Assembly: GCF_900215515.1 (NCBI RefSeq)
Contig: NZ_OBEI01000001.1
Coordinates: 1 to 64,000 of the forward strand
Direction of reading: 5' to 3'
Length of the DNA: 64,000 bases
DNA from: Persephonella hydrogeniphila
GTDB taxonomy: Bacteria > Aquificota > Aquificia > Aquificales > Hydrogenothermaceae
Shown here in pieces: positions 1-64,000 of the stretch (its first letter is position 1; each line of letters opens with the position of its first letter). A program made the position numbers and the translations under genes. Under the pieces are notes generated by a model. That model worked only from the letters and a program-made list of their open reading frames with translations, ran no database searches and was not told the origin of the DNA.

Positions 1-94
1 ACACCCGGTCCCATTCCGAACCCGGCAGTTAAGCTCCCCAGCGCCTATGATACTGGCCGGGAGACCGGTCGGGAAAGTTGGTCGGTGCCAGGGT
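1..94 (+). rRNA. rrf: 5S ribosomal RNA, 3' part
   Basis: The window opens inside a 5S rRNA. The conserved core ('CCATTCCGAACCCGGCAGTTAAGC') is seen in two adjoining blocks, CCATTCCGAACC at 11-22 and GCAGTTAAGC at 25-34, followed by the GCGCCTATGATACTG loop region and a terminal strand GGTGCCAGGG that would pair with the missing 5' end. About 25 bases of the 5' side lie outside the window. It is presumably the last gene of an rRNA operon entering from the left. No hairpin-plus-T-run terminator follows it. Confidence 0.93.
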
Positions 95-795
95 TTAAAT
101 TGTCTTATCTCTATGTAAACCTTTCCGATTTTTATCTGGATTTCAGCTTTGATAAGCCTGTTTTTTTCTTTATCTATCCATAATTTCCATATACCTGTAG
201 GTTGCAGTACACCACCAACTTTTATTTCTGAGGGATCTATCTCTGCATATATGGTCTCGTATTCTGTGTTATTTACTTTTATTTTTGTTTTCTGCCGTTT
301 TCTGTAGGGTACAAAGTACTCTTTGCCGTTGTAAAATATCTTTTTTTGTACAGGTTTTTTCTTTTTTATCTGTTTATAGTAATACAGACTTGCTGTTAAA
401 GGGTCTATATAGTTATTATTCTTTATTTTTTTGAACTCTTTTTTTTCGTTGGCTCCTTTTATAGTTATTTTTTGATAGCTTATCCATTGTGATTCAAATA
501 TATAGTGATGTAGCTCTATAACTTCTTTTTCCTTTTTTCTAAAGAAAAATTCCTTTGCATTAAAATTTTTATCTGCTGTGGAAAAACCGTAATAGTTTAT
601 GTCTTTTATCATTTTAAAGATACCTGTAGTACCTGCTCTTGCTTCTGTTTTTATGTCAGCAGAACCTATTCTGTACTTTATACATGCCTCTGCTACAGTC
701 ATAAACAGATAACGGATGGTGTAGCATTCTTTTTCTTCATATCCATAAGATACCGTGTTTAATAAAACAATTGTAAGAATCAAAACTCTAAACAT
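1..795 (-). CDS. Exported DUF3108-type protein, open through the 5S gene (3' end outside window)
   Basis: Translating the minus strand from the ATG at 795 gives a signal peptide (MFRVLILTIVLLNTVSYG) and about 230 residues of beta-rich sequence with YEEKECYTIRYLF near the start, a DPLTASLYYY motif in the middle and a final KLWIDKEKNRLIKAEIQ strand. This order resembles DUF3108 envelope proteins, whose function is unknown. The domain should end near base 94, but codon-by-codon reading finds no stop from there to base 1, so the frame runs antisense through the 5S rRNA gene. The true stop is outside the window. No clear Shine-Dalgarno precedes the ATG. The gene is divergent from the deaminase gene at 848. 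Confidence 0.68.
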   Translation of the reverse strand, partial: MFRVLILTIVLLNTVSYGYEEKECYTIRYLFMTVAEACIKYRIGSADIKTEARAGTTGIFKMIKDINYYGFSTADKNFNAKEFFFRKKEKEVIELHHYIFESQWISYQKITIKGANEKKEFKKIKNNNYIDPLTASLYYYKQIKKKKPVQKKIFYNGKEYFVPYRKRQKTKIKVNNTEYETIYAEIDPSEIKVGGVLQPTGIWKLWIDKEKNRLIKAEIQIKIGKVYIEIRQFKPWHRPTFPTGLPASIIGAGELNCRVRNGTGC

Positions 796-808
796 AATTT
801 AATTATTG

Positions 809-814
809 TATAAT
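809..814 (+). promoter_or_regulatory. Candidate -10 element for the deaminase gene
   Basis: A perfect TATAAT lies 34 bases before the ATG at 848, in the short divergent gap. No convincing -35 is seen at the usual distance, so this is only a candidate. An AGAGGTG ribosome-binding site precedes the start. Confidence 0.4.
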
Positions 815-847
815 GGTAGAGAAAAAACAACGTAGAGGTGTGTATTT

Positions 848-2170
848 ATGGGACTGAAAAAGGCTGACATAATTCTTACAGATATAGATTATATTCTTAC
901 TATGGATAAAGATTTAACTGAATATAAGAATGCAGATATAGTTATAAAAGATGGAAAAATAGTTGATATAGGAGAAGGGAAAAAGAATGAGTATTACGGA
1001 AAAACTATAGTTTGCAGAAACAAAATAGCTATTCCAGGTATGATAAATACCCATACCCATGCTGCTATGACATTGCTAAGGGGATATGGGAGTGATAATC
1101 CGTTAAAAGTATGGCTTGAGGAGTATATATGGCCTGCTGAGGGTAAATTTGTTAGTTATGAGTTTGTAAGGGATGGTACTGAGATAGCTGTTTATGAGAT
1201 GCTGAGAACAGGAACTACAACCTTTGTAGATATGTATTTTTATGAGAATGCTGTTGCAGATGTGATCAAAAAAGTTGGGATTAGAGGTGTTTTATCTACG
1301 GGAATTCTTGATTTTCCAACTCCGGGGGCTAAAACTCCAGATGAAGGAATCCAGAAAACTGTAGATTTTATTGAAGAATATAAAAATAATGCATTTGTGA
1401 TACCCGCTATAGGTCCTCATGCTCCGTACACGTGTTCTCCTGATACATTAAAAAAGGCTTATTCTGTGGCAGAAAAGTACGATGTCGTTTATCACATTCA
1501 CATTGCAGAAACAGAATTTGAAGTAAAAACAGTAAAGGAAAAATACGGAAAAACCCCGGTGGAACATCTCGATTCGATAGGAGTTCTGTCAGAAAGAACG
1601 CTTGCTGCCCACATGGTATATCCTTCTGAAAATGAAATTGATATACTCTCAGAAAAAGGTGTAAAAGTTGCACACTGTCCTGAAAGTAATTTAAAACTTG
1701 CTTCTGGTATAGCTCCTGTTCCTGATATGATACAAAAAGGTGTAACGGTAGGAATAGGAACAGATGGGACAGCCTCTAACGATAATCTTGACATTATTGG
1801 AGAGATATCTACAGCAGCAAAACTTCATAAAGGATTTAAAAAAGATCCTACTGTTTTAAATGCAAAAGAAGCTCTTCTTATGGCTACCAGATGGGGAGCA
1901 CAGGCTATAAGAATGGAGGATAAAATAGGAACAATTGAGAAAGGGAAGTTTGCAGATATTGTTCTCATAGATATAAAAGATCCTCATCTTAATCCTCTTT
2001 ATGATCCATATACACAGATTGTTTACTCATCTACTGGTTTTGATGTTGATACAGTTCTGGTAGGAGGAGAAATTAAGGTGCTGAATAAGGAAGTAATTCC
2101 TTTAGACAAAGATTACCTACTTGATAAAGCAAGGTACTGGAAGGAAAAAGTTGATCAAATCCGCAAGTAG
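848..2170 (+). CDS. mtaD: 5-methylthioadenosine/S-adenosylhomocysteine deaminase
   Basis: Amidohydrolase-superfamily enzyme of the MTA/SAH deaminase (TrzA/AtzA-like) family, converting MTA or SAH to the inosyl form in the cytosol. The metal site is visible: NTHTH with the HxH pair at residues 69 and 71, a later HIHIAET, and GTDGTASNDN supplying the metal Asp. The N-terminal part (residues 5-60) and the C-terminal part (380-430) form the usual composite beta-sandwich. At 440 aa it is full length. It converges on the GTPase gene with one base between the stops. Substrate preference (MTA, SAH, 5'-deoxyadenosine) cannot be read from sequence. Confidence 0.88.
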   Translation: MGLKKADIILTDIDYILTMDKDLTEYKNADIVIKDGKIVDIGEGKKNEYYGKTIVCRNKIAIPGMINTHTHAAMTLLRGYGSDNPLKVWLEEYIWPAEGKFVSYEFVRDGTEIAVYEMLRTGTTTFVDMYFYENAVADVIKKVGIRGVLSTGILDFPTPGAKTPDEGIQKTVDFIEEYKNNAFVIPAIGPHAPYTCSPDTLKKAYSVAEKYDVVYHIHIAETEFEVKTVKEKYGKTPVEHLDSIGVLSERTLAAHMVYPSENEIDILSEKGVKVAHCPESNLKLASGIAPVPDMIQKGVTVGIGTDGTASNDNLDIIGEISTAAKLHKGFKKDPTVLNAKEALLMATRWGAQAIRMEDKIGTIEKGKFADIVLIDIKDPHLNPLYDPYTQIVYSSTGFDVDTVLVGGEIKVLNKEVIPLDKDYLLDKARYWKEKVDQIRK

Positions 2171-2171
2171 A

Positions 2172-2714
2172 TTATAGATATTTAGCTATTTCTTCTAAAA
2201 GTACAAGTAAGACATTTTTTACACTCTCTTTATCAAGTGCTACCAGAGGTAGCACCTTCACATCTTCGTCTAAATCTAAAGCGGTTCTTATATCTTTTGG
2301 ATCCCATGCTCCTTTTAAGTCTTGCTTGTTACACCCTACTACAAAAGGAGCAGGATATCTTGATTCGAAATAATTTATGATTTTTCTTGCTTCATGAAAT
2401 GTGGAAGGATCTGTTGAGTCTACAAGAACAACAAGACCTACCATACCTTTACCTAAAATATCCCACATAAAGTCAAATCTTTCCTGCCCCGGTGTACCAA
2501 ACAGGTATAAAACATGTTCATCGTCAATAGTAATACGACCAAAATCCATAGCAACTGTTGTGTGATCTTTTACTTCTTTTTCTCCTTTTTTTGTAGTCTT
2601 TGCTTCTGTCTGAACTGTCTCAATCTCACTGACTGTATTTATAAACTGTGTTTTTCCAGCTGCATATGGTCCGGCTATAACAATTTTTATCTGTTTTTGC
2701 TTTTTCTCTGGCAT
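2172..2714 (-). CDS. Ras-like small GTPase, CvnD/MglA-related
   Basis: A 180-aa stand-alone G domain. G1 is GPYAAGKT (residues 15-22), G3 is FGTPGQERF (72-80) with TPGQ in place of DxxGQ, and G4 is NKQD (129-132). The FGTPGQERFDFMW segment is the signature of bacterial GTPases encoded beside Roadblock proteins, such as CvnD of actinobacterial conservons, and is distantly related to MglA. It is the last gene of the module, nine bases after the DUF4388 gene. The family predicts a nucleotide-dependent switch regulated by the neighbouring Roadblock protein; the target is unknown. No gliding genes are in the window, so a motility role is not implied. Confidence 0.9.
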   Translation of the reverse strand: MPEKKQKQIKIVIAGPYAAGKTQFINTVSEIETVQTEAKTTKKGEKEVKDHTTVAMDFGRITIDDEHVLYLFGTPGQERFDFMWDILGKGMVGLVVLVDSTDPSTFHEARKIINYFESRYPAPFVVGCNKQDLKGAWDPKDIRTALDLDEDVKVLPLVALDKESVKNVLLVLLEEIAKYL

Positions 2715-2723
2715 TTTCCTTCC

Positions 2724-3419
2724 TTACAGTCCTTTTATTCTGGCTATTATTTTTTTAAGTAATGTTTTGGTGAGATCAAAGCCTATTTTTCTTTTTTTCT
2801 GTTTTTTTCTTTGAATTATTCCGGTGGCAAGAAATCCATAGAGTATTCTCTGAAGTGTAAGTTTATTTATTTTTGTTTCTTCTAATATATCTTCAACAGT
2901 TCTTGTACCATCGATGAGATTTAGAATCTTCTTTTCTGTTTCTGTAAGATGTGCTTTTTTTGCTATCTCTTCCCAGTTTTCTGATTTTTCAAATACAAGT
3001 TTTAGATCTGATATCTTTCTGTCTACTTCTTCCTGTGTTAGCTGTCTGCTAAGGTACATCATTATTTTTTCTAAAGGAATTAAAGGTTTTATATCTTCAG
3101 GGTATTTTATAAAACCGGGAGTGAATGAGAATTTACCTTTTTTTACTGCAAGTAATATAGGAAGCCTTGAGACCAAGAACTGGTAAAGGTCTTCTTTTTT
3201 GATACCTTCTTTTTTCAGTACTTGTCTGAAATCTATATCAAGGTATATATAAAACACTTTCACAACTTCTCTTATATATACCATATCTCCTTCTTTAAAA
3301 TAGACAGCTAATTTTTTTGTCGGGGATTCAACTACTAAAATCCCGTCTTTTTTATCCTTCTTCAGTATTTGAAAGATATCAATAAAGTTAAATGTCTCAA
3401 GGTTCCCCGTAATAGCCAT
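2724..3419 (-). CDS. DUF4388 (PATAN-type) protein with C-terminal winged-helix-like region
   Basis: The N-terminus (MAITGNLETFNFIDIFQILK, then GILVVESPTKKLAVYFKEGDMVYI) is typical of DUF4388/PATAN domains, found in signalling proteins including PatA-like regulators. Residues about 155-205 (KKILNLIDGTRTVEDILEET, then LTLQRILYGFLATGIIQRK) read as a small winged helix. The gene starts one base after the Roadblock gene's stop and is followed by the GTPase gene. It holds the position that the DUF742 winged-helix protein CvnC has in conservons. An effector or DNA/protein adaptor role is inference. Confidence 0.82.
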   Translation of the reverse strand: MAITGNLETFNFIDIFQILKKDKKDGILVVESPTKKLAVYFKEGDMVYIREVVKVFYIYLDIDFRQVLKKEGIKKEDLYQFLVSRLPILLAVKKGKFSFTPGFIKYPEDIKPLIPLEKIMMYLSRQLTQEEVDRKISDLKLVFEKSENWEEIAKKAHLTETEKKILNLIDGTRTVEDILEETKINKLTLQRILYGFLATGIIQRKKQKKRKIGFDLTKTLLKKIIARIKGL

Positions 3420-3420
3420 C

Positions 3421-3780
3421 TTATCCTAAACTTTCCTCTATTTGTTTTGCTGCCCTCTTTATTTCCATAAGAAGTAATCCGAGTTTAGCATTTGAAGGAG
3501 CTAAGATTCCTAAAACGGCAAGATCTCCTATACCGGTAAATATCATATATCCTTTAGAACCTTTAACATAAAGTTGTTCCAGAGTTCCCTTGTTCAGTTC
3601 GGTTGTCACCCTTTCTCCCAGAGATAAAATCGCTGCACCCATAGCAGCAACTCTATCTTCATCTATCCCTTCAGGTAAAACCGATGCTATAGCAAGTCCA
3701 TCTGGACTAACAAGTACAGCTCCTTCAGCTCCTGCGTCTCTAACAACGGCCTGCAGTATATCCTCAAATCTACCTGCCAT
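3421..3780 (-). CDS. Roadblock/LC7 domain protein
   Basis: A 119-aa single-domain Roadblock/LC7 protein, the family of MglB and CvnB that regulates small GTPases. Visible features are the AGAEGAVLVSPDGLAIASVL strand pair, the helix AAMGAAILSLGERVTTEL, and the second hairpin LEQLYVKGSKGYMIFTGIG. No transmembrane segment or signal peptide is present, so it is cytosolic. A good GGAGG ribosome-binding site precedes it. It is probably the partner of the GTPase two genes downstream, acting as GTPase-activating protein or nucleotide-state sensor. Confidence 0.9.
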   Translation of the reverse strand: MAGRFEDILQAVVRDAGAEGAVLVSPDGLAIASVLPEGIDEDRVAAMGAAILSLGERVTTELNKGTLEQLYVKGSKGYMIFTGIGDLAVLGILAPSNAKLGLLLMEIKRAAKQIEESLG

Positions 3781-3801
3781 AATTCCCTCCTTGCCTATTT
3801 A

Positions 3802-4848
3802 TTATAAAAAGGCCAACACCTTTTCCAAAAATCTTTTTCTTCTTTTTTCATCAATTATATCATCAGATAGCTTTTCAATCAGATTTTCTAAAACCGGTTT
3901 TGTAAGTTTTTCCTCGTCTATATCCAGTTCTTTTTTTCTCTTTTTAAATAAAAATTTACCGACAGGTCCTATCTCTTTTAAAAGTTCTTCCTGTATTTTG
4001 TTTAGAACATCAGGGTCGTAAAGCTCTAACTCTTCAGACTGTTTTTCTATGACTTCTTCAAGAGAACTTTCTTCTGTAGCTGTTTCCTCCTCTGGCTTCA
4101 AAAGTTCTTCTAAAGGAGGGTTTTCCTCTTCTGGAATTACTATCTCTTCCATAGGAACAGACTCTTCTTTTTTAGGTGTTTCCTGTATTTCTTCCAATGA
4201 TTTTGTCTGTTCAAGCATTTCTAACTCTTCTGCAAATCTATCCTTTACATCTTCAACGGTTATTTCTGGTTTTTCTTCTATCTCTTCTTTTATTTCTACT
4301 TCTTCTTTTTTCTCTTCAGGAAGAACCTCTTCTAAACTTTCTAATTCGATTTCTTCGATGGGAATCTCTTCTTCTTGTAATTCTGTCTCTTTTAGAGATT
4401 CTTCTTCTTTTTGTTCTTCTACCACACTGGTCTCTTCTGTTTCTTCAGTTGTTTCTGTTTCTCCTCCATATATAAATCTATCTAACTCTTCCTCCATATC
4501 TTTTAGTTTTTTTGCTACCGCTTCGTGTTCAAACTTTAAAAGGGCAAATTTAGGTTTTTCTTCTATAACAGAACCTATTGCTACATCAGACCTTACAAAA
4601 TAAATAAAAATAGCTATATCAGGTCCTTCTGCATAAACATACTCCTCTCCAAAATCTGGGATAAACTCATTTATCTGATGGGCTTTGTAGACAATAAGGT
4701 TTAAAATCTCTTTCAGATTTTGCTCTTTGTCTGGATATGCAGATCTTGATACTACAGGTTTATCCTGTATGAATATGCCAGAAAAGGATGCTCCTGTGTT
4801 AATGTATAGCTGGTTTACAATCTCTTTTAATTTATTTTCTGTATTCAT
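3802..4848 (-). CDS. Roadblock-like protein with long Glu-rich linker and conserved C-terminal helical domain
   Basis: A three-part protein of 348 aa. Residues 1-about 120 look like a divergent Roadblock-type alpha/beta domain (GASFSGIFIQDKPVVSRSAY, then AIFIYFVRSDVAIGSV). Residues about 130-270 are a low-complexity, extremely acidic Glu/Thr/Ser linker with EEV/EEE runs. Residues about 275-348 form a helical domain (LNKIQEELLKEIGPVGKFLF) recalling the small GPxAKxL-type C-terminal domain of some bacterial kinases. The architecture suggests a scaffold or adaptor in the GTPase module. I do not recognise a characterised homologue. Confidence 0.7.
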   Translation of the reverse strand: MNTENKLKEIVNQLYINTGASFSGIFIQDKPVVSRSAYPDKEQNLKEILNLIVYKAHQINEFIPDFGEEYVYAEGPDIAIFIYFVRSDVAIGSVIEEKPKFALLKFEHEAVAKKLKDMEEELDRFIYGGETETTEETEETSVVEEQKEEESLKETELQEEEIPIEEIELESLEEVLPEEKKEEVEIKEEIEEKPEITVEDVKDRFAEELEMLEQTKSLEEIQETPKKEESVPMEEIVIPEEENPPLEELLKPEEETATEESSLEEVIEKQSEELELYDPDVLNKIQEELLKEIGPVGKFLFKKRKKELDIDEEKLTKPVLENLIEKLSDDIIDEKRRKRFLEKVLAFL

Positions 4849-4861
4849 TTTATTCCCCAGA

Positions 4862-5263
4862 TTAAATTTCCCCCTCTTCTAACTTTTCCATTATTGTTTT
4901 CATGCTCAGTCTCATTCTCTCAAAAGATTCTGCGAGCTCTGCAAGTTCATCGTTCCCTTCTGCTTTTATCTTGTAATCTAAGTTCCCTGTACTTACTTCC
5001 TGAAGAGCTTTAGATACTTCTTTTATTTTGGAAACAATATACTTGTCTATCAGCAACCGTATTAGATAAACAGGAATTAAAAAGGCTATCTGTATGATTA
5101 TAGTGGAGTATACAGCTTTCAGTGGTGCATCAGGAACACCTGAAGAGCTCAACAGAAAATATACTAAAATACCTACAAACAGAGAGCCTAATACTGAACC
5201 CCCCAAAATTATCAGGGATATCTCATTGAGAATAGACTTTCTCTTTTCCATATTCTCCTCCAA
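4862..5263 (-). CDS. HAMP-domain membrane protein without an output domain
   Basis: A 133-aa protein with two membrane helices (about residues 15-38 and 52-72) separated by a very short external loop, then a HAMP domain (about 75-125; NLDYKIKAEGNDELAELAES). It has no kinase, methyl-accepting or cyclase domain. In conservons the first gene encodes a membrane sensor related to histidine kinases; this looks like a reduced counterpart that could signal to the Roadblock/GTPase genes immediately downstream. It lies 31 bases after the DUF4149 gene and probably shares its transcript. Confidence 0.82.
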   Translation of the reverse strand: MEENMEKRKSILNEISLIILGGSVLGSLFVGILVYFLLSSSGVPDAPLKAVYSTIIIQIAFLIPVYLIRLLIDKYIVSKIKEVSKALQEVSTGNLDYKIKAEGNDELAELAESFERMRLSMKTIMEKLEEGEI

Positions 5264-5294
5264 AGAAAGCGTATAAAAAATGTTCGGTAAATTA

Positions 5295-5795
5295 TTAAGC
5301 TTTCTTTAGTTTTCTCTCTCTTAAGAAATAATATTGAAACAGATAGATTTCAAGGGCAAGGTTGAATAGATTTATTCCACTTGATATCCCATGGACTGTC
5401 TTGAATTTTGATTTTAATTCTAATGCTTTTTCTTTATTTCCTTCTTCTAATTCCCGATAATACTGAATATTGATGCTCCTTGCTACAGGTAAAACCGTTT
5501 TATGAAGTGCCATGTGTGTTATAACAAGGATAAAAATACCTATTACAAAGCCCCTATACTTTTTTATTATCTCTTTATCTTTAAATGATTTGATACCAAG
5601 TAATGTATAGATAACAATACCTATAATCCAACCAGAACCAAAGTAATAGGGGAAGATAACATTTGTTATCTCCCCTGCGGTTCTATGTTCAAAATTGGAA
5701 AAAAGTAAAGGTGCAACAATAAAAGAGAAAAATATATTAAAACCTACAAGTACTCCTAACAGCAGTAAAATTAAAGTGTCTAATAATCTATTCAA
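5295..5795 (-). CDS. DUF4149 membrane protein
   Basis: A 166-aa inner-membrane protein with about four hydrophobic helices. The N-terminal helix (LLDTLILLLLGVLVGFNIFF) followed by APLLFSNFEHRTAGEI is characteristic of the DUF4149/TMEM205-like family, whose function is unknown. The start overlaps the end of ndk by eight bases, implying translational coupling. Confidence 0.78.
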   Translation of the reverse strand: MNRLLDTLILLLLGVLVGFNIFFSFIVAPLLFSNFEHRTAGEITNVIFPYYFGSGWIIGIVIYTLLGIKSFKDKEIIKKYRGFVIGIFILVITHMALHKTVLPVARSINIQYYRELEEGNKEKALELKSKFKTVHGISSGINLFNLALEIYLFQYYFLRERKLKKA

Positions 5796-6210
5796 CTATC
5801 TCTAACCTGCTGAAGAAAAAAGGAATTTCAAACTCTGCTGATTCTTTAGAATCAGAGCCGTGAACAGCATTTTCTCCTATATTTGTACCGTATAATTTTC
5901 TCAGAGTTCCTTCTTCTGCTTCCTCCGGATTTGTAGCGCCCATTATCTCCCTTATCCTTTCAATCGCATTCTCTCCTTCCCATACCATAGCAACTATAGG
6001 ACCAGAAGACATAAATTCACATAATTCATCATAAAAAGGTCTTTCTCTGTGTACATAATAAAACTGACCTGCCTGTTCTTTTGTTAGCTTCAACTTTTTT
6101 AAGGCTACAAGTTTAAATCCTTTCTCCTGTACATGGGCTATTATTTTACCTTCTACACCCTTTTTGACTGCGTCAGGTTTAATTAACATAAGTGTTCTTT
6201 CTACAGACAT
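5788..6210 (-). CDS. ndk: Nucleoside diphosphate kinase
   Basis: A 140-aa cytosolic enzyme that transfers the gamma phosphate between NTPs and NDPs through a phosphohistidine. The N-terminal ERTLMLIKPDAV motif and the active-site NAVHGSDS (His117) are intact, and the length is normal for the family. The start follows directly after the stop of the small NSS-partner ORF, whose last codons (GGAGGAA) supply the ribosome-binding site. Confidence 0.96.
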   Translation of the reverse strand: MSVERTLMLIKPDAVKKGVEGKIIAHVQEKGFKLVALKKLKLTKEQAGQFYYVHRERPFYDELCEFMSSGPIVAMVWEGENAIERIREIMGATNPEEAEEGTLRKLYGTNIGENAVHGSDSKESAEFEIPFFFSRLEIVE

Positions 6211-6345
6211 TTATTCCTCCAAGTTTTGTTTTTTCTTATTATTATACAGTATCTTATAAAATGAATATACATTAAGCCCTATAACAACCCCCCACGAAAT
6301 TGCCATAAAGAGAGCTCCATATCCGTTAAGAAGGTGCCCTTCCAT
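6211..6345 (-). CDS. Small membrane protein, MetS-like NSS transporter partner
   Basis: A 44-codon ORF begins inside the 3' end of the NSS transporter gene (20-base overlap) and stops directly before the ndk start. The product, MEGHLLNGYGALFMAISWGV followed by VIGLNVYSFYKILYNNKKK, has one membrane helix (about residues 10-32) and a basic tail. Its size, topology and position match the tiny MetS-type subunits encoded after NSS amino-acid transporters. The coupling to both neighbours argues that it is a real gene. Confidence 0.72.
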   Translation of the reverse strand: MEGHLLNGYGALFMAISWGVVIGLNVYSFYKILYNNKKKQNLEE

Positions 6346-7867
6346 TTTTTCTCTCCCATGCTTTTTTTATTAGTACGAATCCTAAAATTATCATTACGAA
6401 TAGGAATATCCGTGCTATCCATGCTCCCGGATCTGTTTTTGAAAGAGTAGAAGGTAAAAATTCTATAGACCAGGATATTAGAATAATTACAAGAAATCCG
6501 GGAGCTATGTATTTCATTATGTAATAAAAAACACCGGGAATTTTGATATCGTTATCCCTTGTAAGCTCTTCCCACGCCTTTTTAGAATCATAAATCCAAA
6601 AAAATATAACAGCTTCAAAAAGAGCAAAGATAACAAGGCCCAATGTGCCTACCCAGAAATCTATCTCTCCCAGAGCTCCTTTAATAAAAATAGGTATATG
6701 TGAAGATACAAAAAGAAAAACTCCCAGTATACCAACAGACTTTTCTCTGGAAAGACCGAATTCATCCTCTAAAAAGGCTATTGCTGGCTGGGATAAAGCT
6801 ATTGAGGAGGTTACTCCTGCAAAAAATAAAAGTAAAAACCATATAAAACTGAAAAACTGACCGTACGGAATATTAGCAAAAATGGCAGGAAGTGCCATAA
6901 ATCCAAGATTGAAAGCCCCTTCACTTGCTATAGAAGCTGTTGCTGTTATCCCGAAGAATATAACAGATGCAACTATAGCTATAGAACCACCTAATATAAC
7001 TTCGGCAAATTCATTAACAGATGCTCCTGCAAGACCGTTTAAGGCTATATCATCCTTTGGTTTTATGTATGATGCATAGGTTAAAATAGCACCGAAACCG
7101 ACACTAAGTGTAAAAAAGACCTGACCTGCAGCTGCAAGCCATACTTTAGGATTGGTCAGGGCTGAAAAATCAGGGTTCCACAGAAATCCTAAACCATCTA
7201 AAAAGTTTCTTCCATCAGGTGATGTTAATGTAAATACTCTAATCATAAGCAAAATAGCCATTATGAATATAAGAGGCATCGCAATTTTTGCTACTTTTTC
7301 TATACCTGCACTTACCCCCCTGTAAAGAATGTAAAGATTTATAATTAGTGTTATCAGAAAAAATATATATGTTTCGACTGCAGGTGTTAGAATTATGCCT
7401 TCTGAGTTCTCTCCTGTTTTTTCTATTAGGAAATGTTTAAAAGGTTCTAAATAATCCTTTACATCTGCTGTTAATGGTGTAGATGGCAGTCCACCTACAA
7501 GACTGAAAAAGCTGTACAGGAGTGTCCATGATTCTATGTAAGTGTAGTAAACCACCACAGCAAGAGGTATCAAAACTCCTAAAAAACCAATATACTTTGC
7601 CACCGGATTTTTCCACAGATAGTCAAAAACAGCTACTGCTGTACCATGTCCCCTTGCTCCTCCAAATCTTCCCAGAGCCCATTCTATCCATAGAAGAGGT
7701 ATACCAAGAAGAATAAGAAAAATCATGTAAGGTATCATAAAAGCACCGCCTCCATTATCAGCGGCCTGAACGGGAAATCTCAAAAAGTTTCCTAATCCTA
7801 TAGCATTACCTGCTACTGCAAGTATAAGACCAATACGACTGCCCCAATGTTCCCTTTTTACTATCAT
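6326..7867 (-). CDS. Sodium-dependent transporter, NSS/SNF family
   Basis: A 513-aa polytopic protein of the neurotransmitter:sodium symporter family (LeuT fold). The unwound first helix with the sodium and substrate site is clear (AVAGNAIGLGNFLRFP, then NGGGAFMIPY), as are helix 6 (AAAGQVFFTLSVGFGAILTY) and about 12 membrane spans. The family imports amino acids or small amines with sodium. The substrate is unknown, though the adjoining MetS-like ORF favours an amino acid. First gene of the minus-strand unit running to 2172. Confidence 0.93.
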   Translation of the reverse strand: MIVKREHWGSRIGLILAVAGNAIGLGNFLRFPVQAADNGGGAFMIPYMIFLILLGIPLLWIEWALGRFGGARGHGTAVAVFDYLWKNPVAKYIGFLGVLIPLAVVVYYTYIESWTLLYSFFSLVGGLPSTPLTADVKDYLEPFKHFLIEKTGENSEGIILTPAVETYIFFLITLIINLYILYRGVSAGIEKVAKIAMPLIFIMAILLMIRVFTLTSPDGRNFLDGLGFLWNPDFSALTNPKVWLAAAGQVFFTLSVGFGAILTYASYIKPKDDIALNGLAGASVNEFAEVILGGSIAIVASVIFFGITATASIASEGAFNLGFMALPAIFANIPYGQFFSFIWFLLLFFAGVTSSIALSQPAIAFLEDEFGLSREKSVGILGVFLFVSSHIPIFIKGALGEIDFWVGTLGLVIFALFEAVIFFWIYDSKKAWEELTRDNDIKIPGVFYYIMKYIAPGFLVIILISWSIEFLPSTLSKTDPGAWIARIFLFVMIILGFVLIKKAWERKNGRAPS

Positions 7868-7883
7868 TTCCCTCTCTTTTTAT

Positions 7884-7913
7884 TTGACTGTTTAAAAGTT
7901 AGATTCATATTAT
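7884..7913 (+). promoter_or_regulatory. Candidate promoter for the hemA operon
   Basis: TTGACT at 7884-7889 is followed after 18 bases by TATTAT (7908-7913). A second TATAAT-rich stretch lies closer to the gene (about 7935-7947). Both sit in the gap divergent from the NSS transporter. Confidence 0.45.
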
Positions 7914-7970
7914 ATATAATATCTTAAAACTGGTTATAATATATAATCTGTTTGTTAAATAGAGGTATTA

Positions 7971-9287
7971 ATGGAGATTTTTGCGGTAGGGTTAAATTAT
8001 AAAACGGCTCCGGTAGAGGTCAGGGAAAAACTTGCTATATCAGAAGATAATTATCCTGATATATTAGACAGGATAAACAGAATACCTACAGTATTTGAAA
8101 GCTGTATACTATCAACCTGCAACAGGGTTGAAATTTACGGAATTTCAGACAATCCAGAAGAGTCTTATTCCGATATACTGAAAATCCTTTCTTCTTATTC
8201 AGGACTAAAAGTTGAAGAACTGAAAAAGCATGTTTTTCTGTATACAGACAAGGACGCGATAAGACATATCTTCAATGTATCATCAAGCCTTGATTCAATG
8301 GTAATCGGAGAACCTCAGATAGTCTGTCAGTTCAAAGATTCTTTTACAAAAGCCAGAGAACTTAAAACAGTAAAGCATGTAATGACAAGGCTTTTTGATA
8401 AAGCAATGAATGTATCTAAAAAAATCAGAACTTCTACAGGAATCAGTAAAAGAGCCGTATCTATAAGTTATGCCGCTATAGAGCTTGCAAAAAAAATATT
8501 TGGAGACCTTACAGACAAAAATGTGCTCCTGCTTGGTGCGGGAGAGATGGCAGAGCTTGCAGCAAGACATCTGGCATCTTCCGGTGTGAAACATATTTTT
8601 GTGTCTAACAGAACCTTTGAGAAGGCTGTACAGCTTGCTGATGAATTTGGAGGTTCTGCCATCAGATTTAACAAGTTTTTCGAGTTTTTACCTGAAGCAG
8701 ATATCATCATAGTTTCCACAGGAGCAAAAGAGCCTATTTTGAGAAAGGAGCATTTTAAAAACATAGATAAAGAAAGACACGGAAAACCGGTTTTTATAAT
8801 TGATATATCTGTTCCCAGAAATGTTTCTGATGATGTTAATGAGCTTGAAAATGTGTTCCTTTACAATATTGATGATCTTAAGATGGTTGTAGACAGGAAT
8901 TTAGAAGAGAGGAAGATAGCTGCAGAATCTGCAAAAATACTTATTGATGAAGAGGTGGCAAAATTTGATAGATGGTTAAAGCAGCTTCAGGTAAATCCTG
9001 TCATCGCAAAAGTTAGGAATTATGCTGATGAAATAAGGGAAGCTCAGCTGGAGAGATTATTCAGGGATATGCCTTATCTGAACGAAAAAGAGAGAGAGAA
9101 TATTGATCTTGCAGTCAGAGCTATAATAAACAAAATTCTGCATAGACCTACAATGTATATAAAAGACAGAGCTACAAAAGAGAACAGTGAGGTTTATATC
9201 AATATATTTGATGAGATGTTCAGTTCAAAATGGGATTTAAGAAGAAAGCTTAAATCTGAGAAAAAAGGCAAAAAAAGTGAGAAGTAA
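7971..9287 (+). CDS. hemA: Glutamyl-tRNA reductase
   Basis: A 438-aa enzyme for the first committed step of C5-pathway tetrapyrrole synthesis, reducing glutamyl-tRNA to glutamate-1-semialdehyde with NADPH. The catalytic cysteine is in [10 protein letters not shown] (Cys50), the glutamyl-recognition region reads [13 protein letters not shown], and the Rossmann motif is [16 protein letters not shown]. The dimerisation helices at the C-terminus are complete. A GAGG ribosome-binding site precedes the ATG. lptC begins inside its 3' end. Together with hemH at 27452 this indicates complete haem synthesis in the organism. Confidence 0.96.
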
Positions 9288-9789
9288 GATACTTTCTTAT
9301 ACCCTTGTTTTTTTTCTGCTAATTCTTCTTTTCAGTCAGATATCCCAGATTTATGAAAAATCCTATATAAAAAATGTAGAGTATGAGAGTGGTGAGATAG
9401 AAGATTTTATTCTGACTGGAATAAATACCGACAAGTATGTGATGTCCGGAAAAAGGATAAGAGAACAGAACAACAAATTTTTGATAGACGGGTTTAATCT
9501 GAGTTATATAAAAGGAGATGAAAACGTTTTTATAAAAGCTAAAAAGGGTATATACAGAACTGACAAAGATATTCTTGATCTTATAGGAGATGTTAAAATA
9601 ATTTCAAAGGATTTGTCTATTGATACACAGGTTCTCAAGATTTTTGTTAAAGAAAGAAGGGCTTTTAATACAGAGCCTGTAAAACTTTATTCTCAGAATA
9701 TGGAAACTTATGGGAATAATATTTTTATAAATCTGAAAACAGAACTGCTTAAATTAGAAAATGTTAAGACAGTGTACAGAGGTATGTAA
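9277..9789 (+). CDS. lptC: LptC-like LPS export protein
   Basis: A 170-aa bitopic protein with an N-terminal membrane anchor ([20 protein letters not shown]) and a periplasmic beta-jellyroll of LptC type ([20 protein letters not shown]). LptC passes lipopolysaccharide from the LptBFG transporter to LptA. It uses a GTG start overlapping hemA by 11 bases, and its stop shares bases with the lptA start (TAATG). Sequence similarity in this family is low; the lptA neighbour supports the call. Confidence 0.82.
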
Positions 9790-10250
9790 TGGTAAGAGTT
9801 TTTCTTATCTTTTTCCTGATTTTGGGATTTGCTTATGCTGAAAAATCAGAAAAACCTATAGTTATAGAAGCCGATACACTTGAGTATATAAAAAATAAAC
9901 AGATGATTTTGTATAAAGGAAATGTTGTAGTTAAAAAAGAGGATTTTACATTAAAATCAGATACATTGAAGATATTTTTAGACGAAAAAGGAGATATACA
10001 AAAAATTATTGCTCTGGGAGATGTGAGGTTCGTAAAAGGTAACAGAAAAGGAAAAAGCGACAGAGCAGAGTATTATAAAAATAAAAATTACATAATTCTT
10101 ATAGGCAATGCAGAACTCCAGCAGGATAATAATGTTATAGAAGGAGACGAAATTATTTACTATATAGATACAGAAAAGGCAGAAGTAATAGGGAAAAACA
10201 AAAGGGTTAGAACTATATTCTTTCCTGAAGAGAAAGGAAGTAAAAAATGA
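9789..10250 (+). CDS. lptA: LptA-like periplasmic LPS transport protein
   Basis: A 153-aa OstA/LptA-family protein with a signal peptide (VRVFLIFFLILGFAYA) and the classic repeats KPIVIEADTLEYIKNKQMIL and YKGNVVVKKEDFTLKSDTLK, which build the beta-jellyroll bridging the periplasm for lipopolysaccharide. Start and stop overlap both neighbours (TAATG and ATGA), consistent with one transcript from hemA to aroA. lptB is not in the window. Confidence 0.9.
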   Translation: MVRVFLIFFLILGFAYAEKSEKPIVIEADTLEYIKNKQMILYKGNVVVKKEDFTLKSDTLKIFLDEKGDIQKIIALGDVRFVKGNRKGKSDRAEYYKNKNYIILIGNAELQQDNNVIEGDEIIYYIDTEKAEVIGKNKRVRTIFFPEEKGSKK

Positions 10251-11173
10251 CATACCTTGAGTTTTTTGGGCTTAAAGAAGATCCTTTTAAAATAACCCCA
10301 GATTACAGATATTTTTATCCTTCCAAATCCCACAGGATAGCAGAAAATTTACTTAAATATGTTGTTACCCATGGAGAAGGCTTCTGTGTTATCATCGGAG
10401 AACCGGGAACAGGTAAAACAACAGTAGTAAGAAAATTTATAAACTCTTTGTCAGATGACATTATATATGCCCTTATACTGACACCGAAACTTGAACCAGA
10501 AGAATTTCTGAAAGTTGTTCTTGATGATCTTGGTGTGCATATAGAGGCAGACTCAAAACATGATCTATTAAAAAAGTTTAGGGAGTTTTTAGAAAAAAAG
10601 GTTTCAGAAGGAAAAAAAGTTTTGATAATTGTTGACGAGGCTCAAAACCTTCCTGAAGAAACACTTGAAGAGCTAAGACTTTTATCTAACCTTGAAACAG
10701 CGAATGAGAAGCTGGTTCAGATAATACTATTAGGACAGCCTGAGTTAGATGAAAAGCTAAAACTTCCACAGCTCAGACAGCTTAATCAGAGGATAACCAA
10801 TAAAATAAAGCTTATGCCTCTTACCGAAGATGAAACATTCAGATACATTTACCACAGGCTCGCTGTAGCTGGAAAGGGAAATATAAAATTTAAAGATTCT
10901 GCCATAAAAAAGATACATAAATACTCAAAGGGAATACCGAGAGTAATAAATATTCTGGCATCAAGATCGTTGATGTCTGCATTTATGACAGGATCCTTTG
11001 TTATAAAACCAGAAAATGTAGACGCTGCAAAAGAAACATTAAATCCAGATATTGTTTTAAACAGTTCAATTGATTACTTTACAAAGGGGAAACTTCTTAT
11101 ATACTCGTTGATTATAGCCAACCTAATAGGTATTATGTATTTACTCTATAGATTAATGTATACAGAGGGTTAG
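10247..11173 (+). CDS. ExeA/GspA-like AAA ATPase with C-terminal membrane anchor
   Basis: A 308-aa P-loop ATPase. The N-terminal YLEFFGLKEDPFKITPDYRY is the hallmark of ExeA/GspA-type ATPases. Walker A is GEPGTGKTT (residues 51-59), Walker B is VLIIVDEAQNL, and a GQPELDEKL sensor region follows. A hydrophobic segment near the C-terminus (LLIYSLIIANLIGIMYLLYR) would anchor it in the inner membrane. Unlike ExeA it has no peptidoglycan-binding domain. Located between lptA and aroA with overlapping ends. It may help assemble an envelope complex or a type II/IV pilus-like system; the target is not shown by context. Confidence 0.85.
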   Translation: MTYLEFFGLKEDPFKITPDYRYFYPSKSHRIAENLLKYVVTHGEGFCVIIGEPGTGKTTVVRKFINSLSDDIIYALILTPKLEPEEFLKVVLDDLGVHIEADSKHDLLKKFREFLEKKVSEGKKVLIIVDEAQNLPEETLEELRLLSNLETANEKLVQIILLGQPELDEKLKLPQLRQLNQRITNKIKLMPLTEDETFRYIYHRLAVAGKGNIKFKDSAIKKIHKYSKGIPRVINILASRSLMSAFMTGSFVIKPENVDAAKETLNPDIVLNSSIDYFTKGKLLIYSLIIANLIGIMYLLYRLMYTEG

Positions 11174-12472
11174 ATGGAAAAGGAGATACATAAAGTTCGT
11201 TCTATAAAGGGGATCTTAAGGGTTCCGTCAGATAAATCCATATCCCACAGATCGATTATTCTTACCTCTATGGCTAATGGTATCAGCACAGTAAGAAACT
11301 TTCTAAAAGCTGGAGACACTCTTACCACTGTTAATGTGTACAGAAAGTTGGGGATAAAGATAGAAGAAGATAAAGGGGTTATCAAAGTACACGGTAAAGG
11401 TCTAAAGGGTTTTAAAGAGCCTGAAGATGTGCTTGATATGGGAAATTCTGGAACAACAACAAGACTTTCTTTAGGTGTCCTTGCTGGTCAGAAGATTTTT
11501 GCTGTTTTGACAGGAGATGAAAGTCTTAGAAAAAGACCTATGAAAAGAGTAGCAGAACCACTTAGACAGATGAACGCATTAATAGACGGGAGAAAAGGAG
11601 GAGAACTTCTTCCTTTATCTGTAAGGGGTTCAGATCTAAAAGGTATTAAATTTTTTAATGAGAAGGCAAGTGCACAGGTAAAATCTGCGCTACTAATAGC
11701 TGGTTTAAATGCTGAAGGAAATACAACTGTCGAAGAGAGTTATAAATCCAGAGATCATACAGAAAAGATGCTTAAAGCTATGGGGGCTGATATACAGATT
11801 AAAGAAGGAAATATATACTCTGTTAGTGTAAACAGAACAGAAAAACTGTTTCCAGTAGATATAGAAGTTCCTGCAGATCCTTCTTCTGCTGCATTTTTTG
11901 CTGCAGCTGCAGCTATAGTACCTGATTCAGAGATTGTACTGAAAGATGTGCTTGTAAATCCTACAAGAGATGGATTTTTCAGAAAGCTAAAAGAAATGGG
12001 AGCCGATATAGAGTATACAAATGTGAGGGAAAAAACAGGAGAGCCTGTTGCAGATATAATAGTGAGGTATTCTCCTTATTTAAAATCTGTAAAAGTTTCA
12101 AAAAAAGAAATACCTTCCATGGTAGACGAAATTCCTGTCCTTGCGATAGTTGCAACACAGGCAGAAGGAGAAACAGTTATAACCGGAGCATCAGAACTCA
12201 GGGTAAAGGAAAGTGATAGAATAAAAGCTGTAGTAGAAAATCTTAAAAAAATAGGAATTGAAGCTGTAGAACTTGATGATGGAATGATAATTAAAGGAAA
12301 ACAGAAAATTAAAGGTGGGTATGTTGACAGCTTTAAAGATCACCGGATAGCTATGGCTTTTAGTATTCTTGGTCTCATAGCTGAAGAAGGAATAAAGATA
12401 AAAGATGCAGACTGTGCGTATATTTCTTATCCTGAATTTTTTGAGCATTTACAGAATGTAGTTCAGAAGTAG
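11174..12472 (+). CDS. aroA: 3-phosphoshikimate 1-carboxyvinyltransferase (EPSP synthase)
   Basis: A 432-aa shikimate-pathway enzyme joining PEP to shikimate-3-phosphate. The N-terminal VPSDKSISHRSIIL motif, the DMGNSGTTTRL loop, KRPMKRVAEPLRQMNA, and the C-terminal KESDRIKA and DSFKDHRIAMAFSI motifs are all present. Its ATG directly follows the TAG of the ATPase gene. It ends one base before the stop of the convergent lptF/G gene. Confidence 0.97.
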   Translation: MEKEIHKVRSIKGILRVPSDKSISHRSIILTSMANGISTVRNFLKAGDTLTTVNVYRKLGIKIEEDKGVIKVHGKGLKGFKEPEDVLDMGNSGTTTRLSLGVLAGQKIFAVLTGDESLRKRPMKRVAEPLRQMNALIDGRKGGELLPLSVRGSDLKGIKFFNEKASAQVKSALLIAGLNAEGNTTVEESYKSRDHTEKMLKAMGADIQIKEGNIYSVSVNRTEKLFPVDIEVPADPSSAAFFAAAAAIVPDSEIVLKDVLVNPTRDGFFRKLKEMGADIEYTNVREKTGEPVADIIVRYSPYLKSVKVSKKEIPSMVDEIPVLAIVATQAEGETVITGASELRVKESDRIKAVVENLKKIGIEAVELDDGMIIKGKQKIKGGYVDSFKDHRIAMAFSILGLIAEEGIKIKDADCAYISYPEFFEHLQNVVQK

Positions 12473-13495
12473 TTATCTTTTTTTGTAAAAATATGCTGTT
12501 AGAATTCCAAAATAAATAATAAGCATTACACCGTATATAACAGGGTTTATGCTTCCTTTCTGGATAAGCTTAATAAAGTATGTGTTCATCACAAGATAAA
12601 GAATGGATATAATTACAGCAATACTTATAAGTGTATCTCTGCTCTTATACAGCTGAATTCCCATAAAAAAACCAAGAACTCCTACAAAAACAAAGGGAAT
12701 ACCGTAAAAAGCTCTGTCTGTCAGAACAGCTAAAGCTCTGTTTTTCAATTTTCTATTTTCTTTTATTATTTTAAGGAGTATTTTATTCTCAAGATCTTCA
12801 AATTCGTATTTCTTTATATACTTCACATCCAATACAAATCTGTACTTTTCAAACTTAAGAAGATTAAAACCATCTTGGGAAGGAAGCTGTATATACCCAT
12901 TTTTCAAGATTAATCTGTTATCTGAAAAATTAGCTTCTTCTGCTGTTATTGTTACTCTTTTTTTTCTATTGTGTATAAAAATATATCTCATTCTATTTTC
13001 ATCTTTTTCATGAACATAAATAGTGATATCGTCAGATAATTTCATAAAGTTTTTCTCAACAATAGAGTCTAAGATATGCTTTTTCACATTTAGAGTTATA
13101 AACTGTGCTCTTTCTCTATTTGCATAGGGTACCACTATAAAACTGATAAAGATTGAAAGTATGAAAAACAGAATAGATACAAAAAAAACAGGATATAGGA
13201 GCTGTTTTTTACTGACCCCTGAAGAGTATATGGCGTATATTTCCCGATTTTCTCTTATGGTATAACCTACTATAACTGCAGCTATAAAAAAACCAAATAA
13301 CAGCTGATATTTCAAAAAGGAAAGGTTAACAAAAATCAGAATTTGGAAAAATTTAATGATACCTGCGTGGTACAGAATAGAAGGAAGATGTAAAAGCTGC
13401 GAGGATACAATAATAACTGAGAAAAAGCCTACCAGTATGAAAAAATATTTAATAATATTAAAACTCAGGTATCTGTAAAGGATTTTCATAGACAA
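12473..13495 (-). CDS. LptF/LptG family permease
   Basis: A 340-aa YjgP/YjgQ-family inner-membrane protein. The family forms the membrane part of the lipopolysaccharide exporter LptBFG. Three N-terminal helices, a periplasmic beta-rich domain (about residues 130-240) and three C-terminal helices are visible; FFIAAVIVGYTIRENREIYA is the characteristic cytoplasmic coupling segment. Only one such gene is in the window, so whether it is LptF or LptG is open. It converges on the aroA operon, which carries lptC and lptA. Confidence 0.87.
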   Translation of the reverse strand: MSMKILYRYLSFNIIKYFFILVGFFSVIIVSSQLLHLPSILYHAGIIKFFQILIFVNLSFLKYQLLFGFFIAAVIVGYTIRENREIYAIYSSGVSKKQLLYPVFFVSILFFILSIFISFIVVPYANRERAQFITLNVKKHILDSIVEKNFMKLSDDITIYVHEKDENRMRYIFIHNRKKRVTITAEEANFSDNRLILKNGYIQLPSQDGFNLLKFEKYRFVLDVKYIKKYEFEDLENKILLKIIKENRKLKNRALAVLTDRAFYGIPFVFVGVLGFFMGIQLYKSRDTLISIAVIISILYLVMNTYFIKLIQKGSINPVIYGVMLIIYFGILTAYFYKKR

Positions 13496-13508
13496 GATTT
13501 TAACATAA

Positions 13509-14474
13509 TTACCTGGTCATTTTTCTTATATGCTCTTTATAATTCTCAGAAAAAATATGCCTCTTACCGTCTTTAGAAAAGAAGTACAGATAATCTGTCT
13601 TTTTGTAATGCACAACTGATTTCAGAGTCTCTATAGAAAAACTTGATATAGGCGTTGGAGGGAGCCCTTTATAGAGGTATGTGTTGTAAGGAGAATTTAT
13701 ACCCATATTCTTTTTGGTTAGATTTCCATTCCACACTCCAGATAGTTTGAGGGCGTATATCACTGTAGGGTCTATCTGGAGTTTCATATTTTTTCTCAGT
13801 CTGTTTATTATTACTCCTGCTATTATAGGTTTCTCTTCTAAAATAGATGTCTCCTTCTCAACTAAAGATGCTATTATCATTATCTGGTATGGGGATAAAC
13901 CGTTTACACCTGCTTTTTCTAAAATGGGAGTATATTTCTTTTTGAAGACCTGTAAAAAAGTCTCAACAATTTCTGTTATATCTGGATTTTTTCTGAAAAA
14001 GTAAGTTTCTGGAGGAAAGTATCCCTCAAATGAATCTCCTTCTAATTTATACCTTTTCAGATTTTTTTTGTCAAAAACAAAGCTGTAAAAGATCCCTTTT
14101 TTTATAAAACCTTCCCTTTCTAACTTTTTTCCAATATCAAGTAGATCTTCCCCGGGAATAATAGTAAATCTGAATAACCTCTCCTTTCCTCTGTATAAAA
14201 CCTCCCACACATCTTTTATGCTGAGAGAACCTTCAAATCTATAATAACCGTACTTTAAAGGTTTATTTTTTATCCTTGAGTACAGTTCAAAAACTGTTTT
14301 GTTTTTTATTACTCTGTTTTTTTTGAGAATTTCTCCTATCTCTTCAATAGTGCTTCCTTTTGGAATGTATATCTCTGTTGGTTCTATAAACTCTTTTTTG
14401 CTTACTTGAATATACAAAGATGCGCCAATAGAAAGAAAAATGGCGGCTAAAAAAAATAAAAAATATCTGATCAT
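13509..14474 (-). CDS. mltG: Endolytic murein transglycosylase
   Basis: A 321-aa YceG/MltG-family protein with a single N-terminal membrane helix (YFLFFLAAIFLSIGASLYI), a LysM-like region (EIYIPKGSTIEEIGEILKKN) and the catalytic part with IIASLVEKETSILEEKPIIA, which supplies the catalytic Glu, and LQIDPTVIYAL. It cuts nascent glycan strands and sets their length. Overlaps ruvX by four bases, a pairing common in bacteria. Confidence 0.93.
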   Translation of the reverse strand: MIRYFLFFLAAIFLSIGASLYIQVSKKEFIEPTEIYIPKGSTIEEIGEILKKNRVIKNKTVFELYSRIKNKPLKYGYYRFEGSLSIKDVWEVLYRGKERLFRFTIIPGEDLLDIGKKLEREGFIKKGIFYSFVFDKKNLKRYKLEGDSFEGYFPPETYFFRKNPDITEIVETFLQVFKKKYTPILEKAGVNGLSPYQIMIIASLVEKETSILEEKPIIAGVIINRLRKNMKLQIDPTVIYALKLSGVWNGNLTKKNMGINSPYNTYLYKGLPPTPISSFSIETLKSVVHYKKTDYLYFFSKDGKRHIFSENYKEHIRKMTR

Positions 14475-14890
14475 TGTATCTGGGTACTGTCAAGGTATGT
14501 TTTGAGAATGTAAACAGCAGAAACAGAGTCTATCTTTTGTTTTCTTTTGGATTTTTTTGTCGTTTCCCTAAGCTGTCTTTCTGCCAGTGCAGTGGTAAAT
14601 CTTTCATCAACAAATTTTATCTCTATATCAGGCAGATATTCCTTGAGCTTCTGTGCAAATTTTCTAGTTTTTTTAGCCTGTTCTCCTTCTTCTCCTTTCA
14701 AAGTTAGAGGAAGTCCTATAACTACTGTTCCTATCTGATAATTATCTACAATATCCCTGATCTTTTCAAAGACTTTCTTATCTTTCTCAATAGCAGGTAG
14801 TGGATTGGCAGAAATACCAAGGGGGTCACTGTAAGCGACCCCTATCCTTTTATCTCCTACATCAAGCGCAAGAACTCTTTTTTTCATCAA
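14471..14890 (-). CDS. ruvX: RuvX/YqgF putative pre-16S rRNA nuclease
   Basis: A 139-aa RNase H-fold protein. The conserved acidic positions are seen in LALDVGDKRIGVAYSD, VVIGLPLTLKGEEG and VDERFTTALAE. The family is linked to 16S rRNA 5'-end maturation and was first proposed as a Holliday junction resolvase. Overlaps mltG downstream and the DUF2892 gene upstream by four bases each. Confidence 0.93.
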   Translation of the reverse strand: MMKKRVLALDVGDKRIGVAYSDPLGISANPLPAIEKDKKVFEKIRDIVDNYQIGTVVIGLPLTLKGEEGEQAKKTRKFAQKLKEYLPDIEIKFVDERFTTALAERQLRETTKKSKRKQKIDSVSAVYILKTYLDSTQIQ

Positions 14891-15084
14891 GCCGGTTCAC
14901 ATTCCTCACATCTTGATGAAATACCAGCAAGTTTATAGAGTGGGCAGTAAGCTATAACAGCTGTAAACAGGAGAATAAAACCGAAAACCTCAGCGATCAC
15001 AAAAGCTCCACCTTTTTCAATACCAAGCCATATTAGGATAACCCCCACGATAACTCTAACCACTGCGTCCCAAAAACCCATCAT
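14887..15084 (-). CDS. DUF2892 small membrane protein
   Basis: A 65-aa protein with two hydrophobic helices around GVILIWLGIEKGGAFVIAEV and FGFILLFTAVIAYCPLYKLA, the DUF2892 pattern (YgaP C-terminal-like). The ending YCPLYKLAGISSRCEEC carries three further cysteines after the family's CPLY motif, suggesting a metal or thiol role. Lies between leuC and ruvX in a tight operon. Confidence 0.82.
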   Translation of the reverse strand: MMGFWDAVVRVIVGVILIWLGIEKGGAFVIAEVFGFILLFTAVIAYCPLYKLAGISSRCEECEPA

Positions 15085-15105
15085 TTTGCTACCCTCCTGA
15101 TATTT

Positions 15106-16392
15106 TTAAACTGTTACCTCTGCCTTTGTGCCCATTACTTCTTCAGGGTGGGCTATTCTTCCTAATACAGCAGATGCAGCGGCAACAGCTGGTCCTGCCA
15201 AATATACTTCACTGTTAGGATGTCCCATTCTTCCTGTGAAGTTTCTGTTTGATGTAGATACACACACTTCTCCTTCAGCAAGAATTCCCATATGTCCACC
15301 GAGACATGGACCACATGTCGACGTGCTTATCAAACATCCAGCGTCTGCAAGTATCTCAAGAATTCCCTCGTGGAGAGCCTGCTTATAAGTTCTATCGGAA
15401 GCAGGTATAACAATACATCTGACATCAGGATGTACTTTTCTTCCTTTAAGGATCTGTGCAGCTATTCTCAGATCTGTTATTCTTCCGTTTGTACAGGAAC
15501 CTATAAAAACCTGATTTATAGGCTTTCCTGCAACTTCAGATACAGGTTTCACATTGGAAGGGAGATTAGGAGCTGCAACAACAGGTTCTATCTTTGATGC
15601 ATCAAACTCATACTCACAGCAGTATTTTGCGTCTTTATCGGCTTTTATCATTCTTAAAGGTCTGTCTGTTTTATCCTTCAACCATTCAAGAACTTTCTCA
15701 TCTGCTTCCATTATTGCATTTTTTCCACCGGCTTCTATAGCCATGTTTGTTATGGTAAGTCTTTCTTCTACAGGTAGTTCTTTAATCGCTTCTCCGTGAT
15801 ATTCCATGGCTCTGTAGAGAGCTCCATCAACTCCAATCTCTCCAATTACGGTCAGTACGAAATCTTTACCTCCAACCCATTTCTGTCTTTTTCCGTAAAA
15901 TGTAAACTTCATTGTTTCAGGAACTTTCAGCCATGTCTCACCTGTTGCAAATATATAGGCTATATCTGTTGAACCTACACCAGTTGAAAATGCACCGAGG
16001 GCTCCATAAGTACATGTATGGGAATCAGCTCCCATTACAAGATCTCCCGGAACGATAAATCCCTTCTCCGGAAGAATTGTATGCATAACTCCCGAGTCTT
16101 GACCTTCAAAGTAGTTCTTTATTCCCATTTTTTTTGCGAAATCTCTGGATATTTTTATCTGTTGAGCAGATAAAATATCTTTTGGAGGAAAAAAGTGATC
16201 CATAACCAGGGCTATTTTATCAGGATCATGCACCCTATCTATTCCATATTTTTCTAACTGTTTAATCGCGAGAGGTGCTGTTATATCATTGGCTATTGCC
16301 AGATCTACCTTCACAGTGACCAGTTCTCCAGCCTCTACAAAATCTCTTCCTGCATGTTCTGCAAGTATTTTTTCTGTAAGTGTCATTCCCAT
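15106..16392 (-). CDS. leuC: 3-isopropylmalate dehydratase large subunit (archaeal-type LeuC)
   Basis: A 428-aa aconitase-superfamily protein of the shorter LeuC/HacA type found in archaea and Aquificales. [4Fe-4S] ligands are in FIGSCTNGR and STCGPCLGGHMG. ADSHTCTYGALGAFSTGVGS and SNRNFTGRMGHP are further signatures. It isomerises isopropylmalate in leucine synthesis with a separate small subunit, LeuD, not in this window. A close relative acting on homoaconitate or citramalate-derived substrates cannot be excluded. A GGAGGA ribosome-binding site precedes the ATG. Confidence 0.88.
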   Translation of the reverse strand: MGMTLTEKILAEHAGRDFVEAGELVTVKVDLAIANDITAPLAIKQLEKYGIDRVHDPDKIALVMDHFFPPKDILSAQQIKISRDFAKKMGIKNYFEGQDSGVMHTILPEKGFIVPGDLVMGADSHTCTYGALGAFSTGVGSTDIAYIFATGETWLKVPETMKFTFYGKRQKWVGGKDFVLTVIGEIGVDGALYRAMEYHGEAIKELPVEERLTITNMAIEAGGKNAIMEADEKVLEWLKDKTDRPLRMIKADKDAKYCCEYEFDASKIEPVVAAPNLPSNVKPVSEVAGKPINQVFIGSCTNGRITDLRIAAQILKGRKVHPDVRCIVIPASDRTYKQALHEGILEILADAGCLISTSTCGPCLGGHMGILAEGEVCVSTSNRNFTGRMGHPNSEVYLAGPAVAAASAVLGRIAHPEEVMGTKAEVTV

Positions 16393-16473
16393 TTAAATCT
16401 TCCTCCTGCATCATTTTTAATAAAAAATTAGATATATATTTTAAACTTTTTTATGATTAATTACATCAAAGAT

Positions 16474-16501
16474 TTGCAAATCCGTTAAAATGTCATATAA
16501 T
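16474..16501 (+). promoter_or_regulatory. Promoter for tRNA-Ser, SRP RNA and the downstream regulator
   Basis: TTGCAA at 16474-16479, a 16-base spacer, then TATAAT at 16496-16501, ending 15 bases before the tRNA. There is no obvious terminator before the regulator gene, so transcription may continue into it. Confidence 0.6.
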
Positions 16502-16516
16502 TTTAAAGCCTGAAAC

Positions 16517-16607
16517 GGATGGGTGCCCGAGCGGCCGAAGGGGCAGCACTGGAAATGCTGTGTACCGTTTATCGGTACCGTGGGTTCAAATCCCACCCCA
16601 TCCGCCA
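16517..16607 (+). tRNA. tRNA-Ser (GGA)
   Basis: A class II tRNA with a 7-bp acceptor stem (GGATGGG/CCCATCC), anticodon stem CAGCA/TGCTG enclosing CTGGAAA (anticodon GGA), a long variable arm with stem GTACCG/CGGTAC, T arm GTGGG-TTCAAAT-CCCAC, discriminator G and an encoded CCA. It reads UCC and UCU serine codons. Confidence 0.97.
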
Positions 16608-16627
16608 TGAGAGTTTAGAATAAAATT

Positions 16628-16722
16628 GCCGGGTCCCTCCGGGTAGGGACTGGTGAACCCCGCCAGGCCCGGAAGGGAGCAACGGTAAGCCAGAATCCCT
16701 ACGCCGGTAGGGGGTGCCCGGT
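16628..16722 (+). ncRNA. ffs: Small bacterial SRP RNA (4.5S)
   Basis: A hairpin of about 95 nt with the universal domain IV: asymmetric loop GTGAACC..., apical GGAAGGGAGCA and AACGGTAAG. The ends GCCGGGTCCC and GGGTGCCCGG pair. This RNA binds Ffh and targets nascent membrane proteins. It starts 20 bases after tRNA-Ser and ends 21 bases before the regulator ATG. Confidence 0.96.
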
Positions 16723-16743
16723 TTAACAATATTGAGGGGAAAT

Positions 16744-17421
16744 ATGAGCCTCATTTATGTTGTTGAAGATGACGAAGATATCAATGATCTCCTTGTTTAC
16801 AATCTGAAAAAAGAAAATTTTCAGGTAAAACCTTTTTTGAACAGTGTACAGGCTTTAAAAGAGATCCAGAAAAACCCGCCAGACTTGATTCTACTTGATA
16901 TAATGCTTCCAGATATGGATGGTCTCGAGCTGTGTAAGAAAATCAGGTCTAATCGGGAAACAGAACATATACCGATAATTATGATAACGGCAAAAAGTAC
17001 AGAGATTGACAAAATAGTTGGTCTTGAACTTGGTGCAGATGATTATATAACAAAGCCTTTTTCGATAAAGGAAGTTGTTGCAAGGATAAGGGCTATTTTA
17101 AGAAGATCAAAGGGAGTTAAAAATCCTGGAAGAATAAAGATAAAAGGGATAGAGGTTTTCCCTGAAAAATTTGAGATAAAAGTGGATGGGGAACCGGTAA
17201 ATCTAACTTCTAAGGAATTTAAACTTTTTATGCTTTTACTGAGCTCTGAAAATAGAGTTTTAAGTAGAGAAGAAATACTTGCTAAAGTATGGGAAGGAGA
17301 GTTTGATGTTTATGACAGAACTGTTGATGTTCATATAAAAAAACTAAGGGATAAGCTGGCACCCTACGGAAATCTTATAGAAACAGTAAGAGGAATAGGG
17401 TACAGATTGAAAACAGATTAA
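16744..17421 (+). CDS. PhoB/OmpR-family response regulator
   Basis: A 225-aa receiver plus winged-helix regulator. The acidic pocket EDDED (residues 8-12), the phospho-acceptor Asp52 in LILLDIMLPDMDG, MITAKS and the YITKPFS lysine are intact. The DNA-binding part has VNLTSKEFKLFMLLLS and RTVDVHIKKLRDKL. I place the start at the ATG preceded by GAGGGGAAAT; a longer in-frame start at 16714 would lie in the SRP RNA. No histidine kinase gene is adjacent. Confidence 0.94.
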   Translation: MSLIYVVEDDEDINDLLVYNLKKENFQVKPFLNSVQALKEIQKNPPDLILLDIMLPDMDGLELCKKIRSNRETEHIPIIMITAKSTEIDKIVGLELGADDYITKPFSIKEVVARIRAILRRSKGVKNPGRIKIKGIEVFPEKFEIKVDGEPVNLTSKEFKLFMLLLSSENRVLSREEILAKVWEGEFDVYDRTVDVHIKKLRDKLAPYGNLIETVRGIGYRLKTD

Positions 17422-17441
17422 ACCACAATTAAACTAATCCT

Positions 17442-18530
17442 ATGGAATATTTCAGCAGCCAGAAATTTTTGGTACATGCAGGTATAATTCTACTCTCTGT
17501 AGTTTTATACATTATTTTCCTGAGATTGAAACCGATCTTTTTCAGAAAACTATCAGAGATAATAAACAGAAAGAAAGTTCTCAGGGATATAGAACAGAAT
17601 ACAGAAATTTTGATGAAAATATTCCTGATTTTAATACTGATAAATGTACTTCTTGATATTCCTTTTATTGAAAAATATGCAAAAGAGGTACTTAAAAAGC
17701 CTATTTTATCTACTGAGGCTCTAAAAATAAGTTTTTACTCCTTTTTAAAAGGGTTAATTGTTTTTTACGTACTTCTGGTATTGATGAGACTTATCAGAGA
17801 CTCAGTAAGGCTTTATCTTATATATAAAGCCCGTGGAAAAGAGATTGTTAGCTCTGTTGACATTCTTATATATAACTTCTCGCTTCTTCTTATAATTCTT
17901 ATCACCCTCTCAGTTATGGGAATAAGCTGGAAGTTATTGATTCCTATTGCAGGGGCTTTAGGAATTGGTATAGGTTTTGGAATACAGGATATTGTAAACA
18001 ACTTTGTTAGCGGGTTTATAATTCTTTTTAGCAGAACAGTAAAAAGGGGAGACTGGATAACCCTCGGAGATAAATTTGGTAAAATTGTTGATATCGGAAT
18101 AAGAACGTCAACTCTTAGAACTCTGGATAATATAGACATAATAATACCCAATTCCCGTCTTATATCTGGTGAACTTATAAACTGGTCATACACCGATAAT
18201 ATAGTAAGACTGCACATACCTGTTGGAGTATCATATTCGTCTGACGTGGAGCTTGTAAAGGAAACACTTCTTGATGTGGCACGTAAAAGTTCTGTAGTTT
18301 TGGACACTCCATCTCCTGAAGTTAGATTTATTGAGTTTGGAGAGAGTTCTTTAAATTTTGAACTTCTTGTGTGGATAGATATTAAAAAAGTTCCTGTGCC
18401 TCTTGCAAAAAGCGATATCAATTTTGAGATATGGAATGCCTTTAAGAAGAACGGGATAGAAATCCCGTTCCCACAAAGAGATGTATGGTTTAAAAATGAA
18501 CTTGTTGTGAAAGAAGCTCCGAAGGGCTAA
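17442..18530 (+). CDS. mscS: MscS-family mechanosensitive channel
   Basis: A 362-aa membrane protein with about four N-terminal helices and the conserved pore and beta domain: AGALGIGIGFGIQDIVNNFV is the pore helix with its Gly/Ala packing, and VKRGDWITLGDKFGKIVDIG is the signature of the beta domain. It releases solutes on osmotic downshock. Follows the response-regulator gene by 20 bases and may be cotranscribed. Its last codons overlap a short GC-rich hairpin followed by TTATTTTTTC that could end transcription. Confidence 0.92.
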   Translation: MEYFSSQKFLVHAGIILLSVVLYIIFLRLKPIFFRKLSEIINRKKVLRDIEQNTEILMKIFLILILINVLLDIPFIEKYAKEVLKKPILSTEALKISFYSFLKGLIVFYVLLVLMRLIRDSVRLYLIYKARGKEIVSSVDILIYNFSLLLIILITLSVMGISWKLLIPIAGALGIGIGFGIQDIVNNFVSGFIILFSRTVKRGDWITLGDKFGKIVDIGIRTSTLRTLDNIDIIIPNSRLISGELINWSYTDNIVRLHIPVGVSYSSDVELVKETLLDVARKSSVVLDTPSPEVRFIEFGESSLNFELLVWIDIKKVPVPLAKSDINFEIWNAFKKNGIEIPFPQRDVWFKNELVVKEAPKG

Positions 18531-19241
18531 TTATTTTTTCTTTATAAGATTTTTAAGTTCAGGTGGAATGTTTTCTGGAGCAGGACTATAAAACCAGGGC
18601 TGATTTGGGACAATAGTATAAGCTGGAGCTAAAGAGTTTGGGTAGTCTCCGAGGGGTTTTATATATTCAGGTGTTAGATTAAATATAACAAGGTTTGGAT
18701 CATCAAGTGAAAACTCTCCTTTCCCTGCTTCTTCATTCATAGAAGTAAATATTTTTATCGATTCAACTCCATAATATTTTGTATCTACCTTTGCTGGATG
18801 GCACGTCATACAGAATACACCTACCTGAGAACCTCCTTTTGTATCTACTCTGAGATATTTCCAGTTAGGATTTGAAGGGTGAGGGTCATGACAGCTTACA
18901 CACTGAAGGATGCCTTTCCTGAGTAATTTTTCAGGAACTTTTGCTATTTTTGGATTTGGTTTTATTCCTACAGGATGAGTCATATGCAAATATATAGGTT
19001 TAACGCCTGCTCCTCCAAATTCTGTAAGATTGTGACATCCAAGACAAAGAGCATTGATGTCTTGAGGTTTTTTCCCTGTTCTCGGATTTATGTATTTGTC
19101 GTTTTTCACTTTGAATATTTTCTGTGCTTTTGCATAGTGGGGATCGTGGCATCCAAGACAATCTAAACCTTCGTGGGGACCTGCTGCCAGAGATAATTTT
19201 GTTAATAGAATTGATAGAAAAAAGGCTGTAAGTTTCCTCAT
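18531..19241 (-). CDS. Periplasmic tetraheme cytochrome c
   Basis: A 236-aa exported protein with a signal peptide (RKLTAFFLSILLTKLSLAA) and four CxxCH haem sites: CLGCH (28-32), CLGCH (66-70), CVSCH (114-118) and CMTCH (144-148). Three of them are followed by Asp-Pro-His, Asn or Pro residues, as in NapC/cytochrome c3-like doubled-CxxCH proteins. About 85 C-terminal residues have no haem site. A role in periplasmic electron transfer for sulfur, nitrate or hydrogen metabolism is plausible, but no oxidoreductase gene is nearby to specify it. Confidence 0.86.
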   Translation of the reverse strand: MRKLTAFFLSILLTKLSLAAGPHEGLDCLGCHDPHYAKAQKIFKVKNDKYINPRTGKKPQDINALCLGCHNLTEFGGAGVKPIYLHMTHPVGIKPNPKIAKVPEKLLRKGILQCVSCHDPHPSNPNWKYLRVDTKGGSQVGVFCMTCHPAKVDTKYYGVESIKIFTSMNEEAGKGEFSLDDPNLVIFNLTPEYIKPLGDYPNSLAPAYTIVPNQPWFYSPAPENIPPELKNLIKKK

Positions 19242-19344
19242 CAGAAAACCCTCCCGTCTGATATAGCAAAAATATATTTTTATACTTTGCTATATTTTGA
19301 GTATATACTAACAGGAAAAAGAAAACAAGAGGAAAAAAGATTTC

Positions 19345-21285
19345 CTAAAGCTCTACTGATTTGTTTTCTATAAGCTCTTTTGCTCTGTTTATAAACTCAT
19401 CTACAGTAAAGACGCCTATATTTCCTTTTTTCTTTGTTCTTACAGAGACAGTTCCTGTCTGCCATTCTTTGTCACCAACAATAAGCATATAAGGGATTTT
19501 TTGTAATTCTGCATCTCTTATTTTTTTGTTCATCCTCTCGCTTCTATCATCAACTTCTACCCTTAAGCCTGCTTCCGAGAGCTTCCTTTCTACCTCTTTT
19601 GCATACTGAATATGGGGATCAGCAACAGGGATAATTTTTGCCTGAACAGGAGACAGCCATAAAGGAAGTAAACCGGCGTAATGTTCTATCAGAACACCTA
19701 TAAATCTCTCTATAGAACCAAAGATAGCCCTGTGAACCATGTACGGTCTATGTCGCTGATTATCCTCTCCTATGTAGTACATATCAAATCTTTCAGGTAA
19801 GTTGAAATCAAACTGAACTGTTGAACACTGCCACATTCTTCCTAATGCATCTTTTATCTTTACGTCTATCTTTGGTCCGTAAAAAGCCCCTCCTCCTTCG
19901 TCTATTTCATAATCCAGTCCGACACTTTCTATCGCTTTCCTGAGTGAATCTGTTGCAACTTCCCACATCCTATCATCGCCAACAGATTTTTCAGGTCTTG
20001 TTGAAAGAAAAACCTGAAATTCATCAAAACCGTAGCTTCTCAGTGTATCAAGGATTAACTCTAAAACGCCTTTTATTTCTGCCTCTACCTGATCTTCCCT
20101 GCATATGATATGGGCGTCGTCCTGTGTAAATCCTCTAACCCTCATAAGTCCGTGGAGAACACCGCTCCTTTCGTATCTATAAACTGTACCTAATTCTGCA
20201 AATCTTAAAGGAAGTTCTTTGTACGACCTCTGTTTTGATTTGTATATCTCTACATGAAATGGGCAGTTCATAGGTTTTACAAAATAACCTTCTTCCTCGA
20301 TATGCATCTCTGGGAACATATTTTCCCTGTAAAAATCTACATGACCGCTTGTTTTCCACAGTTGTTCCTTTCCTACGTGTGGAGTGTAAACGAGCTGGTA
20401 TCCCCTTTTTAAATGTTCCTGTTTCCATGCTGTTTCTATCTCATTTCTGATCACAGCTCCCTTTGGCAGCCATAAAGCAAGTCCTCCTCCAACGTCTTCG
20501 GTGATTATAAAAAGCTCAAGCTCTTTTCCAAGTTTTCTATGATCTCTCTTTTTGGCCTCTTCAAGCATATTCATATATTTCTTCAGTTCTTTCTCAGTCC
20601 AGAAAGCAACTCCATAAATTCTCTGCAGCATAGGATTCCCTTCTTTTCCTCTCCAGTATGCCCCTGCAATAGATACCAGTTTGAAAGCTCCTGCTTCCCC
20701 TGTTGACGGTATGTGGGGACCTCTACACAGATCTATAAATTCACACTGCTGGTATACGGATATAGGTTCATTCTCAGGGATTTGATGTCTGATGATATCT
20801 ATCTTATAGATTTCCCTTTTCTTCTCAAACAGCTCAATGGCTTCAGCCCTCGGTAGTTCTTTTCTTTCTATACTACAGTTTCTCTGTATAATCTCCCTCA
20901 TTTTTTCTTCAATGACAGGAAGGTCTTCCTCTGTTAATCTTTTTCCTTCAACTTCAACATCGTAATAAAAACCAGACTCTGTAGTTGGACCTATTCCCAG
21001 ATGAACGTTTTCATCTCCATAAAGCTCTTTTAAAGCCTGAGCCATTATATGTGCAAGGGAATGTCTTAATATTTCTAAACTTTCTTTATCTTTTTTTGTT
21101 AGAAATCTAAGCTCACCGCTTTTTCTTATAGGTGTGTGTATATCTATGATTTCACCGTCTAAAACAGCCCCTACTACTCCTTTTATTTTTTTGCCTTCGC
21201 CTTCAAGGGCTGATATTATCTCTTTTATAGTTATTCCATCTTCAAACTCATATTCACCAAATCTATTTATTTTCAGTTTTATCAT
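19345..21285 (-). CDS. thrS: Threonyl-tRNA synthetase
   Basis: A 646-aa class II synthetase with the full bacterial layout: TGS domain (1-60), editing domain with HSLAHIMAQA, catalytic core with CRGPHIPSTG, PMNCPFHVEIYK, motif 2 RYERSGVLHGLMRVRGFTQD, DEGGGAFYGPKIDVKIKDAL, and motif 3 with MVHRAIFGSIERF, then the anticodon-binding domain. It follows cdaR by 35 bases and is probably the last gene of the folP-cdaA-cdaR-thrS unit. Confidence 0.97.
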   Translation of the reverse strand: MIKLKINRFGEYEFEDGITIKEIISALEGEGKKIKGVVGAVLDGEIIDIHTPIRKSGELRFLTKKDKESLEILRHSLAHIMAQALKELYGDENVHLGIGPTTESGFYYDVEVEGKRLTEEDLPVIEEKMREIIQRNCSIERKELPRAEAIELFEKKREIYKIDIIRHQIPENEPISVYQQCEFIDLCRGPHIPSTGEAGAFKLVSIAGAYWRGKEGNPMLQRIYGVAFWTEKELKKYMNMLEEAKKRDHRKLGKELELFIITEDVGGGLALWLPKGAVIRNEIETAWKQEHLKRGYQLVYTPHVGKEQLWKTSGHVDFYRENMFPEMHIEEEGYFVKPMNCPFHVEIYKSKQRSYKELPLRFAELGTVYRYERSGVLHGLMRVRGFTQDDAHIICREDQVEAEIKGVLELILDTLRSYGFDEFQVFLSTRPEKSVGDDRMWEVATDSLRKAIESVGLDYEIDEGGGAFYGPKIDVKIKDALGRMWQCSTVQFDFNLPERFDMYYIGEDNQRHRPYMVHRAIFGSIERFIGVLIEHYAGLLPLWLSPVQAKIIPVADPHIQYAKEVERKLSEAGLRVEVDDRSERMNKKIRDAELQKIPYMLIVGDKEWQTGTVSVRTKKKGNIGVFTVDEFINRAKELIENKSVEL

Positions 21286-21320
21286 CTGTTACCTCCGGAT
21301 TTTTTGCAGGATATATTTTA

Positions 21321-21701
21321 TCATTTTGTTTTTGTATAAATATGGATTTTATCAGGAATCACCTGCACTACATCAAAATTTTCTGTTTTTGATGGTTTTA
21401 CAAAAACTTTGACTGTGTTTTTTCCTTTTTTTAGATTTCTACCATCTACGTATGCTGTTATTTTTGATATGTTTACCTGATTTAGCTTTGATCTGATTCC
21501 TTCTATAACAACAAGAACTTTTTCTGGCTCTACCTTAACAATTTCTAAACTTTCCGGTTTATTTAAAATCTTTACCTCAGCAAAAAACTCAAACCTTGTT
21601 TTTTGTGTGCTGGTTATATTAAGCCACAGTAGGAAAGCAACCAGCAGAGAGAGAATCTTCAGATGTAAGTTATTAAAAACTATTTCCTTAAACTTTTTCA
21701 T
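21321..21701 (-). CDS. cdaR: CdaR/YbbR-like protein, single domain
   Basis: A 126-aa protein with an N-terminal membrane helix (NLHLKILSLLVAFLLWLNIT) and one YbbR-type beta domain, where the Firmicutes CdaR regulator usually has several. CdaR proteins modulate the membrane diadenylate cyclase CdaA. It overlaps cdaA by 14 bases, supporting a joint function. Confidence 0.82.
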   Translation of the reverse strand: MKKFKEIVFNNLHLKILSLLVAFLLWLNITSTQKTRFEFFAEVKILNKPESLEIVKVEPEKVLVVIEGIRSKLNQVNISKITAYVDGRNLKKGKNTVKVFVKPSKTENFDVVQVIPDKIHIYTKTK

Positions 21702-22524
21702 TTTTCTGTCTTTTCCTCAGTTTTTTGAATGTTTTTTCAACAAAATCTGCTTTTTCTATCTCCAACAGCTTAATTAGCATATTTCTTAATGTAAGAGGAT
21801 CAAGATTTCGGTATAACTTTCCATCAACAGCAAGAGATATCTCTCCCCTTTCTTCAGAGACTATCAGGGCAATCGCATCTGTCTCCTCTGATATACCTAT
21901 ACCGGCTCTATGCCTTGTTCCTATATTTTTTGGTATATTTGGGTTAATCGTCAGTGGAAGAAAACATCTGGCAGAAACGATCTGCTGGTCTCTTATTATT
22001 ACTGCACCGTCATGTAGTGGTGTCTGGGGAATAAATATAGATATCAGAAGCTCAAGGGATATATCTGCATTTAGCTTGACGCACCCTTCTGTATAGTTTT
22101 CTAAATCTATACTTCTTTCAAAAACTATCAATGCTCCTATTTTCCTTTCTGCAAGAAATGTTGCTGCCCTAATAATCTCGTCTATAGCTTTTTTCTTTGA
22201 TAAAAGTGAGTACCTGAAAAGCCCCCTTTCCCCTATTTTTGCAAGACCTCTTCTTATCTCTGGCTGGAAAACAACAATAAGTATAAATATTCCAATACTC
22301 CACAGATTATCAAATATCCATTCTATTGTAGTAAGATGGAGAATTTTTGCTATCAGCCATAGAAAAAGGAGAAAAAAAAGGCCTATAAGTATCTGTAAAC
22401 CTCTGGTTCCTATTATAAATCTGAGAAGATAGTATATGAGGACAGCTACTAATATGATATCTATTACATCGTTTATCTCCATAGATTTTATTATGCCGAT
22501 AAGCCAGTTTATCCCTTCAAACAA
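21688..22524 (-). CDS. cdaA: Diadenylate cyclase CdaA
   Basis: A 278-aa membrane enzyme making the second messenger c-di-AMP from two ATP. Three N-terminal helices (about 20-85) precede a DisA_N domain with the catalytic DGA (172-174) and RHR (204-206) motifs, both intact. It overlaps folP upstream and cdaR downstream. Regulation through CdaR is expected from the family. Confidence 0.93.
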   Translation of the reverse strand: MFEGINWLIGIIKSMEINDVIDIILVAVLIYYLLRFIIGTRGLQILIGLFFLLFLWLIAKILHLTTIEWIFDNLWSIGIFILIVVFQPEIRRGLAKIGERGLFRYSLLSKKKAIDEIIRAATFLAERKIGALIVFERSIDLENYTEGCVKLNADISLELLISIFIPQTPLHDGAVIIRDQQIVSARCFLPLTINPNIPKNIGTRHRAGIGISEETDAIALIVSEERGEISLAVDGKLYRNLDPLTLRNMLIKLLEIEKADFVEKTFKKLRKRQKNEKV

Positions 22525-23584
22525 CCTTATATCCTCTGATAGTATCTAATATAGTTAAAAAATCTACCGTCTCTTTTACGTCATGTGTCCTTACAATGTG
22601 TGCCCCGTTGATGACAGCGTAAGCTGTTGCTCCCAGAGAACCACTTACCCTTTCTGTAGGAGGTACGGATTCCCTTCCTGCTATATTTTTCAATATAAGC
22701 TCGATAAAAGATTTCCTTGATATCCCTATCATAATAGGAAGTCCTAAGACCTTAAACTCAGACAACCTCTTTATAATCTCTACATTGTGTTCTACGTACT
22801 TTCCAAATCCTATTCCCGGATCTATGATAAATCTATCTTTCCTTATACCTTTTGACATACCGTATCTTATCTGGCTTTCAAAAAACTCAATTATCTCAAA
22901 AACAACATCATCGTAATAAACATTTTCCTGCATACTGTCAGGCCTACCCCTTGTATGGTTTATAACTACAGGACAGTCAAGTTTTGCTACAGTCTGAGCC
23001 ATATCTGGATCAAATGTCATTCCACTGATATCGTTGATAATGTCAGCACCTTCTTTGATGGCTTCTTCAGCTACTTTTGCTTTGTATGTGTCTATAGATA
23101 TGAGAAAGTTACTTCCTAACTCTTTCCTGAGAGCCTTTATTACAGGAATAACCCTCTCCATCTCTTCTTCAACACTTACAGGTTTTGCTCCGGGTCTTGT
23201 GGATTCTCCGCCTATATCTATGATATCTGCCCCCTCTTCAAGCATCTGGGATACCCTTTCGACAGCTCTGCCAATATCTCTGTAGTACAGGCCTCCATCA
23301 GAAAAGGAATCAGGTGTTAGATTGAGAATTCCCATTACTGCTGTCTTATGTCCTAAGTTTAAGAATTTTCCTTTATAATTTATCTTGAAATTTTCTTTGT
23401 TTATATTTATCCATTTTTCTGTTAACTGTTTCGCATATTCGTTTTTGCCTTCAGATTTTAATCTGGAAACAATCTCTTTTAACTGCTCCTCAGTCTCAAA
23501 AACAACAGGTTCCATAAAAGGCTCTGGAAATATAACCCTGTAAATACTTTTTTCCTCTGGAATTACATGAACAGAAGAGTTCAC
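22517..23584 (-). CDS. folP: Dihydropteroate synthase
   Basis: A 355-aa enzyme of folate synthesis, condensing p-aminobenzoate with dihydropterin pyrophosphate. Motifs: MGILNLTPDSFSDGG, DIIDIGGESTRPGA, VVINHTRGRP, RFIIDPGIGFGK and the C-terminal VRTHDVKET. About 80 extra N-terminal residues precede the TIM barrel. The start is GTG with AAGGAG upstream. folD lies elsewhere in the window at 35290. Confidence 0.95.
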   Translation of the reverse strand: MNSSVHVIPEEKSIYRVIFPEPFMEPVVFETEEQLKEIVSRLKSEGKNEYAKQLTEKWININKENFKINYKGKFLNLGHKTAVMGILNLTPDSFSDGGLYYRDIGRAVERVSQMLEEGADIIDIGGESTRPGAKPVSVEEEMERVIPVIKALRKELGSNFLISIDTYKAKVAEEAIKEGADIINDISGMTFDPDMAQTVAKLDCPVVINHTRGRPDSMQENVYYDDVVFEIIEFFESQIRYGMSKGIRKDRFIIDPGIGFGKYVEHNVEIIKRLSEFKVLGLPIMIGISRKSFIELILKNIAGRESVPPTERVSGSLGATAYAVINGAHIVRTHDVKETVDFLTILDTIRGYKVV

Positions 23585-23706
23585 TTTTTTCTCCTTATCG
23601 TGTTGTATTTATCATATTTATTTTAACTTTTTTAGGTTTCAATTTCAGATTGCTTTCTGCTGAAAAATATTTAAATTTTATCTTAATATTAAGAAGAGGA
23701 GATTAA

Positions 23707-25350
23707 ATGGCTATAAGTCAGGAGACTGTAGAAGAAGTCCTGAGAACTGCAAATGTTTATGATGTTATTTCAGATTACATAAATTTAGAAAAGGCAGGTT
23801 CTAACTATAAAGCTTTATGTCCGTTTCATCAAGAAAAGACACCATCTTTTATGGTTTCTCCTACAAAAAATATATTTAAATGTTTCGGCTGCGGCAAAAG
23901 CGGCTCGGCTATCAATTTTGTTATGGAGTACGAGGGTATATCTTTTGGTGAAGCTGTTATAAAGCTTGCGGAAAAGTACAACATACCGGTGAAGTTCACC
24001 AAGCCTGATAAGAGTATAGAAGAAAAAAAAGGTCTTGTATCTGTAGCAGAGAAAGTAAAAAGGTTTTATAAAGAACAGCTAAAAAAATCAAGGGAGGCGA
24101 AAGAGTATATAAAAAAGAGAGAACTGCTTCCAAGGACTGTTGATTTTTTTGATATAGGATTTTCCCCCTTCGATTCATCAGAACTTGTAGAGTTTTGCAA
24201 AAAAGAAGGTATAACTGTTGAACAACTAAAAAAAATAGGACTGGTAACGGTTAAAGAAGACGGAATGATAAAAGATAAATTTGCCGGAAGGCTGATATTT
24301 CCTATTAAAGACCACAGGGGAAGGACGGTTGCTTTTGGAGGGAGAACATTAATAGAAGATAGACAGCCCAAGTACATAAATTCCCCAGAAACAGAGATAT
24401 ACTCCAAAGGAAAAATCTTGTATGGATTTTTTGAGTCGAAGGATTTTCTCCGGGAAAAAAAAGAGGTGATTATCGTTGAAGGATATATTGATCTGATATC
24501 GCTATATCAGGCTGGTATCAAAAATGTAGTTGCCACACTTGGAACAGCTATGACACAGCATCACGGAAAACTCCTGTCGAGATTTGTTAAAAGGGCTATC
24601 TTGATGTTTGATTCCGATTCTGCAGGAAAAAAGGCAGCTATAAGGGCGTCAAAAATACTGCTTCCCTTCAAAATAGACGTTTACTACTGTCCCTTAGAGA
24701 AAGGAACAGATCCTGACGACCTCGCAAAAAAAGGCTACAGAGAGGTGGAGGCATATCTTAAAAAATCTAAAGATTTCCTGTTTTTTCTTTTAGACAGAAT
24801 ACAGGAACAAAAAGATTTGAAAAAAAGAAAAGATATCATAGATTTATATCTTGAAATTCTATCTTACATACCGGATAAACATGTGCAGGGATTGTACATA
24901 AAAGAGTTATCAGAAAAAACAGGTATTCCTGTTGATATGCTTCAAGTAATGGAAAGAGCACCTGTCAAGAATGAAGAGGAGAACAGATTAAGTCTTGATG
25001 AACTGTACTACAGAGAGAAAATGGTACTTAAAGGTCTTTTAGAGTATAAAGATGAGATATTGAGAATGTTTACTGATTTTGATAAAATAACAGGTTCTCC
25101 TTACTTTTTATATCTTTTAAATGAAATACTGAAGGATGGAGAAGTAGAAGAGTTGGAACACTTAAAGAATGCAAACATACCGGCTGACCCTGAAACAGTG
25201 GTTTATGCCTTAAACCAGATGCATAAAGAATGGACTCACCAGCAGAATGAGATAGAAGCAGCCCTTTTCCCATCTATAGATGACTCTTTAATAAAGAAGA
25301 TTTTTCAGAATAAAAAATCTTTACATACAGGAGGAAAAAAGAAGAAATGA
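23707..25350 (+). CDS. dnaG: DNA primase
   Basis: A 547-aa replicative primase. The zinc finger has C38, H41, C59 and C62 ([11 protein letters not shown], then [10 protein letters not shown]). The TOPRIM domain contains [15 protein letters not shown] and [13 protein letters not shown], with the metal-binding acids. The C-terminal helicase-interaction region is short. Its TGA overlaps the rpoD start, conserving the widespread dnaG-rpoD order. Confidence 0.97.
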
Positions 25351-27080
25351 TGATGCATGAAAGAGATGATGTACAGAAACTCATCATCCTTGCCAAAGAA
25401 AAAGGCTACGTCACATATCAGGAGCTTTCAGAAACAATCGATGAAGACCTCCTGCTTTCCGAAGATGAACTTGAACAGCTTATAGAGTATCTTAATGAAT
25501 TAAATATCGATGTTGTGGAAGAAGGAAAACCAGAGGAATTTTCTGGAGAAAGCGACCATCTTGGTATAAATCTCTCTGACGATGCATGGTCAAAAACAGA
25601 TGATCCTGTAAAACTCTATCTAAAGGAAATGGGGAAAATTCCTCTTCTTACAAGACAGGAAGAGATTATGCTTGCAAAAGAGATAGAAAGAGGAAGAAAA
25701 AAGGTTTTCAGAGGACTTCTCAGAACATCATTTCTTGCAGAAAGACTACTTGATGAATGGGCAAAAATAGCAGATGGGAAGATGAAGGTAAAAGATCTTA
25801 TAAATGTTGATACAAACAATGATATGGAAGAAGAAGCAGATGAGATTGAAGTAATGGACAGTCTTACTCAGGAGTTTATAGCAAAAGGTTTAAAGCTTGC
25901 TGAGATGTATAAAGAGCTGAGAGATTTAGAACAGGCGATCATAAATGATCCAGAGAATGAACAGCTAAAAAAGGAGTTCATACAGAAACATGCAAAGGTG
26001 AACAGATTTATAAAAAGTCTTAATATAAAATTTACAAAACTTGATAAGATAGCAGACGAACTGAAAGACCTTTATATGAGGCTGAAGAGAAAAGAGAAAG
26101 ACTTAAACAAAAGAATTAAAAAACTCCAGAAGATAGATCCAGATGTTGATAAACTCCTAAAAGGTGATTACAACGATCCTGAAATACTTAAGAGGATAGA
26201 AGAAAACGGTCTTTCCTTTGGAAGATTTGAGATTTTAAGGACAGAAACTCTCAGATTGATGGAGGAAGTAGAGGAACTCAGAGAAAAAATAGGAACTGTT
26301 CCAACAGAATTCGACCATGTGATAAACATAATACAGGAAGGAAGAAAAGAAGTTAATGAGACCAAACAGAAAATTGTCCAGTCAAACCTGAGGCTTGTTG
26401 TTTCTATAGCAAAAAAATACACAAACAGAGGGCTGCAGTTCCTTGATCTTATTCAGGAAGGAAATATCGGTCTTATGAAGGCTGTTGATAAATTTGATTA
26501 TAAGAAAGGATATAAATTTTCCACATATGCAACATGGTGGATTAGGCAGGCTATTACGAGGGCTATAGCCGATCAGGCGAGAACAATAAGGATACCGGTT
26601 CATATGATAGAAACTATTAATAAGCTTGTTAGAGTTGCAAGATCCATGGTTCAGGAGTTGGGAAGGGAGCCTACTCCTGAAGAGATAGCTAAAAAGGTTG
26701 GAATGCCTGCTGAAAAAGTGAGAAAGATACTCAGAACATCACAGGAGCCTATATCCCTCGAAACCCCTATAGGAGATGATGATGAATCACATCTTGGAGA
26801 CTTTATCGAAGACAAAACAGTCCTTTCTCCTGAACAGCATGTTCTGAGACAGGCTTTAAGACAGCAACTTGAAGAAGTTTTATCAACACTTTCTGAAAGA
26901 GAAGAACAGGTTCTCAGATACAGATTTGGCCTTGAGGATGATACAGAGTATACATTAGAACAGGTAGGTAAAAAGTTTGGTGTTACGAGAGAAAGAATAA
27001 GACAGATAGAAGCAAAAGCATTGAGAAAACTGAGACATCCACACAGAGCTAAATATCTTAGACCTTTCTGCGAAGATTAA
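25347..27080 (+). CDS. rpoD: Primary RNA polymerase sigma factor (sigma-70, RpoD)
   Basis: A 577-aa primary sigma factor with regions 1.1, 1.2 ([19 protein letters not shown]), a non-conserved insert rich in charged helices, region 2 ([20 protein letters not shown], then [13 protein letters not shown]), region 3 and region 4 (TREROR-like: [20 protein letters not shown]). The first possible ATG overlaps dnaG's stop; a second ATG follows directly, so the exact start is uncertain by one or two codons. Confidence 0.97.
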
Positions 27081-27388
27081 GCCCCTTTCAGGGGGCTTTC
27101 CCCTTCTATTTTCCTGATAATACTGAGATACTCCTTTTCTATTTTCAGAAAGATAATCATAAAAACAAACATAATAAGAAGAACAAGCATAAACAGATTA
27201 AAAAATACAGGCAGTAGTTTAAAAGGCATCTGGCCGTTCTGGTTTATTTTTACCAGATCAGGGTAACTAAAAATAACAAATATGTATACAGCCACCCACA
27301 TGAAAATCATAAACATAACTATAGGAACTGCTATCTTCTGTATTTTTCTTCTGTTTTCTAAAAACTTTTTATCTTCCTCTGTTAGCAT
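27077..27388 (-). CDS. Small two-helix membrane protein
   Basis: A 103-aa protein not recognised as a named family. A charged N-terminus ([16 protein letters not shown]) is followed by helix 1 ([20 protein letters not shown]) and helix 2 ([19 protein letters not shown]), then a charged tail. Its stop overlaps the rpoD stop by four bases, and its last codons form the stem of the rpoD terminator hairpin. Divergent from hemH. Confidence 0.65.
27079..27105 (+). terminator. rpoD terminator hairpin
   Basis: A perfect 7-bp inverted repeat AAGCCCC/GGGGCTT around a six-base loop overlaps the rpoD stop codon, followed by a C/T-rich tract. The T-run is interrupted, so efficiency is uncertain. The same bases code for the end of the opposing gene. 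Confidence 0.55.
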
Positions 27389-27451
27389 TTTTCTTCCCTG
27401 AATATATATTAATGGTAGAATTATAGAAAATGATAAAACAGCAGGAGAAAG

Positions 27452-28396
27452 ATGGCAAAAACAGGTGTTGTTTTGATGAATATGGGAGGTCCAGACAGCC
27501 TCGAAGCTATAAGACCATTTCTGTTTAATCTATTTTCTGACCATAACATAATAAGAATTCCAAGACCTATACAAAAGCCTGTTGCATGGCTTATAGCAAA
27601 AATAAGAGCAGAAAAAACAAAAGAGTATTACATAAAAATGGGAGGTAAGTCTCCCCAAAAGGAACAAACTCTGAAACAGGCAAAAGCTCTTCAAGAAAAA
27701 TTAGATGAAGATTTTTGTGTAGTGGTTGCTATGAGATACTGGCATCCCTTTACAGAAGAAGCTGTAGATAGATTAATAAAAGAAGATGTACAGGAAGTAA
27801 TTCTTTTACCACTTTATCCCCATTACAGTAAAACAACAACAGGTTCTTCATTTCAGGAGTTTGAAAGGGTATACAAACAGAAAAAACTCAGTTTGCCAGT
27901 AAAGAAAATACACTCATACCATAACCATCCTCTTTTTATAAAATCATGGGTGGAAAAAATAAAGAAAGATTTAGGAGAAAATTATAAAGAGTATTACTTC
28001 CTCTTTTCTGCCCACTCGCTTCCTGAAAAAGTGATAAAAGAAGGAGATCCTTACAAAAAACAGATAGAAGAGTCTGTTTCTCTTATAATGGAAAACTTTC
28101 CTGATGTGCGATATTCTATAGCCTATCAGTCAAAGGTAAGCCCTGTTAAATGGATAGAACCGTTTACAGATGAAGAAATAGTAAGACTTGCCAGAGAAGG
28201 CATAAAGAAGCTGTGTGTTATTCCTATCTCCTTCGTTTCTGAGCATTCAGAAACCCTTTATGAGCTCGATATACAGTATGGAGAACTTGCTAAGGAATCA
28301 GGAATAACCGATTATAAAAGAGTAGGGACATTACAGGATGAACCTTTTTTTATAGAAGCTCTTAAAGAGCTTGTTTTATCAGAGGCAGGCAGATGA
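27452..28396 (+). CDS. hemH: Ferrochelatase
   Basis: A 314-aa enzyme inserting iron into the porphyrin at the end of haem synthesis. Seen: VVLMNMGGPDS at the N-terminus, AMRYWHPFTEEAV, LLPLYPHYSKTTTGSS, FSAHSLPEKV with the catalytic His, and IPISFVSEHSETLYELD with the catalytic Glu. A GGAG ribosome-binding site lies before the ATG. It overlaps the following secreted-protein gene by four bases. Confidence 0.95.
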   Translation: MAKTGVVLMNMGGPDSLEAIRPFLFNLFSDHNIIRIPRPIQKPVAWLIAKIRAEKTKEYYIKMGGKSPQKEQTLKQAKALQEKLDEDFCVVVAMRYWHPFTEEAVDRLIKEDVQEVILLPLYPHYSKTTTGSSFQEFERVYKQKKLSLPVKKIHSYHNHPLFIKSWVEKIKKDLGENYKEYYFLFSAHSLPEKVIKEGDPYKKQIEESVSLIMENFPDVRYSIAYQSKVSPVKWIEPFTDEEIVRLAREGIKKLCVIPISFVSEHSETLYELDIQYGELAKESGITDYKRVGTLQDEPFFIEALKELVLSEAGR

Positions 28397-28995
28397 GGAC
28401 AGCTTTAATTTTTTTACTTTTTATTACTTTTACTTATGGAGAAATTATTGTATTAGATGTTCCCCAGAAAAGTTCTGACAGATTTACATCTACATACAAC
28501 ACTCTTATAAAAGAAGTGAAAAACAGCCTTAAAAATCTTGAAAAAAAAGAAAAAAGTCTAAAAGATATAAATGCTCTCTTAATGGAGTACGACAGACTCT
28601 TAAAGAAAGTATCTGTAGAAAAAATTTTAGCTGTAAGCAGATACAAAGAGTATGAAGATGCAACGATAAATGCACTGAAAGATTTAGGTGTTTCTGCAGA
28701 AAATCTGGAAAAGATTTATAACCTTTTCCAGAAAGCTGAAAACTCCCTTGTTAAATCCTTAGATGCTCTTGAAGAGTTTCTCCTTTACAAAAAGAAAAAA
28801 TTCCAACTGCTTAAAAACTCATCTTTCAAAATAGAAAATGGAAAGATTATTTTTTCTGATAAACAATCATACAGAGCCTATATAGAGATAACAAAAAATA
28901 TAAAAAAAGCTTTTAATGAGTACCAGAATTACTCAAAACAGTTTATACAAATAAATAAACAAATAATAAAAAAAGTAAATGAATTTGCAGGATAA
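28393..28995 (+). CDS. Exported coiled-coil protein of unknown function
   Basis: A 200-aa protein with a short signal peptide (RTALIFLLFITFTYG) followed almost entirely by Lys/Glu/Leu-rich helices with heptad character (LKNLEKKEKSLKDINALLME and later segments). I recognise no family. It overlaps hemH upstream and the TudS-like gene downstream, so it is expressed from the hemH transcript. A periplasmic structural role is possible but unsupported. Confidence 0.7.
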   Translation: MRTALIFLLFITFTYGEIIVLDVPQKSSDRFTSTYNTLIKEVKNSLKNLEKKEKSLKDINALLMEYDRLLKKVSVEKILAVSRYKEYEDATINALKDLGVSAENLEKIYNLFQKAENSLVKSLDALEEFLLYKKKKFQLLKNSSFKIENGKIIFSDKQSYRAYIEITKNIKKAFNEYQNYSKQFIQINKQIIKKVNEFAG

Positions 28996-29722
28996 ACCGG
29001 TAGTTGTTTTCAGTAGCTGTCTTACAGGGGAAAAAGTAAGATACGATGGAAAGTCAGCCGAAAATATTCTCTCCTTAAAGCTCCTAAAATATGTAAATCC
29101 TGTGAATGTATGTCCTGAAGTAGAAATAGGACTTGGTGTTCCAAGAAAAAAGATATTTCTTGTAAAAAACAACGGCTACAGCGTTTTTCAGGAAGGTACA
29201 GGAGCAGACCTTACACAAAAACTAACAGAGTTCTCACAGAGTTTTCTTACTTCCCTTAAAGATGTAGATGGATTTTTTCTGAAATCAAAATCCCCAAGCT
29301 GTGGTGTTTCAGGAACAAAAACATACAGAAATATAAATAGAACAGGGTATATAGGAAGAAGAAGAGGTATATTTGCGCAGATTGTAAAAGAAAAATTTCC
29401 TTATCACCCTGTAGAAGACGAAGAAAGGCTGAAAGATTTTTACAGGAGGTATTACTTTTTCACACGGATTTTCCTGTTTTATATTTACAGAAAAAAAGGT
29501 GGTGATTTTATAATTGAAAAATATCCCCATATCCTTTCTATGATAAATAGGACCGGTTTTATCAGATTCAAAAAAAATCCAGACAGAAATAATTTTTTGA
29601 AGATATTCTCTGTCAGTTTTACACAAAAAAGAGCAGGTACAGATTTTGAGAGAAAAATACTAAAAGATTTGGATTTTAGAAGAAGATTTGTTATATTTCC
29701 TAAAGAACTGCTTATTCTATAA
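28979..29722 (+). CDS. DUF523/TudS-like protein with a DUF1722-like C-terminus
   Basis: A 247-aa protein. Residues 1-about 150 match DUF523: VVFSSCLTGEKVRYDGKSA, VCPEVEIGLGVPR and KSKSPSCGVSG, whose three cysteines bind a [4Fe-4S] cluster in the thiouracil desulfurase TudS. The rest (DFYRRYYFFTRIFLFYIYRK and onward) looks like a shortened or diverged DUF1722/YbgA region. A role in removing sulfur from thiolated pyrimidines is the family-level inference. Overlaps the preceding gene by 17 bases and converges on truD. Confidence 0.8.
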   Translation: MNLQDKPVVVFSSCLTGEKVRYDGKSAENILSLKLLKYVNPVNVCPEVEIGLGVPRKKIFLVKNNGYSVFQEGTGADLTQKLTEFSQSFLTSLKDVDGFFLKSKSPSCGVSGTKTYRNINRTGYIGRRRGIFAQIVKEKFPYHPVEDEERLKDFYRRYYFFTRIFLFYIYRKKGGDFIIEKYPHILSMINRTGFIRFKKNPDRNNFLKIFSVSFTQKRAGTDFERKILKDLDFRRRFVIFPKELLIL

Positions 29723-30599
29723 AAATACTCTTTAAAAACATCGTAGCATAAGAACCTTTAGGAAGAAAAAAGTATATCCTGCCGTCCTTTATATATATAT
29801 CCTCTGCTCTCAAAAATGTTTTTCTGTAATCCCCTTTTATCCCAAGATTTTTCATTTTTTGTATAAACTCCTCAAAAGAAAAACCCTCTTTTTCAAGAAC
29901 TTTACTGTATATATCCTTTTCATACTCTTTTATTTTCACTTTGTATCCAGGAATAGTCCAGAATTTGGGAAAGTTTTCTATAAGGTATCTAAAATCTGTA
30001 AAAGGAATAAAATATTTGATTCCTTTTTCTTCAACAAAATAGCCTGAAAACTGACTCTGAAGATAAAACATCAGAGATTTATTCCATAAATGACTTAAAT
30101 ATGCATCTATATAAAAGTTTTCAAGCCATTTTAATTTTACTTTTCTGTTTAACTGTTTCAGCAGTTTTTTCCCTTTCTCTTTGTTTCTCAGAACCCTCTG
30201 AAGATCAAAGTAATTTATGAACCAGTCCTGCTCTTTAAGTCTATTCCCTTTCAGTTTTATTGAGAATTTATTTCCTTTTAGATTTCCGATTTTTATTTTT
30301 TTTCTGATTCTCCCTTTATATATGAGGGCATAAAAACTGTCCTTATCGACTCTTTCAAAAATTGTTTCCCCCAGAAATCTTTCAGAAGAAACATACTGAA
30401 AGGTCAGTGCATTTTTGTCTTTCAAACCAGCATAACCGAAACCGTATCTCTTTACAACATCCTGAGTGTTCATATTTCTTTTTATTAATTGATACAGGTA
30501 GTAATTTCCATTATCGGAGATATCAAAACTTGCTATCTCTTTTACTATAAAATCCTCAGGTTTTTCCTTTATATCCCAGTTAAAAACTACTTTTTTCAT
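29712..30599 (-). CDS. truD: tRNA pseudouridine synthase TruD-like
   Basis: A 295-aa protein. FGYAGLKDKNALTFQYVS is the TruD active-site motif with the catalytic Asp, preceded by KEKPEDFIVKEIASFDISDN, and the C-terminal KGDYRKTFLRAEDIYIKDGR is also typical. The family makes pseudouridine-13 in tRNA-Glu. Some 50 residues shorter than E. coli TruD, mainly in the insertion domain. I use the ATG after CAGGGGC; a longer in-frame start at 30686 would run across the opposing DUF507 promoter. Confidence 0.87.
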   Translation of the reverse strand: MKKVVFNWDIKEKPEDFIVKEIASFDISDNGNYYLYQLIKRNMNTQDVVKRYGFGYAGLKDKNALTFQYVSSERFLGETIFERVDKDSFYALIYKGRIRKKIKIGNLKGNKFSIKLKGNRLKEQDWFINYFDLQRVLRNKEKGKKLLKQLNRKVKLKWLENFYIDAYLSHLWNKSLMFYLQSQFSGYFVEEKGIKYFIPFTDFRYLIENFPKFWTIPGYKVKIKEYEKDIYSKVLEKEGFSFEEFIQKMKNLGIKGDYRKTFLRAEDIYIKDGRIYFFLPKGSYATMFLKSIFIE

Positions 30600-30611
30600 G
30601 CCCCTGCCGTT

Positions 30612-30639
30612 TTGAAAAATATATAAAGTGTAATATAAT
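30612..30639 (+). promoter_or_regulatory. Promoter for the DUF507 gene
   Basis: TTGAAA (30612-30617), a 16-base spacer and a perfect TATAAT (30634-30639) lie 31 bases before the ATG, which has AAGGAGGA as its ribosome-binding site. Confidence 0.6.
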
Positions 30640-30670
30640 AACACTCTGAAAAATAGTAAGGAGGACTTAT

Positions 30671-31219
30671 ATGAAAATACCAGCAAGGCTGGTAGAGAGA
30701 ATTGTAAATAATATAGAGAAAGAACTTACAGAGAAACATTATATAGAGGTTGAAGACCCTGAGAAGTTCAAAAAAGATATATTTGAGATAGTAAATACAG
30801 CAATACAGGAAGAAAAAGAGATAGAAGAAGAGGCTGAAAGGTTAGTTGAACAGCATATGCACCTTATAGAAACGGAAGATATAAGGTATAGAACAGCTGT
30901 TATGAAAGTGAAGGAAAAACTCGCAGAAGAGAGAAATATTCATCTGGATCCTGAAGAGAGAATGAACCAGATAGCCCATAGAATAAAAAAATATATAGAA
31001 ACAGATAACTCAATAGAGATATTTGAGCACCCAAATAAAATAAGAAGAAAAGTGTTTGAGATACTAAAGCAGCTCGTGAAAGAAGAAAAAGAGATAGATA
31101 GGGAAGTAAGACAGAGAATAAAATCTTATTCCAAAAAGATACTCGAAGGAACTCCTGAGTGGAGAATTCTGTATAACAGAATCTATGAAGATGCCTTAAA
31201 AAGAAGAGGTCTTCTGTAG
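30671..31219 (+). CDS. DUF507 protein, two tandem copies
   Basis: A 182-aa, highly charged helical protein containing two DUF507 units: KIPARLVERIVNNIEKELTE near the start and a diverged second copy beginning around residue 90 (RMNQIAHRIKKYIETDNSIE). Both carry EEEKEI/EKEID helical cores. The family is widespread in Aquificales and deltaproteobacteria and uncharacterised. It precedes galT by 37 bases. Confidence 0.85.
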   Translation: MKIPARLVERIVNNIEKELTEKHYIEVEDPEKFKKDIFEIVNTAIQEEKEIEEEAERLVEQHMHLIETEDIRYRTAVMKVKEKLAEERNIHLDPEERMNQIAHRIKKYIETDNSIEIFEHPNKIRRKVFEILKQLVKEEKEIDREVRQRIKSYSKKILEGTPEWRILYNRIYEDALKRRGLL

Positions 31220-31256
31220 CACTCTTTTATAAAGATTTTCCTGCCAAGGAGAAAAA

Positions 31257-32300
31257 ATGCCTGAGCTCCGGTATAACAGACTGAATGACTTCTGGGTAAT
31301 TATATCTAAAGAGAGGGCAAAAAGACCCCACGATTATCCTGTTGAGTGGAGAAAAGAAGTAGATAATATTGAGAAATGTCCTTTTGAGCCAGGAAGAGAA
31401 AAGATGACACCTCCTGAGGTTTTTGCAATTCGTGAAGAGGGTACTCAACCTGACACTCCCGGATGGAAAGTAAGGGTTATTCCCAATAAATATCCTGCTT
31501 TAAGACCCGATGAACCTTTTTACCGAGAATCTGAGGATATCCACGATAAGATGGGAGGTTTTGGTTACCACGAAGTTATTATAGATACTCCAGACCATTA
31601 CAGACATGTACATGATTTCAGTGTAGGAGAAATTTTTCTTATTCTTTCTGTTTACAGAGAAAGAATGAGAAAACTCTACCAGAACAAAAATATATACTAC
31701 GTTCAGATATTTAAAAATCATGGAAGAGAGGCAGGAAAAAGCCTTTACCATTCTCATTCACAGCTTGTAGCCTTACCAAGGATTCCTAAAAGAATAGACA
31801 CTCAAATAAAGCAGTGCAAAAAGTATTACATAGAAAAAGAGAGATGTTTATTGTGTGATGAGATAAAATACGAAGTGAAAGAACAGACCAGAATAGTGTA
31901 TGAAAACAAAAGTTTCGTTGTTTATACACCTTTCGCTTCAGCTTTTCCCTTTGAGATGAAAATAATTCCCAAAAAGCATTCCCATGATTTTGCTCAATCA
32001 ACTGATGAATGTCTTACAGATTTATCAGAAGCTGTTTATGTAGCTGTCAGGAAGCTTGATAAATTATTTGAGAATCCACCTTTTAACATGATACTTCATA
32101 CATCTCCTCCTGTAAGGGATCTCCCCTCAGACCCAAACTATTTTTACAGTATAGACAAAGTATTTCACTGGTATTTAGAGATACTCCCAAGGATGGCGAT
32201 ACATGCCGGATTTGAATTAGGAACAGAATTTTTTATAAATCCAACACCCCCTGAGGAAGCAGCCAGATACCTCAGGGAGAAAAAAATTGAGGAGGGATAA
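31257..32300 (+). CDS. galT: Galactose-1-phosphate uridylyltransferase
   Basis: A 347-aa GalT of the HIT superfamily. The nucleotidylated histidine lies in HSHSQLVALP, a variant of the HPHGQ motif. Zinc-site cysteines are in CPFEPGRE and CLLCDE. The N-terminal RYNRLNDFWVIISKERAKRP is typical of this branch, some members of which use other sugar or nucleoside phosphates. Preceded by AAGGAG. The alpha-carbonic anhydrase gene follows after one base. Confidence 0.87.
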   Translation: MPELRYNRLNDFWVIISKERAKRPHDYPVEWRKEVDNIEKCPFEPGREKMTPPEVFAIREEGTQPDTPGWKVRVIPNKYPALRPDEPFYRESEDIHDKMGGFGYHEVIIDTPDHYRHVHDFSVGEIFLILSVYRERMRKLYQNKNIYYVQIFKNHGREAGKSLYHSHSQLVALPRIPKRIDTQIKQCKKYYIEKERCLLCDEIKYEVKEQTRIVYENKSFVVYTPFASAFPFEMKIIPKKHSHDFAQSTDECLTDLSEAVYVAVRKLDKLFENPPFNMILHTSPPVRDLPSDPNYFYSIDKVFHWYLEILPRMAIHAGFELGTEFFINPTPPEEAARYLREKKIEEG

Positions 32301-32301
32301 G

Positions 32302-33045
32302 ATGAAGAAAGCAGTACTTTCTGTTGCAACTGCTTCAGCGATTTTTGGTATCGCTGTTGCGGGGGGAGCTGGTAGCTGGAGCTACCATGGAGCCACAGGA
32401 CCGGAGCACTGGGGAGACCTGAAGGATGAGTACATTATGTGTAAAATCGGGAAGAACCAGTCTCCGGTTGATATCAGCAGAATAGCCGAGGCTGATTTAG
32501 AAGACATCAAGTTCCATTACTCCCCTGGAGCTACATCACTTCTTAACAACGGGCATACCATCAAGGTTTCCTATGAACCAGGAAGCTATATAGTTGTTGA
32601 TGGTATCAGATTTGAGCTCAAGCAGTTTCATTTCCATGCTCCAAGTGAGCACACAGTCAAAGGAAAATCTTATCCGTTTGAGGCTCACTTTGTACATGCA
32701 GACAAAGATGGAAATCTTGCTGTTATAGGTGTCCTTTTTAAAGAAGGTAAAGAAAATCCTGTTATCAAAAAACTGTGGGAAAATTTACCTTCCCATACAG
32801 GTGAAAAAGTAAAACTTGCCCACAAAATAAATGCTTATGATCTCCTTCCAAAAAGGAAAAAATACTACAGATACTCAGGTTCTCTTACTACACCTCCTTG
32901 CTCTGAAGGGGTGAGATGGCTTGTAATGACTACAGAGATGGAAATGTCAAAAGAACAGATAGAAAAGTTCAGAAAATTGATGGGAGGAGATACAAACAGA
33001 CCTGTCCAGCCTGTTAATGCCAGAATGATTCTTATAAAAGATTAA
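32302..33045 (+). CDS. Exported alpha-carbonic anhydrase
   Basis: A 247-aa zinc enzyme interconverting CO2 and bicarbonate in the periplasm. A signal peptide (MKKAVLSVATASAIFGIAVA) precedes the mature enzyme. Zinc ligands are His110 and His112 (QFHFHAPSEH) and His129 (EAHFVH). His85 in NNGHTIKV is the proton shuttle. Cys47 and the Cys of TTPPCSEGV form the usual disulfide. The sequence closely resembles the heat-stable Persephonella/Sulfurihydrogenibium enzymes. The start used has GAGGAGGG upstream; an in-frame TTG 15 bases earlier is less likely. Confidence 0.96.
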   Translation: MKKAVLSVATASAIFGIAVAGGAGSWSYHGATGPEHWGDLKDEYIMCKIGKNQSPVDISRIAEADLEDIKFHYSPGATSLLNNGHTIKVSYEPGSYIVVDGIRFELKQFHFHAPSEHTVKGKSYPFEAHFVHADKDGNLAVIGVLFKEGKENPVIKKLWENLPSHTGEKVKLAHKINAYDLLPKRKKYYRYSGSLTTPPCSEGVRWLVMTTEMEMSKEQIEKFRKLMGGDTNRPVQPVNARMILIKD

Positions 33046-33051
33046 TCCCTC

Positions 33052-33076
33052 AGCCCCCGAAGGGGGGTTTCTTTTC
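33052..33076 (+). terminator. Rho-independent terminator after the carbonic anhydrase gene
   Basis: A CCCCC-GAA-GGGGG stem followed by TTTCTTTTCTTTC, eight bases after the stop codon; it ends the DUF507-galT-carbonic anhydrase stretch. Confidence 0.8.
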
Positions 33077-33099
33077 TTTCTCAACTTTTCTGTTTCGGT

Positions 33100-33105
33100 T
33101 ATAAT
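33100..33105 (+). promoter_or_regulatory. Candidate -10 element for the dUTPase operon
   Basis: TATAAT 31 bases before the dUTPase ATG, just after the upstream terminator. The -35 region (TTTCTC) is poor. Confidence 0.4.
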
Positions 33106-33136
33106 CTAATTGAAAAGATTGTAAAAGGGAGCGTTT

Positions 33137-33817
33137 ATGGTAGAAAAAATTTTGGAGATGTTTCAGCTTCAGGAAGAGTTAAACAGAAAAATCAATGAGA
33201 ACTGGAGAGATATAAGAACCTACGAGGATTTTGCAAGGGCTACATGGATAGAATGTGCAGAACTGGTCGATAGCCTCCCTTGGAAATGGTGGAAAAAACA
33301 GGAAGCTGATATGGAAAATGTCCAGATAGAAGTTGTTGATATATGGCACTTTATAATGTCCTATATACTCCTTGGTTACAAGGATGCTGGGGAAGCTGTA
33401 GAAAGTGAAGAAATAAAACAGTTTTTGAAAGGACTAAAGGAAGACTTTACAGAAATTAATATAAAAGGAGAATATATAAATCATTACCTTGGAGAGACAG
33501 ACAGATATAGAAAAATAATATTTCTTGCAGAAAGAGTGGCAGAGGGATTTTTAAAACAGAATGCTGAGGAAGGAGTATTTTTCTTTGGACTTCTGGTTAA
33601 AAATACAATCTCTTTTGATAATCTCTATCTTCTGTACATAGGAAAAAATGTACTTAATCACATAAGACAGGAAAAAGGATATAACTCTGGAGAGTACAGA
33701 AAAATCATAGATGGGAAAGAAGATAACCAGTACCTTTTTGAGCTTGTCAGGGAAGTAAAGAGCAGAGATGAACTTGAAAGAAAAATAAGAGAAGCATTTG
33801 AAAAAATTCATAATTAG
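33137..33817 (+). CDS. dUTP diphosphatase, dimeric (all-alpha NTP-PPase) type
   Basis: A 226-aa member of the dUTPase_2/MazG-related all-alpha superfamily. Metal-binding acids are in ARATWIECAELVDSLPWKWW and VQIEVVDIWHFIMSY, giving the ExxxE/ExxD pattern. It would hydrolyse dUTP to dUMP to keep uracil out of DNA. The ATG follows a GGGAG site. It is the first of three genes (dUTPase, protease, DUF502). Confidence 0.85.
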   Translation: MVEKILEMFQLQEELNRKINENWRDIRTYEDFARATWIECAELVDSLPWKWWKKQEADMENVQIEVVDIWHFIMSYILLGYKDAGEAVESEEIKQFLKGLKEDFTEINIKGEYINHYLGETDRYRKIIFLAERVAEGFLKQNAEEGVFFFGLLVKNTISFDNLYLLYIGKNVLNHIRQEKGYNSGEYRKIIDGKEDNQYLFELVREVKSRDELERKIREAFEKIHN

Positions 33818-33828
33818 GAGGAAATAAG

Positions 33829-34692
33829 ATGGATCCCTCAGGAGCTGTATGGATAAATCAGCTTTTCTGGCTGATATTCCTACTTTTATTAATTATGCCG
33901 ATGATAAAAGCCCAGACACTGGAATGGAGTAGGGAAAGGCTCATCAGAACAATAGAAGAAAAAAGAAAGTCCCGTGTTATCACAATGATTCACAGACAGG
34001 AAACAAGATCTCTTCTTGGATTTTTTATGATGAGATTTATTACCATTGAAGATTCTGAACAGGTTTTAAGGGCAATAAGAATGACTCCTAAAGATCTTCC
34101 TATAGATTTCATTATTCATACTCCAGGAGGAATAGCCCTTGCAGCTACACAGATAGCTCAGGCTCTTGCCGATCACAAAGCACCTGTAAGGGTTATTGTC
34201 CCACATTATGCTATGTCAGGTGGCACACTGATAGCCCTTGCAGCAGATGAAATAATTATGGATGAGCATGCTGTTTTAGGACCCGTTGATCCCCAGCTTG
34301 GTCAGGAACCTGCAGCATCTATAGTAAAGATAAAGGAGCTTAAAGACCCTAACGAGATAGACGATGCAACATGGATCAAAATAGACGTGAGTGAAAAAGC
34401 TTTGAAACAGATGTTTGATAATGTGAAAAAACTCCTCATAAAAAAAGGGTATGATGAGAGTACTGCTGAGAAAGTTGCTGAGGAACTCTCACTGGGAAAA
34501 TACACACATGACTATCCACTGACCTATGAACATGTGAAATCTTTGGGATTGAATGTCTCTACAGATGTTCCTGAAGAGGTATACGCCTTGATGGATCTGT
34601 ATCCACAACCTGCAGGAACACCGGCTGTCCAGTATATACCTGTTCCTTATCACAGACCGGGTAATAGTCAACCTACAGGTAATAAAAATTGA
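33829..34692 (+). CDS. ClpP-class membrane serine protease (SDH/SppA-like)
   Basis: A 287-aa protein of the SDH_sah/ClpP-like family. An N-terminal membrane helix (FWLIFLLLLIMPMIKA) is followed by the crotonase-fold protease with FIIHTPGGIALAATQIAQAL and the nucleophile region HYAMSGGTLIALAADEI, then GPVDPQLGQ. It is expected to cut membrane or secreted proteins near the inner membrane. The stop overlaps the TTG start of the DUF502 gene. Confidence 0.86.
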   Translation: MDPSGAVWINQLFWLIFLLLLIMPMIKAQTLEWSRERLIRTIEEKRKSRVITMIHRQETRSLLGFFMMRFITIEDSEQVLRAIRMTPKDLPIDFIIHTPGGIALAATQIAQALADHKAPVRVIVPHYAMSGGTLIALAADEIIMDEHAVLGPVDPQLGQEPAASIVKIKELKDPNEIDDATWIKIDVSEKALKQMFDNVKKLLIKKGYDESTAEKVAEELSLGKYTHDYPLTYEHVKSLGLNVSTDVPEEVYALMDLYPQPAGTPAVQYIPVPYHRPGNSQPTGNKN

Positions 34693-35303
34693 ATGACTAT
34701 AAAAGAAAGCTTCTAATAATCAAGCTCAGAGATATATTTATAACAGGGCTGTTTGTATTTATTCCTATTGCCATAACAGTATGGATTGTTGTATGGCTTT
34801 TATCCTTTGTAAATAATCTTATCCTTCCCTATCTGAGATATATCTTCCCTATTCCAGATATTCCTGGAATAGGGATACTTATAACAATCCTTATAGTTTT
34901 TATAACAGGTCTTATAGCTCAGAACTACTTCGGTAAAAAACTTATATCTGTATGGGATAGCCTTATCAATAGAATTCCACTGGTCAGGTCTATATATATA
35001 GCTGTAAAACAGTTGATGGAGAATCTTTTTAATCCTAAAGGAAAAGGAAAGTTTAAAGAGACTGTTCTTGTTGAATTTCCAAGGAAAGGTATGCTCTCAA
35101 TAGGCTTTGTCGCAAACAAGGTTGAGTTTGAAGGAAAAATCTATTATCTGGTATATATTCCAACAGCACCAAACCCAACATCAGGATACACAATATTTGT
35201 AAGTGAAGATGAGGTAAAACATACAGATCTTACTGTTGAAGAGGCTACAAAGATAATCCTTTCTGGAGGTCTTGTCGCAAAGGGAAAAATCACACTTCAG
35301 TAA
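34689..35303 (+). CDS. DUF502 membrane protein
   Basis: A 204-aa protein with two strong membrane helices near the N-terminus (IFITGLFVFIPIAITVWIVV and IGILITILIVFITGLIAQNY) and the DUF502 signature SLINRIPLVRSIYIAVKQLM. Uncharacterised but widely conserved. It begins at TTG overlapping the protease stop; the nearby ATG at 34693 is out of frame. Converges on folD with a 14-base overlap. Confidence 0.87.
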   Translation: MNDYKRKLLIIKLRDIFITGLFVFIPIAITVWIVVWLLSFVNNLILPYLRYIFPIPDIPGIGILITILIVFITGLIAQNYFGKKLISVWDSLINRIPLVRSIYIAVKQLMENLFNPKGKGKFKETVLVEFPRKGMLSIGFVANKVEFEGKIYYLVYIPTAPNPTSGYTIFVSEDEVKHTDLTVEEATKIILSGGLVAKGKITLQ

Positions 35304-36174
35304 GCGGGTGTGGAGCAAATCCATGTTTTTTCCTGTATATGCTGACTGTATTAAGAAGTAAAGATGCTACAGTCATAGGCCCGACTCCTCCAGGAACAGG
35401 TGTTATTGCGTATGCCTTTTCTTTGATAGCTCCAAAATCTGTATCTCCAACAAGTCTTCCATCTTCTAACCTGTTTATACCAACATCAATCACAACTACT
35501 CCTTCTTTTACCATATCTTCTGTTATCAGATTAGGTTTTCCTACAGCAACAATGAGAATCTCAGCTTTTTTTGTGTATGATCTTAGATCCTTTGTATTTA
35601 TGTGACATATAGAAACAGGAGCTTCTTCATTTTTGAGAAATAGTAAACCCATAGGCTTACCTACAATATTACTTGCCCCGACAATAACAACATCTCTTTT
35701 GAAAGTAGGGATTTTGTAATGCTTTAGCATTATCCATATGCCCAGTGGAGTACATGGAATAATAGCATCACTTTTTCCTGTAGCAAGTTTTCCGACATTT
35801 TCTGGATGAAATCCATCAACATCTTTATGGGGATTTATGGCTTCTATTATTTCCTGTGTATTGATATGAGAAGGAAGAGGTAGTTGGACAAGGATTCCAT
35901 CAATATCATCATCTCCATTAAACTTTCCTATGAGTTCAAGGAGCTCAACCTGCGTGGTGTTTTCAGGAAGCTTGAACACCATAGAGTTTATTCCTACTTC
36001 TCTACATGCCTTCCTTTTGTTTTCGACATATACCTGGCTTGCTGGGTCTTCTCCAACTAAGATAACTACTAAATTTGGATTTCTCATACCTTTTTGTATG
36101 TAACTGTCTATCTCTTTTTTGAGCTCTTCTCTTATTTTTTTTGAAAGAGATTTTCCATCTAATATTAAAGCCAT
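35290..36174 (-). CDS. folD: Methylenetetrahydrofolate dehydrogenase/cyclohydrolase
   Basis: A 294-aa bifunctional one-carbon enzyme. DPASQVYVENKRKACREVGI carries the catalytic Tyr/Lys region, and DGILVQLPLPSHI, DVDGFHPENVGKL, VVIVGASNIVGKPMGLL and TPVPGGVGPMT are the expected motifs. It interconverts methylene- and formyl-tetrahydrofolate. Length is normal. A hypothetical gene starts 8 bases upstream on the same strand. Confidence 0.96.
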   Translation of the reverse strand: MALILDGKSLSKKIREELKKEIDSYIQKGMRNPNLVVILVGEDPASQVYVENKRKACREVGINSMVFKLPENTTQVELLELIGKFNGDDDIDGILVQLPLPSHINTQEIIEAINPHKDVDGFHPENVGKLATGKSDAIIPCTPLGIWIMLKHYKIPTFKRDVVIVGASNIVGKPMGLLFLKNEEAPVSICHINTKDLRSYTKKAEILIVAVGKPNLITEDMVKEGVVVIDVGINRLEDGRLVGDTDFGAIKEKAYAITPVPGGVGPMTVASLLLNTVSIYRKKHGFAPHPLTEV

Positions 36175-36182
36175 CTCCTCTC

Positions 36183-36494
36183 CTATAATAAATATTTTTC
36201 TTTCTGATTTAGAGCCTCTTCAGATTCAAAAACAGAGATTATCTTACATAACAATAGATTATCTTCATTTTTAAGTTTTCCTTTATAAAAAGGAAGTCTA
36301 TTGACAGACACTATAACATCGTATTTATCTAACTTAATTTCTTTGCCGAGCTCAAGTTCTCCGGTGGTTAACAAATCTGAAGTTAAAATCACTTCTATCT
36401 TAACCTTAATACTTTTGCTCAAAATGTCTCTCCGGCAGGTATATACAAATATTATATCAGTGGGAGAAAAGTTTTTTCTGTTTTCTTTTTTCAA
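36183..36494 (-). CDS. Hypothetical protein
   Basis: A 103-aa soluble protein I do not recognise. A basic N-terminus (MKKENRKNFSPTDIIFVYTC) precedes alternating beta-strand-like segments (KVKIEVILTSDLLTTGELEL, then KYDVIVSVNRLPFYKGKL). The pattern loosely recalls PilZ-like or other small beta barrels, but the RxxxR and D/NxSxxG motifs are missing. It lies eight bases before folD and probably shares its transcript. Confidence 0.55.
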   Translation of the reverse strand: MKKENRKNFSPTDIIFVYTCRRDILSKSIKVKIEVILTSDLLTTGELELGKEIKLDKYDVIVSVNRLPFYKGKLKNEDNLLLCKIISVFESEEALNQKEKYLL

Positions 36495-36586
36495 GTAGAT
36501 TTTTATGATAAAAATCTTTCTTTTTCTGCGGTAAAAGAAATATCTTATAATTAGTAATGAATATAAATATAAAAAGGAGGAATTTG

Positions 36587-37072
36587 ATGATAAAGGCTAA
36601 ACCAGAGACTCTGGAAAAGATGAAAAAATTTGCTGAAACATTCTCTGAAAAATCAGGAACTGTTGTAAACCCAAATAAAGAAGCAGCAGAGGCTGTTATA
36701 AGTGGTCTTGCAGCCCATGTTGATGAACTTGGCAAACCTTTATGTCCGTGTAATTTTTACCCTGATAAGCAGGAAGAGGTGAAAAAGAGAAGATGGATAT
36801 GTGCATGTAATGAGATGCAAATTTTCAAATACTGCCACTGTCTTCTTTTTACAACAGAGGAAGGTCTTCCAATAACAGAGTATCTTCCAGAATGGCACGA
36901 AGGAAGGCAGATATACGGTCTTGTTAAAGATCCTACTCCAGATAAAGGAAGAGCTCTATCAAAACCTGATAAGATATATGAAGCTCTCAAAGAGTATGTA
37001 GAAGAACATAATCTTGACATACCTGATGAGGAAATCAGAAAATTTGCTGAGGAGACGGCAAAGAAAAAATGA
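36587..37072 (+). CDS. Ferredoxin:thioredoxin reductase catalytic-subunit family protein
   Basis: A 161-aa FTR-beta-like protein. All three cysteine pairs are present: CPC (53/55), CAC (72/74) and CHC (83/85), which in FTR hold the [4Fe-4S] cluster next to the redox-active disulfide. A C-terminal extension of about 60 charged residues follows. It would pass electrons from ferredoxin to thioredoxin-like proteins without NADPH. No variable subunit is adjacent, as in other non-phototrophic versions. The ATG used has AAGGAGGA upstream; an ATG 30 bases earlier lacks one. Confidence 0.9.
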   Translation: MIKAKPETLEKMKKFAETFSEKSGTVVNPNKEAAEAVISGLAAHVDELGKPLCPCNFYPDKQEEVKKRRWICACNEMQIFKYCHCLLFTTEEGLPITEYLPEWHEGRQIYGLVKDPTPDKGRALSKPDKIYEALKEYVEEHNLDIPDEEIRKFAEETAKKK

Positions 37073-37323
37073 TGAAGTATATATTAGGATTTATTTTTTT
37101 ATTAATTGGTGTTCTGGGGATAATACTTCCTGTTATCCCCGGTGTTCCATTTCTGATTATTGCTGCTTTTTTCTTCGGTATTCTGTCCAAAGATAAGGTT
37201 GTCAAGTATATGAAAAAGTTCAAAAATGGAGATAAAAACTCAAGTATAAACAGACTGATAAATTATGTTCTGATTAGATATGTTCATAAAAAAACACCTT
37301 TAAACGCAAATGGCAAAAACTGA
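37069..37323 (+). CDS. DUF454 (YbaN-like) small membrane protein
   Basis: An 84-aa protein whose ILGFIFLLIGVLGIILPVIP and GVPFLIIAAFFFGILSKD are typical of the start of DUF454 proteins; the usual last helices are shortened. It overlaps the FTR gene by four bases and the methyltransferase gene by 14. Confidence 0.8.
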   Translation: MMKYILGFIFLLIGVLGIILPVIPGVPFLIIAAFFFGILSKDKVVKYMKKFKNGDKNSSINRLINYVLIRYVHKKTPLNANGKN

Positions 37324-37945
37324 ACCTTTTGATAAATTTCCAGATAGATATGAACTGTGGTTTGAAAGATATCACTACACCTACCTGTCAGAATTAGAAG
37401 CTGTAAAAAAAGCAGTTCCTGAAGGAAAAGGGATAGAAATAGGTGTAGGCTCTGGGAGGTTTGCAGCTCCGTTGTACATAAGATACGGAGTGGAACCCTC
37501 TTTAAAAATGGCAAAAATTGCAAAGGAAAAGGGAATTTATGTTGTTAGAGGGGTTGCTGAGTATCTCCCTATAAAAAACTTCTCTTTTGATTTTGTTCTT
37601 TTTGTGACGACTATATGTTTTGTTGACGATATAAAAAAGTCATTTGAGGAATCCTTTAGAATATTGAAACCTTACGGAAAGATTATTATAGGATTTATAG
37701 ACAAAAACTCACCACTGGGAGTTTTCTACCAGAAGAATAGAGAAAAAAATCCCTTTTACAGATATGCCACTTTCTTTTCCACAGAAGAAGTTTTAAATCT
37801 TCTTCAAAAAACAGGTTTTGGAAATTTCAAGTTTTTTCAGACGGTTTTTGATTTTCCAGAAAAAATTAGTAAAGTCCAGACTGTGAAAGAAGGCTATGGA
37901 GAAGGTTCTTTTGTTGTTGTAACTGCTGAGAAAATCGACAGATAG
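37310..37945 (+). CDS. Class I SAM-dependent methyltransferase
   Basis: A 211-aa Methyltransf_11-type protein. Motif I is GIEIGVGSGRFAAPL, followed by GVEPSLKMAKIAKEKGI, the acidic segment GVAEYLPIKNFSFDFVLF, and the SFRILKPYGKIIIGFIDKNS strand. The substrate is unknown; this subgroup includes UbiE-like and small-molecule methylases. Its last 52 bases overlap the end of rluD on the other strand. Confidence 0.84.
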   Translation: MAKTEPFDKFPDRYELWFERYHYTYLSELEAVKKAVPEGKGIEIGVGSGRFAAPLYIRYGVEPSLKMAKIAKEKGIYVVRGVAEYLPIKNFSFDFVLFVTTICFVDDIKKSFEESFRILKPYGKIIIGFIDKNSPLGVFYQKNREKNPFYRYATFFSTEEVLNLLQKTGFGNFKFFQTVFDFPEKISKVQTVKEGYGEGSFVVVTAEKIDR

Positions 37946-38877
37946 CTTTCTATTGGTTCAGGCATTTTTTCAAGTTTTATATCTATTTTTTCCCCGCTTC
38001 TTGGATGCTGAAAAGAAATCCTGTAGGCGACAAGTGCATGGAAATCAAGCTCCTCAGAGAATTTTTTTGCCAGTTCTGATCTCAGAGCAGACTTTTTAAA
38101 ACCATAAACTTTATCATTCAGAAGTGGATGACCTATCTCTGAAAAATGAACCCTTATCTGGTGAGTCCTTCCTGTATGGAGTTTTATGTCAACAAGTGTA
38201 AGATTGTGTTCTTCCCATCTTTTTTCTGTCCAGTACTCTGTAAGAGCATCCCTCAGATTTGTTGCCGTAGTTCCCATTTTCTGTCTGTTGTAAATAGACC
38301 TTCCAATTGGAAGATCTATCAGGCCGTGATCTTTCTTTACAATACCCACTACAATTGCCTTATACCTTTTGTCAACAGTTCTGTTCTGGAACTGTTTCTG
38401 CAGTTCTTTATGGGCAAACTCAGATTTTGCAACTACCATAAGACCAGCAGTATCCTTATCTAATCTGTGAACTATACCAGCTCTTTCTCTTCCTCCATAC
38501 TGGGAAATATTGCCAAAATGATACAGAAGCGCATTTACAACTGTTCCTGATGTATGTCCCGGAGATGGATGTACTACCATTCCTGGTGGTTTATATATCA
38601 CTGCTATATCTTTATCCTCATAGTACACTTTGAGGGGAATATTTTCTGGTTTTACTTCTAATTTTTCTGGTGGAGGTATTATAAGCCTGACTTCCTGTTT
38701 TTCTTTTAACTTTGTCGAAGGTTTTTTAATCTGTTTTCCATCAATATACACCAGTCCGTCTTTAATCAGTTTCTGGTAGTAAGACCTTGAAAATTCAGGG
38801 TATACTTTAGACAGAAACTGGTCTAATCTTTTTCCTTTGTCTTCTTCTACAGTAAATCTAAGTTCTTCCCTTTCCAT
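37894..38877 (-). CDS. rluD: RluD-family 23S rRNA pseudouridine synthase
   Basis: A 327-aa enzyme with an N-terminal S4 RNA-binding domain (GKRLDQFLSKVYPEFSRSYY, then QKLIKDGLVYIDGK) and the catalytic domain with GIVHRLDKDTAGLMVVAK, which holds the catalytic Asp, and LHTGRTHQIRVHFSEIGHPL. It modifies uridines in helix 69 of 23S rRNA or related sites. The last ~17 codons overlap the convergent methyltransferase gene. Confidence 0.92.
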   Translation of the reverse strand: MEREELRFTVEEDKGKRLDQFLSKVYPEFSRSYYQKLIKDGLVYIDGKQIKKPSTKLKEKQEVRLIIPPPEKLEVKPENIPLKVYYEDKDIAVIYKPPGMVVHPSPGHTSGTVVNALLYHFGNISQYGGRERAGIVHRLDKDTAGLMVVAKSEFAHKELQKQFQNRTVDKRYKAIVVGIVKKDHGLIDLPIGRSIYNRQKMGTTATNLRDALTEYWTEKRWEEHNLTLVDIKLHTGRTHQIRVHFSEIGHPLLNDKVYGFKKSALRSELAKKFSEELDFHALVAYRISFQHPRSGEKIDIKLEKMPEPIESYLSIFSAVTTTKEPSP

Positions 38878-38944
38878 ATTCCTTGATATTAATCTGTTTT
38901 CACCACATTATAATATTCAATCTGTATATATCAAGGGGGCTAAT

Positions 38945-39829
38945 TTGGAGAACAGACTGAAGCTAAGCATTGCCATTGTTCTGAATATGGCAATTGTTAT
39001 TCTCCAGATAATCTTTGGTCTGTATGCTCACTCAATGGCTTTAATAACTGATGCTGTCCATAATTTTCAGGATGTTGTTTCTCTGATAATTGCGTACATA
39101 GCGATACTGTTTATGGCAAAAAAACCAACAGAGAAGATGACCTTCGGTTATCTCAGGTCTGAGGTAATGGCAGGTTTTATAAATTCTGCTTTTTTATTAG
39201 GTGCTGTATTTCTGATTATCACTACAAGTATAGAAAGAATTTTTGAACCTGTTGAAGTTGAAAGTGTATACGTGATAGTCATGGGAGGTATAGCTTTTGT
39301 TATAAATGCTTTTTCTGCATGGCTTCTTGGATTTCACCACGGAGACAAACATGATCACCAACATGAAGACCTGAATATAAAGGCTGCATATTTACACCTG
39401 CTGAGTGATGCAGGTATATCCCTTGGTGTTGTTGTAGGAGGTATTGTAATTTACTTTTATGGTATTAACTGGGTAGATCCTGTTATATCTATACTGTTTA
39501 GCCTGTACATTCTGAGAGAAACTCTTCCAGTAGTAAAAAAATCTTATATGATACTGATGGAATCTGTCCCTCCCGGTATAGAGACTGAAGAGGTAAAGAA
39601 AGCTATTCTCCAGAATCCCAAAATTGTTGATGTTCATGATATTCATATATGGGCTTTATCATCTAAAGATATATACCTGTCTGTACATGTCGTTTTTGAA
39701 AAAAAGGAAGATCTGCTGGATTTTGAAACAGTACTTACTGATGTAGAAAACTCTTTGAAAAAACTGGGTATTCACCATATCACAATCCAGCCTGAGATAA
39801 AAGGCTTTAAATGTGAAACGATTTACTGA
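38945..39829 (+). CDS. Cation diffusion facilitator (zinc/divalent metal efflux)
   Basis: A 294-aa CDF protein with six membrane helices. Metal-site motifs are in SMALITDAVHNFQDVVSLII (HxxxD) and HLLSDAGISLGVVVGG. A His-rich loop (FHHGDKHDHQHEDL) lies between helices 4 and 5, and a cytoplasmic ferredoxin-like domain ends the protein. It exports zinc or similar metals with proton exchange. I choose the TTG preceded by AAGGGGG; a longer frame starting at 38837 would run into rluD and lacks a site. Confidence 0.9.
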   Translation: MENRLKLSIAIVLNMAIVILQIIFGLYAHSMALITDAVHNFQDVVSLIIAYIAILFMAKKPTEKMTFGYLRSEVMAGFINSAFLLGAVFLIITTSIERIFEPVEVESVYVIVMGGIAFVINAFSAWLLGFHHGDKHDHQHEDLNIKAAYLHLLSDAGISLGVVVGGIVIYFYGINWVDPVISILFSLYILRETLPVVKKSYMILMESVPPGIETEEVKKAILQNPKIVDVHDIHIWALSSKDIYLSVHVVFEKKEDLLDFETVLTDVENSLKKLGIHHITIQPEIKGFKCETIY

Positions 39830-40662
39830 TTTAGACCGTTAAATATCTTGTCTATATTTTCTTTCATCATCTGAATATAATCATTTTTTATCCCGAATGG
39901 GTCAAGGTAGACAATATTGATACTTACTTCTCTTTTTATCAGCTTTATATATCTTGGATTATAAAACTGAACTGAAACAAAGATAGATGGAATTCTGTAC
40001 TTTTTTATTGTTGATATTATTTTGATTAGATGTTTTGGTGTAGGCTCTCTCCCGTGACCCATCTCTATAACACCTGCATACTCAAGTCCAAAAGCCCTGA
40101 CAAAATAAGGCCATGCATAATGGTAGGATATAAATTTTTTGTTTTTTAGATGAGAGAATTTTCCCAGTCCGTACTCTTTTATGTCTCTGATCTCTTTCAC
40201 AAATTTTTCGAGATTTTTTCTGTAATAATCTTTTTTTGAAGGGTCTATTTTTTCAATCTTTTTCTCTATAAATCTGGCAATGACAACAGCATTGTCAGGA
40301 TCGAGCCATACAGCCGGATGAATATGTTTCTCTTCATGTTCTTCTTCTCCAAGGAGCTTTAGACCTTTTATGTCTATTATTTTGATCTTTCTGTTTTCAG
40401 GAATTGATTCTAGAATACCTGTTAGCTTAGGTTCCCCAGAACCTATGTATATAAACAGATCACTTTTGTAAGCTTTCCTGATATCTGATGTTTTGAACTC
40501 GTATATATGGGGTGATGCATTGGGAGGGATAAGATATCCTGTCTTATCCCCTGTTATATATGAAACAATATCGGCAATAGGTTTAACTGTTGTATAAATG
40601 GTAGGAGTGCCAAACGAGACGTTTATCAAAGTAAGAAACAGCAGCAGTAATAACTTTTTCAT
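39823..40662 (-). CDS. znuA: Zinc ABC transporter substrate-binding protein (ZnuA-like)
   Basis: A 279-aa periplasmic cluster A-I solute-binding protein with a signal peptide (KKLLLLLFLTLINVSFG), TTVKPIADIVSYITGDK, the metal His in NASPHIYEFKTSD, a short His/Glu loop (EEEHEEKHIHPAVWLDPDN) and ISYHYAWPYFVRAFGLEY. It captures zinc (possibly manganese). No permease or ATPase gene is adjacent. It overlaps pncB by four bases and the CDF gene by seven. Confidence 0.88.
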   Translation of the reverse strand: MKKLLLLLFLTLINVSFGTPTIYTTVKPIADIVSYITGDKTGYLIPPNASPHIYEFKTSDIRKAYKSDLFIYIGSGEPKLTGILESIPENRKIKIIDIKGLKLLGEEEHEEKHIHPAVWLDPDNAVVIARFIEKKIEKIDPSKKDYYRKNLEKFVKEIRDIKEYGLGKFSHLKNKKFISYHYAWPYFVRAFGLEYAGVIEMGHGREPTPKHLIKIISTIKKYRIPSIFVSVQFYNPRYIKLIKREVSINIVYLDPFGIKNDYIQMMKENIDKIFNGLNQ

Positions 40663-42017
40663 TGTAATTCTCCATTCAGATATTTTCTTTCAAGCTCTTT
40701 TACAGTTTTTTGTATAGAACTGCTTACTTCAGGATAAAGATGAACAGTTTTTGTTATATCTTTTAATTCTTCCGGAAGCTTACTAAAATTCTCTATAGCT
40801 TTTTTCTGTATCTCAGTTAGTTTTGGCAGTTTATACACAACTTTGCCGTTTTCTATTACTTTCTTTAATAGAGGTTTACCCTTCTCAATATCTTCATCAA
40901 ATCTCGTTATTATGTCCTTCTTAAAAACTCCGTCTTCGTAGATTCTGAAAATCTGCTTTTTGTGGGGAAGAGTTTTTTTCTTTGAGCTGAATTTCATTAC
41001 AGGTCTTCCGTCATACTCAACGAGTTTGTATGCACAATCAAGGTATGGAAGATCTGCAGAAACAACAAGCTCTGTTCCAACACCCCAGCCGTCAATCGGC
41101 GCTCCTTTATCTAACAGCTCTTTTATTTTGTACTCGTTGATTCCTCCACTTGCTATGATTTTTGCATCTTTGAAACCTTCAGAATCCAGTATCTTCCTTG
41201 CTTCTTTAGACAGTTTAAGGAGATCTCCACTGTCAAGTCTTATACCTTTAAAATGTTTCATTCCAAGCTCTTTTATAGCTTTTACTGCATTGTAAACTCC
41301 TTTTATACTGTCAAATGTATCAACAAGAAGAATAGAGTTTTCTGGATATATTTCTGCAAAATCTTTGAAGGCTTTTATCTCATCTATATGGGCAAGTATA
41401 AATGAGTGTGCCATTGTACCAAAAATAGGAATACCGTATTCCTTTCCAGCAAGGACATTTGATGTTCCTGCAAAACCTCCTATAAATGAAGCTCTTGCAG
41501 CCTTCATTCCCGCATCTGTTCCGTGGGCTCTTCTGAGACCAAAATCAACAAGAACTGTTCCCCTCGCCACCGAGTAACATCTCATGGCTTTTGTTGCTAC
41601 AAGTATAGGATGCTGTAATGTATTAATCAAAAATGTTTCTATGATCTGTGCTTCTATTATGGGAGCTTCAACCTGAACAACAGGCTCGTTTGGAAATATA
41701 AACTCTCCTTCTTCTACAGCATAAAGATTTCCAGTAAATTTGAAATCTTTCAGATAAGAGAGGAAATCTTCCTCAAAAAATCCTGTAGTTCTTAAGTAAT
41801 CTATATCTTCCTGTGTAAATCTTACATTCTCCAGGTAATAAATAAGCTGTTCAAGACCTGCATTAACAAGATATGAACGGTTTTCAACAGGTCTTGTGTA
41901 AAAATCGAATATTGCAGTTTTGTTCATTCCCTTCTTAAAGTAAACCTGAGCCATTGTTAGCTCGTACAGATCTGTAAGCAGTGACATATTTTCTTTATTT
42001 ACAAATCCAAAAACCAT
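40659..42017 (-). CDS. pncB: Nicotinate phosphoribosyltransferase
   Basis: A 452-aa NAD-salvage enzyme. The N-terminal LLTDLYELTMAQVYFKKGMN is the family signature, with FDFYTRPVENRSYLVNAGLE, VDFGLRRAHGTDAGMKAARA and KGIRLDSGDLLKLSKEAR supplying the phosphoribosyl site. The phosphorylated-His region is GTMAHSFILAH. It sits one base after the murC stop. Confidence 0.94.
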   Translation of the reverse strand: MVFGFVNKENMSLLTDLYELTMAQVYFKKGMNKTAIFDFYTRPVENRSYLVNAGLEQLIYYLENVRFTQEDIDYLRTTGFFEEDFLSYLKDFKFTGNLYAVEEGEFIFPNEPVVQVEAPIIEAQIIETFLINTLQHPILVATKAMRCYSVARGTVLVDFGLRRAHGTDAGMKAARASFIGGFAGTSNVLAGKEYGIPIFGTMAHSFILAHIDEIKAFKDFAEIYPENSILLVDTFDSIKGVYNAVKAIKELGMKHFKGIRLDSGDLLKLSKEARKILDSEGFKDAKIIASGGINEYKIKELLDKGAPIDGWGVGTELVVSADLPYLDCAYKLVEYDGRPVMKFSSKKKTLPHKKQIFRIYEDGVFKKDIITRFDEDIEKGKPLLKKVIENGKVVYKLPKLTEIQKKAIENFSKLPEELKDITKTVHLYPEVSSSIQKTVKELERKYLNGELQ

Positions 42018-42018
42018 T

Positions 42019-43389
42019 TTAACTCCTCTTGTTTTTTATTATCTCGACAAGCATATCTGACAGTTTTGTTATACTTCCAGCACCCATTATAAGCACAAGA
42101 TCGTTATTTTTTAATAGATTTTTTATAAGATTTGCTGTTTTATTTATATCTTCAGCATAATAAACATTTTTTTCTGTTATCTTTCTTATATCATCTGCAA
42201 GCTTTTTTCCACTAACATTATCAATAGGCTTCTCACCTGCAGGATAAATTTCTGTAATTACTGTTATATCAGGTATATCAAATGATTGAACAAAATCTTC
42301 ATAAAGGGAAAAAACTCTTGAGTATCTGTGGGGTTGAAATACTGCTATTATTCTTCTATCAGGATACATCTCTTTTGCTGCTTTAAGTGTTGCTTTAATC
42401 TCTGTAGGGTGGTGGGCGTAATCGTCAATAACAATGATCTCGTTGGAGTATTTGATCTCAAATCTCCTGTTTGCGTTTCTAAAATTTTCCAGAGTCTCTT
42501 TTACTACACAAAAGGGAACTCCGAGCTCGTAAGCTATAGATATAGCAGAAAGTGCGTTGTACACATTATGCTTTCCCGGAACAGACAGATGAATTTCTCC
42601 AAAATCATTTACTTTAAAACGGTATCTCCCATTTACAATCTCAAGGTCGTATCCTCTTATGTCTGCCTCTTCAGAAAGACCAAATTTTATTACCTTTTTT
42701 TCTATCCTCGGGAGTATGCTCTTTATATTTTTGTCATCTATATTTACAGCTACAGCTCCATAAAATGGAACTTTATTTGCGAATTCTATAAAGGCATTTT
42801 TTATCTCATCAATGTTCTTGTAATACCCTAAGTGTTCTATATCTATATTATTTATTGCAACTATTGTAGGTGTTAGTTTTAGGAAAGAACCATCGCTTTC
42901 ATCAGACTCTGTTACAATAAAATCTCCTGAGCCTAACTTTGCATTACTTCCATAAGCTTCTAATTTTCCGCCTATTACTACTGTAGGATCATAGCCTGTT
43001 TTTCCTAAAATTGAACCGATCATAGATGTAGTTGTTGTTTTTCCATGACTTCCTGCGATAGCTATCCCGTATTTGAATCTCATAAGCTCTGCAAGCATTT
43101 CTCCCCGGGGAATAGTTGGAATTCCCATCTCTCGTGCTTTTTTCAGCTCAGGGTTGTCTTCCTTGATAGCTGAAGAATACACAACAACATCAGCCCCTTC
43201 AATATTTTTTGGATCATGTCCTATAAATATTTTTGCTCCCATTTCTTTGAGATTTATTACCGTCTGGGATTCTTTTAGATCTGAACCTGTTACTGTAAAT
43301 CCCTGATTTAATAGAACCTGTGCTATCCCATTCATTCCAGAACCACCTATACCTATAAAGTGGATATGTCTTACTTTTCCTCTAAACAT
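42019..43389 (-). CDS. murC: UDP-N-acetylmuramate--L-alanine ligase
   Basis: A 456-aa Mur ligase adding L-Ala in peptidoglycan synthesis. HFIGIGGSGMNGIAQVLLNQ (UDP-binding), GSHGKTTTTSMIG (ATP P-loop), ESDESDGSFLKL, NIDIEHLGYYKN and VIDDYAHHPTEIKATL are all present. It is the first gene of murC-pncB-znuA, divergent from the glucosaminidase gene; no other mur genes are near. Confidence 0.97.
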   Translation of the reverse strand: MFRGKVRHIHFIGIGGSGMNGIAQVLLNQGFTVTGSDLKESQTVINLKEMGAKIFIGHDPKNIEGADVVVYSSAIKEDNPELKKAREMGIPTIPRGEMLAELMRFKYGIAIAGSHGKTTTTSMIGSILGKTGYDPTVVIGGKLEAYGSNAKLGSGDFIVTESDESDGSFLKLTPTIVAINNIDIEHLGYYKNIDEIKNAFIEFANKVPFYGAVAVNIDDKNIKSILPRIEKKVIKFGLSEEADIRGYDLEIVNGRYRFKVNDFGEIHLSVPGKHNVYNALSAISIAYELGVPFCVVKETLENFRNANRRFEIKYSNEIIVIDDYAHHPTEIKATLKAAKEMYPDRRIIAVFQPHRYSRVFSLYEDFVQSFDIPDITVITEIYPAGEKPIDNVSGKKLADDIRKITEKNVYYAEDINKTANLIKNLLKNNDLVLIMGAGSITKLSDMLVEIIKNKRS

Positions 43390-43475
43390 GCATCTCTCCG
43401 AATATGAACTTAATCACTGATTTTTGATCATATAATTTTATAATTTTTTGGTATATTTTAAACAGTTAGGAGAAA

Positions 43476-44369
43476 ATGAAGCTAAGTTATATTAAATTCA
43501 GGATTTTTTTAAGAAGGTTAACAGTCAGGGAAAAAGTAGGAATAGTTGTTTTTTTTCTGTTTTTTTTGGTATCTCTTTTTCAAGCTATTAGAGACATACA
43601 CCAGTACCGACTGATTAAAGAAAAGCCAAAATTTGTTTTCAAAAAAATAGATATTATCTACAAAGAAATACATAGACCGACAGATATTGTACCTATCAAC
43701 TGTTCAGCTGTTGTTCCTGTAGTTTATACAAAAGTTATTTCCTTAAAAAATCTTCCTGTTCCTGTTAAGAAAAAAAAGTTTATTGATATGATTCTTCCGT
43801 CTGTACTGATTGTAAATTTTGAGATTAAGCAGAACAGAGAATTTGTTAAATATATAAAGAAAAAATTAGAAGAAGGAAAAGAGATTCTACCTGAAGAAGA
43901 AGAGCTTATAGGTGAATTGCTTGAAAAGTACAAGGCAGATGGACTAAATGAGCTTTTAACAAAGCTTAATGTAAATCCTGTTAGTCTTGTTCTTGCACAG
44001 GCAGCTATAGAAAGTGGTTGGGGAAGTTCCCGTTTCTTCGTAAAAGCTAATAATCTTTTTGGTGTATGGACTTTTAACAAAAAACATGCATCTAAAATAA
44101 AAGCGAAAAATGCAGATGTGTATCTTAAAGCATACTCAAATATTCTTGAGTCTATAAAAGATTATTATGATAGTATAAATTTAGGCTGGGCTTACAGGAG
44201 ATTTAGACTTGTGAGGCTGCAGACTGATAACCCTTTTTTGCTTACAAACCATCTGGAAAAATACTCTATACTGAGGCAGGTATATGTTCAAAGGCTTAAG
44301 AGTATTATCAAGGCTAATAAGCTTGAAAAATACGATAACTGCAGGATTTCTCCTGATTTTATCCATTAA
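43476..44369 (+). CDS. Bax-like glucosaminidase-domain protein
   Basis: A 297-aa membrane-anchored protein. One N-terminal helix (EKVGIVVFFLFFLVSLFQAI) precedes a periplasmic glucosaminidase domain with LVLAQAAIESGWGSSRFFVK, holding the catalytic Glu, then NNLFGVWTF and YSNILESIKDYYDSINLGWA, as in E. coli Bax. It is expected to cut peptidoglycan glycan strands. Its last 86 bases overlap the start of the deacetylase gene. Confidence 0.87.
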   Translation: MKLSYIKFRIFLRRLTVREKVGIVVFFLFFLVSLFQAIRDIHQYRLIKEKPKFVFKKIDIIYKEIHRPTDIVPINCSAVVPVVYTKVISLKNLPVPVKKKKFIDMILPSVLIVNFEIKQNREFVKYIKKKLEEGKEILPEEEELIGELLEKYKADGLNELLTKLNVNPVSLVLAQAAIESGWGSSRFFVKANNLFGVWTFNKKHASKIKAKNADVYLKAYSNILESIKDYYDSINLGWAYRRFRLVRLQTDNPFLLTNHLEKYSILRQVYVQRLKSIIKANKLEKYDNCRISPDFIH

Positions 44370-45351
44370 TTTTCAGGTTTTTGCCGGTTATGCCACAATT
44401 TTGATCTACCATAAATTTGGAGAAAAAAAGTATCCTACTACTTCTGTATCAATGGAGGATTTCAAAAAACAGCTTGAGTATCTGAAAAAGAACAATTTCA
44501 ACGTAATACCTCTCTCAAAGCTGATAGATTATATCCAGAGGAAAGAAAAAATCCCTCCCAAAACAGTAGTTATAACTATCGATGATGGATACAGATCGAC
44601 AATGAGAGCCTATGAACTTTTGAAGAAGTATAGATTTCCCTTTACAGTTTTTCTGTATATGGAAGGAGTAGGAAGGTATCCAGATTACCTGACGCAAGAA
44701 CAGATAGATATACTCAAAAATGATCCTCTTGTAGAATTCGGAAATCACTCCTACTCCCATAAAAGATTTGCTTTTATTCTAAAAGAAATGGACATAAAGG
44801 AGTATAAAGAGCTAATAGTAAAAGATACTCTAAAAGCCGAAAAAAGGCTGAAAAAAATGCTTGGGTACGTACCAAAGATATACGCATATCCTTATGGAGA
44901 ATACACAAGACCTATGATACAGGTTCTAAGAGAGTTGGGTTATATAGCAATGTTTACTCAAGATCCCCAGAATGTTTCTGAAGAAACTCCACAATGGCTA
45001 ATTCACAGACAACCTATAGTCGGTAGCTGGGCAAAGATGAAGCATTTTATAGATGTGCTGAATACAGAAGTTTTACCGGTTTATAAACACAGTCCTGATA
45101 TTGGGTATATAAAGAAAAATCCTCCTGAGATATGGGCAAAACTAAAAAACATAAATAGGTACAGGAACTGTGGTATATATGTATCAGAGCTTGGGTGGAT
45201 TAAAGCACAGAAAGACAAAGACAGGCTATTTATAAAACTGGATAAACCTTTGAAAAGATGGAAAAATAGAATAGGAATAACATGCTGGAATAGAGAAAGC
45301 GGTAAAAAAGCTACTTTTTTCTGGTCGATTTATAACAGAGAAGGAAAATGA
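44284..45351 (+). CDS. Exported polysaccharide deacetylase family protein
   Basis: A 355-aa protein with a NodB-type deacetylase domain: VVITIDDGYRSTMRAYELLK (motif 1) and EFGNHSYSHKRFAF (motif 2 HSxxH), plus YAYPYGEYTRPM. It would remove acetyl groups from peptidoglycan or another polysaccharide. The ATG used has GAGGCAGG upstream but gives a long pre-signal; an in-frame TTG at 44323 (KNTITAGFLLILSINFQVFA) would give a compact signal peptide and a smaller overlap. The ~120 C-terminal residues are of unknown type. Paired with the Bax-like enzyme. Confidence 0.86.
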   Translation: MFKGLRVLSRLISLKNTITAGFLLILSINFQVFAGYATILIYHKFGEKKYPTTSVSMEDFKKQLEYLKKNNFNVIPLSKLIDYIQRKEKIPPKTVVITIDDGYRSTMRAYELLKKYRFPFTVFLYMEGVGRYPDYLTQEQIDILKNDPLVEFGNHSYSHKRFAFILKEMDIKEYKELIVKDTLKAEKRLKKMLGYVPKIYAYPYGEYTRPMIQVLRELGYIAMFTQDPQNVSEETPQWLIHRQPIVGSWAKMKHFIDVLNTEVLPVYKHSPDIGYIKKNPPEIWAKLKNINRYRNCGIYVSELGWIKAQKDKDRLFIKLDKPLKRWKNRIGITCWNRESGKKATFFWSIYNREGK

Positions 45352-45929
45352 AAGAGATAATAAAACAGATAATATTTACAGGAAAAGTTCTGTATAAAGA
45401 AGGACTTGTAAACTCACATGCAGGAAATATCTCTGTAAGGGATAACGATACTATCTATATTACAAAAACAGGAGCAATGCTGGGGTATTTACAGGAGAAA
45501 GATATAATAGATGTTCCTGTATGGAAAGAATCTGAAAAGGATAAAATAGCCTCATCAGAACTGATAGTCCACAGGGCAATATATCAGAAAACAGATTATA
45601 CCGCGATAATACATGCACACCCGGTAAGTGCTGTTGCTTTAAGTTTTTCTATTGGTGAAAAATTTATTCCTATAGACAACGAAGGAAAGCTTTTTCTTGG
45701 AGAAGTTCCTGTTATTGCTGTTGAACATCCAAGTGGATCACCAGAACTTGCTGAAGCATTATCGAATTTTTTTAAAGAAAATGAAAAAAACGTAGTCATT
45801 GTAAAAAAACACGGCTCCTTTGTAGTACATAACAACCTGAACTATGCCCTCAAGCTCACATCAGACCTTGAGTTCTGCTCAAAGGTTTATATTTTGAATG
45901 CCAGTATAAATAATCAATTAACTAAATAA
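45348..45929 (+). CDS. Class II aldolase/adducin family protein
   Basis: A 193-aa zinc enzyme. SHAGNISVRDNDTIYITKTG binds the phosphate, IIHAHPVSAVALS supplies two zinc His, and VVIVKKHGSFVVHNNLNYAL the third. Candidates are fuculose- or ribulose-phosphate aldolase or methylthioribulose-1-phosphate dehydratase/aldolase; the sequence alone does not decide. Overlaps the deacetylase by four bases. The CRISPR array begins seven bases after its stop and is transcribed towards it. Confidence 0.82.
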   Translation: MKEIIKQIIFTGKVLYKEGLVNSHAGNISVRDNDTIYITKTGAMLGYLQEKDIIDVPVWKESEKDKIASSELIVHRAIYQKTDYTAIIHAHPVSAVALSFSIGEKFIPIDNEGKLFLGEVPVIAVEHPSGSPELAEALSNFFKENEKNVVIVKKHGSFVVHNNLNYALKLTSDLEFCSKVYILNASINNQLTK

Positions 45930-45936
45930 AGGTTTC

Positions 45937-47060
45937 GTTTCAATTCCTTATAGGCACTCTAAAAACAAAAAATACCCTGACAAAAAAATTGTATTTGATT
46001 ACTGTTGTTTCAATTCCTCATAGGCACTCTAAAAACTTTATATCCAGTTTTAGCTCTTCTCATGTCACACCCGTTTCAATTCCTCATAGGCACTCTAAAA
46101 ACATAATTACAGCGAATGAGGATCTGAGGAGGTATAACCTATTTCAATTCCTCATAGGCACTCTAAAAACTCTGATACAGCAAAAGAAATGCAAATAGTG
46201 AGGGCATACGTTTCAATTCCTCATAGGCACTCTAAAAACGCAAATGTATGCCTTAAATCGTGAACCCTGACATCATTGTTTCAATTCCTCATAGGCACTC
46301 TAAAAACTTACAAAAACATCATCTCCGGCGGCAAAAGACTTGTTAGTGTTTCAATTCCTCATAGGCACTCTAAAAACAGTGATGGAAGGTGGTATATTTG
46401 TCTTGCAGATGGAGGTTTCAATTCCTCATAGGCACTCTAAAAACATATTGCAGCACTCAGAAAAGATATAGCAAATGAAACTAGTTTCAATTCCTCATAG
46501 GCACTCTAAAAACCTAATAGCATCCGACATTTCTGTTTTAATGATTTTGTTTCAATTCCTCATAGGCACTCTAAAAACTATCTCCACCTATTGTTAAAAA
46601 TGTTGACCTTGTTATGTCGTTTCAATTCCTCATAGGCACTCTAAAAACTTCAAAACGGCAATAAGGTTGCTTGCCTGTCTTTTTGGTTTCAATTCCTCAT
46701 AGGCACTCTAAAAACTATCCCATCTTGTTGGCTGCTTCTTTTCTTCAAGCCAGTTTCAATTCCTCATAGGCACTCTAAAAACTTCACCTACATAAATACT
46801 AATAGACATTCCTATTTCTTGTTTCAATTCCTCATAGGCACTCTAAAAACGATATATTGATAATATTATAGATAATTTAAATGTAAATGTGTTTCAATTC
46901 CTCATAGGCACTCTAAAAACGATATATTGATAATATTATAGATAATTTAAATGTAAATGTGTTTCAATTCCTCATAGGCACTCTAAAAACGATATATTGA
47001 TAATATTATAGATAATTTAAATGTAAATGTGTTTCAATTCCTCATAGGCACTCTAAAAAC
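45937..47060 (-). CRISPR. CRISPR array: 17 repeats, 16 spacers (14 different), transcribed leftward
   Basis: Seventeen 30-bp repeats begin at 45937, 46007, 46073, 46141, 46210, 46278, 46348, 46415, 46484, 46549, 46619, 46686, 46753, 46821, 46891, 46961 and 47031. On the plus strand each starts GTTTCAATTCCTCATAGG and ends CACTCTAAAAAC; the minus strand therefore ends in ATTGAAAC, the 8-nt handle typical of type I-B/III crRNAs. Repeat 1 carries C13 to T and repeat 4 G1 to A. Spacers are 35-40 bp. The last three (from 46851) are identical. Left-end decay and the promoter at 47120-47148 fit leftward transcription. No cas genes are in the window, so the effector type is inferred from the repeat only. 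Confidence 0.98.
46851..47060. repeat. Triplicated 70-bp spacer-repeat unit at the leader end of the array
   Basis: The 40-bp spacer at 46851-46890 and its following repeat recur exactly at 46921-46990 and 46991-47060. The spacer has only five G and no C on the plus strand, far more AT-rich than the other spacers. Confidence 0.97.
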
Positions 47061-47119
47061 CCTTCAACTGCTTTCTTATTCTGTTTCCAAGAAACCATTG
47101 ATATATCTTATTGATTTTA

Positions 47120-47148
47120 AATATAAAGAAAAAACAGAAAGCTGTCAA
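47120..47148 (-). promoter_or_regulatory. Sigma-70-type promoter reading into the CRISPR array
   Basis: On the minus strand TTGACA (47148-47143) and TATATT (47125-47120) are exactly 17 bases apart. Transcription would begin near 47113, about 50 bases before the first repeat. Confidence 0.72.
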
Positions 47149-47247
47149 ATTAAATTAATTTTCAGTCGACCTCCAATCCTGCAAAAACTCCCGGGGATCG
47201 ACAAACCATTGAAGCTCTAAGCTTGGATAGAAAAATCAGGCAAAATC

Positions 47248-47286
47248 TCAATGAGAATGAGTCTAGAAAAGACCTCATTTTTTGAG
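47248..47286 (+). terminator. Possible plus-strand terminator-like hairpin in the leader
   Basis: AATGAGTCT (47256-47264) pairs with AGACCTCATT (47270-47279) with one bulge, followed by a run of six T; an outer CTCA/TGAG pair extends it. The U-run is on the plus strand, so it would stop transcripts entering mfd's 3' end rather than the array transcript. Confidence 0.4.
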
Positions 47287-47356
47287 ATCGACAAATATTT
47301 GATATGTCTATTTATTTTCTAATGATGAATAAAAATTGTGCAAAATCTTGTCTCAT

Positions 47357-50203
47357 TTAGGAAGAATTTTTTATGGTTAAATTCTCAATTTGAGATAGGA
47401 ATATAGCTGTCAACAGATCTATATTTTTCTTATCCAAGAATATAGATATTCTATCAGAAGAGATAGAGCTTACCTTAAAGCTATTGATTAATCTGTCAAT
47501 AATCTCTGGTTCAGGAGGATTTTCTTCATCTATATATATATGAGTGATAGGCTCTCCTAATTCTATTTTTGTTATACCTTTTCCTTTTACAGCTCTTTTT
47601 AGTTTTTCTATATTTAGATACAGATTAAAAATATCTGGAAGACCGGAGTAAAACTTTGATAAATATTCTTTTATTTGTTGAATTTCTTCTATATCTACTG
47701 CTTTTGACACAGTCATATAAAGGTTAAGTCTTTCAGATGAATCTGGGATGAACTCTTCAGGGATATAAGCTTCAAAGTTTACCTGAATTAATGGTTCTTT
47801 TTCTTTTTTGCCTGTTTCTTCATTTATCACATCCTGTAATAGTTTTATATAGAAATCATAGCCGACAGCCTTGATATGTCCACTCTGCTCTACCCCCAAT
47901 ATATTTCCAGCTCCCCTTATCTGCATATCTTCTATAGATATTTTTAATCCAGAACCGGGTCTTGTAAGTCTGAGAATAGCATCAAGTCTTCTCTGGGCAT
48001 CTTTTGTTATTTCTGGAGGTACAAGTAAATAGCAGTATGCCTGTATATTTCCCCTGCCGACCCTTCCTCTCAAATGGTAAAGTTGGGCAAGACCGAAGAG
48101 ATCTGCTCTTTCCACTATCAGTGTGTTTGCCGTCGGAATGTCTATACCCGTTTCTATTATAGAGGTGGAGACAAGTATATCAATCTTTTTCTGGATAAAT
48201 TCCAGTATAACTTTTTCTATCTGTTTTGGTTTCATTTTTCCGTGGGCTGTAGATATTGAGGCATCGGGAAACATTTTTTTCAAAAACTCGGCTCTTTCCT
48301 GTATTGTTTCTATCCTGTTGTGAAGGTAAAAAACCTGCCCTCCTCGTTTTAACTCAAGGGATATAGCCTTTTTGATGATATTTTCGTCATGTATAGAAAC
48401 AAATGTTTTTGTTTCAACTCTACCTTCTGGAGGTGTTTTTATCACAGAAAGGTTTTTTAGTCCGGATAATGCCATGTTTAAAGTTCGTGGGATAGGGGTG
48501 GCTGTCAGGTATAATGTATCTATATCTTTTTTGATATGCCTTATTTTTTCTTTTGCTTTTACTCCAAATCTGTGTTCTTCGTCGATAACAAGCAACCCTA
48601 AATTTTTAAATTTTACATCTTCCTGCAAAATTCTATGTGTTCCAATGACAACATCGATTTTTCCTGACTCTAACTCTTCTAATATGATATCTATCTCTTT
48701 CTTTGATTTTAGTCTTGATAAATTCTCAACTTTTATACCAAAAGGTTCTAATCTCTTTTTAAAGTTTCGGTAATGTTGATATGACAGAACAGTAGTTGGC
48801 GTAAGGACGGCAACCTGTTTTCCATTTAATACCGATATAAATACTGCTCTCAGGGCAACCTCTGTCTTACCAAATCCTACATCTCCACATATAACCCTTT
48901 CCATAGGTTTATTTGATGACAGATCTTTTTTTATATCAATAATCGCTTTCATCTGATCAGGTGTTTCAACATAGGGGAAAGAGTCTTCAAACTGTTTTAT
49001 CAAAGCGTCATTTATATTTAAAGGTGGCCTTGTAATTTTATTTCTCTCTGTATATAGCTTTATAAGATCTTTTGCTACTTTCTTCAGAGAGTTTTTTACT
49101 TTTTTCTTTAGATTTCTCCAGGAAGTTCCTCCAATCTTATCTAATTTTACGACCCCAGAGGCTTTATATTTGAATATCTTCCCAAAATGTAGATATGATA
49201 CATAAATCTTTTCTCCATCTGCATACTCAAGGATCATAAAGTCGTATGTCTTTCCTTTTATATTTCTTGTTTCTATCCCTCTGAATATTCCTATTCCATA
49301 ATCCTCATGGATAATGTAATCTCCCTCTTTTAGAGGATCAAACTCAAGATCCAATGTTTTTTCTTTTTCAGTCAGGAAAATTTTTTTCTCTGATTTTAAG
49401 ACAAGGGATTGTCTTAAAGGAAGTTTTACTGTCTCAAAATTTTTTGCTTCTTCTATGGTAGTTATTTCTGAATTTGAACCTGTTGAAAAAAAGTAAAGAT
49501 TTCCGTCATCTCTGTTATAGATATCTACATAGATTCTGAAAATATTCCGGATGTATGATGAGATGCTCTGGCTTTTCTGCCTGTCAAACTGTGTATTTAT
49601 TCTATCTCCATTTATTACAGGAAAGTCATAAAGAGGAAAAATCCCTACTTTGTTGAGGCTTTTTCTGGTGCCTATAAGAGATTTTAAAAATATGTTCTCC
49701 ACAGTATCTCCAAAAAAATCCACCTCTACTATACCTGAATACGGGATATGTATGGATATCACTCCTCCTTTTACTGAAAACTCCCCCTCATTCTCTGGAT
49801 ATTCTTCTCTTATGTATCCGTTTCTAAAAAGAGTTTGTATAAAAAGATCTCTATCAATCTCTTTTCCTACCTCTATAACTAAACAGTCCCTTTTGAAAGT
49901 CTCCATATCCCTAACAGGTATATCTAATGCCTCTTTATCCATAATGACAATAGTATTCCTGTTATACAGGAGATTGTATATCCCAAAATTTCTTTTGATT
50001 TGGGAGTCTATATCAAGGGGATCTTTTTCAGAGGGAATGTAGCATATATTCAACTCTTTTTTAAAATAATCTGAATAAACAGATACATCATGGAAAAACA
50101 GCTTTGCTCTTTTAGAGGATGATGTAATTACAGAAGCATTCTGTATATGTTTTACAGTGTAATACTCAGGGTATGATCCTGTCGCTCCGTAGATTTTCTT
50201 CAT
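47357..50203 (-). CDS. mfd: Transcription-repair coupling factor Mfd
   Basis: A 948-aa SF2 translocase that removes stalled RNA polymerase and recruits UvrA. The UvrB-like N-terminal part is shortened. The polymerase-interacting domain (EGDYIIHEDYGIGIFRGIET) and the helicase motifs follow: ICGDVGFGKTEVALRA (Walker A), LLVIDEEHRFGV (DEEH), LTATPIPRTLNMALSG, and STSIIETGIDIPTANTLIVE, then the TRG and C-terminal TRCF domain. About 200 residues shorter than E. coli Mfd. Nine bases after the PsiE-like gene; no strong ribosome-binding site at the ATG. Confidence 0.95.
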   Translation of the reverse strand: MKKIYGATGSYPEYYTVKHIQNASVITSSSKRAKLFFHDVSVYSDYFKKELNICYIPSEKDPLDIDSQIKRNFGIYNLLYNRNTIVIMDKEALDIPVRDMETFKRDCLVIEVGKEIDRDLFIQTLFRNGYIREEYPENEGEFSVKGGVISIHIPYSGIVEVDFFGDTVENIFLKSLIGTRKSLNKVGIFPLYDFPVINGDRINTQFDRQKSQSISSYIRNIFRIYVDIYNRDDGNLYFFSTGSNSEITTIEEAKNFETVKLPLRQSLVLKSEKKIFLTEKEKTLDLEFDPLKEGDYIIHEDYGIGIFRGIETRNIKGKTYDFMILEYADGEKIYVSYLHFGKIFKYKASGVVKLDKIGGTSWRNLKKKVKNSLKKVAKDLIKLYTERNKITRPPLNINDALIKQFEDSFPYVETPDQMKAIIDIKKDLSSNKPMERVICGDVGFGKTEVALRAVFISVLNGKQVAVLTPTTVLSYQHYRNFKKRLEPFGIKVENLSRLKSKKEIDIILEELESGKIDVVIGTHRILQEDVKFKNLGLLVIDEEHRFGVKAKEKIRHIKKDIDTLYLTATPIPRTLNMALSGLKNLSVIKTPPEGRVETKTFVSIHDENIIKKAISLELKRGGQVFYLHNRIETIQERAEFLKKMFPDASISTAHGKMKPKQIEKVILEFIQKKIDILVSTSIIETGIDIPTANTLIVERADLFGLAQLYHLRGRVGRGNIQAYCYLLVPPEITKDAQRRLDAILRLTRPGSGLKISIEDMQIRGAGNILGVEQSGHIKAVGYDFYIKLLQDVINEETGKKEKEPLIQVNFEAYIPEEFIPDSSERLNLYMTVSKAVDIEEIQQIKEYLSKFYSGLPDIFNLYLNIEKLKRAVKGKGITKIELGEPITHIYIDEENPPEPEIIDRLINSFKVSSISSDRISIFLDKKNIDLLTAIFLSQIENLTIKNSS

Positions 50204-50212
50204 AGAAGAAAT

Positions 50213-50725
50213 TTATTCTTTTCTTTTACTTTTTACAACTCTTTTCGTTTTTAATCTGTAGGGCTGTTTTCTTTTCAGCTCAAACTCTTTTTCAGAAACA
50301 AAGATATATTTGGGGACATAGTACATTAGGGCGAGAATAAGCGTTAAAAATCCTATTCCCACATAGTCCCACGGTTTGAAATGAGGTGCTTTAATTATTA
50401 TTTCTCTCAAGACAGCTATCAAAGTTGTTTTTACAATAAGGGAGGTGTCTATTCTCCTTTCTTTCAGGTACACGATTGTAAGTCTGAATAGCTCAATGAG
50501 TATAAACAGATATATAAATTTTGGTATAAGGTCGTATACTTTTATTTTTTCTTTTGCGAGTCCCAAGTATATATCATAAAGGGCGTATATGCTGAGAACA
50601 AATAGCAGTATAAGGAGAACCAGAACAATAACATCTTCTAAAAATTCAAGAAAATTCCCTAATCTTTTGTAAACTTTATGTGGTTCTATTAAGCTCTGGA
50701 ATCTTTTTTTTATTTTATCCGTCAT
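50213..50725 (-). CDS. PsiE-like membrane protein
   Basis: A 170-aa protein with four membrane helices and the PsiE family features: FLEFLEDVIVLVLLILLFVL, then IYLFILIELFRLTIVYLKER and IVKTTLIAVLREIIIK. PsiE is phosphate-starvation inducible in E. coli but its function is unknown. The strongly basic C-terminus (RLKTKRVVKSKRKE) is cytoplasmic. Overlaps the LysM gene by 11 bases. Confidence 0.8.
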   Translation of the reverse strand: MTDKIKKRFQSLIEPHKVYKRLGNFLEFLEDVIVLVLLILLFVLSIYALYDIYLGLAKEKIKVYDLIPKFIYLFILIELFRLTIVYLKERRIDTSLIVKTTLIAVLREIIIKAPHFKPWDYVGIGFLTLILALMYYVPKYIFVSEKEFELKRKQPYRLKTKRVVKSKRKE

Positions 50726-52265
50726 TTACTCTCTTTATTATAGTAAGTTTTTGCCCGATTCTTATTATATTACTATTTAATTTATTCCACTTTTTTATCT
50801 CTTTCACAGAGACATCAAATTTTCTTGATATTTTCAGGAGAGAATCTCCTTTTTTTACTCTATAAAAAATATACCTAAAAGTTGGTTTTCTTTTTTTTAC
50901 TTTTCTTTTTAGATAAGAGATATTCCTTTTTACAACAGTAGACTTTCCAATATTTCTGTATTTTACACGCTTATATATAACAATCCTTTGATTTGGATAT
51001 ATATAACCCTTTATGTTATTCCATCTTTTCAGTGCAGATACAGAAACTCTAAATTTCCTTGCTATCTTTCCGAGGGTATCTCCTCTTTTTATTTTGTATA
51101 TTATCCCTTTTGGTGTATAAATTATATCTTCCGATAAATCTACTACTTTATCATAATAGTCAGGATACGCTTCTATATAAGAAGGAACTTTTAAAACAGA
51201 GCCAGCCACTATCACGGTTTTTTCAAGATTGTTTATCTTTCTCAGATAAGAAACTGTTGTTCCAAACTTCTTAGCTATTTTTGAAAGGGAATCTCCCCTT
51301 TTAACAGTATACTCTACAAAGGCAGGATACTTTTCTATAGGGGATTTTTCTAAAGCGGCTTTCACAGTCTCTTTATAGCCGTTTGGAATATAAATGTTAT
51401 ACTCTCCTTCGTAAGGTGGGGTCACACCTTTTTTAAGATGCGGATTTAACTGTTTCAGATAAGAAACCGGTACTCCAATTAAAGAGGCTATATATCTGAG
51501 GGATACTGGTTTCTTAACCTTGAGAATTTCAAACTCTGAGTGGGAATAATCAAAATGTTCCTTTTCAAGTATTTCTCTTATTACGGCAACAGATGCAAGA
51601 AAATTTGGAACATAATTTCTTGTTTCTCTGGATAGATACTCATCTATATCCCAGAAATTAAGACCGCCGTATTTGTTTATCTTTCTTATTATAACTCCTT
51701 CTCCGGTATTATAGCTTGCAAGTGCAAGAGTCCAATCATCAAATATTCCGTAAAGATCTCTAAGATAAAGAGCAGCAGCTATTGTAGATTTTTCTACATC
51801 GTATCTTTCATCTATCCATTTATTTATAGTAAGACCATACATTCTTGCTGTCTGAGGCATAAACTGCCACAGACCAGCAGCTCCTGCTGGGGATCTTGCT
51901 TTTATGTTGAAATGGCTTTCAATGATAGGTAAAAATATCAGTTCATCAGGGATGTTGTATCTTTTAAAAATCTCTTTTATCACCGGTATATACTTCTTTC
52001 CCCTATCTAAATAGTAGGAAAGTCTTTTTATTCCTTTCGTTTTAAAAAATCTTATTCTGTCCTGAATTATTGACTTTTCTACGAGATTTACCTTAATGGA
52101 TATATCTATTTTTGACTTTAGAAACTGAGGGTCGTTCAGTATTTTAGATGAATCAAGGGCAACAGAAAGAATAATCCCCACATCCTCAGGATTAAGATTG
52201 TCTTCTGCTTTAACTGTTCCCCCACATAGCCCTAAAGTAATTAGAAAAGTTAGTAATTTTTTCAA
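50715..52265 (-). CDS. MltD-like lytic transglycosylase with three LysM domains
   Basis: A 516-aa exported enzyme: signal peptide (KKLLTFLITLGLCGGTVKA), SLT domain with FLPIIESHFNIKARSPAGAA and GLWQFMPQTARMYGL (catalytic Glu), and three LysM repeats (VKRGDSLSKIAKKFGTTVSY, IKRGDTLGKIARKFRVSVSA, VKKGDSLLKISRKFDVSVKE). It cleaves peptidoglycan with 1,6-anhydro ends and binds glycan through LysM. First of three genes ending in mfd. Confidence 0.93.
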   Translation of the reverse strand: MKKLLTFLITLGLCGGTVKAEDNLNPEDVGIILSVALDSSKILNDPQFLKSKIDISIKVNLVEKSIIQDRIRFFKTKGIKRLSYYLDRGKKYIPVIKEIFKRYNIPDELIFLPIIESHFNIKARSPAGAAGLWQFMPQTARMYGLTINKWIDERYDVEKSTIAAALYLRDLYGIFDDWTLALASYNTGEGVIIRKINKYGGLNFWDIDEYLSRETRNYVPNFLASVAVIREILEKEHFDYSHSEFEILKVKKPVSLRYIASLIGVPVSYLKQLNPHLKKGVTPPYEGEYNIYIPNGYKETVKAALEKSPIEKYPAFVEYTVKRGDSLSKIAKKFGTTVSYLRKINNLEKTVIVAGSVLKVPSYIEAYPDYYDKVVDLSEDIIYTPKGIIYKIKRGDTLGKIARKFRVSVSALKRWNNIKGYIYPNQRIVIYKRVKYRNIGKSTVVKRNISYLKRKVKKRKPTFRYIFYRVKKGDSLLKISRKFDVSVKEIKKWNKLNSNIIRIGQKLTIIKRVNDG

Positions 52266-52338
52266 TTTTTATTACTCTGGCAAAATTTTAAAAGAATTAT
52301 AATATAAATATCGGTAATTTCAAAAATTGGTGGCAAGC

Positions 52339-53247
52339 GTGAAATATATTTTCGGTCCAGTTAACTCAAGAAGATTTGGAATCTCTTTAGGTATAGATCT
52401 TTCTCCAGAAGTAAAATCATGTAATTTTGATTGTCTATACTGTGAATTGGAAAGAGCTAAACCTGTTCCTAGAATGAGAAATGAAGCTGATACAAAAGAG
52501 ATAATTGCCGAGGTTAAAGAATATATCCGTAAAAACGGATATCCAGATGTTATTACTGTTACAGCAAATGGAGAACCTACACTGTATCCAAAACTTGATG
52601 CTCTTATTGACAGACTTAACTATCTGAAGGGAAACTCTAAAACCCTTATACTGTCAAATGGTTCTACTATAAAAGACAAAAAAATGCAGGAAATACTCTC
52701 AAAGTTTGATATTGTCAAGATATCCCTTGATGCTGTAGATCAGAAAACATTTGAAAAGATAAATAGAGTTTTAAAAGGAATTTATGTAAAAGATATTATA
52801 GAAGGTCTTAAAGAGTTCAGAAAAATTTTTAAAGGTGAGTTAATTGTAGAGATTTTACTTGTTAGATATATCAATGATTCAATAGATAACATATTGAAAA
52901 CGGCAGAAATTCTTAAAGATATCAAACCAGATAGAGTAGACTTAGGAACTGTTGATAGACCTCCTGCTTACAGGGTGTACCCTTTATCAGATGAAGAGCT
53001 TTTTAATATAGCAAGATTTTTTGATGGACTTAATATAAACGTTATAAGTAGAGGAAAAGATAGTATAGAGGAGAAAATATCTTTGTCAGAAGAACAGATT
53101 ATCAAAACTATAAAAAGAAGACCCTACACATATCAGGATATACAAAATATTTTCGACGATAAGACAGTACAAAAAGTGCAAAAGCTCATAAAAGAGGGCA
53201 TCCTAAAAGAGACAAGAACACAGAAAGAGATTTTTATCACAACTTGA
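52339..53247 (+). CDS. Radical SAM protein (COG0731-type)
   Basis: A 302-aa radical SAM enzyme. KYIFGPVNSRRFGISLGIDL and the cluster motif CNFDCLYCELE (CxxxCxxC) are typical of the uncharacterised family related to wybutosine enzyme TYW1. VTANGEPTLYPKLDALI and LSNGSTIKD follow. The C-terminal ~60 residues look like a winged helix. I choose the GTG after GGTGGCAAGC; in-frame TTG at 52327 and GTG at 52330 lack a site. Confidence 0.87.
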   Translation: MKYIFGPVNSRRFGISLGIDLSPEVKSCNFDCLYCELERAKPVPRMRNEADTKEIIAEVKEYIRKNGYPDVITVTANGEPTLYPKLDALIDRLNYLKGNSKTLILSNGSTIKDKKMQEILSKFDIVKISLDAVDQKTFEKINRVLKGIYVKDIIEGLKEFRKIFKGELIVEILLVRYINDSIDNILKTAEILKDIKPDRVDLGTVDRPPAYRVYPLSDEELFNIARFFDGLNINVISRGKDSIEEKISLSEEQIIKTIKRRPYTYQDIQNIFDDKTVQKVQKLIKEGILKETRTQKEIFITT

Positions 53248-53306
53248 CTGATGACAAAATCGAATCCTGTAAGCATATTTAATAACAGGGTAAATTGTTC
53301 CTTATA

Positions 53307-53334
53307 TTGAATTTGATATTACCTGAAATATATT
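53307..53334 (+). promoter_or_regulatory. Promoter for the DUF2267 gene
   Basis: TTGAAT (53307-53312), 16-base spacer, TATATT (53329-53334); the ATG at 53371 follows an AAAAGGAGGG ribosome-binding site. Confidence 0.5.
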
Positions 53335-53370
53335 TCTTTAGTAGAAAAATATAAAAAGGAGGGTGTAACA

Positions 53371-53808
53371 ATGAACTTTGAAAAGTATGTCCAAAAAGGA
53401 AATCTCTTTCTAAAAGAACTTGCTGAGGAACTGGGGGTGCCACAGGATAAAGACAGAGCAGGAAGAATTCTAAGGGCAGTTCTCCACGCTTTAAGAAAAA
53501 GATTGACTCCAGAAGAATATCTGGATCTGGTTGCACAACTTCCTATGTGTATAAAAGCTATTGCTGTTGACGGCTGGAGACTTCATGAATCTCCAGACAA
53601 ATCTATCAAGCATATCGAAGATCTGATACACGCCGTTATGGAGGAAGATAGAAGAACAGCTCCAAGAGACCTTGGAAATGAAGAACATGCGAAAGAAGCA
53701 ATAAAAGCTGTCATCAGAGTGATAAAAAGACATGTATCAGACGGCGAAATACAGGATGTAGAGGCTGAACTTCCAAAACAACTTAAACAGTTTATAGAAG
53801 AAGCCTAA
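53371..53808 (+). CDS. DUF2267 protein
   Basis: A 145-aa soluble helical protein of the DUF2267 family: VQKGNLFLKELAEELGVPQD, then RILRAVLHALRKRLTPEE and LVAQLPMCIKAIAVDGWR in the first half, and a weaker second copy (AIKAVIRVIKRHVSDGEI, then VEAELPKQLKQFIEEA). The function is unknown. A strong ribosome-binding site, own promoter and terminator indicate a well-expressed single-gene transcript. Confidence 0.86.
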   Translation: MNFEKYVQKGNLFLKELAEELGVPQDKDRAGRILRAVLHALRKRLTPEEYLDLVAQLPMCIKAIAVDGWRLHESPDKSIKHIEDLIHAVMEEDRRTAPRDLGNEEHAKEAIKAVIRVIKRHVSDGEIQDVEAELPKQLKQFIEEA

Positions 53809-53814
53809 TTATAC

Positions 53815-53840
53815 AAGCCGCCTACGGCGGCTTATCTGTT
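53815..53840 (+). terminator. Rho-independent terminator after the DUF2267 gene
   Basis: An AAGCCGCC-TAC-GGCGGCTT stem of eight pairs with a three-base loop, followed by ATCTGTTTT, seven bases after the stop. Confidence 0.82.
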
Positions 53841-53900
53841 TTAAATCATTTTTTTCTTTTTGTCTCTCCTTTTTAATCTTTTCAAAAAGCGAGGAACATA

Positions 53901-54917
53901 ATGAATTATAAAAAATTTGATAATTTAAATCTGTCTGAAATCGGTATCGGAACTTATCTGGGAAGTTCAGATGATATAACTGATAATAACTACTATGAAA
54001 CAATTCAGGAAGGAATCAGTAGAGGGATTAATGTAATTGATACAGCTATAAATTACCGAAATATGAGAAGTGAAGCTGTAATAGGAAGAGTACTGAAAGA
54101 AACAGAAAGAGAAAAAGTTTATCTCTCTACAAAAGGAGGTTATATTCCTGTTCCTTATTACATCGATGAAGATCCTACCCAATGGTTCAAAAAAGAGTTT
54201 GTGGAGACAGGTATAGTTTCTCCATCTGATATAACACAGACGGGAAATATCCTTAGTAGAGAGTACATTGAGTGGTCTTTTAATAAAAGTCTCGAAAATT
54301 TAGCTACAGATTATATAGATATCTACTTTATTCATAACCCAGAAGACCAGCTTCTGAAGTTTGATAGAGAGACATTTTATAAAAAGTTAAGATCTGTTTT
54401 CGAATTATTAGAGGAGAAAGTTAGAGAAAAAAAGCTAAAGTTCTATGGTCTTGCTACATGGAACGGATTTAGAGTGCCTCCAGAACATCAACAGTTTTTA
54501 GATTTATCAGAGATTTATAAAATTGCACTGGAAGTAGGTGAGGATAAACATCACTTCAGGTTTATACAGTTTCCTTATAACATAGCTATGATAGAGGCAT
54601 ATAATCTAAAAAATCAAACAGTAAACGGTGAAAAATTTTCTACTATTGAAGCTGCAAAAAAGCTTGATATATATACATATATAAGCTCTCCAACAATGCA
54701 AGGAAGATTAATAAGAGCTGTTTCACCGGATGTACTTAAAAAATTCAAAGTAAGCAAACCTGTTCACATCCCTATCCAGTTTGTGAGAAGTACTGCCGGT
54801 GTTGGAACTGTTCTTATAGGAATGTCTAAAAAAGAACATCTCATAGAAAATTTAGAGATAGAAGATATTCCTCCTTTATCTCCTGAAGAAATAGATATTA
54901 TGATTAACTCAAGATAG
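53901..54917 (+). CDS. Aldo/keto reductase
   Basis: A 338-aa TIM-barrel oxidoreductase. IGIGTYLGSSDD, NVIDTAINYRNMRSEAVIGR (catalytic Asp and Tyr), YLSTKGGYIPVPY (Lys), DYIDIYFIHNPEDQ (His) and STAGVGTVLIGMSKKEH near the C-terminus are present. It resembles NADPH-dependent aldehyde reductases; the substrate is unknown. Converges on the CPBP protease gene with a 14-base overlap. Confidence 0.9.
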   Translation: MNYKKFDNLNLSEIGIGTYLGSSDDITDNNYYETIQEGISRGINVIDTAINYRNMRSEAVIGRVLKETEREKVYLSTKGGYIPVPYYIDEDPTQWFKKEFVETGIVSPSDITQTGNILSREYIEWSFNKSLENLATDYIDIYFIHNPEDQLLKFDRETFYKKLRSVFELLEEKVREKKLKFYGLATWNGFRVPPEHQQFLDLSEIYKIALEVGEDKHHFRFIQFPYNIAMIEAYNLKNQTVNGEKFSTIEAAKKLDIYTYISSPTMQGRLIRAVSPDVLKKFKVSKPVHIPIQFVRSTAGVGTVLIGMSKKEHLIENLEIEDIPPLSPEEIDIMINSR

Positions 54918-55401
54918 GTCTAAGATACTGCCAGAAAAACAGGTTTGAGAAGAAATGGAATATAGATGAAGCCCACACAGAATTGGAATAGTAATAGAGG
55001 TAGCCAAACACAACAGAAGGAAAAAATACCATTACAGAAAGTACAGATGGGTTTAAGATAAAATGAGGAATCGTAAAAAGAAAAGATGTGATAAAGATGG
55101 ATAGATGAATACCTGATTTTTTTGAAAGTTCGTTCTGTATATATCCTCTAAAAAATATTTCCTCCGAAAAAGCCTGAGGAAAAAATCTCAGATCAGAAAC
55201 AGACAGAGTTATAAAAGGTAAAAAGAGCAGTGAAGATACTATTCCATAAATAAAACCTTTAAATTTTAAAAAACCAAAGCTTTCTAAATTGTAGAATAAA
55301 ACAGGTATCAGTAGAACGATAGAAGATAGATAATAAAAAATAAAATGTTCCTTCCCTAAAAATAGGAAAATGCACAGTAAACTATACAATAACAAAACCA
55401 T
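54904..55401 (-). CDS. CPBP-family intramembrane metalloprotease
   Basis: A 165-aa membrane protein with about five helices and the Abi/CPBP motifs EEIFFRGYIQNEL (motif 1, EExxxR) and FLFTIPHFI (motif 2 His). The family cleaves membrane proteins, for example in prenylated-protein or bacteriocin-immunity contexts. It is short, close to the minimal catalytic core. No bacteriocin gene is seen nearby. Confidence 0.85.
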   Translation of the reverse strand: MVLLLYSLLCIFLFLGKEHFIFYYLSSIVLLIPVLFYNLESFGFLKFKGFIYGIVSSLLFLPFITLSVSDLRFFPQAFSEEIFFRGYIQNELSKKSGIHLSIFITSFLFTIPHFILNPSVLSVMVFFPSVVFGYLYYYSNSVWASSIFHFFSNLFFWQYLRPILS

Positions 55402-55429
55402 ACAATTAAATCCTAATTTATTTTAGGTA

Positions 55430-55458
55430 TTGACTTTACCTATCTGTCGGTATATATT
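55430..55458 (+). promoter_or_regulatory. Promoter for tRNA-Met
   Basis: TTGACT (55430-55435), exactly 17 bases, then TATATT (55453-55458), ending 13 bases before the tRNA. Confidence 0.65.
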
Positions 55459-55471
55459 ATTAACTCCGTTT

Positions 55472-55548
55472 GGGCCCGTAGCTCAGTTGGTTAGAGCAGA
55501 CGGCTCATAACCGTCCGGTCGGAGGTTCGAGTCCTCCCGGGCCCACCA
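55472..55548 (+). tRNA. tRNA-Met (CAT), elongator-like
   Basis: A 7-bp acceptor stem (GGGCCCG/CGGGCCC), D arm GCTC-AGTTGGTTA-GAGC, anticodon arm GACGG-CTCATAA-CCGTC, T arm GGAGG-TTCGAGT-CCTCC, discriminator A and encoded CCA. The paired first base argues against initiator tRNA. An Ile-lysidine tRNA with the same CAT anticodon cannot be excluded without identity-element comparison. Confidence 0.95.
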
Positions 55549-56730
55549 TTAAACCTTTAATTCCATATGAGCCTTTTTCCATATATCAACAGCTTCTTTA
55601 CACTCCTCAACTGTCGGTACAAGAGCTATTCTGAAATACTCTGAACTGCAACTGTTTTCAAGAATTTCTAAACCTGCACAGAAATTTACCCCTGGAGAGA
55701 TCACAATTCCATAGTTAAGAAGGTGTTTTGCGTATTCTTCACCTGACATTCCTGTTGGAGCTTTAACCCAGAAATAAAATGTTGCTTCAGGGTAGAGAAA
55801 ATCAAGACCTATTTCTGTAAAAAACTGAAGAAATATATCTCTTTTTTCTTTGAATATTTCTCTCCTTTTTTCTACATGCTTTTCATCAGACCAAGCAACT
55901 TCTGCAGCTTTCTGTATAAAATCAGGAGTTGCAACTCCAAATGATGCTCTTCCCTTTTTATATTCAGCTATCAACTGGGGATCACCAGCAACAAATCCTG
56001 TTCTGTACCCGGTCATACCGCTTCTTTTTGATAAAGAATGGAAAACTATAACCCCTTCTTTTCCTACCTGAAGAGCTGAAGGTGGTTTTTTATCAAAAAA
56101 TATTTCTGTATAACACTCATCAGAGCATAGAATAATATCATTTTCCCTACATATACCGTATACCTCTTCAAAATAAGATAAAGGAGCTGTTGCTCCAGTT
56201 GGGTTGTGGGGATAGTTAATCCATACAATTCTGGTTTCTTCTAATATTGATTTATCTATCCTGTCAAGTCTAAGCAGAAATCTATCTTCTTCCTTTAGTT
56301 TTACAGGAAATGGTTCACCATTAGCGTACAGCGTTCCCCTTTCATAAACTGGATATGCAGGAGTGCCGAAAATAACCTTCTTTTTTTCAGGTATATCTGT
56401 ATTTATAAAAACAAGTGGAAAATGAAATATAGCTTCCTTTGAGCCGTTTGAAGGTATGATTTCTTTATCAGGATCCAGTAGAACGCCAAATCTATTCCTG
56501 AACCACCGTGATACAGCTTCTCTAAGCTCTTTTCTACCTGACACAGAAGGATACTGGCTGATTTCGGGAACAGCATCTATAAGGGCTTTTCTAATTTTTG
56601 GGTCAGTAGGCTCTTTAGGGTCTCCTGTTCCAAAATCATAAATCTTTATGCCTTTTTCTTTCAGTTTTAATTTTATTCTGTTAAGCTCTTCCATAGGATA
56701 CGGTCTCAGGGCTTTTATAAGGTTATTCAT
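55549..56730 (-). CDS. dapC: Succinyldiaminopimelate transaminase-like aminotransferase
   Basis: A 393-aa fold-type I PLP enzyme. GTGDPKEPTDPKIRKAL, INYPHNPTGATAPLSYFEEV, ILCSDECYTEIFF and FHSLSKRSGMTGYRTGFVAG, which contains the PLP lysine, are clear. The overall sequence is like Aquificales/epsilonproteobacterial DapC acting in lysine and peptidoglycan precursor synthesis; LL-diaminopimelate or other aminotransferase activity is the alternative. Its stop is directly next to the CCA end of tRNA-Met on the other strand. Confidence 0.84.
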   Translation of the reverse strand: MNNLIKALRPYPMEELNRIKLKLKEKGIKIYDFGTGDPKEPTDPKIRKALIDAVPEISQYPSVSGRKELREAVSRWFRNRFGVLLDPDKEIIPSNGSKEAIFHFPLVFINTDIPEKKKVIFGTPAYPVYERGTLYANGEPFPVKLKEEDRFLLRLDRIDKSILEETRIVWINYPHNPTGATAPLSYFEEVYGICRENDIILCSDECYTEIFFDKKPPSALQVGKEGVIVFHSLSKRSGMTGYRTGFVAGDPQLIAEYKKGRASFGVATPDFIQKAAEVAWSDEKHVEKRREIFKEKRDIFLQFFTEIGLDFLYPEATFYFWVKAPTGMSGEEYAKHLLNYGIVISPGVNFCAGLEILENSCSSEYFRIALVPTVEECKEAVDIWKKAHMELKV

Positions 56731-56775
56731 CCCATCTCCTTGAAATTTTTTTCTACGGAATAAATTTTTAACGCT

Positions 56776-57351
56776 ATGAAAATGCTGAAAAATATTTTAT
56801 CAAACAATCTAAATAAGAAGATACTGATCATGCCTGTAGGTCTTTCTGGAAGTGGAAAAACAACTCTTTATAAAGAGATTTCTGGGGATTTTGACATAGA
56901 GTACATATCTTTTGACAGTATCAGGATTGAGATGTTTGAAAAGAAAACAGGAAAAAAGGTAAAAAATAAGGAAGATTACCGTGAAGCGTTTAGATTTGTA
57001 TCGGAGAATAAAATCAAGCTCCTTCCTGTGGCAAAGGAAAAACTTCTTAAAACAGATAAAAAAATTGTCTATATAGACAATACAAATCTGAAGAGAAAAT
57101 CAAGAAATAAATTCCTGTGTGTTGCCGACGATTTCCTTAAAATAGCGATTTTTTTTGAGCCTGATTTAAAAAAATGTATAAATAGACAGTTTACACAGAA
57201 TAGAGACAAGACAGTTCCTGTTTCCGTTTTGCTGGAACAGTATAGAATGATTGAGCCTCCTGAACTGGGAGAATTTGATATTATAATAAGAAAAAGGCTT
57301 AAAGATGGGGAAAACTGCTGTAATAACTGGAGTTTCAAAAGGTCTCGGTAA
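56776..57351 (+). CDS. P-loop kinase of the AAA_33/polynucleotide-kinase type
   Basis: A 191-aa protein. Walker A is GLSGSGKT (22-29), followed by YISFDSIRIEMFEK and IVYIDNTNLKRKSRNKFLCV, as in zeta-toxin/T4 PNK-like small kinases (DNTNxxxxxR). A lid segment (CINRQFTQNRDKTVP) completes the fold. The substrate is unknown. No clear ribosome-binding site. The 3' end overlaps the SDR gene by 47 bases in another frame. Confidence 0.78.
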   Translation: MKMLKNILSNNLNKKILIMPVGLSGSGKTTLYKEISGDFDIEYISFDSIRIEMFEKKTGKKVKNKEDYREAFRFVSENKIKLLPVAKEKLLKTDKKIVYIDNTNLKRKSRNKFLCVADDFLKIAIFFEPDLKKCINRQFTQNRDKTVPVSVLLEQYRMIEPPELGEFDIIIRKRLKDGENCCNNWSFKRSR

Positions 57352-58033
57352 AGCCCTTTCTCAAAAGTTTCAATCAGAGGGATTTAAAATAATAGGCATT
57401 TCAAGAAATCTACCAGAATTTCCTCTGTATAGATTTATACAGGCTGATCTTACAGATATAAACAGACTTTTAGAGATAAAAGAAGAGTTAAAAGAAGAAA
57501 GGATAGATCTTTTAATTAACAATGCAGGTATAGGTATATATGAGAGCTGGGAAGATATGAGTATAGAAGACCTGAAAAAAGTTTTTGAACTGAATTTTTT
57601 TTCTGTAGTTTATCTGACAAAACTGCTTTTACCTAAGCTGAGAGAAAGTAGAGGCAGTATTATCAATGTTTCATCTGTAGCAGGGAAGCTGTATGTCCCG
57701 TATATGGGAGGATACTGTGCCAGTAAGTATGCCCTCAACGCATTTTCTGATAGTCTGAGGGCAGAACTCAGAAAAGATGAGATCCATATTCTAAATCTTA
57801 TTGTAGGTAGGATTAATACAGGATTTTCAATTAGAGCTTTAGGAAGTAAAAAACCTCCTGAAACACCATTCGGAAGCAGTCCTGAAAAATTTGCTGAAGC
57901 GGTTTTTAAAGCATATAAAAAAAAGAAAAGAGAAATAGTATTTCCGGGATGGTACAGGTATTTTATTCTTATCTCCAAACTTTTCCCATCTTTATATGAC
58001 CGGATATCTTATGAAAAATGGAATCAGTCCTGA
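57305..58033 (+). CDS. Short-chain dehydrogenase/reductase
   Basis: A 242-aa classical SDR. The Rossmann motif is VITGVSKGLGKAL, NNAGIGIYESWEDM follows, and the catalytic triad is in INVSSVAG and GYCASKYALNAF (YxxxK). A C-terminal basic/hydrophobic stretch could associate with membranes. It resembles reductases of fatty or retinol-like substrates; the substrate is unknown. Converges on the YihY gene with a 10-base overlap. Confidence 0.89.
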   Translation: MGKTAVITGVSKGLGKALSQKFQSEGFKIIGISRNLPEFPLYRFIQADLTDINRLLEIKEELKEERIDLLINNAGIGIYESWEDMSIEDLKKVFELNFFSVVYLTKLLLPKLRESRGSIINVSSVAGKLYVPYMGGYCASKYALNAFSDSLRAELRKDEIHILNLIVGRINTGFSIRALGSKKPPETPFGSSPEKFAEAVFKAYKKKKREIVFPGWYRYFILISKLFPSLYDRISYEKWNQS

Positions 58034-58920
58034 TTTTCTATGGCTTCAAGATAGAAAAGCATTCTTCCACCTACGAGAATAATCCCATAGCTTATGTACA
58101 GCCATGCCAGAAATGCAAATATACCACTTAAAGCTCCATAAACCGGGTTTGCCTTTGAAGCTATAAGAATATACTCGTTGAACAGTAGAGAAAGCACAAA
58201 TAGAAGAATCGCTACAAAAACAGAAACATAAAATATTATTCTTATGTCATATATAAGATGAGGTGCAATATATTTGTACAGTATAAACAGTATGATACAA
58301 AAGCCTAAAAACTGAACTACCATTCCTACATTTGTAAGGGTGTCCAGTAAAAATTTTAGATGTACTATTCCAAAAATCTCCTCAATGTATCTCCACAGCT
58401 GGAATTTTTGAATCAAGCTGAGAGTAAAAGATACAAAACTCCCTAAAAAATAGATAGCAAGAAGTACAAGGGTAAAGACAGGTACTCCCAGTATATAAAT
58501 AAGGGCTTTTTTCTGTATACTTTCTTCCCTTTCAAATATATGCTCAAATGCTGTATGGAGGGATGTAAATATATTTGATGCAAAATAAAAAGATATAATC
58601 AGTCCTACAAAACCAAATATCGTTCTTTTTTCTGTTAAAGATAGCAGAAGTTCAACAAACTGCTGTGTTATTTCAGGAAAGAACTTTTCTAAGACAGAGA
58701 CAATAACATCTGTATTTATAGAAGCAATATAAGATATTCCAACAGTAAGGAAAAGAAGCAGAGGAAAAAAAGACATCAACGTATAAAATGAAGTTGCCGC
58801 AGCATGATACCCTAAACCTTCCCAGAAGTAATCAAGGACGGCTCTGTAAAGAGCCGCCCAAAAGTTATATCTGAGGCTTTTTCCTTTTTTGACAGGAAAG
58901 TAATCATAAGGATTTAGAAT
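58024..58920 (-). CDS. YihY/BrkB-family membrane protein with apparent ATT start
   Basis: A 298-aa inner-membrane protein with six helices; AAATSFYTLMSFFPLLLFLT is the hallmark YihY/BrkB segment, followed by ASNIFTSLHTAFEHIFERE. Canonical starts give only a truncated protein from the TTG at 58779, cutting the conserved N-terminus. The frame upstream (LNPYDYFPVKKGKSLRYNFW, then AALYRAVLDYFWEGLGYHAA) is open back to a TAA at 58935 and contains no ATG, GTG or TTG. The only reasonable initiator is ATT at 58920, eight bases after AAGGAG and one base past the upstream stop. The family has no settled function. Confidence 0.85.
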   Translation of the reverse strand: MLNPYDYFPVKKGKSLRYNFWAALYRAVLDYFWEGLGYHAAATSFYTLMSFFPLLLFLTVGISYIASINTDVIVSVLEKFFPEITQQFVELLLSLTEKRTIFGFVGLIISFYFASNIFTSLHTAFEHIFEREESIQKKALIYILGVPVFTLVLLAIYFLGSFVSFTLSLIQKFQLWRYIEEIFGIVHLKFLLDTLTNVGMVVQFLGFCIILFILYKYIAPHLIYDIRIIFYVSVFVAILLFVLSLLFNEYILIASKANPVYGALSGIFAFLAWLYISYGIILVGGRMLFYLEAIENQD

Positions 58921-58921
58921 A

Positions 58922-59212
58922 TCAGCCTCTCCTTATTACTTCCTCCAGTTTTTTTATCTTATCTTCTACTTCTTCTAAAACCTTTTCCCTCTGTTCCTTT
59001 GTAAGCTCATCTCCTTTTTTAACAAGCTCTTTAATCTTGTCTAAAAGATCTGAAGCTATCACCTTTGCTTTTCCTGTGATTTCTGCCTCTCTGACAGCTG
59101 ACTGAATTTCGTTTAATTTCTGAAGAATCTCATCTTTTCTCTGGGATGCAAAATACGCTCCTACAGCACCTGCTAATACTCCTACTATAATTGCCAGTGT
59201 TCCTCTTTTCAT
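58922..59212 (-). CDS. YtxH-like small membrane-anchored coiled-coil protein
   Basis: A 96-aa protein: glycine-rich membrane helix (GTLAIIVGVLAGAVGAYFAS) and a charged amphipathic helix region (DEILQKLNEIQSAVREAEIT and LTKEQREKVLEEVEDKIKKL). I place the start at the ATG after AAGGAGGATAAG rather than six codons earlier. The neighbouring gene upstream encodes a paralogue with the same layout. Confidence 0.78.
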   Translation of the reverse strand: MKRGTLAIIVGVLAGAVGAYFASQRKDEILQKLNEIQSAVREAEITGKAKVIASDLLDKIKELVKKGDELTKEQREKVLEEVEDKIKKLEEVIRRG

Positions 59213-59222
59213 CTTATCCTCC

Positions 59223-59504
59223 TTATACAATCTCTTCTAATCTTCTTATTTTTTCCTCTACTTTTTTTAATATATACTCTTTTTCTTTTAGAGGAACACC
59301 TTTTGTGTTTGTCAGAAGTTTCCTGATGTTAGACGTTGTTTCATATACTATGCTTCTTATAAAGTTTTTAACCTGAATGTTCCTTACCCTGTTTTCAATC
59401 TCGTTAAGCTTTTCTAATATTTTTTTTCTTTTTCTGTAAAGATAAAGGGAAAAAATCAGCCCTGAAAAAAATCCTGTCATAAGAATATAAAAATCCCTTT
59501 TCAT
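59223..59504 (-). CDS. YtxH-like small membrane-anchored protein (paralogue)
   Basis: A 93-aa protein with one N-terminal helix (FYILMTGFFSGLIFSLYLYR) followed by KKILEKLNEIENRVRNIQ and KEYILKKVEEKIRRLEEIV. The ILxKLNEI and VExKIxxLEE motifs align with the gene downstream, so the pair arose by tandem duplication. Function unknown. Confidence 0.74.
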   Translation of the reverse strand: MKRDFYILMTGFFSGLIFSLYLYRKRKKILEKLNEIENRVRNIQVKNFIRSIVYETTSNIRKLLTNTKGVPLKEKEYILKKVEEKIRRLEEIV

Positions 59505-59513
59505 CTGTGCCCC

Positions 59514-59750
59514 CTATTTTTTTCTTCTCAGCAGAGAGAATATACTCAGGATAGAGGTTGTATACTCGATATTTTCGACAATTTTTTGTACTTTCGGGGA
59601 CAGTACCTTGTAATCCATATTAATCCTGATTAAAAGAGTTGCTACCTGTTTAAGTAAAATAGCCATAACTACAGCTGTGATAAAAAGACCGATGGTAATA
59701 ATAACCATACAAAGAGCGATAATTCCGAGAAAAAATGTGTTTGCTTCCAT
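59514..59750 (-). CDS. DUF948-like small membrane protein
   Basis: A 78-aa protein with a single N-terminal helix (IIALCMVIITIGLFITAVVM) and a short helical tail ending in LLRRKK. Layout resembles DUF948 proteins often encoded beside YtxH proteins. A GGAGGG ribosome-binding site lies before the ATG. Its function is unknown. Confidence 0.7.
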   Translation of the reverse strand: MEANTFFLGIIALCMVIITIGLFITAVVMAILLKQVATLLIRINMDYKVLSPKVQKIVENIEYTTSILSIFSLLRRKK

Positions 59751-59763
59751 TGTGACACCCTCC

Positions 59764-60144
59764 TTACTCTGTTATGAATTCAGTTTTGATAGTTGGCGGT
59801 TTCAGCATCGTGTTACTTACCGTACACCCCCTCTTCCCGATTTCCATCACTCTCTGTATCTGCTTCTCATCTAAATCTGATTTAAAAGATACCTTTATAG
59901 TTATTTCAGAATATCTGTTCTCTTTCTCATGCTTCTTACCAACAACATCTATCTTAAGATCCTCTATTTTATAGCCTTTATGATTTGCATAAGCCTCAAC
60001 AGTCAATCCAAAGCAATAACCTACAGATATAAGCATCAGATCAACAGCCCTTAATCCGGTTGCTGTGAGATCAAATCCTTTCCCAGAAACTTCGCCGTGG
60101 AAATGACCATTTCCATCTAATGTAACTGTTGCAACCTTTTCCAA
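59764..60144 (-). CDS. OsmC-family protein
   Basis: A 126-aa OsmC/Ohr-fold protein (TATGLRAVDLMLISVGYCFG, then EITIKVSFKSDLDEKQIQRV and GKRGCTVSNTMLKPPTI). The two usual redox cysteines of peroxidatic OsmC are at the YCFG and GCTV positions, so thiol peroxidase activity is plausible. The start is TTG after AGGAGGCATAAG. Confidence 0.87.
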   Translation of the reverse strand: MEKVATVTLDGNGHFHGEVSGKGFDLTATGLRAVDLMLISVGYCFGLTVEAYANHKGYKIEDLKIDVVGKKHEKENRYSEITIKVSFKSDLDEKQIQRVMEIGKRGCTVSNTMLKPPTIKTEFITE

Positions 60145-60154
60145 CTTATGCCTC

Positions 60155-61018
60155 CTATTTCTTAATATTAGGGATATTTATAATAGGTGTCATCTGTTGG
60201 TCGTAAGGAATAAGAATAACCGTATTATTATCTCCCTGAGCGTAAGCCTTAATGTTCTCTATAAATTTCCACTGGAGGTATTCTTTGGTTAATGAGCCGG
60301 CTATTATTTTGTTGGCGTCTGCTATACCCTTTGCCTCTACTCTTTTCCTTTCTGCTTCTAACTTTTCTTTTTCAACGATAAATTTCATCTTCTGCATCTC
60401 TTCATAAGCTCTTCTTTTCTGCTCGATAGCCTCAACTACTCTTTTTGGAAGTTTTATATCCCTTATAAGTATCTCATCTAAAAGTATATACCTTTTTTCG
60501 AGTTCTTTGGAAACTGTTTCCATCAATTTTTTTTGTATAAGCTCCCTTTCCTGATAAACCTGTGAGCTGTCAAGTGTTGCTATTACATCTCTAACGGCAG
60601 ATCTTATAACAGGCTTTATTATCTTTGTCTCATAGTCCAGTCCGTATTCTACGTATATTTCTGCAGCTTTTGTAGGCATAATTTTGTAAAGAACAGTAAG
60701 CTCTGTATTAATTGTAAGACCATCCCTTGATAGGGAATTTATTGAGTTTGCCCCTCTAAGATCGTAAGACTGTGTTCTGACAGACATCTTAATTACTCTC
60801 TGAACAGCAGGGATAATGAAGTTTAATCCGGGAGGAAGCTCTTCCATATCAGCTTTACCTAAGGTGAGCTTAACTCCAACATAACCGGAAGGGATTACCA
60901 CAAAAGGAGGAGCAACAATCAGGAACAGTATAAAAATGACAATAATAATAGGTGCAACTTTAAGAAAATTTGGTATTTTCCCCCCTGTTTGGGGAAATTT
61001 ATTAGGATCTATCTGCAT
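60155..61018 (-). CDS. Prohibitin/HflC-type SPFH membrane protein
   Basis: A 287-aa SPFH protein with one N-terminal helix (APIIIVIFILFLIVAPPFVV), the band-7 domain (SGYVGVKLTLGKADMEELPP, RTQSYDLRG, GLTINTELTVLYKI) and a long coiled coil (about 200-245; EKLEAERKRVEAKGIADANK). Prohibitins scaffold inner-membrane domains and often modulate FtsH. It follows carB by 14 bases. Confidence 0.9.
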   Translation of the reverse strand: MQIDPNKFPQTGGKIPNFLKVAPIIIVIFILFLIVAPPFVVIPSGYVGVKLTLGKADMEELPPGLNFIIPAVQRVIKMSVRTQSYDLRGANSINSLSRDGLTINTELTVLYKIMPTKAAEIYVEYGLDYETKIIKPVIRSAVRDVIATLDSSQVYQERELIQKKLMETVSKELEKRYILLDEILIRDIKLPKRVVEAIEQKRRAYEEMQKMKFIVEKEKLEAERKRVEAKGIADANKIIAGSLTKEYLQWKFIENIKAYAQGDNNTVILIPYDQQMTPIINIPNIKK

Positions 61019-61032
61019 AGTTTCTACCTCAC

Positions 61033-62715
61033 CTAATTTTCAGAATCAAAAATTGTTTCAACGGTGCCGTCTTCCTTAACTCTACCGAAAGGTTTTTCAT
61101 AAGAGGAATAAAAGTAGGGAGTATAAGCTTTGAACTCGGCGGCACATGTATCAACCACTTTATAGGAAATTTTTAATCTTTTTTCTCTTACTTTATCTTC
61201 CGTTGTTTTCAAGAGCCTTGCAAGTTCTCTATCTGAAAAACCCCACTGTTTTGCTTTATCTAACTCTTCCTGAGTTATTGTAGCGAGTGTTTTTTCTGAT
61301 AGCTCCTTTTCAAATTCTATAATTTCTTTTATCTGATAGAGAAACCATTTATCTATATGGGATAAGTTGTGAATTTCATCAACAGACCATCCCCTTCTGA
61401 AACCTTCTGCTATGTACCACAATCTATCGGCGTTTGGAGTAACTATTTTCTCTTTTATCCTTTGATCGTCTTCCTTTTCAAGACCTATATAAAATCCATA
61501 TCTTCCAAGTTCAAGGCTTCTTAGAGCTTTATGTAAACTTTCTTTAAAGGTTCTTCCTATTGCCATAACTTCTCCAACTGATTTCATCATAGTTGTTAGC
61601 GTTGGGTCTGTCTCAGGAAATTTTGCAAAATCAAATCTTGGTATTTTTGTTACTACATAATCAATTGTTGGTTCAAAGGAAGCTGGGGTTTCTTTTGTAA
61701 TATCATTTGGAAGTTCATCTAATGTGTATCCAACAGCAAGTTTAGCTGCAATTTTTGCTATAGGAAACCCTGTTGCTTTGGAAGCAAGAGCGGAAGAACG
61801 GGATACCCGGGGGTTCATCTCGATTACATAAAACTCTCCTGTTTCTGGATTTTGAGAAAACTGGACATTTGATCCACCGGTCTCGACACCAATTTCCCTT
61901 ATAACAGCTATAGAGTAATCTCTCAGAATCTGGTACTCCTTATCGGTAAGAGTCATTGCAGGGGCTATCGTTATACTGTCTCCTGTATGAACACCCATTG
62001 GATCTAAATTTTCAATTGAACAGATAATAACGCAGTTATCATTTTTATCTCTCATCACTTCCATCTCAAACTCTTTCCAGCCTATAACAGACTCTTCCAA
62101 CAGAACTTCATGAACAGGAGATGCCTCAAGGCCAGCCTTTACTTTAGGATAGAACTCATCAATATTGTAAGCTATAGATCCACCTGTTCCACCTAAGGTA
62201 AAAGAAGGTCTTATTATGACTGGAAATCCTATCCAGTTTATTATTTCCATAGCTTCGGCAACAGATTTTACAACAGCACTTTTAGGCATTTTTAGACCGA
62301 TTTTTTCCATAGCCTCTTTAAACAGTTCCCTGTCTTCTGCTTTTTTTATTGCATCATAATTAGCTCCTATCATTTTTACATTGTATCTGTCTAAAACTCC
62401 TTTTTCATAAAGATCTACAGCGAGATTCAGGGCTGTCTGTCCACCAAGTGTAGGGAGAAGAGCATCAGGGCGTTCTTTTTCTATAATCTTTTCTATGACA
62501 GGAGGTATGAGAGGCTCTATGTATGTTTTGTCTGCTATCTCTGGATCCGTCATTATTGTGGCTGGGTTTGAGTTTACAAGTATTACCTCGTACCCTTCTT
62601 CTTTAAGAGCTTTTGCCCCTTGAGTACCTGAGTAATCAAACTCTGCAGCCTGACCTATAACAATTGGACCTGAACCGATTAATAGAATTCTACCGATATC
62701 TGTTCTTTTTGGCAT
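61033..62715 (-). CDS. carB: Carbamoyl-phosphate synthase large subunit, N-terminal half
   Basis: A 560-aa protein covering the first ATP-grasp half (carboxyphosphate domain: [58 protein letters not shown]) and the oligomerisation domain up to [20 protein letters not shown], the exact junction in normal ~1070-aa CarB. It ends 34 residues beyond, so the gene is split, as known in Aquifex. The second half must be elsewhere. First gene of a seven-gene minus-strand run. Confidence 0.94.
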
Positions 62716-62789
62716 TCACATACCTCTCAGTATGAATTTTAAATATTTTACTACATATATACAGAGTAATTCCGGCAAAAATTTTAGTG

Positions 62790-62817
62790 TTGCATTATCA
62801 GATTTTGTAGATATATT
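62790..62817 (+). promoter_or_regulatory. Promoter for amrS
   Basis: TTGCAT (62790-62795), 16-base spacer, TATATT (62812-62817), 34 bases before the ATG, which has AGGAGG upstream. Confidence 0.5.
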
Positions 62818-62851
62818 TACCTGTGAAGATAGATAACAGGAGGTTTTTAAG

Positions 62852-63877
62852 ATGGAAACTCTTGCATGGATGTCAAAAAAAAGAGAAGATGGGAAGGTTT
62901 TATGTACTGCCTGCAGTCAAAGATGTGTTTTGGAAAAGGGAGAGTTAGGAAAATGTGGAATTAGAAAAGTAGGAGAAGATGGAAATCTATACCTTACGGT
63001 TTACGGTCTGGCTGCATCATACAATGTTGATCCTGTAGAGAAAAAACCTTTATTCCATTTCTTACCATCAACACCTATTTTTTCTGTAGGAACTGTAGGA
63101 TGTAATTTTTGCTGTAAATTTTGCCAGAACTGGGAAATCTCACAACATCCGCAAACCCATAACGGTGAAGTGTTTGGAGTTCCTTTAATGCCAGAGACAA
63201 TTGTAAATATATGTAAAACAAATAATATCCCTTCTATCGCCTACACATACAATGAGCCTGTTGTCTTCTTTGAGTACGCATACGACACTATGAAACTTGC
63301 AAAGGAAAACGGACTGAGAAATGTATTTGTTTCAAGTGGTTATGAAACAAAAGAAGCTCTGGAAACATTAGCTCCTTATCTTGATGCTATGAATATTGAT
63401 CTTAAAGCGTTTAACGATGATTTCTATAGAAATATATCTTGTGCAAGACTTAAACCAGTTCTTAAAACTATAGAACACGCAAAAGAATTAGGGATATGGG
63501 TTGAGCTTACAACTTTGATAATTCCAGGATACAACGATAATGAAACAGAACTAAAGGAAGCTGCAAAATGGATTGCATCTCTGGACAAGAATATACCATG
63601 GCATATATCTCGATTCTTTCCTGCCTATAAGATGATGGATGTTCCTCCTACACCTATTGAAACCCTGAAAAAAGCATACGAAATAGGTAAAGAAGCAGGA
63701 CTGAACTACGTTTATGTAGGAAATCTTGATGATGAGGATAGAGAATCTACATACTGTCCAAAGTGTGGATACAGAGTAATAGACAGGAGAGGTCATATAG
63801 GTCAGTTTGTAAAAAATTATCTTAAAGACGGCAAATGCCCTAAATGTGAAACAGAAATCGCAGGAGTTTGGAAGTAA
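62852..63877 (+). CDS. amrS: AmmeMemoRadiSam system radical SAM enzyme
   Basis: A 341-aa radical SAM protein of the AmrS/PflA-like family. An N-terminal cysteine region (CTACSQRCVLEKGELGKCGI), the SAM cluster motif GCNFCCKFCQNWEISQ (CxxxCxxC), YTYNEPVVFFEYAYDTMKLA, and a C-terminal zinc ribbon (CPKCGYRVIDR and KCPKCETEI) are present. Members accompany Memo-like and AMMECR1-like proteins in an uncharacterised modification pathway; those partners are not seen here. Confidence 0.9.
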   Translation: METLAWMSKKREDGKVLCTACSQRCVLEKGELGKCGIRKVGEDGNLYLTVYGLAASYNVDPVEKKPLFHFLPSTPIFSVGTVGCNFCCKFCQNWEISQHPQTHNGEVFGVPLMPETIVNICKTNNIPSIAYTYNEPVVFFEYAYDTMKLAKENGLRNVFVSSGYETKEALETLAPYLDAMNIDLKAFNDDFYRNISCARLKPVLKTIEHAKELGIWVELTTLIIPGYNDNETELKEAAKWIASLDKNIPWHISRFFPAYKMMDVPPTPIETLKKAYEIGKEAGLNYVYVGNLDDEDRESTYCPKCGYRVIDRRGHIGQFVKNYLKDGKCPKCETEIAGVWK

Positions 63878-63897
63878 AAACCTAAAACCGCAGGAGT

Positions 63898-63927
63898 TTG
63901 TAATACAAGCTATTTCGGTTGTATAAT
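63898..63927 (+). promoter_or_regulatory. Promoter for the glutamate synthase gene
   Basis: TTGTAA (63898-63903), 18-base spacer, TATAAT (63922-63927), 41 bases before the ATG. Confidence 0.5.
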
Positions 63928-63968
63928 AAGTATTTACACTCTTAAAATAAATTCAAGGAGTTTAAGTA

Positions 63969-64000
63969 TGCAGAAGACCTTTGAAAGAGACTCCTGCGGG
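63969..64000 (+). CDS. gltB: Start of glutamate synthase large subunit (partial)
   Basis: Only ten codons are in the window: MQKTFERDSCG. The FERDSCG sequence matches the N-terminus of GltB, where the Cys becomes the catalytic residue of the glutamine amidotransferase domain after removal of a short propeptide. AAGGAG precedes the ATG. Ten residues cannot prove identity, but the motif, start and promoter agree. Confidence 0.62.

Follow-up and report, generated by a model that had tools for sequence, protein, structure and literature searches.

A small gene paired with LeuT-type transporters probably encodes a divergent MetS-like accessory subunit

Introduction

LeuT is the structural prototype of the SLC6 neurotransmitter transporters, and mechanistic models of SERT, DAT, NET and GAT are for the most part built on it. 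Studies have treated it as a single polypeptide, whereas a transporter of the same kind in the window analysed here (the whole stretch of 64,000 nucleotides from Persephonella hydrogeniphila) is encoded together with an adjoining small gene. This open reading frame (ORF) lies between the transporter gene and ndk, and its position raises two questions: whether it is a gene at all and, if so, which of its two neighbours its product would serve. The relevant features of the locus are as follows.

7867 to 6326, minus strand: NSS transporter, 513 aa, a LeuT orthologue by PF00209, PDB LeuT matches and LeuT identity
6357 to 6353, minus strand: Shine-Dalgarno sequence GGGAG for the small ORF, located within the transporter gene and 7 nt ahead of the small ORF's ATG
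6345 to 6211, minus strand: small ORF of 44 codons plus stop (ATG 6345-6343, stop TAA 6213-6211), encoding 44 aa, proposed accessory subunit of the LeuT-type transporter
6326 to 6345, minus strand: overlap of the transporter gene and the small ORF, 20 nt, from the sequence
6220 to 6216, minus strand: Shine-Dalgarno sequence GGAGG of ndk, within the last codons of the small ORF
6210 to 5788, minus strand: ndk, nucleoside-diphosphate kinase (PF00334 and NF001908), directly downstream of the small ORF

The sequence-only reading had placed the start of the ORF inside the transporter gene, its end directly at the ndk start and the ndk ribosome-binding site in its final codons, and the sequence bears out all three: the 20-nt overlap is present, the ndk ATG (6210) comes immediately after the stop codon, and the GGAGG motif falls within the ORF.

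Results

The transporter is a LeuT orthologue

The transporter scores 218.5 bits against PF00209 (27-bit cut-off), and its best PDB matches are LeuT chains (E about 2e-179), followed by MhsT at 1.6e-44. Alignment with LeuT of Aquifex aeolicus (PF00209, NSS/SLC6) gives 54.6% identity over 513 aligned positions, covering the whole length. By these comparisons the window transporter is the orthologue of LeuT, that is, a LeuT-type NSS.

The small ORF is conserved and under purifying selection

Length and hydrophobicity alone place the small ORF within chance expectation: 37 ORFs of at least 30 aa overlap positions 3500-9000 of the window, and 39 of the 178 window ORFs of 35-60 aa contain an equally hydrophobic stretch. 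The case for a gene comes from its relatives. A whole-genome search recovered it in 29 of 41 genomes of the window's family at E 4.7e-7 or better, with three further, weak matches at other places; contigs that match it include ones of Persephonella, Hydrogenothermus and Hydrogenothermaceae. Pooled pN/pS in this family is 0.30 for the whole ORF (all 377 informative pairs give values under 1) and 0.28 outside the overlap (28 sequences), values that are approximate because pS is near saturation. Pooled ratios of 0.30, 0.44 and 0.21 in three families indicate purifying selection. The alignment of window-family proteins (A1) leaves out G024 and G028, which encode the same protein as G027, and the partial ORF of G021 was excluded from the pN/pS and sequence comparisons; besides Met1, 12 positions are invariant among 26 window-family sequences. 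Because it is conserved in the family and under selection, the small ORF is best read as a real, selected and conserved gene, and a chance ORF was ruled out on the same two grounds. Conservation of the frame in relatives and dN/dS were among the checks that the sequence-only reading had pointed to, and both came out in favour of a gene.

The small protein has a single hydrophobic segment (residues 11-29) and AlphaFold2 folds it into one helix (residues 4-42, mean pLDDT 81.6), in line with the single-helix membrane protein read from the sequence at the outset; a lysine-rich tail lies at the C-terminus. One face of the helix is conserved in the window's family (the observed value was reached by 0 of 20000 shuffles). 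The signal is marginal in the Aquificaceae (876/20000), and it was not seen in family f5 (13974/20000). We found no PDB sequence match (one of the query versions lacked the first methionine) and no Pfam or NCBIfam match at E<=10. An assignment to Pfam through eight relatives was tried and dropped, as the matches were weak, inconsistent and all under cut-off.

The gene follows the transporter more closely than ndk

The transporter occurs in 30 of the 41 family genomes, and the other 11 also lack a PF00209 match. The small gene is found in 29 of the 30 transporter-bearing genomes and in none of the 11 without a transporter; the sole exception is G011, where the transporter is cut by a contig end. 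It lies directly after the transporter in 24 of the 29 genomes, and in G021 the two genes are split over two contig ends. When transporter and small gene are adjacent, ndk is directly next in 22 of 24 genomes; in G010 the small gene follows the transporter and ndk is not next. Elsewhere the small gene sits between a fabD-like gene and ndk, with the transporter on another contig (G013), or upstream of a gltX-like gene, distant from both transporter and ndk (G030-G032; neighbour names other than ndk and NSS were read from translations). On this evidence the small gene is associated more strongly with the transporter than with ndk, and ndk is probably merely a co-transcribed neighbour. The description of the ORF as locked between an NSS transporter and ndk thus holds in the window but not generally, given the G010 copy and the other contexts found in other families.

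The transporters of G016 and G030-G032 (L073, L070, L071) carry about 25 extra residues near residue 430 of the window NSS.

Co-occurrence with LeuT-type transporters extends across Aquificota and includes A. aeolicus

One protein of the A. aeolicus genome (G041) is 100% identical to LeuT. A profile built from A1 matched this genome weakly (E 0.0057) and related genomes at E-values down to 9e-7, the matched loci being short ORFs, mostly of 50-57 aa, with the same pattern as in the window's family. The A. aeolicus relative encodes 51 aa, is immediately preceded by a tyrosyl-tRNA-synthetase-like gene and is separated from leuT by about 230 kb, whereas in the window the small gene adjoins the transporter gene. 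An enlarged profile (A2, 35 of the sequences collected at that stage) includes this copy, so that its A2 E-value is circular and the A1 match is the independent one.

Profile A2 matched 76 of 136 Aquificota genomes, many of them absent from its alignment. In raw genome counts, which like the other co-occurrence counts given here ignore kinship, 83 genomes encode a LeuT-type transporter (at least 52% identical to LeuT) and 74 of them have the small gene; it is present in 0 of 19 with only the other NSS clade (45-49%), and in 2 of 34 with no NSS (G047 and G056, both fragmented assemblies). Nine of the 83 LeuT-type genomes lack a copy; two are explained by contig ends (G011 and G117), and the other seven, which are not contig-end cases, include four of the seven NSS-bearing genomes of family f3, whose three copies are unlinked and divergent. 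The association with the transporter proposed from the window alone is therefore upheld by co-occurrence, both in the family and among LeuT-type genomes; LeuT orthology and the A. aeolicus relative had not been mentioned in that proposal.

One f3 transporter (L179:1240-3078, plus strand, 612 aa) exceeds LeuT in length by about 100 residues, and its alignment to LeuT is broken into two matches near residues 215-222. A natural fusion of NSS and small protein was considered for f3 and rejected, the extra length lying near LeuT residues 215-222 and not at the end.

Many unlinked copies carry putative start signals of their own

The arrangement differs between families: in f2 (Aquificaceae-like) the transporter is directly before the small gene in only 3 of 28 copies, and in f5 in 17 of 17 (from coordinates). 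All 20 linked copies that we compared have a Shine-Dalgarno sequence, and none has a -10-like box. Among the unlinked copies (25 from f2 and 3 from f3), a -10-like box precedes the start by 4-9 nt in 16 of 28 and a Shine-Dalgarno sequence is present in 5 of 28, under a -10 rule set after viewing the upstream sequences and with two copies contributed by G063. In the A. aeolicus copy, TAAAAT stands 7 nt ahead of the ATG. These features suggest leaderless transcripts, and the unlinked copies resemble independent genes.

Outside the window's family (f2, f3 and f5; for instance L124, L134 and L139), 43 of 48 small proteins have E-[IV]-T at the very C-terminus; this ending is common to linked and unlinked copies and occurs in 0 of 28 proteins of the window's family.

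The pair recurs in a second phylum

A scan of genome contigs identified four relatives outside Aquificota (L119-L122, including Candidatus Binatota and Candidatus Edwardsbacteria). In L119, L121 and L122 an NSS gene stands directly before the small gene, and PF00209 is present in the genomes of all four. In the phylum of the L119 genome, 22 of 247 sampled genomes have the small gene, all 22 with a LeuT-like NSS. Sorted by NSS identity to LeuT, it occurs in 21 of 22 genomes at 48% or more, in 1 of 6 at 44-46%, in 0 of 21 at 37% or less and in 0 of 198 without a match. The distance from the end of the transporter match is -5 to 134 nt for all 22 copies (adjacency of all 22 is taken from coordinates; 20 of the 22 loci were inspected, and at L241, L245, L248 and L249 the motif showed no clear small ORF upon inspection). 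Taken by these matches and coordinates, the pairing of the small gene with a LeuT-type transporter recurs in at least two phyla.

Two further loci (L282 and L283, in G351 and G373) have a more divergent short ORF that overlaps the end of an NSS gene of 45% identity and was missed by the profile, which suggests that small NSS subunits reach further than the profile detects. Since these ORFs escaped it, the finding of no small-gene copy at E<=0.01 in the other Aquificota NSS clade (g15, g16 and g18) leaves room for a more divergent copy there.

The protein is a divergent relative of MetS-like subunits

The sequence-only reading had likened the ORF to the small MetS-type subunits of some NSS transporters, while noting that it differs from the characterised ones. 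This likeness proved to run through intermediates. The window ORF has no match to NF033493 (MetS_like_NSS, 25-bit cut-off) at E<=10. At the position of the small gene, 2 of 136 Aquificota genomes (G052 and G054, Aquificaceae) score above this threshold, and three more reach 23.6 bits. In hhalign profile comparisons the window family gave a probability of 97.0% against Aquificaceae, 95.4% against f5 and 99.0% against a distant set (L119-L122 and L206). Against a MetS set of three sequences only, Aquificaceae gave 84.6%, f5 84.4%, the distant set 21.7% and the window family 5.6%; the observed scores were reached by 0 of 40 decoys.

In its general features the window protein resembles NF033493 members, which have 30-50 aa, one helix, a position directly after a long NSS gene and a colinear pattern from the start methionine: it is a short single-helix protein, and its ORF overlaps the NSS gene and is adjacent to it in 24 of 29 family genomes. 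It differs in that the MMxxxxxIIWGG-like core seen in the three annotated members compared is missing, the N-terminus is six residues longer, with HLLN, SW...LN..SF is conserved, and the transporter that it accompanies is LeuT-type. Because the NF033493 match is absent and continuity runs via the Aquificaceae copies, we describe the window protein as a divergent relative of MetS-like subunits and do not count it as a member of NF033493.

In plasmid records with incomplete annotation, an annotated MetS-type gene follows three annotated NSS genes of 492-511 codons, and none follows five NSS genes of 437-475 codons; two haloarchaeal NSS genes are followed by a hypothetical protein of 90-107 aa, and two further records have no annotation.

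Discussion

Overall, we consider it likely (roughly 80%) that the small protein is a divergent, MetS-like, single-pass accessory subunit of LeuT-type Na+/amino-acid symporters, a physical complex and an influence on transport being inferred from the genomic evidence. At the window locus it would be made from the transporter message, probably by translational coupling, and would insert as one helix with its C-terminus inside, as the lysine-rich tail implies. The conserved helix face would then pack on the 12-helix transporter, and the small protein would stabilise the transporter or speed its cycle, much like MetS, which is described as the second subunit of MetP and is needed for transport.

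Other readings of the gene must be weighed against this one. It might be no more than a spacer that couples translation of the transporter to that of ndk, its peptide irrelevant in itself, as the overlap, the abutting stop and start codons and the ndk Shine-Dalgarno sequence inside the ORF would allow; selection constrains its amino-acid sequence, however, and the gene is also kept at loci without linkage to ndk, to the transporter or to both, so that we give this idea almost no weight. The same genomes bear on whether the protein partners ndk or nucleotide metabolism. The frequent position of ndk directly behind the adjacent pair (22 of 24) and the G013 copy, which stays with ndk while the transporter lies elsewhere, speak for such a partnership, but ndk does not follow the small gene in G010 or in the inspected f5 loci, family genomes that lack the transporter also lack the small gene, and just 2 of 76 genomes with the small gene are without an NSS, which makes the proposal very improbable.

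A role in biogenesis of LeuT-type transporters only (insertion, folding or protection from proteases), with no stable association, is harder to tell apart from an accessory subunit, given that adjacency and co-inheritance would look identical; it also agrees with the description that LeuT purified from E. coli without the small protein binds substrate and transports in proteoliposomes (PMC10945697). Against it stands the precedent of MetPS, described as a two-subunit NSS transporter with MetS as the second subunit of MetP (PMC3219685). The separately expressed gene distant from leuT fits a subunit and a chaperone equally. On balance, we regard biogenesis alone as unlikely and retain the accessory subunit as the preferred reading. 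Because LeuT works in proteoliposomes without the small protein, the latter is not absolutely required in vitro, and it is more likely to modulate or stabilise the transporter than to be indispensable.

For LeuT itself, we infer an unlinked 51-aa partner in A. aeolicus, and LeuT has apparently been studied without it; titles and abstract openings of the open-access literature searched report no accessory subunit of LeuT. More tentatively, and at somewhat less than even odds, LeuT may natively be a two-subunit transporter, the absence of its (probably leaderless) 51-aa partner explaining part of its very slow turnover in vitro and perhaps shifting the conformational equilibrium. If the natural form of LeuT includes the small helix, kinetic and conformational data from the isolated protein need re-testing. 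What the present comparisons add is a candidate partner of LeuT-type transporters, its recurrence in at least two phyla and an unlinked candidate in the source organism of LeuT. They would place the LeuT clade of several phyla beside the MetP group among NSS transporters with small subunits, and indicate that a partner gene can move off its transporter and thereby escape notice.

A last observation concerns another neighbour. In the window, ndk is followed by a gene for a DUF4149 (PF13664) membrane protein (5295-5795, minus strand), and in three Aquificaceae-like loci (L173:1694-2110, L174:1495-1893 and L176:1587-2003, minus strand) a DUF4149 gene comes directly after that for LeuT. The DUF4149 protein is a possible further partner of LeuT-type transporters.
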